30,807 bases of DNA from a virus: the IMG/VR virus record IMGVR_UViG_3300025759_000432, positions 1-30,807 of that record. The stretch is one strand, 5' to 3'. The position numbers and the translations under genes are program-made. Position 1 is the stretch's first letter. The number at the start of each line of letters is the position of its first letter. This document shows, in pieces, positions 1 to 30,807 of this stretch. Under the pieces are notes generated by a model. It had not been told where the DNA came from and made no database searches. It saw only the letters and a list, made by a program, of their open reading frames with translations.

Positions 1-2
1 CG

Positions 3-674
3 GGAAGGGGACGCGATGAAATGGCTTGGACTGTCCTCGCTGAATACAGCGGCAACTTTTTTGTATTGGAGTCCGGCGGCACTACGCAGGGTTACAGCGA
101 AGAAGTATTGAAGATGCTGTCGATGAGGGCCAAGCGTTGGAACGTGACGCAGATCGTGGTCGAGTCGAATTTCGGAGATGGCCTCTTTACTGCTTTGTTG
201 CAGCCGGTGATGAACAAGGTTCACCCTTGTGGCATTGAAGAGATCAGGGTCAACCAGCAGAAGGAACGCCGTATCTGTGATCAGCTGGCACCGCTCACTC
301 AGCAGCATCGTTTGGTGATTAGCGCAGATGTGATCCGTAAGGATTATCAAGACGCTGAACGCAATAACGATCGCGGTTATGAACGCTCACTGCTATTCCA
401 GATGAGCCGCATAACAATGGATCGCGGAAGTTTGAGCGCAGATGACCGGATTGATAGTTTGGCTTTGGCCTGTCAATTCTTCACTGAAGCAGCAGCTCAA
501 GATCAAAACCGTGTCGCAGCGAATCGTGAATATGAGATGTTCATGAACCAGATCGAAATGGCTGCTGATGAGACAGGAGCCAGTATCGATGCACTGGCTC
601 TTGGTCTACCAACGAAATCGATTGGACGGTCGTATGGAGGCTCTAAGCGTGGCGTGTCTTGTCGGCGCCTTTGA
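3..674 (+). CDS. terL: Terminase large subunit, C-terminal nuclease part (T7 gp19-like), 5'-truncated
   Basis: This is the DNA-packaging motor's large subunit. The open frame runs through the window's left edge: codons before the first ATG (position 21) read GRGRDE and continue into MAWTVL, matching the GRGxDE segment at the start of the terminase nuclease domain. The ATG at 21 is therefore internal and not a start. Only the RNase H-fold nuclease that cuts concatemers is present. The Asp of GRGRDE, the Glu in VVVESNFGDG and the DDRIDSLALA segment are the expected acidic positions. The ATPase half lies outside the window. The 3' end overlaps the convergent small gene by 32 bp. In T7 this gene lies at the right end of the genome, so the genome ends are expected just downstream. 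Confidence 0.93.
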   Translation, partial: GRGRDEMAWTVLAEYSGNFFVLESGGTTQGYSEEVLKMLSMRAKRWNVTQIVVESNFGDGLFTALLQPVMNKVHPCGIEEIRVNQQKERRICDQLAPLTQQHRLVISADVIRKDYQDAERNNDRGYERSLLFQMSRITMDRGSLSADDRIDSLALACQFFTEAAAQDQNRVAANREYEMFMNQIEMAADETGASIDALALGLPTKSIGRSYGGSKRGVSCRRL

Positions 675-903
675 TCGGCACAATCTTGCCTTGTAATGCA
701 GAGAAGTCGAGCTTCTTTGCCATCTGACTTTTTAGTTGCTCAGATGTGTCCTTATCGAGTTGCGCTGTGATGGCGTTCTGTTTGAGCAGCTGAAGAGCCG
801 TGCGGATGTCGTCATTGGTCTGCTCTCCGTTGTCAATGCGATCTCGAACAGCACGGACAACAGATGCGTGAAGTTCTTCCAGCTCGACATTTAGATCAGG
901 CAC
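643..903 (-). CDS. Probable terminase small subunit (DNA maturase A-like)
   Basis: An 86-residue helical protein on the opposite strand to every other gene. The N-terminal half (NVELEELHASVVRAVRDRI) is a long helix, followed by NDDIRTALQLLKQNAITAQL. This helix-then-'LLKxNxI' layout resembles small terminase subunits of marine T7-like phages as I remember them. The assignment also rests on its place next to the large subunit. The start is GTG at 903. An in-frame stop three bases upstream (907-909) rules out a longer form, and there is no Shine-Dalgarno sequence. A candidate phage promoter (909-923) lies almost directly before the start, so the message may be nearly leaderless. The 3' end overlaps the large terminase gene tail to tail. 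A different small DNA-binding protein cannot be excluded. Confidence 0.62.
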   Translation of the reverse strand: MPDLNVELEELHASVVRAVRDRIDNGEQTNDDIRTALQLLKQNAITAQLDKDTSEQLKSQMAKKLDFSALQGKIVPIKGADKTRHA

Positions 904-907
904 TTGT

Positions 908-923
908 TACTGGTGCAGAGTTC
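908..923 (-). promoter_or_regulatory. Candidate phage RNA polymerase promoter, leftward
   Basis: On the - strand this reads GAACTCTGCACCAGTA. Fifteen of these bases are identical to the + strand copy at 1199-1213, and the core CTCTGCACCA recurs upstream of the capsid gene. It ends a few bases before the GTG start of the small terminase gene. Recurrence only at gene-block boundaries supports a promoter for the phage's single-subunit polymerase; transcription itself is not shown. Confidence 0.5.
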
Positions 924-985
924 TTTGACCAGTATGTCTGCCAAGTCATGGCTAGAGAAGCCAGTGGTTTGATTCTGTAAATCCT

Positions 986-1010
986 TTGCTCAGCAGAGCA
1001 ATTTATTTTT
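986..1010 (+). terminator. Candidate rho-independent terminator after the terminase gene
   Basis: TTGCTC (986-991) pairs with GAGCAA (996-1001) around a 4-base loop, and TTTATTTTT follows directly. On the + strand this has the form of a short intrinsic terminator that could stop late transcripts leaving the terminase gene before they reach the polymerase gene. The stem is only 6 bp and half A-T, so its strength is doubtful. Confidence 0.4.
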
Positions 1011-1021
1011 GTCATCAGATC

Positions 1022-1065
1022 TGGTCTGCATTTTGGGTCTGCCAAAACGGCAGAAAAGCAGACCA
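1022..1065. repeat. Nested double inverted repeat built from GGTCTGC units
   Basis: The outer arms TGGTCTGC (1022-1029) and GCAGACCA (1058-1065) enclose inner arms TCTGCC (1038-1043) and GGCAGA (1049-1054) around an AAAAC loop. GGTCTGC also occurs twice in direct orientation (1023-1029 and 1036-1042), so the element could fold in two alternative ways. There is no T-run after it, so it is not a typical terminator. A role in regulation, packaging or terminal repeat formation is possible but not shown. Confidence 0.55.
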
Positions 1066-1198
1066 TCCTGTTTTAGATCTCAGTTGTGCAAAGGTTTTTC
1101 AGCAGGCATTTGCTGTGGCCGGCCATGGGATTGGGTATGCATAGGTGCAGAACAGGCAATAACACTGGTGTTTAAGCAAGCTCACAGATAGGTTTCGC

Positions 1199-1214
1199 GA
1201 ACTCTGCACCAGTG
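1199..1214 (+). promoter_or_regulatory. Candidate phage RNA polymerase promoter upstream of the RNAP gene
   Basis: Reads GAACTCTGCACCAGTG, sharing 15 bases with the inverted copy at 909-923 and the core CTCTGCACCA with the copy before the capsid gene. It is about 50 bp upstream of the polymerase start. If it is a phage promoter, the polymerase would drive its own gene in addition to an unseen host promoter. Confidence 0.5.
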
Positions 1215-1237
1215 CTTTGCTCAGGATGCGTTTTCAA

Positions 1238-1251
1238 GCCTGATTTCAGGC
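1238..1251 (+). promoter_or_regulatory. Hairpin in the RNA polymerase leader
   Basis: GCCTGA and TCAGGC form a perfect 6-bp stem (or 5 bp with an ATTT loop) ending 13 bases before the polymerase ATG. It contains the only AGG near the start, so it could mask ribosome binding or serve as an RNase III-type processing site. Function is inferred. Confidence 0.35.
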
Positions 1252-1264
1252 GAATGCAGACAAA

Positions 1265-3565
1265 ATGCAGACTGAGCAAGATCTCCAACAGGAACAGCGC
1301 CACCGCCAACTCCGTGAAGCTAGGAGGGCGGAAGAGCGTTCGCAAAATCAGCACGTCTCGCTGAAATCTCTAGGCAGGGAAAGCAAAACGAGCTATGGCC
1401 ATGCGTTGTTCCAGAACTATGGCGAGCTGTATAGCCAAGGGATCAACCTATTCCTGGCGAAAAAGCTGATCGATCCCTATACCGCTGGTCGGCACCACCA
1501 GGCGTGGGAGTTTCTGCTGCATTTCGCTAGCCATGGGCCGCGTCCAATTGCAGTGATAGTTCTCACTTGTGTGATTGATCGCATCTCCACGACAAGCGAG
1601 AAGAAGAAGCTGGGCAAGACGATCGGTAAAGCATTGCAGGACGAGCTAAACGGCACTGTCCTGCATGAAGAGAAGGGCACTGTGCTGTTAAGCCTGGTCC
1701 GCAAAAAGTATGGGCGTAAGGCGGTAAGCAATGAAGTAATGAAAAAGTTGCAGGTGGCGCCGTCGAAATGGACGAATGAAGAAAAGACTGAGTTGGGTTG
1801 CCTTTGCCTGGACATCTTGATCTCCAGCACACAACTAATTGATGAACGGATTAGCGGCAGGAAGTTATTGATTCAGCCGACAGAAGACGTCAGGGAGCTG
1901 ATTCGGAATGAGCCCCCACGGGCGCTGCCGATTCGTCACCTGCCGTCGCTGATCCCACTGGAACCGTGGACTGATGTGAAACGCGGGAACAAGCCGTTGG
2001 TGTCCAGCCGGAAGCCAATGGATCTCAGTCATATCGATGCAGGTTCTGTTGGCTTGCAGATCCAGTTGGTGAATGGTCTTGAACGTCAGGCGATGTTGGT
2101 TGATCCGTGGATGGCTGAGGTTCAGCGGGAGGCATGGGACAGCAATATGCCTCTATTCCCCGTTCGGCGTGATCCAGACCCAAGGGAACCTGAGCTGTTT
2201 AGCTCGATGCGAAAGCGAGCACGAATTGAGGAATCACTGAGCCAGGCAGAGCAGGTGGCTGGTCGTGCGATCTGGCTGGATCATGACCTGGACTTTCGCG
2301 GCAGGGTCTATGTATCCAGCCGCTTGGTGGGTCACCAGGGGCCGGATCACGTCAAGGGATTAGTTGAGTTTGGTATTGGCAGCCGCTGTGACCAGGAGGG
2401 CTTGGAACAGATGCTGATGGCGGCTGCTGGTCATTACGGCCTAAGTAAAAGTGCTTGGTCGGATCGCTTGGCATGGGGGAAAGCCAACCTGCATCTGATG
2501 AGTGCTGTCGCGCAGCATCCATTGGACCGAATGGATTTATGGAAGGACGCATCTGATCCGTGGCAGTTCCTGCAGATCTCAAAGGCGGTGAATGACTGGT
2601 TGCTGGATCCACGCAAAGAAATGCACGTCCCGATCAGGTACGACCAGACGTGCAGCGGGATGGGGATCATCGCCTGTCTAACAAGAGACAGGGAGTTAGC
2701 CCGTCTTACCAATTGCATTGGTGATTGTCGAGCTGACGTCTACTCCCAAGTGGCGTCAGATCTGTCAGACGAATTGATGCGAGATCGAGATGGATTTGAT
2801 TTTGGCTCTGCTCGATTGGCTGAGATCTGGCTGAAGCATGGGATTACGCGAGATGTGACCAAAGGGCCGTGCATGACGTCGATCTATGGCGCACGGTATT
2901 TCGGAATCGTTGATCAGCTGATGGATTGGCTGATGGAAAAGAACCCATGCCTCGATCTGGAGGAGTGGGACCGGGAGTATGTGATGCCGGCGCAGTATCT
3001 GACGAGAAAGCTGAATCTTGCGATCGGCCACAGGCTGAAGAGCTGCGTACAGGTGGAGACATGGCTGAGAAGCATCAGCAAGGCCTGTATGAAGCGACAG
3101 CAGCGAATCAGGTTCACGACACCAATGGGCTTCCCTGTGGCCCTTGGAGTTGAGCAGGAGGCCAAGCAGCGGGTCAGGACCGAGATCAATGGCAGCAAGC
3201 GGTGGGCAACCAAAGAAGCTGGCGTGATTTCGGGTGAATTAAGTGCTCGCGCCACCAATCGGGGGATCACGGCCAACGTCATCCACGCTTTTGATGCGTC
3301 TTTTTGTCATGCAGTAGTGCAGACAATGCAGAGGTCCGACTTACCTGTCATCACGAACCACGACTGTTTTGCAACGCTGCCATCCGCTTCTGCTCAATTA
3401 CACCGGAGCCTGTTGTTTGAACTGCGCGAGCACTACAAGCCTGATTGGTTGACTGAGATCAAAGAGGAGATCGAGGAAAACGTTGGTATCACCCTGCCGG
3501 TGCCACCATTTGTTGGCGACTTGTGCGAGGGAGAAATAGGCAACAACCCTTATGTATTCTCGTAA
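1265..3565 (+). CDS. DNA-directed RNA polymerase, single-subunit (T7 gp1-like)
   Basis: It transcribes the phage's middle and late genes from phage promoters. The family signatures are present in order: the DxxGR motif DLDFRGRV (residues 341-348); motif A, YDQTCSG, with catalytic Asp at about 460; motif B, TKGPCMTSIYG, with Lys 533 and Tyr 541 spaced as K631 and Y639 in T7; and motif C, HDCF, with the second catalytic Asp at about 700. At 766 residues it is shorter than T7 RNAP (883), mainly N-terminally, where promoter recognition and lysozyme binding differ between phages. The ATG at 1265 has no clear Shine-Dalgarno sequence. No adjacent anti-restriction or kinase genes are seen: it is the first rightward gene after the intergenic region. 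Confidence 0.97.
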   Translation: MQTEQDLQQEQRHRQLREARRAEERSQNQHVSLKSLGRESKTSYGHALFQNYGELYSQGINLFLAKKLIDPYTAGRHHQAWEFLLHFASHGPRPIAVIVLTCVIDRISTTSEKKKLGKTIGKALQDELNGTVLHEEKGTVLLSLVRKKYGRKAVSNEVMKKLQVAPSKWTNEEKTELGCLCLDILISSTQLIDERISGRKLLIQPTEDVRELIRNEPPRALPIRHLPSLIPLEPWTDVKRGNKPLVSSRKPMDLSHIDAGSVGLQIQLVNGLERQAMLVDPWMAEVQREAWDSNMPLFPVRRDPDPREPELFSSMRKRARIEESLSQAEQVAGRAIWLDHDLDFRGRVYVSSRLVGHQGPDHVKGLVEFGIGSRCDQEGLEQMLMAAAGHYGLSKSAWSDRLAWGKANLHLMSAVAQHPLDRMDLWKDASDPWQFLQISKAVNDWLLDPRKEMHVPIRYDQTCSGMGIIACLTRDRELARLTNCIGDCRADVYSQVASDLSDELMRDRDGFDFGSARLAEIWLKHGITRDVTKGPCMTSIYGARYFGIVDQLMDWLMEKNPCLDLEEWDREYVMPAQYLTRKLNLAIGHRLKSCVQVETWLRSISKACMKRQQRIRFTTPMGFPVALGVEQEAKQRVRTEINGSKRWATKEAGVISGELSARATNRGITANVIHAFDASFCHAVVQTMQRSDLPVITNHDCFATLPSASAQLHRSLLFELREHYKPDWLTEIKEEIEENVGITLPVPPFVGDLCEGEIGNNPYVFS

Positions 3566-3579
3566 GTTGAAAAACTTCA

Positions 3580-3603
3580 TGCGATCCCCCTTGACGGATC
3601 GCA
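3580..3603 (+). repeat. 8-bp inverted repeat between RNAP and SSB genes
   Basis: TGCGATCC (3580-3587) and GGATCGCA (3596-3603) form a perfect stem around an 8-base loop, 15 bp after the polymerase stop. No T-run follows, so an mRNA-processing or stabilising hairpin is more likely than an intrinsic terminator. T7 has RNase III sites between its early genes, which is the closest known parallel. Confidence 0.5.
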
Positions 3604-3649
3604 CCTAGACCTGCAAACTTTATTTGCACACCACATGTGACGAGCATTC

Positions 3650-4357
3650 ATGGCTTACTGGCAATCACCAGTCATCTACACCGAACCATTCATTTGCGAA
3701 TACGCGAAGGTCTTGGGCGAGGCGCGAGGCATTGGCGCTGACGCTCTCGATAAGGACAAGGCATGGTCAGTGAACCTTCTCGGTTCAGCTGAAGACAAGC
3801 AGATCGTTGCCTTGCGCGAACAGGTCATGGCTTTCATGAAGGAGGCACATGGCGAAGGCGTTGGGTTCGGCAAAAACTCCAAGCCAAAGATTTCAGCCAA
3901 TGGGATGCCCCTCAAGGCAGAGACAATCAAGAACGAGGAAACCGGCGAACCGGAGCTGACAGGCCGGATGAAGTTCGTGGTTAAGCGCAAGCTGGTTCAA
4001 AAAGGCGGTGCTTTTAATGAAGGCCCACTGGTTGTTGACTCTCAAGGCAACTCCTGGCCGCAAAACGTCCTGATTGGAAACAACTCACTCGTTCGAGTGA
4101 AGCTGCATTTCTACGCTTGGGAATATGAAGGCGTTGGCTTGACTGCTGAGCTGCACGCTGTGCAAGTCGTTGAGCACATCCCTTATGGCGGTGCCGAAGA
4201 GCTGAGTGCTGACGGCTTTGGCGTTGTCAAAGGCGGCGCAATTGCACCAAAAGAAGAAGAAGCGGCACCTGTCGTGGATGAATGCAGCCTTGATTTCGGC
4301 AAGAAGTTAGCGGCAGCCGCTGCTGAAGTCGAAGCCATGGACGATCGACCTTTCTGA
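3650..4357 (+). CDS. Single-stranded DNA-binding protein (T7 gp2.5-like)
   Basis: It binds ssDNA during replication and recombination. The 235-residue length matches T7 gp2.5 (232). The N-terminal part (YTEPFICEYAKVLGEARG) and the central beta-rich part (VDSQGNSWPQNVLIGNNSLVRVKLHFYAW is the region around residues 125-155) fit the gp2.5 OB-fold. The C-terminus is acidic and ends AMDDRPF; a terminal aromatic residue after acidic residues is the protein-partner contact of phage and bacterial SSBs. The ATG at 3650 has no clear Shine-Dalgarno sequence. The stop codon shares a base with the next gene's ATG. As in T7, it follows the early region and precedes a nuclease. Confidence 0.9.
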   Translation: MAYWQSPVIYTEPFICEYAKVLGEARGIGADALDKDKAWSVNLLGSAEDKQIVALREQVMAFMKEAHGEGVGFGKNSKPKISANGMPLKAETIKNEETGEPELTGRMKFVVKRKLVQKGGAFNEGPLVVDSQGNSWPQNVLIGNNSLVRVKLHFYAWEYEGVGLTAELHAVQVVEHIPYGGAEELSADGFGVVKGGAIAPKEEEAAPVVDECSLDFGKKLAAAAAEVEAMDDRPF

Positions 4358-4728
4358 TGAAAAAGATGCGACGAGTGCGCATCACTTTGCACGTCCCTCT
4401 GATGAGTAAGGCACGGCCCAGATCTTTTTCTGGGCAAAAAGTTCCTTACATGCCTGCCAAATATAAAAAGTGGAAGGCAGAGGTTCGTGCTCAGTTGGCC
4501 GAGTGGTGGACTGATCCGCCGCTTGATCGGGTTGAGATGGTCATCCTCAAATTCAGAGGTCCAGCAAGGGCTGATCTCGACAACTTGATGGGTGCAATTC
4601 TTGATTCGGGCAATCAACTTATTTGGAAGGACGACCGTGTTTCGGTCATCTCAAGGTTGTACGGACAGTTTGAAAAAACAAAAGAGGCTGACTCTCAAAT
4701 TGAACTCACGCTTAGGTATTTCCCATGA
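4357..4728 (+). CDS. RusA-family Holliday junction resolvase / endodeoxyribonuclease
   Basis: A 123-residue protein expected to cut branched DNA during recombination and before packaging. The RusA signature is clear: an N-terminal [10 protein letters not shown] segment, [10 protein letters not shown] (residues 31-40), then [13 protein letters not shown] with Asp 73 and Asp 75, and [10 protein letters not shown] with Asp 92/93. The spacing agrees with E. coli RusA active-site residues D70, D72 and D91. In T7 this position is held by the unrelated endonuclease I (gp3), so this looks like a functional replacement. The gene overlaps both neighbours by ATGA-type junctions, so translation is probably coupled. 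Confidence 0.88.
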
Positions 4729-5285
4729 ATTGCCCACATTGCGGCACTGATAAAAGCCGCATTCTTGAAACGAGAGGCGACCGTCGGGTTCGCCAGTGTT
4801 CCAATTGCTTGAAAGATTTTGCGACCTATGAAGTCCTGGCTGCTTACGCCGGTCGTGACAGGGGATGGATCCATGAAGGTCCACCACAGGAAGAGGCAAC
4901 CGAAAAGCCCAAGCTGTTGCCGAAGCCTGAAAAGAAGAAGCCTGCGCGATTTCATCCTGTTCAGCTGGAAGACGAACTTCTGACTGCCGATAAGGATCTT
5001 GCTGATCTGCTGGTGGCTTGGTGGGATGAGTCTCGCTGGTCTAAGCACCAGAAATCAGCGTCGTGGACTCGCGCTGCATGGCTATCAAATGCAAATCGTG
5101 TGATCAAGATGCCTCATGCCAAGGCGATGGCATTAGCCAAGCGTGGTGTGGAGATGGGATGGCAAAGCCTGCAAGAGGAATACGTCAACGACGTTTCGTC
5201 TTCTACAGATCAAGGCCAGATGGCACCACGAAATAGTGCCATGCAAAAAGCAATTGAGCAGATTGAGCAATGGCAGACCAATTAG
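4725..5285 (+). CDS. NrdR-type zinc-ribbon protein with replisome-organiser-like C-terminus
   Basis: A 186-residue protein of two parts. Residues 1-40 form a four-cysteine zinc ribbon (C3, C6, C25, C28) with [18 protein letters not shown], close to the zinc ribbon of the bacterial ribonucleotide-reductase repressor NrdR, but the ATP-cone that follows in NrdR is absent. A Pro/Lys/Glu-rich linker (about 50-80) leads to a helical part (about 88-155) with [20 protein letters not shown] and [14 protein letters not shown]. That pattern resembles C-terminal regions of phage replication initiator or organiser proteins, which end in 'A..A...S...GW..L'. Role inferred: DNA binding and replisome recruitment; a transcription factor is the alternative. 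It overlaps the resolvase gene (ATGA) and the next gene by 16 bp. Confidence 0.55.
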
Positions 5286-5803
5286 ACGCTGAAACTTTCC
5301 TTGCTGGCGTCGAGATGATCCAGCAGCAACTTCGCATCAAACGTGATGACCAATGGTCAACCAACGTTTGCAAGCTGAAGTACACAAGCTTCCTGTCTGA
5401 ATTTCCCGAAGTCAGCAGCGTCCAGTTCTTCTGGGCCTGTGAGCAATGGATTCAGATGTTCTCTGCCAAAGACTTCGCCACATTCCCAACGTGGCAGGAG
5501 TTGATGATTCCGCTCTATGCGGTGGAGAACGGTAAAGCGAATCGCAGCTGGGGTTTCAAGCGAGATCTCCCTGCATTTATTGCGCCAACCCCAAGTCAAA
5601 AAGCTCAATTGCCGGAAAGGCCCCGCTCAATTGCAGGTGCTGTTGACCCTCTAAATAGTGACGCCTATGAAGTCGTGATCACTCCACGATCGGAACCACA
5701 GCATTTGTTGCCGGAAAGCGGTCTTGTCGAGAACGGCTTAACCGCAGAACAGTGGGCCAGCTATTTACGAGAGCTGGAGGCTGAGATTGGAACTTCTGAT
5801 TAG
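5270..5803 (+). CDS. Uncharacterised protein, possibly a replicative helicase loader
   Basis: A 177-residue protein. The first 85 residues are predicted helical by eye, with a Trp/Phe-rich stretch ([16 protein letters not shown]) and then [15 protein letters not shown] at about 69-83. Such an N-terminal helical bundle closing with 'FPxxxEl' is reminiscent of phage helicase loaders of the G39P type, but similarity is only at pattern level. The remainder is Pro-rich and probably flexible, ending in a short helix ([15 protein letters not shown]). Its place directly after the zinc-ribbon protein, with 16 bp overlap, fits an initiator-loader pair. Function is not established. Confidence 0.75.
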
Positions 5804-6020
5804 CAAGGGTTCTCTTCAGCAAATTCTGGAGAGAGGCTTGGTGACCGGAAAGTGGTCAATCGCTCAGTTCAACCGCCGTGATTACAAGTCTGAAACCAAA
5901 GTTCAGCTTGAGTTGATCCTGCCGAGAAGCGGCTTTTTACAAGAACACCCTCAATTCCTTGACCGAAATTTCCGTGACCTATCCGCCTACGAGAGAGCAA
6001 ACCATCGTGGAGCTTTCTGA
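5787..6020 (+). CDS. Small conserved-looking phage protein, TTG start
   Basis: A 77-residue protein that I do not assign to a family. The start is TTG at 5787, supported by a TGGAGG Shine-Dalgarno sequence ending 6 bases upstream, inside the end of the previous gene (17 bp overlap). The sequence [29 protein letters not shown] suggests a short helix followed by beta strands (KVQLELILP). It sits in the replication block just before the exonuclease, where T7-like phages carry many small accessory genes. Confidence 0.6.
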   Translation: MELLISKGSLQQILERGLVTGKWSIAQFNRRDYKSETKVQLELILPRSGFLQEHPQFLDRNFRDLSAYERANHRGAF

Positions 6021-6192
6021 GTTCAAGACCAAGGGTTCAGCTGACATCGACCTTTCAACTCTTCATGCTTATGCCCATTACGCCAGTGAGGAATACGACA
6101 AGAGTTTCCACGCTGACAATGCCCACGATCAGGCCTGGTGGGACGGCGCCCTTGCGATGGCCCGATGGATCATCGAGGCAGAAGGGCAATGA
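5959..6192 (+). CDS. Small hypothetical protein upstream of the exonuclease
   Basis: A protein of up to 77 residues, unknown family, rich in acidic and aromatic residues (YAHYASEEYDKSF, HDQAWWDGALAMARWIIEAEG). The start is uncertain: TTG at 5959 has no Shine-Dalgarno sequence, while in-frame GTG codons lie at 5974 and 6007, the latter preceded by GAGAG about 10 bases upstream. It overlaps the previous gene, and its stop shares bases with the exonuclease ATG (ATGA), so translation is probably coupled. Confidence 0.55.
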   Translation: MTEISVTYPPTREQTIVELSEFKTKGSADIDLSTLHAYAHYASEEYDKSFHADNAHDQAWWDGALAMARWIIEAEGQ

Positions 6193-6941
6193 ATTACATC
6201 CTTTATGACCTGGAGTTTTATGCCTATCGTTTTGCAGCCGGTAATTCTGAAGATGTTGAGTTCCCTGGCAGTTGGTGGATTCATACTTGCAATCACAAAG
6301 ACGCTTTGCTCGACTTCATCGAGCACGCCGAAGGGTTGCTTGAGAAATTCCCAGGACATGATTTGTTCCTCGCTCGTGGGGACCGGCGCAATTTCCGGCA
6401 TGACATCTGGCCGGAATACAAGGCAAACCGAAAAGATCGCCGTCGTCCTCCGGGCTATGGCAAATTCATCGAGGGTGTAAGTGACTACTCGAAAGGAAGG
6501 GGTTGGTTCACTGGTGGATTTAAGGGAGTCGAGGGCGATGACGTCCTTGGCATTCTGAATGAACCAGGCAGCGTCATCGTTTCTGGTGACAAGGACATGC
6601 TCACCTTGCCTGGCCAGCATTACAGGGATGGCGAGCTGGTCGAAGTCACCAAAAGCCAGGCTGACGCTGCTTTCTTCAAGCAAGCGTTAGTCGGTGATGC
6701 CAGTGATAATTACCCTGGCTGCCCCGGAATTGGCGACAAGAACAAGCTTTTCCGCAGTAAGGAATGGCTTACGGCTGATTCAGATGCGGAGTATTGGGCT
6801 CAAGTTCTACATCACTACGAACGCGCTGGATTTGATGCGTTGTATGCAATCAGTCAGGCTCGCTGTGCTCGCATACTCCGGGTCGGAGAATTCGACTTAG
6901 CAGCCGGAACTCCTCACATGTGGAATCCACCAGTAATCTGA
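6189..6941 (+). CDS. 5'-3' exonuclease (T7 gp6 / FEN-like)
   Basis: It removes RNA primers and degrades host DNA in T7-type replication. Metal-binding acidic residues of the 5'-nuclease family are in place: Asp 7 in LYDLEF, the segment FRHDIWPEYKANRK (69-82) that matches the helical-arch entry, E115/D117/D118 in GVEGDDVLG, D134/D136 in SGDKDM, and D170/D173 in GDASDNYPGCPGIGDK, which leads into the helix-hairpin-helix-like DNA-binding loop. I chose ATG 6189 over the longer frame from 6138 because it overlaps the upstream stop as ATGA, has GAAGGG just upstream and removes an Arg-rich leader without family similarity. This gives 250 residues, shorter than T7 gp6 (300). Confidence 0.9.
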   Translation: MNYILYDLEFYAYRFAAGNSEDVEFPGSWWIHTCNHKDALLDFIEHAEGLLEKFPGHDLFLARGDRRNFRHDIWPEYKANRKDRRRPPGYGKFIEGVSDYSKGRGWFTGGFKGVEGDDVLGILNEPGSVIVSGDKDMLTLPGQHYRDGELVEVTKSQADAAFFKQALVGDASDNYPGCPGIGDKNKLFRSKEWLTADSDAEYWAQVLHHYERAGFDALYAISQARCARILRVGEFDLAAGTPHMWNPPVI

Positions 6942-6959
6942 TAGCAGTTCTTCAATTGC

Positions 6960-7145
6960 ATGGATTACTTCCCGCCGATCGATGAACGCCTTGTGGCTGC
7001 ATTAGGGGCGAAATTCCCTGATCAGTCACCGACGCTTGAGATGAGCGAGAAAGAGGTTTGGTTCGCGGCAGGGAATGCACATGTGATTAGGTGGCTTGCT
7101 ATGAAGATGGAAGAGCAAAACCAGCAAAACCTGGGAGGCCTCTGA
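6960..7145 (+). CDS. Small phage protein between exonuclease and virion genes (T7 6.5-position)
   Basis: A 61-residue protein beginning MDYFPPIDERLVAALGAKFPDQSP, then an amphipathic helix (EKEVWFAAGNAHVIRWLAMKMEEQ). The family resembles small proteins seen at this position in marine T7-like phages, but I know no function. It lies 18 bp after the exonuclease, and its TGA shares one base with the ATG of the next gene. Confidence 0.65.
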   Translation: MDYFPPIDERLVAALGAKFPDQSPTLEMSEKEVWFAAGNAHVIRWLAMKMEEQNQQNLGGL

Positions 7146-7546
7146 TGTGTAGCGGCGGCGGTGGCGGCGGTGGCACGATCACGATGCCTGATACAGACGC
7201 ATACGACCGGCAGCTGGATAGACAGCTACAGGCCATGCAGTCGCAGTACGACGGCAAAATGCAGTTGGCTCAAGGGCGACTTAACAGCACCTTGCGTGAG
7301 CAAGCAAAAGTTTTGGGAGAGTTGGAAGACTATCGAACGCAGCGTGCAGAGGAAGTCGCATCAGTCGAGGCTGAGGCCAGAAGAATGGCAAACATTGTTG
7401 GCCCCCCACCACCAGAAGAATCGGCAAAGGCTCCTGTTGTAGGGCGTGACCGTTTTTCCGGGTCAGGTCTTAAAGGCAAGCGTGCATTACGCATTGCTCG
7501 ATCTGGCCAAGCTTACAAATCTGGGGCTGGCCTCAACATCACCTAA
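7145..7546 (+). CDS. Ejected virion protein relative (T7 gp6.7/gp7.3-like), paralogue 1
   Basis: The first of three tandem proteins that share the N-terminus MC(S/F)GG and a C-terminus of the form (S/A)LRI...G(S/A)G(L/S)N(I/F). This one (133 residues from ATG 7145) starts MCSGGGGGGG, has a central coiled-coil-like region (AMQSQYDGKMQLAQGRLNST to about residue 80), a Pro patch (GPPPPEES) and ends GAGLNIT. T7 gp6.7 begins MCFSP and T7 gp7.3 ends SLSVARSSGGGINI (recalled). Both are minor virion proteins ejected at the start of infection, so a role in the head-tail or in ejection is inferred. An in-frame start at 7091 is possible but would overlap the previous gene heavily. Confidence 0.7.
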   Translation: MCSGGGGGGGTITMPDTDAYDRQLDRQLQAMQSQYDGKMQLAQGRLNSTLREQAKVLGELEDYRTQRAEEVASVEAEARRMANIVGPPPPEESAKAPVVGRDRFSGSGLKGKRALRIARSGQAYKSGAGLNIT

Positions 7547-7558
7547 AGGAGATCCATC

Positions 7559-7954
7559 ATGTGTTTCGGCGGCGGCCCATCAGCACCAGAAGTTAAATAC
7601 GTCGGTCCTAGCGACGATGACATTCAGCGAAGCGAGCAACAGCTGCAAACGTATCAGCAGCAAATGGCTCAGCAGCAGCAGCAGTTTGAGTCACAGCTGC
7701 AAACGCAGATTGCAGATGCTCAAGCGGACACTGAATCCCTCAGGTCTGAATTTGCAGCAGAAACGGCAGCGGCAGCAGGCGCTAGTGCAGCAGATACGTC
7801 TGCTTACACAACAACAGCGCAACAAACAGAAGTCCCTGTAAGTGCTCAGACGACATCTTCATCTAAAAAGAAAAAAGAGAATAAATCGTCTTTACGAATC
7901 AGCTCTGCCGCCACGCCTCAAGCGGCTGGGTCTGGCCTCAATATCGGAGTTTGA
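7559..7954 (+). CDS. Ejected virion protein relative (T7 gp6.7/gp7.3-like), paralogue 2
   Basis: A 131-residue member of the tandem trio, starting MCFGGGPSAPEVKYVGPSDD with an excellent AAAGGAG ribosome site 7 bases upstream. The middle is a Gln-rich coiled coil (QQMAQQQQQFESQLQTQ), encoded by a CAG-rich run at about 7660-7700, followed by an Ala/Thr/Ser-rich low-complexity stretch and a Lys patch. The C-terminus is SSLRISSAATPQAAGSGLNI, the closest of the three to the T7 gp7.3 tail. Expected to be a minor virion or tail assembly protein; no enzymatic motif is present. Confidence 0.75.
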   Translation: MCFGGGPSAPEVKYVGPSDDDIQRSEQQLQTYQQQMAQQQQQFESQLQTQIADAQADTESLRSEFAAETAAAAGASAADTSAYTTTAQQTEVPVSAQTTSSSKKKKENKSSLRISSAATPQAAGSGLNIGV

Positions 7955-7956
7955 TC

Positions 7957-8385
7957 ATGTGCAGTGGTGGCAAAAGACGGCGTGAAAAAGTACGCGCTGA
8001 AAACCAGCAAAAGCGGCTGAACAAAGAAGCCGAAAGGAAGCAGGAACAATTGAATCGTTTGGCAGAGGAGCGAACGCTTGTGGCTCAACAGCAGCAAGCG
8101 CGGTCAGTTGCCTTGCAGCGACAAATGGCTGATCAGGAAATTGCTCAAACCAAGCAGGTGGCAGGATTGCAAGCCGACCAGGCCAAGAGGATCGGCGGTA
8201 TTAAGGCTCAGGGGGCCGCTGCTAGCAGTGCATTACGTGCATTGGCTCAGCCACAACCAACAGCCCCAACAGCACAGATAACAAAACGCATTGGCCAATC
8301 AGGCGCACCAAAGGCAACAAAATCGTCATTGCGAATTGGGCAAACTTCTAGGGGCGCCGGGTCCGGTTCAAACTTCAGTATCTAG
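7957..8385 (+). CDS. Ejected virion protein relative (T7 gp6.7/gp7.3-like), paralogue 3
   Basis: A 142-residue third copy, starting MCSGGKRRREKV at ATG 7957 with GGAG 7 bases upstream, two bases after the preceding stop. Residues 10-70 are a highly charged Arg/Lys/Gln coiled coil; the C-terminus is SSLRIGQTSRGAGSGSNFSI, a degenerate form of the shared tail motif. The Lys/Arg-rich N-terminal half differs from the Gly- or Gln-rich middle of its siblings, so the copies have diverged between conserved ends. It lies 2 bp before the portal gene. Confidence 0.72.
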   Translation: MCSGGKRRREKVRAENQQKRLNKEAERKQEQLNRLAEERTLVAQQQQARSVALQRQMADQEIAQTKQVAGLQADQAKRIGGIKAQGAAASSALRALAQPQPTAPTAQITKRIGQSGAPKATKSSLRIGQTSRGAGSGSNFSI

Positions 8386-8387
8386 CC

Positions 8388-10022
8388 ATGAAGACAGCAC
8401 AAAGCATTTATGACGGCCTGCAGTCCGAAAGGAATTATTGGCTTGATCGAGCACGCCGATCGGCAAGTCTGACGATTCCGTATTTGATACCAAGATCAAA
8501 TACTCCAATGCAAGAGAATTTCGATTCATTTGTGTTGCCTTGGAACGGGATTGGTCAGCGCGGAACAAATAACTTGTCTGCGCGATTGTTGATGGCGATC
8601 TTGCCACCAACAGAGGCTTTCTTTCGTTTCACTCTTGACCCTGTTGAGATGGAAAAGCAAGAGGCTCAGATGCTTCAGCAGGGGGCTACTCCTGATGAAG
8701 TGGCTTCTGCTAAGTCTGAGATCGAGCTTGCACTGAATAAGCTTGAGCTATCGCTGTTACGCAGTATTGAAACGAGCAATGATCGTGTCGTAGTGCATGA
8801 AGCACTGATGCACCTAATTGTTGCTGGCAACATTCTCGTTTATATCGGAGATGATGGTCTTGTCGCTTATCCATTAAATCGATATGTGCTCTTAAGGGAT
8901 CCAACAGGGGAGCCTTTGACCGCAGTTGTATGCGAAACGATGGCAATCGAACAGCTGCCTGCAAGTATTCGTGATGCGCTGAAAAAGAATGATGACGAAT
9001 ATGGCGCAATGCTGGAGACAGCAGATCCCGGTGGGATGGGGCAGCCAGAAAAAACAGTTGATATTTACACCTGCGTGAAATGGACGGAAAACACGGTCGA
9101 ATGGTGGCAGGAGATTAACAAGAAAGAAGTTGAGGGGACTAGGGGGACATCGAAGAAAAGTACGTCGCCCTGGCTGCCTCTCAGAATGTCTTCTTACCAG
9201 GCCAGCAGTTATGGCCCTGGGTATATCGAAAGTGCTTGCATTGCAGATCTCCAAACAGCTGAGGCGCTATCTCAGGCGGTGTCTGAATGTGCGTTGGTTA
9301 GTGCTCAAGTCAAGCATTTAGTTCGGCCTAGCGGTGTCACAAATGCCAAACAATTAGCGGATAGTCCTAATGGCGCTTACCTGCCAGGCAACCCGGATGA
9401 TGTGTTTACAGTGCGCACTGACAAGGGGTCAGACATCAACGTTGCATTCACTGCGCTGCAGCGGATTGAGCAACGTCTAGCAGCGAGCTTCATGCTTTCT
9501 GAGATGCGTGACGCAGAGAGGGTGACTGCTGAAGAGGTAAGGATTTCTACATTGCAGACGGAAACTGCACTCGGGAATGTCTACGCCATTCTGACCAGTG
9601 AGTTTCAAGCCCCTTATATCCGAAGGCGGCTGGCTCTTTATATGAAGGAAGGCGGGATGCAGCAGCTTCCTGAAGGTCTTGTGCAGCCAATGGTTAGCGT
9701 CGGATTGTCTGGTGTTGGCCGTGGCAACGATTTAGAAAAGACCGCTAGGTTTATGCAAATCTTGCAGCAATCTATTGGACCTGAAGGCATGGCAAAATAT
9801 ATCAACAACACAGAACTGATTAAGCGTTTAAGCAGCTCAATGGGCATTAGTCCATTGGGCCTTGTGAAGTCTGAGCAGCAGATTGCGCAAGAGATGCAAC
9901 AGGCACAGCAAGAAGCAATGCAGCAAGAGTTTGTCTCTGCTGGTGCGGCTAACCCTGACAAGCTTGCGCAAGCTGCTCAAACAGCGCAAGAAATGAACAC
10001 ACCACAACAAGAAAATGGCTGA
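8388..10022 (+). CDS. Portal protein (head-tail connector, T7 gp8-like)
   Basis: It forms the dodecameric ring through which DNA enters and leaves the head. At 544 residues it is close to T7 gp8 (536). The N-terminal region has the family look: SERNYWLDRARRSASLTIPY, then PWNGIGQRGTNNLSARLLMAILPP with PFF-type residues (FFRFTL). The central part contains the wing and stem (ESACIADLQTAEALSQ, AERVTAEEVR at about 380), and the tail is Gln/Ala-rich (QEMQQAQQEAMQQEF), as expected for the crown. The stop codon overlaps the scaffold start by 8 bp, which suggests coupled translation. Confidence 0.95.
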   Translation: MKTAQSIYDGLQSERNYWLDRARRSASLTIPYLIPRSNTPMQENFDSFVLPWNGIGQRGTNNLSARLLMAILPPTEAFFRFTLDPVEMEKQEAQMLQQGATPDEVASAKSEIELALNKLELSLLRSIETSNDRVVVHEALMHLIVAGNILVYIGDDGLVAYPLNRYVLLRDPTGEPLTAVVCETMAIEQLPASIRDALKKNDDEYGAMLETADPGGMGQPEKTVDIYTCVKWTENTVEWWQEINKKEVEGTRGTSKKSTSPWLPLRMSSYQASSYGPGYIESACIADLQTAEALSQAVSECALVSAQVKHLVRPSGVTNAKQLADSPNGAYLPGNPDDVFTVRTDKGSDINVAFTALQRIEQRLAASFMLSEMRDAERVTAEEVRISTLQTETALGNVYAILTSEFQAPYIRRRLALYMKEGGMQQLPEGLVQPMVSVGLSGVGRGNDLEKTARFMQILQQSIGPEGMAKYINNTELIKRLSSSMGISPLGLVKSEQQIAQEMQQAQQEAMQQEFVSAGAANPDKLAQAAQTAQEMNTPQQENG

Positions 10023-10878
10023 CCTAATTCCAGGGCCAACGATTCCAGTTGGTTACGACCCACAGTTTGAAAATGCGGAGGGCTTAATTGGTCCAGGGCA
10101 GGAGGAGCTTGCACAGCAGCTCTTGAATGAACAGGAGCCTCAGCCTGAGCCTCAGTCTGATTCAGGACTAATCGGCGGCAAGTTCAACACACAGGATGAC
10201 TTGCTGAAGGCATATCAAGAGCTTGAAAGGAAGCAGAGTCAGCCCCAGGTGGATGGCCCTGCGTCTGCTCAGCCTCAGAAATACACAGCTGAGCAAGCAG
10301 CAGAAATTTATGGCGATGAGATCGTCAATTCAGTGAATGAGGCTGGATTAAATATGGCTGAACTGATGTGGACCGCTGACCAAGGCGGAGACATCAGCCA
10401 GCATTACGACGCGCTAGCTCAAGCGATTGGCGTGCCAAAGCAGGTGGTGGAAAACTACGTGTCCAAAAGCCAAGTAGATGCAGCGCCTAGTGGTGAACTG
10501 AGTGCTGCTGACGAGGCTTCAATCATGAATGAAGTCGGTGGCGCAGAAGCTTTTGAGCAATTAAGTGGCTGGGCCAAAAGCAACTTGGAAGCAAACGAGC
10601 TGTCTGATTACAACGCCGTTGTTGATAGCGGAAACAAGGACGCTATTCGCTGGGCTCTAAAAGCAATGCAAGCCAAGTCATCTGGTGGCCAGCCTTCTGA
10701 GCCGCGCTTAATTCGCGGCCAGGCACCAGCCACTGAGCCTCGCAAGTTCAACTCTCAATCAGAGGTGTTGGAAGCGATGAACAAGCGCGACAGCCGTGGA
10801 CGGAAGCTTTACGAAACAGATACTGAATATCAACGCAAGTTTGCTGAGCTGCTTAGCAATAGCGACGTTTTCAGTTAA
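10015..10878 (+). CDS. Scaffolding (capsid assembly) protein (T7 gp9-like)
   Basis: It guides assembly of the major capsid protein and is lost on maturation. At 287 residues it is close to T7 gp9 (307). It is strongly acidic, with a Glu/Gln/Pro-rich N-terminal third (NEQEPQPEPQSDSGLIGGKFNTQDDLLKAYQELERKQ), a middle helical region (YTAEQAAEIYGDEIVNSVNE) and a C-terminal helical, more basic part (FNSQSEVLEAMNKRDSRGRKLYETD) that in the family contacts the capsid protein. Gene order portal-scaffold-capsid is exactly that of T7. Confidence 0.88.
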   Translation: MADLIPGPTIPVGYDPQFENAEGLIGPGQEELAQQLLNEQEPQPEPQSDSGLIGGKFNTQDDLLKAYQELERKQSQPQVDGPASAQPQKYTAEQAAEIYGDEIVNSVNEAGLNMAELMWTADQGGDISQHYDALAQAIGVPKQVVENYVSKSQVDAAPSGELSAADEASIMNEVGGAEAFEQLSGWAKSNLEANELSDYNAVVDSGNKDAIRWALKAMQAKSSGGQPSEPRLIRGQAPATEPRKFNSQSEVLEAMNKRDSRGRKLYETDTEYQRKFAELLSNSDVFS

Positions 10879-10890
10879 GTTGTCGGCAGG

Positions 10891-10908
10891 GATACTCTGC
10901 ACCACTGC
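10891..10908 (+). promoter_or_regulatory. Candidate phage promoter upstream of the capsid gene
   Basis: GATACTCTGCACCACTGC lies in the 108-bp gap between scaffold and capsid genes, about 80 bp before the capsid start. It shares ACTCTGCACCA with the sites at 909-923 and 1199-1214. T7 has its strong phi10 promoter at the same place. A small CCCC-TGC-GGGG hairpin follows (10919-10929) and could shape the 5' end of the capsid mRNA. Confidence 0.5.
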
Positions 10909-10986
10909 AACTGATCGGCCCCTGCGGGGATAACCGAAAGGATTGAGAGGCCGCGAATCCTACGCAAACTTCAATTCTTTTCAATC

Positions 10987-12021
10987 ATGGCTGACGCTGA
11001 TCTCAAAAGAGTAGGTCAAATTAAAGGCACCGGTGGTTCATGGACCGCTGGTGCTACTGCTCAAGATGGTTATCGTGCTCTGTTCCTTAAGCTTGGAAGC
11101 GCAGAAGTGCTTTCGGCATTCGAGGAGTATTGCGTCTTCAAAGGTAAAACTAAGGAGCGTAATATCAGGGGAGGCAAAAGTATGGCCTTTCCGATCACGG
11201 GCAAGCAAAGTGCGGCCTATCATCAGCCGGGCACTGAGATTACAGGAGGAACTAATGATCCCTCCGATCTCAATGAGCGCATCTTGACGTTAGATAGCCT
11301 CATGATTGCCGACGCAGCAATCGCTGAGGTTGATGAACTTATGGCCTACTGGCCGGCACGCCAAGAAATCACCCGCGAATTGGGCCGGGCTCTTGCCTAC
11401 GAGTACGACAAGCGCGTAGCTCGCATCATCTATGCAGCTGCTAACAACAGCACTGAGCCCCTTGCTAAGTCCATTAACACTGGCCGCGTAGGTGCAACAG
11501 TGACTCTTGGCGCTGACTACACCGGCGCTGCCGCAACTCGTCAAGAGAAGGGTGACGCTCTTGTGAACGCCATTTTCGATGCACGCATCGCGATGGAACA
11601 GAAGGACGTTCCTACCGACAACCTTTATGCAGTTTTCGGTCCTGATGACTATTACGCCATCACAATGTCGTCTCGCGCTATTAACACCGACTTCAATTCA
11701 GGCGGTGGCAATGGCACAATTGCAGACGGCAAAACCCTGATGGTGGCTGGGATTCCTCTTTATTCCAGTAATCACGTTGTCCAGCCTGCCTACTCGCTGG
11801 TCGCTGGAGATTGCAACGCAGAGTATGCACAAGACCTGAGTAACAACAAAGGCCTTGTATTCCATAAGGACTGCGCTGGCGTCTTGACCATGTTGAGCCC
11901 AGCTCTTCAGGTCACGTCAGGTGACTGGAACGTTTCTCACCAATCCACTTTGATGGTCGCCCGTCAAAACATTGGTATGGGCGTTCTGCGTGCCGAGTGT
12001 GCTGTCTCTATCGGCGTCTAG
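10987..12021 (+). CDS. Major capsid protein (T7 gp10A-like)
   Basis: It forms the icosahedral shell (HK97 fold). The 344-residue length is nearly identical to T7 gp10A (345). Recognisable parts are the N-terminal arm (LKRVGQIKGTGGSWTAGATAQ), the segment RNIRGGKSMAFPITGK preceding the E-loop-like region, LTLDSLMIADAAIAEVDELM (spine helix region) and LYAVFGPDDYYAITMSSRAINTDF, typical of this family. No ribosomal frameshift product comparable to T7 gp10B is evident: a strong terminator follows 30 bp after the stop. It lacks a clear Shine-Dalgarno sequence despite the high expression expected. Confidence 0.95.
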   Translation: MADADLKRVGQIKGTGGSWTAGATAQDGYRALFLKLGSAEVLSAFEEYCVFKGKTKERNIRGGKSMAFPITGKQSAAYHQPGTEITGGTNDPSDLNERILTLDSLMIADAAIAEVDELMAYWPARQEITRELGRALAYEYDKRVARIIYAAANNSTEPLAKSINTGRVGATVTLGADYTGAAATRQEKGDALVNAIFDARIAMEQKDVPTDNLYAVFGPDDYYAITMSSRAINTDFNSGGGNGTIADGKTLMVAGIPLYSSNHVVQPAYSLVAGDCNAEYAQDLSNNKGLVFHKDCAGVLTMLSPALQVTSGDWNVSHQSTLMVARQNIGMGVLRAECAVSIGV

Positions 12022-12050
12022 TCCTAGGGTTAGATTGCGTGAAGAGTAGG

Positions 12051-12086
12051 GGGGTGGCTAGGTCTTCGGACCTGGCCCCTTTTTTT
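12051..12086 (+). terminator. Rho-independent-type terminator after the capsid gene (T-phi position)
   Basis: A 9-bp stem GGCTAGGTC / GACCTGGCC (one G-T pair) is closed by a TTCG tetraloop, and a run of seven T follows at 12080-12086. It is 34 bp downstream of the capsid stop, exactly where T7 has its T-phi terminator for phage RNA polymerase. Partial readthrough would set high capsid and lower tail expression. Confidence 0.93.
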
Positions 12087-12124
12087 ATGGGCTTTAACAT
12101 GTAGTCATTACTTGTGCATGTGAC

Positions 12125-12787
12125 ATGGGAACGGCGCAGCAGGCGATGACTCCAGGGAGAACAACCCTGCTGGATGCCGTCAACACTCTTTTGGTAAACA
12201 TTGGCGAGCAGCCTGTTTCGTCATTGGAGAATGAGCAGATTCAGGACTCAAGAATTGCTCAGCAAACGTTGCTTGAATTTCACAAAGACGGGCAAACCCG
12301 TGGATGGTCTTGGAACAGGGAAGAGGCGTATCCATTTAGCAAGGACTCTCTGACCGGAGAAGTAGAAGTCCCTTCCTCAGTGATGTCCTGGTCAGTAGAC
12401 CCCTACCAGTTAAACGGTCGTTTTATCTTGCGTGGTACTCGCGTTTACGACAAGCAAATCCGATCTTTCAGCATTCCTGATGATGTGGTGCCGATTAAAG
12501 CTGACGTGATTTGGCTGCTGTCTTGGGACCAGTCACCTGAAGCCTACAACCGTTGGACAACAATTCGGTCAGCGAGGGTGTTTGCCACTCGAATGCTTGG
12601 CTCCGATTCTTTAACTCAATACACAGCTGTTGATGAACAAGCTGCGCTGACGGAGTTGATGAGGGTTGAATACAACCAGTCTCAGCCCAACTCACTGACA
12701 GGTGGGCCTGGAATGGTTCCTATCCCTACTTACAGCCCTGAGCTTGGCTTGCTGCGTGGCGTCCATGGGGGTGTGAGCATTGGCTAA
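12125..12787 (+). CDS. Tail tubular protein A (gatekeeper, T7 gp11-like)
   Basis: A 220-residue adaptor under the portal that joins the nozzle. The N-terminal pattern TLLDAVNTLLVNIGEQPVSS and the WSWNREEAYPFSKDS segment are characteristic of T7-like gp11, as are VDPYQLNGRFILRGTRVYD and the helical C-terminal part (RSARVFATRMLGSDSL). It is slightly longer than T7 gp11 (196), because of the C-terminal extension from about residue 190. It overlaps the next gene by 8 bp. Confidence 0.92.
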   Translation: MGTAQQAMTPGRTTLLDAVNTLLVNIGEQPVSSLENEQIQDSRIAQQTLLEFHKDGQTRGWSWNREEAYPFSKDSLTGEVEVPSSVMSWSVDPYQLNGRFILRGTRVYDKQIRSFSIPDDVVPIKADVIWLLSWDQSPEAYNRWTTIRSARVFATRMLGSDSLTQYTAVDEQAALTELMRVEYNQSQPNSLTGGPGMVPIPTYSPELGLLRGVHGGVSIG

Positions 12788-15323
12788 TCTCGTTTCTTAT
12801 GCAATCCCCAATCTGATCCAGGGGATCTCTCAACAACCTGATGCTCAGCGTGACCCAAGTCAAGGTGAGATTCAAGTCAATGGTGTCTCTTCGATTGCGG
12901 AAGGCCTTAGGAAGCGAGACAACACAACTGTTCTAGCGAAGGTGAGCACTTCCCCTTTCGGGGACGCCTTTATTCATTCGATCTTGAGAGATCAGAGTGA
13001 AGAGTATCTAGCTGTGATTACTAATTCAGTGATCAGGGTGTTTGATCTGCAGGGCGAAGAGTATGACGTTCTGCCAGACACGAATGCTTATAACTATCTA
13101 GCAAGCGTCACTGACGCTCGACAGCAGGTCAGGGCTGTAACCATTGCGGATTACACATTTGTGATCAACACAAATGAAGTCGTAGCAATGGATTCAGCTG
13201 TTGCCCCAAAAGTATCTAGGCCACCCCACGAATGCTTGATTTGGGTTAAGCAAGCTGCTTACGGCAATGAGTACACCGTCAACGTCAATGGATTTGAAAC
13301 CACAGTTCAGACAGCAGTAGCGCCGGTAGTCAGTGACGGCACGACTGTTACTGAGAATCGGATCAGTTCAGAAGAAATCGCTGCGCAGATCATCGCTGGT
13401 CTTGGCACGGCTGGGCTTACCGGTTACACCATTGAGCAGTCTGGATCGGTGATCTGGATTTGGGGGACCAGCGCAATCACGGTAAAGGCGACAGACGCTA
13501 AGGCCAATTCAACGATCACTGCAATTCTGTCTTCAGTTCAATCTTTTATAGAGCTTCCAACAATTGCGCCACAGGGCTATCAGATTGAAATTGAAGGAGA
13601 CCCAGGAAACAACTTTGATGGATATTACGTGGAGTTTGAGCCGCGTGATGGTGTGTTTGGCGAGGGGTCATGGCTTGAGACCGTGAGCCCTGGAGTCGAA
13701 TATAAGATCAATGCCTTGACGATGCCTCACGCTCTGATCAGGACAGGGGCATCTCCAAAGCCTCAGTTTTGGTTTGGGGCAATAGATGGTCAGACAGTCG
13801 CAAACATCCCCGACCCTGTGCCTACTTGGGGGGAACGGACTTGCGGTGATTACGACACAGCAAAAGATCCTAGTTTTGTTGGCAATGCCATTGCAGATGT
13901 CTTTATCTATAAAAATCGACTCGGGTTCCTTGCCGATGAGAATGTCATTCTTAGCCGTACTCGCGAGTTCTTTGCTTTTTTCCCAGAGACGGTTACGACT
14001 GTTTTAGATACTGACCCGATTGATGTTGTCGCTAGCAATAACAGAGTATCAATCCTTAAATATGCAGTCCCTTACCAAGACGAGCTGATCTTATTTAGTG
14101 CTCAATATCAGTTTCGTTTCAATGCTGCTGAGACAGTCTTGACACCAAGAACAGCGCAGCTGACAGTCTTGACTCAGTTTGAAGTCGATACCACCGTCAG
14201 GCCACAGCAGGCAGGTAGTGGAATTATCTTTGCTCAGCAAAACGGCGATTGGACACAGCTCAGAGAGTTCAGCGTGCGCGGGGCGGGAACTGCCTTGACG
14301 GCAGATGCCGCAGACCTGACTGGTTATGTGTCGAGCTATGTGCCGTCTGAGATTTTCAAGATGACGGTGAATGATACAGGCAACGGCTTGTATGCAATCA
14401 GTGGTCGTCAGCAGTCTGGAATCAATTATCAAAATCGTATTTACACCTATAAGTATTTTTACCGAAACAGCGGCAGCGGTGCCGAGCGAGTGCAGTCAAG
14501 TTGGAGTCACTTTGAGTTAGATGGCGTTGATCAAATCCTCCAAGTCCTTTGCGTAGAAGAAGTCCTTTATTTGTTGACTCAATACGGCAATGACGTTTAT
14601 TTGGAGAAAATGCCGGTGTCAGACCGTCAACCAGAAACGGTGACGATTGCACCGTTCAAGCTTTTGCTTGATCGACGGGTGACTAGCACTTCTGAGACGC
14701 CACCTTTGCTGCGCATGGCGGCAGGCGTTTATGACTTACAAAGCAATCGAACTACATTCACGTTGCCTTACTCGGCGGCAAGCAATACACAGGTTTGGAC
14801 AATGTGGGACGCCGCTGATCCAGCTGCTTTGGCCCCTGTCTTTTTGGGAGAGACCGCATCTGGCACAACCGTGACTTGCAAGGGTGACTACTCCAATGTT
14901 GATGTAGCCGCAGGCGAACCTTTTGAATTTAGGTATCGATTCACCAAGTTCAAGTTGGTCAAGGAAATTGGTGGTGGAAAAACAGCGGCGAATGCGACTC
15001 GCACACAAGTAAGGAATGCCAAGCTTAGATACCACGAAACTGGGTATTTCCAAGTCAAGACCTTGCCTGAGCATCGAGAGCCAGGCCTTTACACGTATGA
15101 CGGGACAGTGAGTGGTGTCATGAACGCTGCAATTGGACGTCCATCGACTGCTGATTTGTCAGATAACTATGAGCGTTATGCCGAAGGGATCTTTTCAATT
15201 CCTATTTATGGCAAGGGTGATCAGGTTTATGTAGAGCTAATTTCTGATAGACCGCTACCTTGCAAGTTCTCCACTTGTGAATGGGTGGCGCTATTAACTA
15301 CAAGAGCGCAGGCTTTGCAATGA
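12780..15323 (+). CDS. Tail tubular protein B (nozzle, T7 gp12-like)
   Basis: It forms the hexameric tail nozzle that holds the fibres. At 847 residues it is close to T7 gp12 (794). The N-terminus ANLVSYAIPNLIQGISQQPD, with the conserved GISQQ(P), is diagnostic, as are RLGFLADENVILSRTREFFAFFP in the middle and PLTPRTAQL-type beta-propeller strands. The likely start is TTG at 12780, which places this N-terminal motif correctly and overlaps the gp11 stop; no ATG in the frame lies closer. The stop is shared with the next gene's ATG (ATGA). Confidence 0.95.
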   Translation: MANLVSYAIPNLIQGISQQPDAQRDPSQGEIQVNGVSSIAEGLRKRDNTTVLAKVSTSPFGDAFIHSILRDQSEEYLAVITNSVIRVFDLQGEEYDVLPDTNAYNYLASVTDARQQVRAVTIADYTFVINTNEVVAMDSAVAPKVSRPPHECLIWVKQAAYGNEYTVNVNGFETTVQTAVAPVVSDGTTVTENRISSEEIAAQIIAGLGTAGLTGYTIEQSGSVIWIWGTSAITVKATDAKANSTITAILSSVQSFIELPTIAPQGYQIEIEGDPGNNFDGYYVEFEPRDGVFGEGSWLETVSPGVEYKINALTMPHALIRTGASPKPQFWFGAIDGQTVANIPDPVPTWGERTCGDYDTAKDPSFVGNAIADVFIYKNRLGFLADENVILSRTREFFAFFPETVTTVLDTDPIDVVASNNRVSILKYAVPYQDELILFSAQYQFRFNAAETVLTPRTAQLTVLTQFEVDTTVRPQQAGSGIIFAQQNGDWTQLREFSVRGAGTALTADAADLTGYVSSYVPSEIFKMTVNDTGNGLYAISGRQQSGINYQNRIYTYKYFYRNSGSGAERVQSSWSHFELDGVDQILQVLCVEEVLYLLTQYGNDVYLEKMPVSDRQPETVTIAPFKLLLDRRVTSTSETPPLLRMAAGVYDLQSNRTTFTLPYSAASNTQVWTMWDAADPAALAPVFLGETASGTTVTCKGDYSNVDVAAGEPFEFRYRFTKFKLVKEIGGGKTAANATRTQVRNAKLRYHETGYFQVKTLPEHREPGLYTYDGTVSGVMNAAIGRPSTADLSDNYERYAEGIFSIPIYGKGDQVYVELISDRPLPCKFSTCEWVALLTTRAQALQ

Positions 15324-15766
15324 AGTGGGCTTTCCCAACGGAACAACGCATCCTTGAGGTTGGAACCAACCTTAGAAAGGCCGATCGTGATGAGGTTTGG
15401 CTTAGCCACCGCCAAAAGGGGCTTGATGCCGTTATTGAGAGCTGGAAGCACAGCAGTCTCTGCCGTTGCATCGTGACGGACGAGGGCGAGCCGGTGGGAG
15501 TAACTGGTCTTGTGAGAAACCGGATTTGGTTGCTGGGAACCGATAATTTGGTGGCAACACGCGAAAGACGTTTGCAACTGTGCAAAGAAGGGCGAGGATG
15601 GGTAGAGCACTGTTTGCAGGTAGCTGGTATGGCAATTGGAAATGATGTCTATGCCAAGAACAGGGCCAGCATCCGTTGGCTTAAGCATCTGGGATTTAGC
15701 GTCGCGTCCCCAAGGCCTTTAGGGGAAAGTGCTGCGTTGTTCTGTGAGTTCTGGAGGTCTGAATAA
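15320..15766 (+). CDS. T7 gp13-like protein with GNAT acyltransferase fold
   Basis: A 148-residue protein at the position of T7 gene 13, which is needed for virion assembly. The sequence has the GNAT pattern: CRCIVTDEGEPVGVTGLV (beta strands around 45-62), NRIWLLGTDNLVATRERRLQL, and a terminal NDVYAKNRASIRWLKHLGFSV. The last matches T7 gp13 VGNTSHIRFLKTIGA as I recall it, where the Asn and the following helix bind the cofactor in active acetyltransferases. The pyrophosphate loop (Q/RxxGxG/A) is not obvious, so catalytic activity is doubtful. Start ATG 15320 overlaps the upstream TGA, in preference to a longer frame from 15281. Confidence 0.78.
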   Translation: MKWAFPTEQRILEVGTNLRKADRDEVWLSHRQKGLDAVIESWKHSSLCRCIVTDEGEPVGVTGLVRNRIWLLGTDNLVATRERRLQLCKEGRGWVEHCLQVAGMAIGNDVYAKNRASIRWLKHLGFSVASPRPLGESAALFCEFWRSE

Positions 15767-16665
15767 TGATTGTCATTTCGCCTCTTGTCGCTGGTCTGGC
15801 TACTGGTGGATTGCAAGCCGGGATGGGAATCTTTGGGGCTTTTAACCAGCAGCAAGCAGCAAGGCAGCAGTACCTGAATGACGTCACCTTTCAGAATGCC
15901 AACAATCGTTTTTCGATGTGGCAGGCAGGTTTTAGTTCGCGAGTTCAGGACGCGAACAAGCAACATCAGTTCTGGCAGGAGACTGTCAATTACAACCAGC
16001 AACTGGCATACGCGAATTCACAGCGCAATGTTGAACTGTTGAGGGCGGCGGACCAAGCCAAGGTCGTTGCAGAAACCAGGGCATCTGCTGGTGCTTCCTA
16101 TGTCGGAAGCAGTGATGCAATTGCAGATCAGTTTGCTCAAGCTGAGATGAGTGCTGCTGTAGCTCAACAGCAATACACATGGAGAGCATTGTCTGCCAGG
16201 TCATCGGTGAGAGCAATGGAGATGGAAGGCAATTCAGTGGATCGCATCGTCAATAACTATGCGTTTCAGCTTGGTGACGCAGTGACGTTGGCAGCAATTG
16301 AATCCGACTGGAGGGAGAACCAGTACACCGACGCGCAAGCTCAGCAGGTGACTCAATACCTGAATCAATGGAACAGTCAATCGTTCTATGAGTCGCAAAC
16401 GATCTTTGATCCGGTTGCACCGTTTGCACCATTGCCCACGTTGATGACGCCACCGCCGCCGAGTCGAACGGGTGCGCCGCCTAGTAATGCAGCTTTTGCC
16501 ACGAGCATCGCTAGTGGGTTGATTGGTGGCGTATCGCAAGGCTTCAGCACTTATTCAGGAATGAACAGGCTGAAAACACCTTCTAGTTCACAAGGCCCAG
16601 GCACGGGCACCCCGTTCGGTGCTGGTTTCAATTTTGGGCTTCTCGGAGATTATTCCAATGGCTGA
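15766..16665 (+). CDS. Internal virion protein B (T7 gp14-like)
   Basis: A 299-residue protein that in T7 is ejected and forms the outer-membrane part of the DNA translocation channel. It has the family layout: a short hydrophobic glycine-rich N-terminus (SPLVAGLATGGLQAGMGIFGAF), followed by an Ala/Gln/Asn-rich helical region (QQQAARQQYLNDVTFQNANN onwards to about 190). A Pro-rich stretch (PLPTLMTPPPPSRTGAPP) and a second hydrophobic Gly/Ser part (ATSIASGLIGGVSQGF) follow. It is about 100 residues longer than T7 gp14 (196). GGAGG precedes the ATG by 8 bases, and the ATG overlaps the gp13 stop. Confidence 0.85.
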   Translation: MIVISPLVAGLATGGLQAGMGIFGAFNQQQAARQQYLNDVTFQNANNRFSMWQAGFSSRVQDANKQHQFWQETVNYNQQLAYANSQRNVELLRAADQAKVVAETRASAGASYVGSSDAIADQFAQAEMSAAVAQQQYTWRALSARSSVRAMEMEGNSVDRIVNNYAFQLGDAVTLAAIESDWRENQYTDAQAQQVTQYLNQWNSQSFYESQTIFDPVAPFAPLPTLMTPPPPSRTGAPPSNAAFATSIASGLIGGVSQGFSTYSGMNRLKTPSSSQGPGTGTPFGAGFNFGLLGDYSNG

Positions 16666-19366
16666 ACGTTTATTCCAGAGTCAGCTGCGCCCTGTTGCTC
16701 AGCCACTTAACACCTTTGTTAATCCGCAACAAGTGCAACGGGCTGGTGTTTCGCAGCAACCATTGCTTGGGCAGGTCAGCAAAATTGCAACATTGCAGCA
16801 AGCTGGCACAAGCAGTGTTGGTGGTTTTAACCAGTTTGAGCAAATGGCTCAAGCCCTTGGGGGATTGAATAAAAACTTGGTTTCATTGGTGGACAAAGGT
16901 TTTAAGCAGTACGCCAAGGGGAACATTGAAGCTGGCTATTACGAGGCGCTAAAGAATCAGCAGACGCTTGGCGTCATGACATTGCAGCAAAACCAAGAGG
17001 CTGGTGCTGCAGAAGCCGCGTCAATGATTGGTCAGCTTGAGAAGACTGACCCAGTTGGGGCGTCTTTACTGCGTGAAGCAAACCCGTGGAAGGCTATTGG
17101 CCGCCGACGTGCATTGGCACAGCTTGCTGCTGGCCAAGTGTCTACTGTCCTAAACGGTGCATTAAGCCAAGAGGCGGGAATGCTGGCTGGAATCAAGCCA
17201 GGCACGCCTGAGCTGATGAAGATAAAGCAAGAAAAGACTCAGGAAGTCTTGAATCAATTTGGCTTAACAGGAAGTGAGCCTGAGGCTACTTATTACGTGA
17301 CTCCTGTCATGAATAAGTCCTGGGATAATTTCACTAAAAAACAAAGTGAACTTTATAACGAAGAGTTATATCAAAGCGCAATCGAGTCGACTAATCAAGC
17401 AGTGAACTCAACGCTGATGCAGGCGTCAGTAGATGGCATTATTTTGCCGGATGGATCTGTTTTGACGCCAGGCAGCGTTGGCTTTGGCAGTGCAGCAGGT
17501 ATTGAGTTGACTAGGCAGATTGATGCAGGCCTGGCAATGCTTGGCGGCAAAGACAAGATAGATGCGATGAAGAAGATCAAGGAAAGCTTGGGTGCTGTTT
17601 ATGCAATGAATATCCCTGGCATCCGTGACGCGATTGGGAATATACGACTTGGCAACAGGAGAGACGATATAAGAACGCGACCCAGATGGCTTGATGCCAA
17701 TCCATTTGAGCTGATGGATTACACCAACAGTGGGATGAAGATGGTCAAAGAAGGCGATGAGCTGAAGCAGGCAGAGCTTGAGCGCGGACTGAGATCAGCG
17801 GCAATTGATCCTGAAATGGGAATTGTTGGGATTACTGATGAGGCGGAATTAAGCGCACGGATCACAGGCTTGCGTGGTCTTTATCCAGGCTTGCGAGATG
17901 TAGATAAGGTTCTGAGTGAATTGATTTCTGAGAACAATCAAGTCAATGAAGAACAGTACGCAATTCCGTTTGACCGGAAAGCTGAAATGGTGGAAGCGTT
18001 TGACCAGCTTACGCCAAACGATGTAAGCCTTGAGAATTATCCTGAGCTGGTTCGACAGGCCAGAGCGGCTGCTGCGTTAGAGCCACTCAGGGAAGATAGA
18101 GAAACAAAGCTCAAAGAGTATCTGGGCAAGATCAATAAGGCGCGTGAAGATTTTGCCACGTTGCCAACAGGCGCAGCGTTGCAATCAAACCTGTCTCGTT
18201 CTGTTAAAGAAGATCTGAACGATCCAAGTATTGCAAAGCTCAAGGGCAGAGCGTCAGCATCTTTTATTGATGGCTTAATCCAGCTTCAAGGTGCCGAGGC
18301 CACTCCAGATTCACAGCGTTATGTGGAATTTGCCAATGATGTTAGGGGCTTGTATGAGAACGCAATTTGGAGCAAATTCACTGATTACCGGAACAAAACT
18401 GGCGGGAAGAATATCCCTTTAGACCAGCAAGCCAGGTTGAGGGAAGAGGCGATTGCAGAAGTCCGCAAATCAGATGCATACAAGGAAGCCAAAGAAAGAG
18501 CATTGAAAGCCGCACCACCACCAGCTGGTAGTGATGGCACACCGCAAACATTTGTGCCTGTTGACGTTGAGAAAGAGCCTTCACCCCGCGCATCAGCGAA
18601 CACCATTCCGCAGAACAGAGCGAGGCAGTACGCCAAAGAACCAGTGATGAATCAATACTGGGTTCGTGATGAGATGAAAAGCCTTAGTGAAGGCAAGTCA
18701 GTAAGCACTCAGTTATATGACTTAGCGACAAAAGCAGGCACCAGCACTGATCGCTATTTACTAGAGCAAATCAAGTTCTTTCCTGCTTTAGATCCACAGG
18801 GCAGATTTCGCGGTGTCCTTGAAAAAAGAGTCGAACGGGCACGTCAAGCAAATACACCAGCCGCTTCCAACTTCGAGGCAGCTACAGACCCGATGGGCAA
18901 CCAGTCCTATTCAGGCCGGAGTCCTGGTGCATGGCTGATGAGCATGTTTGAGCGGCCAGCTGCTGCAGGAACATTGCCGCCAAGTCTGCGAGTGCCAAGC
19001 CTGAGTACACCCGCTGTTAATGGCAACTGGGTCACACCTTCTGGGTATGAAATTGTTCAATACGTCACGGGTGATGTAACTGCGCCGCATGACGGCGATG
19101 CATTGATTGTTGATTCAGCTGGCCACGGCGGTGATCACTATCACAACCACTACGAGTTCGCGACGGTTGCTGGACGCAAGCGTGCTGCTGCTGCATTTCG
19201 GTCGGCAGGCTTCCGCGTTACATCTGAAGTGAGGGAAGGCGATCCCAACTCTCACGGTGTTGGCCGTGGGCTGGATGTTGCACCACCCCTGAACCTCCCT
19301 CGCACCGTTGAAGCGGAGGCCAGATGGTCTCGTGCTGCCAACGCCATTCTCGGTTTTACCCCCTAG
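16658..19366 (+). CDS. Internal virion protein C (T7 gp15-like) with C-terminal M15-like peptidase motif
   Basis: A 902-residue protein from ATG 16658, which overlaps the gp14 stop; the frame from 16619 would run inside gp14. The first 600 residues are mostly helical and soluble, like T7 gp15 (747), with a Gln-rich N-terminal arm (FNQFEQMAQALGG), helical repeats and an LREDRETKLKEYLGKINKAREDF coiled segment (about residues 475-500, split here by position). The last 90 residues differ: they hold DHYHNHYEF (826-834) and SHGVGRGLD (865-873), the latter fitting the SxHxxGxxxD zinc signature of peptidase family M15. A virion-carried peptidoglycan hydrolase is inferred. In T7 the cell-wall enzyme is instead at the N-terminus of gp16. 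Confidence 0.8.
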   Translation: MAERLFQSQLRPVAQPLNTFVNPQQVQRAGVSQQPLLGQVSKIATLQQAGTSSVGGFNQFEQMAQALGGLNKNLVSLVDKGFKQYAKGNIEAGYYEALKNQQTLGVMTLQQNQEAGAAEAASMIGQLEKTDPVGASLLREANPWKAIGRRRALAQLAAGQVSTVLNGALSQEAGMLAGIKPGTPELMKIKQEKTQEVLNQFGLTGSEPEATYYVTPVMNKSWDNFTKKQSELYNEELYQSAIESTNQAVNSTLMQASVDGIILPDGSVLTPGSVGFGSAAGIELTRQIDAGLAMLGGKDKIDAMKKIKESLGAVYAMNIPGIRDAIGNIRLGNRRDDIRTRPRWLDANPFELMDYTNSGMKMVKEGDELKQAELERGLRSAAIDPEMGIVGITDEAELSARITGLRGLYPGLRDVDKVLSELISENNQVNEEQYAIPFDRKAEMVEAFDQLTPNDVSLENYPELVRQARAAAALEPLREDRETKLKEYLGKINKAREDFATLPTGAALQSNLSRSVKEDLNDPSIAKLKGRASASFIDGLIQLQGAEATPDSQRYVEFANDVRGLYENAIWSKFTDYRNKTGGKNIPLDQQARLREEAIAEVRKSDAYKEAKERALKAAPPPAGSDGTPQTFVPVDVEKEPSPRASANTIPQNRARQYAKEPVMNQYWVRDEMKSLSEGKSVSTQLYDLATKAGTSTDRYLLEQIKFFPALDPQGRFRGVLEKRVERARQANTPAASNFEAATDPMGNQSYSGRSPGAWLMSMFERPAAAGTLPPSLRVPSLSTPAVNGNWVTPSGYEIVQYVTGDVTAPHDGDALIVDSAGHGGDHYHNHYEFATVAGRKRAAAAFRSAGFRVTSEVREGDPNSHGVGRGLDVAPPLNLPRTVEAEARWSRAANAILGFTP

Positions 19367-19373
19367 GACACTC

Positions 19374-22300
19374 ATGAACGACTTTGAAGGATTTGAAATC
19401 CCTGAGCTGTCCGACCAGGACATGCAGGGAATGGAACCTGTCACCGCAAGGCAGGGCAATAGTCCCCGGCAGGAAATGGCCGGGAAGGTCAAGGATGACT
19501 TTGGTAATTACATCAGCGCCGATACGCAGATTGGTGGGGTGAGTGCCAGGGAGTGGTATGGGATGAATCCCGATCAGCGCCGTGCGCAAAAAGCCAAAGG
19601 GTTTGAAGAGTCGCTTGGTCCGCTGAAACCGTTAGGCCAATTCGTCAATTCCATTGCATCGCCAGGATTTATTGAAGGCATCATTTCGGAGCCTTTCAAT
19701 GCAGTCAGCAACCTGACTAATGCAATTGGCGACAAGATTCAAGGAAAGGAAGTAGACCTCAGTGACGCATGGCAGATTCGGCAAGAGGATCTTGCAAAGC
19801 TGAACCCTCAGCGGACGACTCTGACTGGACGATCAGAGGAGATTCTTCCGCAGGATGAAGGTGGTAGGGCATGGGGCGGAGTTGTTGCAGGTGAGGTGGC
19901 TGGTGTCGTCACTGGCACGGCAGTCTTGAACAAGCTGGGCAAGATCCCAGCCCTGGTGCGTCTAGGCCAAGCAGCCTTAAAAACTCGCACCGCTCAAAAG
20001 ATTGCGGTCAAGGCTGCCACTGACAGGAGGGTCAGAGGTGCTGTGAACTTTGGCCGATGGGGCGGAGAGGGCTTGGTCGATACAGCATTCAGCACGTTGT
20101 ATCAGGATCCCCGTGGAAATATCGCCAATCTTGGTGACGCTGTTGGGCTTGAACTGCCTGGCAGATATGACGAGGAAACAGATAACTATCTAGACGCATT
20201 TGGCAAATCGTTGGTGACGGATGGTGTCGCTGCACCATTAGCCCTGATCGGGGCTGGTGCTGCTGTCCCAATTACCAGAAGGCTTGCGACCAATGGCGAC
20301 CTGCCGCGTTTTATGCAGGAAGTGGCTGACATTGAGCTGGCTCCTTATAACGCCAGTGTTGGTCAAGCAGCTGCAGTTCAAGCCCCTGGCCGAATGATGG
20401 ATGTCCCTGGTGCTCGACCAGAGCCAGGCATTCCATCACCAGTACCTACAGGCAATCGTTCACTGGCACCGGCTGCTGCTGCAGACCTAGTTGATACAGG
20501 TGCCCGATCACTTCCACCAGTTGGCCGGACAAGTTTTGATTACGGGCAGTTTGAGGCTGGGCCTGGATCTGTTGCTGGCACTTTCGATTCAGCAATCAGC
20601 CGGACAACTTCTGATCAACGCTTAATTCAGCAGGTCGAAGCACAGCGAACTCGCCTTGAAGGGATGGGTCTGCAGGTCCGGCAAGGGACTGGTCAATATG
20701 AGCTGAGCTTCCCTGGCAGTGTTGATCCAGAGGTAAAGCTTCAGGTCCGAGCGCAACAAGTTGAGCGCGGCAAGCTTCTCAAGATGGCAGAAGAAGGGCA
20801 AGACGTTTCTGAAGAGCTAGCTCAAATCGATCAGTCGATCACAAACTTGATCAGTGGTGGCACTGAAGCAGAAATTCCACCATTGCAGGTTGAGCTTCCT
20901 TTCCAAGACGCACCTGACCCACGTCCAGAGATAAGCACTTTTCTTGCAGAACTGGATGAACTGGACGACGCACAGCTCAGGCAGATTTTGCCAAACGTTG
21001 ATGTCAATGAAAAGCTTGCAGCAAAGCAGGCTGAGCTTGAGGGCGTTGAAGGACAGATCGCGGAAGTTCAGCGACAAATTGCGGAAGTCAATGAACGTGT
21101 TCAATTGCCAGATGGCACCAAGAAAAAATTATCGGCAACTGGCGCTAAGCGAAAGCTGAATCCTTTAACCAGACAGCTGGAAGAATTGCAGGCAAATGTT
21201 GAGCGTTTGCAGCAGACACCAGCTCAACCATTTCTGGTTGGCGATCAGCTCAACCTGGCGATGGATCAGCAGAAGGTGCTCGAACTCTTCCCCAGTGCAG
21301 AGATTGAAATGCCTCCTTTCTTTGACATGGAATGGGACGAGGTAGCTGGCATGTATCGCACATCTAAATCGCCACAGGGGTATGCCTCTGTTGACGCCTA
21401 CCGCGAAGCATTGCAGAAGTTCCCGCGTGATCTACTGCGCAAGATGAATGCACCACTTGAGGTCAGTGGTGATGGACGGATTGCGGCGATTTTGAAAGCA
21501 CGTACAGGGCGAAGGGTTTGGTCAGCCAAAAAGGACGACATCATTGACGCAATGATTGAGTTCGCTCAGAAGCAGGGCAAATTTCTTGAGCCTGTCGGAC
21601 AGCAACTTGAATTTGAGATGCAGCAATCGCTGCCTTTCAACAGCTTGCGCCAGTCTCTTGACGCTGATGGCAACCCTGTCGTTGATCTTGTTCCATCTGA
21701 ATTTCCTGGTGGCCCAGGGATGGATGCCGCACAGCGCGAAGATTTCAAGCAACGGATCCTGCAGGCTGCAATTGATAACGGTGAGGTGCAGCCAGATGTC
21801 ACGCCAATCCCAGCCAAGGTTCCTCAGCCTGAGTTCAACCAAACCGAGCTGATCGATTCGTTATTCGCAGATGAAACTGGTCAGTTGCCATTGATGTTTG
21901 CTACCGACATGATCCCGGCTTACAAGGCTGGTGGCAAATCAGCCGAGACAATGCTTGAGGAGATTCGTCTGCGTTACGACTGGGCTGAGTTGGATAACGC
22001 CAGTAAGCAGGCATCAAAAGAAGCGTTGATGAAGAAGGAAGGTTGGGACACGATGACGTGGGAAGAGCAGAAGCAGATGGGGCTGATGGATCCTTTCTTG
22101 TATGCAGTGCCTACTCGTGAGCGGACTTATATCGGACAGCTTGAAGCAATCACACCACGCAATGAGCGGACATACGTTGGGCAGCTTGAACCGATCTCTC
22201 TTGGCGATGAGTTGTCAGAGGGAGTGTTGGTTGAAGCTTTGGCTCCTGAGCCTGTAGCCAAGCCAAAGGCACGAACCAAAGCGAAGCGAAAGCCGAAACC

Positions 22301-22439
22301 AAAACCAGATCTCACACCTGAAGAGCAAGAGCTAAAGCGGATGAAGGACGCAAGCGCCAAGGTTAAAAAGCAATTGAGCGAGGATGAGCAAGAGCTTGCC
22401 AGAATGCTCAAACAGCAGGAGATTAACTGCAATGCCTGA
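19374..22439 (+). CDS. Large internal virion protein (gp16-like, first part)
   Basis: A 1021-residue protein starting at ATG 19374, 7 bp after gp15, with AGGA upstream. By position it belongs to the ejected core. Features in order: an acidic N-terminus (DFEGFEIPELSDQD), a hydrophobic Gly/Ala region (GGVVAGEVAGVVTGTAVL, about 165-182), a second one near 285-300 (APLALIGAGAAVP), and a coiled coil at about 540-620 (AAKQAELEGVEGQIAEVQRQ onwards). A short SAP-like helical segment (about 690-735) and a Lys/Arg/Pro-rich tail (KPKARTKAKRKPKPKP) follow. Near the end a 15-residue unit containing ERTY(I/V)GQLE occurs twice (22118-22207). I see no transglycosylase motif. Assignment rests on size and gene order. 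Confidence 0.7.
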   Translation: MNDFEGFEIPELSDQDMQGMEPVTARQGNSPRQEMAGKVKDDFGNYISADTQIGGVSAREWYGMNPDQRRAQKAKGFEESLGPLKPLGQFVNSIASPGFIEGIISEPFNAVSNLTNAIGDKIQGKEVDLSDAWQIRQEDLAKLNPQRTTLTGRSEEILPQDEGGRAWGGVVAGEVAGVVTGTAVLNKLGKIPALVRLGQAALKTRTAQKIAVKAATDRRVRGAVNFGRWGGEGLVDTAFSTLYQDPRGNIANLGDAVGLELPGRYDEETDNYLDAFGKSLVTDGVAAPLALIGAGAAVPITRRLATNGDLPRFMQEVADIELAPYNASVGQAAAVQAPGRMMDVPGARPEPGIPSPVPTGNRSLAPAAAADLVDTGARSLPPVGRTSFDYGQFEAGPGSVAGTFDSAISRTTSDQRLIQQVEAQRTRLEGMGLQVRQGTGQYELSFPGSVDPEVKLQVRAQQVERGKLLKMAEEGQDVSEELAQIDQSITNLISGGTEAEIPPLQVELPFQDAPDPRPEISTFLAELDELDDAQLRQILPNVDVNEKLAAKQAELEGVEGQIAEVQRQIAEVNERVQLPDGTKKKLSATGAKRKLNPLTRQLEELQANVERLQQTPAQPFLVGDQLNLAMDQQKVLELFPSAEIEMPPFFDMEWDEVAGMYRTSKSPQGYASVDAYREALQKFPRDLLRKMNAPLEVSGDGRIAAILKARTGRRVWSAKKDDIIDAMIEFAQKQGKFLEPVGQQLEFEMQQSLPFNSLRQSLDADGNPVVDLVPSEFPGGPGMDAAQREDFKQRILQAAIDNGEVQPDVTPIPAKVPQPEFNQTELIDSLFADETGQLPLMFATDMIPAYKAGGKSAETMLEEIRLRYDWAELDNASKQASKEALMKKEGWDTMTWEEQKQMGLMDPFLYAVPTRERTYIGQLEAITPRNERTYVGQLEPISLGDELSEGVLVEALAPEPVAKPKARTKAKRKPKPKPDLTPEEQELKRMKDASAKVKKQLSEDEQELARMLKQQEINCNA

Positions 22440-25400
22440 ATGCCCTGAACTCGCCGCAAAGATTGCGGCAATGCAAGAAAAGATTGCAAAGCAAAAAAAG
22501 GTTGATCGTGCTCTTGATGCAACGCTGAAATCAGAACCAGAGGCAGAGGGCGGCACGCCAAAAGAAAAGAAGCCGCGTGCCAAGTTCAAGATGATGGATG
22601 GCACAACGTCTTACGCAGACCCAGAAGTCTTTGCGAAAGATCTTGACAGCATGACTGCCAGGCTTGGGGAGGATGAACTAAAGAAAACAGTTCAATCTAT
22701 CTTCGACAATAAGATTACGCCAAGGGGAGAAGTTGGCTTAAACATCAACTACAAAGATCTTGATTTCAATGAAGAGAACTTAAATCAAGCTCTTGTGATG
22801 ATGGGGGCAAGACGAGCAGCGACAAAGGGCGGCCAAGACTTAATGATGCAATTCACTGCTGAAGTTGCAACAGAAGAGTTTATGGCTCAGCTGACTTTGC
22901 AAGGCGGGAACCCAGAGGACATGCTGGCCAGTCTTTCAAGAGATGCAAAGAAAGTTGCCAACCTTCCATTAGCAATGGTTCAGTCAAAACGATTGAAGAT
23001 GGATTCTTCAAGAAAGCTGGCTGATGAGCTGACTCAATACGCTGGGCAAATTAAAGAAGGCGGCATTGGGGTTACGGATAGACAGAAGGCAGGGCTTCTC
23101 AACATGACTAGATTTGCCATTGCATTTGAAGAGCTTGATGCAACTCTCTCGCGCAAAGTTGGTCAAGCGTTGCGAGCGCGGCAGTTTCGAGGCAAAGAAA
23201 TAGATGTTGACGGATTGCTTGGCAAAGTTACATACGACGGCAATGAATCTTTTGCGGCATTGCAAGAGGGCAGCCTTGCCTCACAAATCTTGAAAGCAAT
23301 TGAGACCGGAGATGCTGCATCTTTAGAGCGAGTGGCAAGAGCGAAGCGTCTTGGCGCTGACTCAGGAGCAAGCCTGACCGAGCCAAACTTCTTCACGCAG
23401 TTGCGCTTGCTTAATTCTTACAGGAAAGGAAATCTATTCTCTTCCCCTGCAACTTTCATCCAACGCAATGTGGTGTCAGGTGCTTTGGTCAATGCCAGCT
23501 ACATGATGGAAGATGTCTATGAAGGTGCTTTCCGTGTTGGTGCCAGAGATGGATTCAAGGCTGCACAGTATGCGTCCGCTCAAACGTATCAAGGGTTTAG
23601 TTCTGCATGGTCAAATGCAATGGCAAGTCTGACAAAAGGGGAAGCAACATTTACTAGAGCAGAACTAAAGGAAGGTGTTGATATTCAATCTCTTCAAAAT
23701 CGCAAGCAGGCTGAGTACGACAGACTTAACTATTCATGGGACAAAGTTGTCGGTGCTGATCGTGGCATTGCCCCTGGCAATGTTGTCGCGACAATGAACC
23801 TGCTTAACTCAGGCGCTCGTATTGCAATTGGCAGCATTGTTGAAAAGATCCCAGGCGCTAGAAAATCAACAGCTGGTTACTCGCCTTCTTTCTCGCTGCT
23901 TGCCGCAGGTGATGAGATCAATCGCACGATGGCGTTTCAGTGGAAGTCCAGCCATGAGTCATACCTTCAAGCCGTAGAAGAATGGAATGAACTTGCCGAC
24001 ACTGCAGGTCGTTCAAAGTCTGATTGGGTTGCTAAGCGAACCAATGAGCTAGTTGATAAAGCGGTCTTCAAGGGGGCAATGACTGATGACGAGTTGGCAA
24101 AACTTCGACGGACAATTGGCGCAAAGCAATACTCCGACATGAGCAATGAGACCTTGCGTCTCAAGCTGATGAATGATCAGAACGGAATGCCAAATCCGAT
24201 GAGTGCTGCAGGGAAGGCAGGCTTAGAGCGTGGCGCGGACGTGACGTTTACTCAGAAGCTGAAGGATCCAGTGCTGGGTGGTGTGCAACAGATGCGGCAA
24301 AACCCAATCGTTGGCTGGATGGCTCCTGTCTTTCAAACTCCAATCAATGGATTGAAGTGGACTGTTAGCCGTGACCTGCTGTTCAACATTGCCGACAGCT
24401 TGAGGAGAGAAAGCATTCAAGGCATGGCAAAGGTCAAGGGCAAAGAACTGCCTTACACCGGCCAGCAAATGGCTAAGGACAGAGCGCGGGCATTGCAATC
24501 TGTTTTTATTGCAACAGCAACACAAGCTTTATGGCAAGCCGGACTGTTTACCGATGGTGGCCCGTTTAATCCTGAGAACCGCAAGCTGACAAATAGCAAG
24601 ATCCCTCCTTATTCATTCAGCTTGGGCGGGACAGCAGCTCTTGGTTTCTCAAAGCTTCTTTTCCCTGGCGCATCAATTGACCTAGTTGATCTGATGGGGC
24701 TGCAGGCTGATGTGATGCGAGCTTTCAGCGAAGGTGTGATGACTGAAGGTGACCAGAACAGATTGATGAATGGAATTACACAGGCTTACGCAAGAGCTGT
24801 TGAAAACAAAAACTCTCTTAGCTCGGTGTTGGATATTCTTTCGGCGTTAGGTGGATTGGCACAGGGAAGGGAGGTGCAGTGGGGCCGGATCATGCGCAGC
24901 AACATGAACGGCATTCTTCCTTTGTCCGGTCTGCTGACATCTGGATCGCGTGGCTTCACTGATGCAGATCTGATTGCCACTGACCGCAGGCAGATGACGC
25001 CAACTGAATTGGAGGCCATTGGCAAAGATCCAAACTATGCACTGTTTGAGGACTTCGCTCAGACTGTTGCTCGCGGGTATCCGTTGCTTGGATTGCCTGG
25101 TGCAAAGCTGCGTCATCGGGATTGGATGGGACGCGAAAGGCAGAAACCTTTTGGCTTGCCTTGGGATGCAACTTCCCCATTCGCTCCAATTGTTATTAAA
25201 GACAAGCCACTTGACCAATGGTTGGTGAAGCATGGCTTTGGTGGTGTGCCCAACTCCGATGGCAGGCTGGGTTCTAAAGAGTTGGGCACTGGCAATTTTG
25301 CAACGATGAGTGTTGAAGAGGAGAACGACTATCGGGAAAACATGTGGTCATCCAAGGGTGAGATACCAGCCGAGATGATCCTTGGCCAGTCCAATACCTT

Positions 25401-25785
25401 TATCAGCACAGGGTTTTATCAGTACGACGTCAACCGTTTCGTTCAAGGCCGAACGCTAGAAGAAGCCTTGACATCACTGAGTGTTGACCCGTCTTACAAC
25501 GCTGATCTGAATACACCGAACAGCCCATCGTTGACACAGAACATGGGTGACCCGATAAGTGAGCGGTCTCTATCGCAACGCAAGCAAGGGCAAAAGGGTA
25601 ACGACCCCCGCCAGGTTTACAAGGTCTATAACGCGATCGTGAATTACTACAGCTGGCATGGTGCGCAACGGATGATGCAGCTGCATCCTGACTTTGCGAA
25701 GAAGGCAATGGCCAACCAGCAAATAAAACAAAAGGCAGGAATAGAAGATCTCATGGCAACACCCCTGGGGCTGTCTCGCCAGTAA
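22432..25785 (+). CDS. Large internal virion protein (gp16-like, second part)
   Basis: A 1118-residue protein from ATG 22432, with AGGAG 10 bases upstream and overlapping the preceding stop by 8 bp. The N-terminal 60 residues are charged and coiled (AAKIAAMQEKIAKQKK). The rest is helical with scattered hydrophobic stretches, for instance FQTPINGLKWTVSRDLLFNI, VFIATATQALWQAGLFTDGG and YSFSLGGTAALGFSKLLFPG (about 630-750), which could associate with membrane. This resembles the C-terminal half of very large phage internal proteins, such as T7 gp16 (1318), that line the inner-membrane channel. Together with the previous gene it likely performs the gp16 role in two polypeptides. No enzymatic motif was recognised. 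Confidence 0.7.
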   Translation: MPECPELAAKIAAMQEKIAKQKKVDRALDATLKSEPEAEGGTPKEKKPRAKFKMMDGTTSYADPEVFAKDLDSMTARLGEDELKKTVQSIFDNKITPRGEVGLNINYKDLDFNEENLNQALVMMGARRAATKGGQDLMMQFTAEVATEEFMAQLTLQGGNPEDMLASLSRDAKKVANLPLAMVQSKRLKMDSSRKLADELTQYAGQIKEGGIGVTDRQKAGLLNMTRFAIAFEELDATLSRKVGQALRARQFRGKEIDVDGLLGKVTYDGNESFAALQEGSLASQILKAIETGDAASLERVARAKRLGADSGASLTEPNFFTQLRLLNSYRKGNLFSSPATFIQRNVVSGALVNASYMMEDVYEGAFRVGARDGFKAAQYASAQTYQGFSSAWSNAMASLTKGEATFTRAELKEGVDIQSLQNRKQAEYDRLNYSWDKVVGADRGIAPGNVVATMNLLNSGARIAIGSIVEKIPGARKSTAGYSPSFSLLAAGDEINRTMAFQWKSSHESYLQAVEEWNELADTAGRSKSDWVAKRTNELVDKAVFKGAMTDDELAKLRRTIGAKQYSDMSNETLRLKLMNDQNGMPNPMSAAGKAGLERGADVTFTQKLKDPVLGGVQQMRQNPIVGWMAPVFQTPINGLKWTVSRDLLFNIADSLRRESIQGMAKVKGKELPYTGQQMAKDRARALQSVFIATATQALWQAGLFTDGGPFNPENRKLTNSKIPPYSFSLGGTAALGFSKLLFPGASIDLVDLMGLQADVMRAFSEGVMTEGDQNRLMNGITQAYARAVENKNSLSSVLDILSALGGLAQGREVQWGRIMRSNMNGILPLSGLLTSGSRGFTDADLIATDRRQMTPTELEAIGKDPNYALFEDFAQTVARGYPLLGLPGAKLRHRDWMGRERQKPFGLPWDATSPFAPIVIKDKPLDQWLVKHGFGGVPNSDGRLGSKELGTGNFATMSVEEENDYRENMWSSKGEIPAEMILGQSNTFISTGFYQYDVNRFVQGRTLEEALTSLSVDPSYNADLNTPNSPSLTQNMGDPISERSLSQRKQGQKGNDPRQVYKVYNAIVNYYSWHGAQRMMQLHPDFAKKAMANQQIKQKAGIEDLMATPLGLSRQ

Positions 25786-25789
25786 ACAC

Positions 25790-25816
25790 GCTCTACACTG
25801 AGGTCTGCACAAGTGC
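25790..25816 (+). promoter_or_regulatory. Candidate phage promoter upstream of the tail fibre gene
   Basis: The 42-bp gap before the fibre gene has two overlapping relatives of the promoter motif: CTCTACAC at 25791-25798 (one change from CTCTGCAC) and GTCTGCACAAGTGC at 25803-25816 (one internal mismatch to the TCTGCACCAGTGC of the polymerase-gene copy). Only one is likely to be active. T7 has its phi17 promoter just before the tail fibre gene. Confidence 0.4.
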
Positions 25817-25827
25817 AAGCTTGACGA

Positions 25828-28413
25828 ATGACGTTTTACTCGGCAGACATAGAACCCGGTAACGGCGTTAAGCAGACCTTTGGCCTCACCTTTGATTACG
25901 TCGATAGAGATAGCGTCTACGTTTATCTGATCGAGAATGTTGACGGGTCTTTTGTAGAGCTGACTGTCGTCACGTCAGGCAGTCCTGGCCCCGGTGAGTA
26001 CATCTGGGACTCAGACGTGCAAATAAGGCTTGGGGATGTCCCCAGTGCTGACCAGTCAGTCAAAATTCAACGGCGGACGCTGCTTAGCCAGCAGGAAGTG
26101 CAATGGCAAGACGGCAGTTACATCATTGCGAAGGACTTAAACACCAGTGAGAAGCAATCGCTTTACCTGGACCAAGAGCTGCATGACTGGCTAAATGAAA
26201 TCACTGGCGGCGGGGCTGGCCCTGGTGACTTTGTAGATCTGGACAATCTCGGTGATGTCACGATCACCAATCCAGAGGACAAAGATGTCCTGAGGTACAA
26301 CGACACGACAGATCAATGGGAGAACACTCCCAGCCGGACGATTGCTGATCAGCAGGCCCAGGCCCCACCGTGGGATGACAACGCGCAGGCAACAGCAGGG
26401 GCAATTGCTGAACGCCATGACAACTTTGTCAGCCCAACGCTGCCCGGTTCGTCTGTCAATCAGCCTGGTCGCTTCTGGTTTCAAAACGATCAGACCAAGA
26501 CCCTATGGGTTTGGGATGGGACTAACTGGGTGTCGTTGGTCAGCGACGCACTCACTCCAACGATCTATCCAAAAATCATTTACGTCGATGCAACTAACGG
26601 CGAGGATTTCAACGATGGCCACCAGCTAATCAAGCCAAAGAAAACAATTAAGGCTGCTGTTGAGCAGGCCAATGCTGATACTGTTTACGGTGATGGCAGC
26701 ATCATCGTTTGCTCTGCTGGTGTTTACCAAGAAGAGTTGCCGATAACGATCACTGCTCAGAACTTGAGCATTGTTGGCCAATCAATCCGCTCGGTGTTCG
26801 TACATCCAACAAGCGCAACTGAGCTTAAGACGATGTTCCTTTGTGATTCGGGAACATACATCAACGGGTTTACCTTTGCTGGACTGAAGGCAGCAGGGGC
26901 AAGGGGCGGCGCTGGATCAATTGACCCTGACCCAACCTATGGTTTGCCTGGGCAGCAGGGGTGGGTGGCTGCATTCAGACCAAATAGTTTTATTAGAAAA
27001 AGCCCTTACATACAGAACTGCACCAACTTCGCAGATCACGATATTGATAACGATAACTTTGATCCTAATAACATCAGCGGTGGTGACACGACATCACAGC
27101 CAACAGGTGGAGGGATACTTATTGATGGCAGAACTCCAGCAGCTAACAGCCCACTACGGTCGTTTGTAGTTGACGCCTTCACGCAAATCACGCTTGATGG
27201 GCCTGGTGTGCTGGCTACGGGGAACGGGTACGGGCAGCTAGTCAGCTTCTTCGGGACGTTCACCCACTATCATGCCAAAGCCCTTGGCGGCGCACAACTA
27301 AACCTATCCAATTGCACCACAGACTTTGGTCGTTATGGATTGATTGCTGATGGCAAGTCTGATACCCCGGTGTTTACCGGAGCAGTTAAAACAGCAGCAG
27401 CAGCAGGCAGTGAGTTCATTGAGATCCATAGCTTCACGGTTGGCACTGGATGGGCACCGCCACGAGTGATGGCACCAGCGGATCACATGGTCGTTGAGGT
27501 CAACAACGTTCTATATCCGATCCTTAAGTCAGACCCAATTGATCCGGCTGACTTAAGCCAGGGCTATACGGTTCAGATCTTTACTCCTGGGCCTGGTGCC
27601 ACCAGCTCGACGCTATCGCAAGTCTTTCAAAACCAAGGATTGATTGAGGCAGCAGCGCCTCCGCTAACAGTCAGCTTTTACCTTCAGTCGTACATCAGCA
27701 CTGGTGGTCATACATTTGAGTTCACCGGTAGCGGGACGGATTACAGGGCTCACCCAGACTTTGGAGGTGTCCCGAATCAAGCCAATCAAGTTATTGAAAT
27801 TGGCGGTGAGTTGCCTGCTGTTGCACCAAACCCCAGCCGTCAGCGTTACCTAAACGGCGGACGTGTATGGCAATCATCTACTGATGAGAACGGAAACTTC
27901 ACTGTTGGCGAAACGTTTTCCGTCAATCAAAAGACTGGTGCGATTTACATCCTGCCTGATGCAGTTCTTCAGCCAGGGTTTGAAGTTAGGGACGACATTG
28001 ATATGCGGGGGTACAAGATCTATCAGAACCCCGCAACTGCTGGCGTTAATGCACCGCTGCAACTGCAACCAGCAGGAGATGGCGACATCATCCTGGGGAC
28101 AGATGAGGTTGATGCTGATGGCAATCGAGTCAATCCAGCAGCGATAAGGGCACCGGTATTAGAAGCCCAGACTGATGGTCGTAACTATCCAGTCGTTACT
28201 CAAGAGGATCTTGGGTATGACCCTAACGAAGTACCTGTTGCAGGACTGTTAGGCAAGTTGGCATTTAGCGATTCAGCTCCTGCTGTTAGTTCTACACAAA
28301 GTGCACCGTTATCTAATGAGCTGACGTTCTCAGTGTCAGGGACAACTCTGACAATTTCATACCAGCCCACTAGTGGTGGCGCTGTCCAAACCACAACCCT
28401 GACACTCTCCTAA
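25828..28413 (+). CDS. Tail fibre protein with T7 gp17-like N-terminus and beta-helix body
   Basis: An 861-residue host-binding protein. Residues 1-150 (FYSADIEPGNGVKQTFGLTF, then RRTLLSQQEVQWQDGSYI and LNTSEKQSLYLDQELHDW) are the T7 gp17 type tail-attachment domain. A LDNLGDVTITNPEDKDVLRY-type linker follows at about 145. From YVDATNGEDFNDG (residue 252) to about 640 the sequence reads as a right-handed beta-helix. Near residue 678 GRVWQSSTDENGNFTVGETF resembles a segment found in structural proteins of T4-like cyanophages as I remember them. No catalytic motif for a depolymerase is obvious. It is the first gene after the fibre-position promoter candidate and is followed after 2 bp by a second adhesin. 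Confidence 0.88.
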   Translation: MTFYSADIEPGNGVKQTFGLTFDYVDRDSVYVYLIENVDGSFVELTVVTSGSPGPGEYIWDSDVQIRLGDVPSADQSVKIQRRTLLSQQEVQWQDGSYIIAKDLNTSEKQSLYLDQELHDWLNEITGGGAGPGDFVDLDNLGDVTITNPEDKDVLRYNDTTDQWENTPSRTIADQQAQAPPWDDNAQATAGAIAERHDNFVSPTLPGSSVNQPGRFWFQNDQTKTLWVWDGTNWVSLVSDALTPTIYPKIIYVDATNGEDFNDGHQLIKPKKTIKAAVEQANADTVYGDGSIIVCSAGVYQEELPITITAQNLSIVGQSIRSVFVHPTSATELKTMFLCDSGTYINGFTFAGLKAAGARGGAGSIDPDPTYGLPGQQGWVAAFRPNSFIRKSPYIQNCTNFADHDIDNDNFDPNNISGGDTTSQPTGGGILIDGRTPAANSPLRSFVVDAFTQITLDGPGVLATGNGYGQLVSFFGTFTHYHAKALGGAQLNLSNCTTDFGRYGLIADGKSDTPVFTGAVKTAAAAGSEFIEIHSFTVGTGWAPPRVMAPADHMVVEVNNVLYPILKSDPIDPADLSQGYTVQIFTPGPGATSSTLSQVFQNQGLIEAAAPPLTVSFYLQSYISTGGHTFEFTGSGTDYRAHPDFGGVPNQANQVIEIGGELPAVAPNPSRQRYLNGGRVWQSSTDENGNFTVGETFSVNQKTGAIYILPDAVLQPGFEVRDDIDMRGYKIYQNPATAGVNAPLQLQPAGDGDIILGTDEVDADGNRVNPAAIRAPVLEAQTDGRNYPVVTQEDLGYDPNEVPVAGLLGKLAFSDSAPAVSSTQSAPLSNELTFSVSGTTLTISYQPTSGGAVQTTTLTLS

Positions 28414-28415
28414 TC

Positions 28416-30807
28416 ATGTCTATTAGAAACCTTTACCCAAAAGCCAGACCACAGACTATCTATAACGTTATCAATGGTAGGCCAGAGTTACCAGCAGCTA
28501 GTACGTTTAGTAGAGCTTCTGAAGCTACTTATGTGGACAGTGCTGGAATTATTCAGACTGCTGCTGTTGATGAGCCTAGGTTTAACTATGACCCTGAGAC
28601 TGGTGAGTTCTTAGGATTGATGTTGGAACAAGCGGGTACAAATTTCAGGCCTTATTCCGAAGATCTTGCCTATAGAGGTTCGGGTGATGGTTGGACTTCT
28701 GGAGAGAGTTCTTGGACCGTACAGAACAGTACAGCTTACGGGCCTGGTGGCACGGGAACTTATACACAAATCGAAGCTATTAGTGGAGGAACTAGTGCGT
28801 TTGGGGGTAAAACTTACATGAACGCAGCCACCAATGAAGATACAACAATTAGCATTTACTACAAAAGAGTTAATTGCGACTATGTTTGGTTCGCTAAGCA
28901 ATTACGACAATCAGGATTTAAATCTGCTTATTTTGACTTAAACCTTGTAGAAAGCTATTTGAACAAAGACGCCCCTGGCTACAAAGCACCTACCGAAGAT
29001 TGCACAATTAAGGCTCTTGGTGATGATTGGTTTTATTTGCAGTTCACTTGCACAGAAGATGACAATGGTGGCTCTGAGCGAATGTATCTCTTACCACTTA
29101 AGGAAAAGTTTCCTACAACTAGTGGGGGCGGGGTGCCAACAGTTGTGCTGACGGATGAGCGTTTTTCTGCATGGGGAGCGCAAGCTGAAAAAAATACTAG
29201 AATTAGCAGTTCATATATTCGTAACGATGGCACTAATACCTCAGTAACAAGATCACCTGAGGCCTTCTCCCTAACCACATCCGATAACTTCGACAACGGA
29301 TTCTCACTACTGCTTGATTCAGAGACAACCACAAAAGACTTTATTTATAAGGTCAAAGCAAGTGGGGTAACGATTGCTGAGCTGAATAATGCCAGCGGGA
29401 CGTTGGACTGGAATATCAACGGTCAATCAGCCGCAATCAATGGAGAGTATCCACAGGTTGGTGCTATTCAGCCTGGTCGTGTAAGGACTGTTAGCTCATT
29501 TGGTGCTGCTGATGGCACGACTCAAGTCAACTATCTCTATACAACAGGCTTGTCGTTCCCAACGAATGCCATTGTTGCCCCTGGTGCTGATGAACTTGAG
29601 TTTGGACCAGGGCAGACGCTGAAGGCTGTTTATCTATGGAACGGACAGCTCAGTAATACTGAAGCCGTGTCTGTTATCAAAGGTGAGTACAACATCGTTC
29701 CTAATGAGCCGATCAAGGCTGACTCTTATTCCTTCGTCTATGACACTGATCCAACGAATGTAGGAGAGGCAACAATCACGCTGCCTTACATCGTCCCTAC
29801 GGTATCGATGAGAGTGTATTGGGGTGACGGCACTAACAGCGCCTATGAACAGGGCGTGACTCCTTCACATACCTATCCTTACCCTGGTCAATATCGCATT
29901 CAGATTGAAGCTGATGATGGGTTTGATGCGGCGAGGCTTGGTGGTGGTATAAGCAGTGTTATTCGAGGTGTTGATCAATGGGCACCGCAGTTTAGGGTTG
30001 GTGCTAGTGGCACTGGGTTTACTGGTGAAGGTATTAATGCCCTTCTAAAGAGTCAACTCACACTCGAAGTAATACCACCGTTCAAATACACAGACCTGAC
30101 AGATACAAGGGCTGCATTCGAGAGTTGTAAAAGAGTTATAGGTGACACTGTTGACTGGGTGCCTACAAACCTCCAGAAAGCCCAGAAAATAGGCAAAATG
30201 TTCTACAACTGTTGGCAAAGCACAAGTGATAGCTCTGCGCTGGCTAATTTCCCTACGCTTCAAACTTCAGATGATCTAGTTTCTATGACGTACTTGTTTA
30301 CTAATACCAGAATCAGATCATTTCAGAATGACACTCCACTTACAAATACTTCAAGCGTTACTTCGTTTAGCAATGCGTTTAGGAATTGTAGTCTTACTAA
30401 TATTATATTAGATACATCAAACGCAACTGACCTACAAAGTGCCTTTGCTGAGAATTCGTTTGTATCTTTTCCAAGTCTTATCACTAATAATGTTGAGAAC
30501 TTCTCAGGTACTTGGCAGGATTGTTCGTCTTTAACTAGCTTCCCGCAGATTAATACAAGTAGTGGTACTAACTTCACAAGTGCTTGGCAGGGTTGTTCTA
30601 ACTTAACTAGCTTCCCATCGCTTGATTTTGGTAATGCTATAGAAATGCAGGATACATTTAGATATTGCTCATCTCTAACTACACCGCCGATTACAGCTTT
30701 TGCGTCTTCTGTTACTACTGTTTCTACGATTTACGATCAATGCTCTTTGTTGTCCGGCACTCATACTTTTAGTGGAGCAGGGATTACAAGTATGATTGCC
30801 TTTGCTC
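28416..30807 (+). CDS. Second adhesin / tail fibre with PKD-like domain and Cys-LRR repeats, 3'-truncated
   Basis: The frame from ATG 28416 is open for 797 codons up to the window edge. The N-terminal part (FSRASEATYVDSAGIIQTAA, EPRFNYDPETGEFLGLMLEQ, AGTNFRPYSEDL) is typical of marine phage fibre or sugar-binding proteins. Residues about 280-430 look like a lectin-like beta sandwich. VYWGDGTNSAYEQG to YPGQYRIQIEADDG (about 468-505) is PKD-like. From about residue 600, BspA/DUF285-type leucine-rich repeats with C-S-x-L-T-S-F-P begin. Base composition becomes visibly AT-richer than the rest of the window, suggesting separate acquisition. Function inferred: receptor binding, possibly variable between strains. 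Confidence 0.85.
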   Translation, partial: MSIRNLYPKARPQTIYNVINGRPELPAASTFSRASEATYVDSAGIIQTAAVDEPRFNYDPETGEFLGLMLEQAGTNFRPYSEDLAYRGSGDGWTSGESSWTVQNSTAYGPGGTGTYTQIEAISGGTSAFGGKTYMNAATNEDTTISIYYKRVNCDYVWFAKQLRQSGFKSAYFDLNLVESYLNKDAPGYKAPTEDCTIKALGDDWFYLQFTCTEDDNGGSERMYLLPLKEKFPTTSGGGVPTVVLTDERFSAWGAQAEKNTRISSSYIRNDGTNTSVTRSPEAFSLTTSDNFDNGFSLLLDSETTTKDFIYKVKASGVTIAELNNASGTLDWNINGQSAAINGEYPQVGAIQPGRVRTVSSFGAADGTTQVNYLYTTGLSFPTNAIVAPGADELEFGPGQTLKAVYLWNGQLSNTEAVSVIKGEYNIVPNEPIKADSYSFVYDTDPTNVGEATITLPYIVPTVSMRVYWGDGTNSAYEQGVTPSHTYPYPGQYRIQIEADDGFDAARLGGGISSVIRGVDQWAPQFRVGASGTGFTGEGINALLKSQLTLEVIPPFKYTDLTDTRAAFESCKRVIGDTVDWVPTNLQKAQKIGKMFYNCWQSTSDSSALANFPTLQTSDDLVSMTYLFTNTRIRSFQNDTPLTNTSSVTSFSNAFRNCSLTNIILDTSNATDLQSAFAENSFVSFPSLITNNVENFSGTWQDCSSLTSFPQINTSSGTNFTSAWQGCSNLTSFPSLDFGNAIEMQDTFRYCSSLTTPPITAFASSVTTVSTIYDQCSLLSGTHTFSGAGITSMIAFA
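30441..30807 (+). repeat. Tandem 72-bp (24-residue) Cys-LRR repeats in the second adhesin
   Basis: Two clear consecutive 24-residue units start at W codons at 30513 and 30585 (WQDCSSLTSFP and WQGCSNLTSFP). At DNA level they share TTGGCAGG, TTGTTC and TTAACTAGCTTCCC. A more diverged unit (FRYCSSLTTPP) follows at 30657, and degenerate units precede. The repeats continue to the window end. Confidence 0.85.

What the first reader, a model, noticed from the sequence alone, without database searches (positions are those of the whole stretch)
3650..6941. T7-like replication block without DNA polymerase or primase-helicase; possible host-replisome recruitment
In T7 the interval from SSB (2.5) to exonuclease (6) contains primase-helicase (4) and DNA polymerase (5). 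Here that interval is only about 1.8 kb and contains a RusA resolvase, an NrdR-ribbon/organiser-like protein, a loader-like protein and two small ORFs. A phage with its own RNA polymerase but lambda-style recruitment of the host replisome would be an unusual hybrid. The unseen genome part between adhesin and terminase may contain the missing genes.
Basis: partly seen in the sequence, partly recalled or inferred. Interest (0 to 1): 0.8.

Follow-up and report, generated by a model that had tools for sequence, protein, structure and literature searches.

The report
T7-like cyanophage with no replication enzymes
This virus of small cyanobacteria makes its own RNA polymerase like phage T7 but has lost both of T7's DNA-copying enzymes, and in their place carries two small proteins that most likely steer the host's own DNA-copying machine onto the viral genome.

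Summary
Confirmed. The SSB-to-exonuclease interval is 1.8 kb (7.6 kb in T7) and holds RusA, a zinc-ribbon protein, a loader-like protein and two small overlapping ORFs, all under purifying selection. The window is a 30.8 kb fragment, so I tested the refutation in relatives. The 94%-identical relative (40.9 kb, every ORF >=200 aa assigned), the isolate S-SRP02, the complete genome S38C3 and 24 further contigs (33-58 kb) all lack a PolA polymerase and a DnaB/gp4 helicase; controls P-SSP7 and MPP-C behave as expected. Eighty distinct SSB-exonuclease intervals carry zinc-ribbon protein plus loader, none with gp4 or polymerase. A sister clade keeps gp4 but also lacks polymerase. S-SRP02's published "DNA polymerase I" is only the 5'-3' exonuclease.

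Host-replisome recruitment is best supported, not proven. The loader is homologous (hhalign E 5e-8) to proteins in cyanobacterial prophage-like elements that sit directly behind winged-helix initiator-like proteins, in two of them near ERF/RecT-type recombination genes: a lambda O-P-like layout. It is not a member of the lambda P, G39P, DnaC or DciA families by sequence.

Missing polymerase is known in MPP-C cyanopodoviruses, which keep gp4; loss of both, with a replacement pair, is a new variant.

The parts
3..674 (+). terminase large subunit, C-terminal part (cut by the window end)
   Evidence: phrog_15524 E 6e-54, PF22530 E 9e-33
1265..3565 (+). T7-type single-subunit RNA polymerase
   Evidence: phrog_414 E 2e-119, PF00940 E 2e-50; 48% identical to S38C3, 42% to S-SRP02
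3650..4357 (+). gp2.5-like ssDNA-binding/annealing protein
   Evidence: phrog_112 E 3e-14
4357..4728 (+). RusA-type Holliday junction resolvase (position of T7 gp3 endonuclease I)
   Evidence: PF05866 E 3e-10, phrog_140 E 3e-14
4725..5285 (+). 'organiser': NrdR-type C4 zinc ribbon (residues 1-36) plus helical C-terminal domain; stands where gp4 stands in the sister clade
   Evidence: PF22811 E 1e-7; C3, C6, C25, C28 invariant in 60 relatives; AF2 pLDDT 80, pTM 0.45; dN/dS 0.06
5270..5803 (+). 'loader': small helical protein, 60-member family, homologue of a prophage gene placed behind a winged-helix initiator-like gene
   Evidence: AF2 pLDDT 84; hhalign E 4.8e-8 to the prophage family; dN/dS 0.09
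5787..6020 (+). conserved small ORF (77 aa, TTG start)
   Evidence: conserved in all 9 relatives compared, S-SRP02 and S38C3 included (48-55% identity); dN/dS 0.04
5959..6192 (+). conserved small ORF (77 aa, TTG start), overlaps the previous ORF and the exonuclease
   Evidence: conserved in close relatives, weak match in S38C3, none in S-SRP02; dN/dS 0.02
6189..6941 (+). 5'-3' exonuclease (T7 gp6 type)
   Evidence: phrog_107 E 2e-37, PF02739 E 7e-12; annotated 'DNA polymerase I' in S-SRP02 and S37C6
6960..7145 (+). conserved 61-aa protein at the border to the virion genes
   Evidence: phrog_4970 E 1e-10

Best explanation
The window belongs to a lineage of T7-like (Autographiviridae) phages of picocyanobacteria (S-SRP02 / uvMED group G9) that transcribes with its own RNA polymerase but does not build its own replisome. 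SHOWN: near-complete relatives carry neither a PolA-family DNA polymerase nor a gp4/DnaB-type primase-helicase; the gp4 position holds a zinc-ribbon 'organiser' gene followed by a 'loader' gene; the loader is homologous to genes that follow winged-helix initiator-like genes in cyanobacterial prophage-like elements. INFERRED: the organiser (zinc ribbon and C-terminal domain) marks a phage origin and recruits the loader; the loader takes DnaB from the host, in competition with the host's own loader DciA, and places it on the phage DNA; DnaB then brings host DnaG and the Pol III holoenzyme. Phage SSB, RusA and the 5'-3' exonuclease serve annealing, junction resolution and primer or end processing.
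For: Absence: PF00476 and PF03796 0 in G000, G001, G004, S-SRP02, S38C3 and in 24 contigs of 33-58 kb; P-SSP7 rings for both, MPP-C P-SCSP1u for DnaB_C only. In G001 no ORF >=200 aa is unassigned. Own profiles (controls correct): 80 distinct SSB-exonuclease intervals with organiser + loader, 0 with gp4 or DNAP; 14 with gp4 and only a short ribbon ORF, none with loader. RNAP tree: these two classes form one clade (SH-aLRT 99) away from T7, P-SSP7 and MPP-C. Loader homologues: hits in genomes of the Cyanobium MAG's family, hhalign E 4.8e-8 over 112 columns, each directly 3' of a large protein with an N-terminal HTH-like region; near it ERF (PF04404 E 2e-10), exonuclease and integrase genes in G215, and RusA-like and RecT-like sequences in G153 (by eye). 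Four of six such genomes carry DciA. S-SRP02 is an isolate with burst size about 50 (PMC8790148), so its gene set suffices for growth.
Against: No direct evidence of DnaB binding or origin binding. The loader model has no significant PDB fold match; a G39P-annotated protein appears in BFVD only at E 1.2. The organiser C-terminus has no family; its resemblance to the prophage initiator C-terminus is not significant (hhalign P 0.15-0.24). No iteron cluster was found in the block. MPP-C phages dispense with polymerase without such a pair. Most relatives are metagenomic contigs.
Confidence: 0.7

Rival explanations
1. Fragment artefact: polymerase and primase-helicase lie in the unseen part between adhesin and terminase.
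For: The window is a linear fragment without end repeats.
Against: The same part is present in G001, G004, G015 (terminal repeat 127 bp), S38C3 and S-SRP02 and holds lysis, MarR-like, integrase, antirestriction and TerS-like genes, no polymerase or helicase.
Confidence: 0.02
2. Recombination-dependent replication without a dedicated loader: transcripts made by the phage RNA polymerase or strand invasion with SSB, exonuclease and RusA create primed forks, and host PriA loads DnaB. Organiser and loader do something else, for example shut down host replication by holding DnaB.
For: SSB, resolvase and exonuclease are kept in all classes. Phage proteins that sequester DnaB are known (lambda P toxicity, PMC4926192).
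Against: The pair stands in the gp4 position and never together with gp4; loader homologues in prophage-like elements follow initiator-like genes. A pure host-shutoff role would not need to be exclusive with gp4.
Confidence: 0.17
3. Host Pol I rather than Pol III copies the phage DNA, as one option proposed for MPP-C, with the phage exonuclease acting beside Pol I.
For: T7 gp5 belongs to the Pol I family and the 5'-3' exonuclease resembles the Pol I N-terminal domain; hypothesis stated in PMC9860041.
Against: Does not explain loss of the helicase or the presence of a loader homologue; Pol I is mainly a repair enzyme (PMC9860041).
Confidence: 0.08
4. The genomes encode an unrecognised, highly divergent polymerase or helicase.
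For: Cannot be excluded by profile searches alone.
Against: G001 has no unassigned ORF of 200 aa or more; the larger unassigned ORFs in G004, G015 and G018 lie mostly among tail or adhesin genes.
Confidence: 0.02

Closest known systems
Synechococcus phage S-SRP02 (MW822601) and uncultured MedDCM-OCT-S38-C3 (AP013548, Stopalavirus; uvMED group G9)
   Same: Same block: RNAP, SSB, RusA, ribbon protein, loader, small ORFs, exonuclease, then portal; same absences.
   Different: About 32-60% identity in the block proteins. The S-SRP02 paper calls the 246-aa exonuclease 'DNA polymerase I' and uses a 'DNA polymerase' gene in its concatenated tree; it does not mention primase or helicase.
MedDCM-OCT-S37-C6 and S31-C1 (Oinezvirus, Nohivirus) and relatives
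   Same: Same RNAP clade; no DNA polymerase; an NrdR-type ribbon ORF next to RusA.
   Different: Keep a gp4-type TOPRIM-DnaB_C protein and lack the loader and the organiser C-terminus.
MPP-C cyanopodoviruses (P-SCSP1u; PMC9860041)
   Same: T7-like, infect picocyanobacteria, lack DNA polymerase and auxiliary metabolic genes.
   Different: Keep gp4 primase-helicase; fall outside the clade in the RNAP tree, so probably an independent loss.
Phage lambda O-P replication module
   Same: Adjacent, overlapping initiator-like and loader-like genes near recombination genes; no phage polymerase or helicase.
   Different: No detectable homology to O or P; zinc ribbon instead of a winged helix; phage supplies its own T7-type RNA polymerase.
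Initiator + loader pair of cyanobacterial prophage-like elements (G194, G215, G299, G153, G173)
   Same: Loader homologous, hhalign E 4.8e-8; same gene order.
   Different: The upstream initiator has an N-terminal HTH-like region, not a zinc ribbon; homology of the C-terminal domains is suggestive only.

Membership tests
T7 replication module (Autographiviridae) | single-subunit RNA polymerase, gp2.5-like SSB, gp6-like exonuclease in this order | tested here: met
T7 replication module (Autographiviridae) | gp5 DNA polymerase (PF00476) | tested here: not met
   absent in window and in near-complete relatives; control P-SSP7 rings
T7 replication module (Autographiviridae) | gp4 primase-helicase (DnaB_C, PF03796) | tested here: not met
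   absent; controls P-SSP7, P-SCSP1u, S37C6 and S31C1 ring
MPP-C cyanopodoviruses | no DNA polymerase but gp4 kept; MPP-C branch | tested here: not met
   polymerase absent (met), gp4 absent (not met), separate branch in RNAP tree
S-SRP02 / uvMED G9 lineage | shared block, RNAP clade and virion genes | tested here: met
lambda P / G39P / DciA loader families (Pfam) | sequence match to the family model | tested here: not met
   none of 61 loader members hits these models at E <= 1 in Pfam; no hhalign relation to lambda P
G39P-type loader fold | same fold | tested here: inconclusive
   G39P-annotated viral model only at Foldseek E 1.2; no PDB match
DnaC/DnaI AAA+ loader | AAA+ ATPase with Walker A | tested here: not met
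   0 of 60 members has GxxxxGK[ST]
cyanobacterial prophage loader family | homology over the conserved core | tested here: met
   hhalign E 4.8e-8; HMM E 1e-10 to 9e-7 on three proteins
NrdR repressor | zinc ribbon plus ATP-cone domain | tested here: not met
   ribbon met (PF22811; PDB NrdR E 1e-9), no ATP-cone hit
helicase loader (function) | binds DnaB and loads it on DNA | not testable with these tools
   needs biochemistry

The most novel reading that the evidence does not exclude
A T7-like phage lineage gave up both replicative enzymes and, in the gp4 position, took over an initiator-loader-type pair related to that of cyanobacterial prophages, with the initiator's DNA-binding head replaced by a zinc ribbon already present beside gp4 in the sister clade. 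Phage-driven transcription is thus joined to a host-driven replisome.
Probability: 0.5. Interest if true: 0.75.

Novelty: new variant of a known kind. Interest (0 to 1): 0.6.

Why it matters
T7 is the textbook case of a phage with a self-sufficient replisome. Here related cyanophages fall into three classes: polymerase plus primase-helicase, primase-helicase only, and neither. That makes replacement of a viral replisome by the host's directly testable in an isolated phage (S-SRP02). It also means that DNA polymerase and primase-helicase are unsafe marker genes for cyanopodoviruses, and that a published 'DNA polymerase I' label in this lineage is wrong.

Tried and rejected
Pfam and PHROGs scans of the whole loader family gave nothing above chance. 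Weak hits of ten organisers to phrog_678 'replication initiation O-like' (best E 0.01) were not seen with C-terminal halves of ten organisers alone, so they were not used. Foldseek against PDB found no loader match and only the NrdR ribbon for the organiser; against BFVD only the S38C3 homologue is significant. hhalign of organiser and loader with lambda O and P: none, but single sequences on the lambda side give little power. Organiser C-terminus against prophage initiator C-terminus: aligns in the expected register but P 0.15-0.24, not claimed. The lambda P scan returned near-identical copies only, so no broader P profile was built. SPP1 records were not held. No iteron cluster in the block. 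S-SRP02's 'DNA polymerase III beta subunit' is a partial match absent from the 12 other records searched, so not used as support. G012 (58.6 kb) looks like a chimera and does not show a prophage junction. A viral scan with the prophage loader alignment found nothing. Nineteen intervals without any of the four genes between SSB and exonuclease are T7-like loci whose gene order differs; all carry gp4 and DNAP elsewhere in the locus.
Full report
WHAT IS THERE. The window is a 30,807-base viral record without end repeats. Its left part runs: terminase large subunit (cut), T7-type RNA polymerase, gp2.5-like SSB, RusA, a 186-aa protein with an N-terminal NrdR-type zinc ribbon, a 177-aa protein without any family match, two small ORFs, and a 5'-3' exonuclease, followed by virion genes. 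SSB ends at 4357 and the exonuclease starts at 6189, so the interval is 1.83 kb; in T7 it is 7.65 kb and holds gp4 and gp5. The SSB-exonuclease genes overlap each other by 1 to 62 nt and all evolve under purifying selection: dN/dS 0.01-0.16 against the closest relative.

IS THE ABSENCE REAL? Because the window is a fragment, I used relatives. G001 (40,882 b; loader 94% identical) and G004 (41,412 b) are near-complete. G015 and G030 have direct terminal repeats of 127 and 123 bp. S38C3 and the isolate S-SRP02 are deposited as complete genomes. None has a PolA domain or a DnaB_C domain; the records S37C6 and S31C1 ring for DnaB_C. In all, twenty-four further contigs of 33-58 kb that carry the loader or organiser are negative for both, whereas P-SSP7 is positive for both and the MPP-C phage P-SCSP1u for DnaB_C only. 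In G001 every ORF of 200 aa or more has an assigned homologue, so there is no room for a divergent polymerase of ordinary size. The part missing from the window corresponds in relatives to tail, lysis, integrase, MarR-like, antirestriction and TerS-like genes.

THREE CLASSES. With profiles built here and checked on T7, P-SSP7, P-SCSP1u, S-SRP02, S38C3, S37C6 and S31C1, the SSB-exonuclease interval falls into three kinds. Class I has DNA polymerase and gp4. Class II has gp4 and a short separate zinc-ribbon ORF but no polymerase (S37C6, S31C1 and relatives; PolA 0 of 11 further records, one of 42.7 kb). Class III has the ribbon joined to a helical C-terminus, then the loader, and neither gp4 nor polymerase (80 distinct intervals). 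Loader and gp4 never occur together. Loci were fetched by loader, organiser or gp4, so class sizes are not abundances. In an RNAP tree classes II and III form one clade (SH-aLRT 99) apart from T7, P-SSP7 and MPP-C; class II is one clade (100). Polymerase was thus probably lost before that clade spread and independently of MPP-C. The direction of the gp4/loader exchange is not settled: two class III lineages branch near or below class II on long branches.

WHAT THE TWO REPLACEMENT PROTEINS ARE. The organiser keeps four invariant cysteines (C3, C6, C25, C28) and a tryptophan-rich C-terminus; sequence and structure searches see only the NrdR ribbon, without ATP-cone. The loader has a confident AlphaFold2 model (pLDDT 84), no Walker A motif and no PDB match. 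The useful clue came from cyanobacterial genomes: in genomes of the family of a Cyanobium MAG, weak loader hits proved homologous by profile comparison (E 4.8e-8, 112 columns). In five genomes these genes follow directly behind large proteins that share a C-terminal domain and have an HTH-like N-terminus. In G215 an ERF annealing protein, an exonuclease and an integrase lie nearby; in G153 sequences that look like RusA and RecT by eye. That is the layout of a lambda-type O-P module. Whether the organiser C-terminus is homologous to the initiator C-terminus is suggestive only (P 0.15-0.24).

MECHANISM. Most likely the organiser marks the phage origin, the loader takes DnaB from the host, and host DnaG and Pol III follow. 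Four of six such cyanobacterial genomes encode a recognisable DciA, so the phage loader would compete with or replace DciA. Shown: gene content, exclusivity, homology of the loader, selection. Inferred: origin binding, DnaB binding, Pol III recruitment. S-SRP02 shows that such a gene set supports growth (PMC8790148).

COMPARISON WITH WHAT IS KNOWN. Lack of DNA polymerase in T7-like cyanophages was reported for MPP-C, where recruitment of host Pol I or Pol III was proposed, gp4 being present (PMC9860041). The 2013 paper that described group G9 says no host assignment was possible, and I found no remark on replication genes in it (PMC3861242). The S-SRP02 paper labels the 246-aa exonuclease 'DNA polymerase I' and builds a tree on terminase, 'DNA polymerase' and capsid genes; Pfam sees only exonuclease domains in that protein. 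Loss of both enzymes together with a replacement pair does not appear in the papers that could be searched, a library that lacks most subscription journals.

LIMITS. Most relatives are metagenomic contigs, at least one of them probably chimeric (G012). The window's own missing few kb were not seen. No binding data exist.

Noticed in passing
L001 (MW822601) 22389-23129: Annotated and published as 'DNA polymerase I', but only 246 aa of 5'-3' exonuclease; a 'DNA polymerase' gene was used in that paper's concatenated tree. S37C6 carries the same label (AP013546 20750-21481).
   Followed up: yes
L001 (MW822601) 10903-11607: Annotated 'DNA polymerase III beta subunit'; match to clamp families is partial (32-62 aa) and it also matches a RusA-like PHROG; absent from the other 12 records searched. 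A real clamp here would strengthen Pol III recruitment.
   Followed up: partly
L197 (G030) 11218-11685, minus strand: Complete relative with a RuvC-looking ORF (start MNIMAIDPGPEMSG) near the position of RusA between SSB and the organiser; identified by eye only.
   Followed up: no
G012 (L185-L187), 58,560 b: Contig holds two different terminase genes and two integrases: probably a chimera of two related phages.
   Followed up: partly
L018 16271-16708, minus strand (G001 35271-35708): A second zinc-ribbon ORF of the same PHROG (phrog_10675) with weak HNH endonuclease matches, in the lysis region.
   Followed up: no
L369 3-5.8 kb, L370 5-9.5 kb, L371, L382, L383: Recurring initiator + loader + recombination module in cyanobacterial genomes with no Pfam or PHROG family for the initiator or loader; candidate new lambda-like replication module.
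   Followed up: partly
window 15281-15766: Acetyltransferase-like gene between tail tube B and internal virion genes, conserved in this position in S-SRP02 and the other G9 genomes.
   Followed up: no
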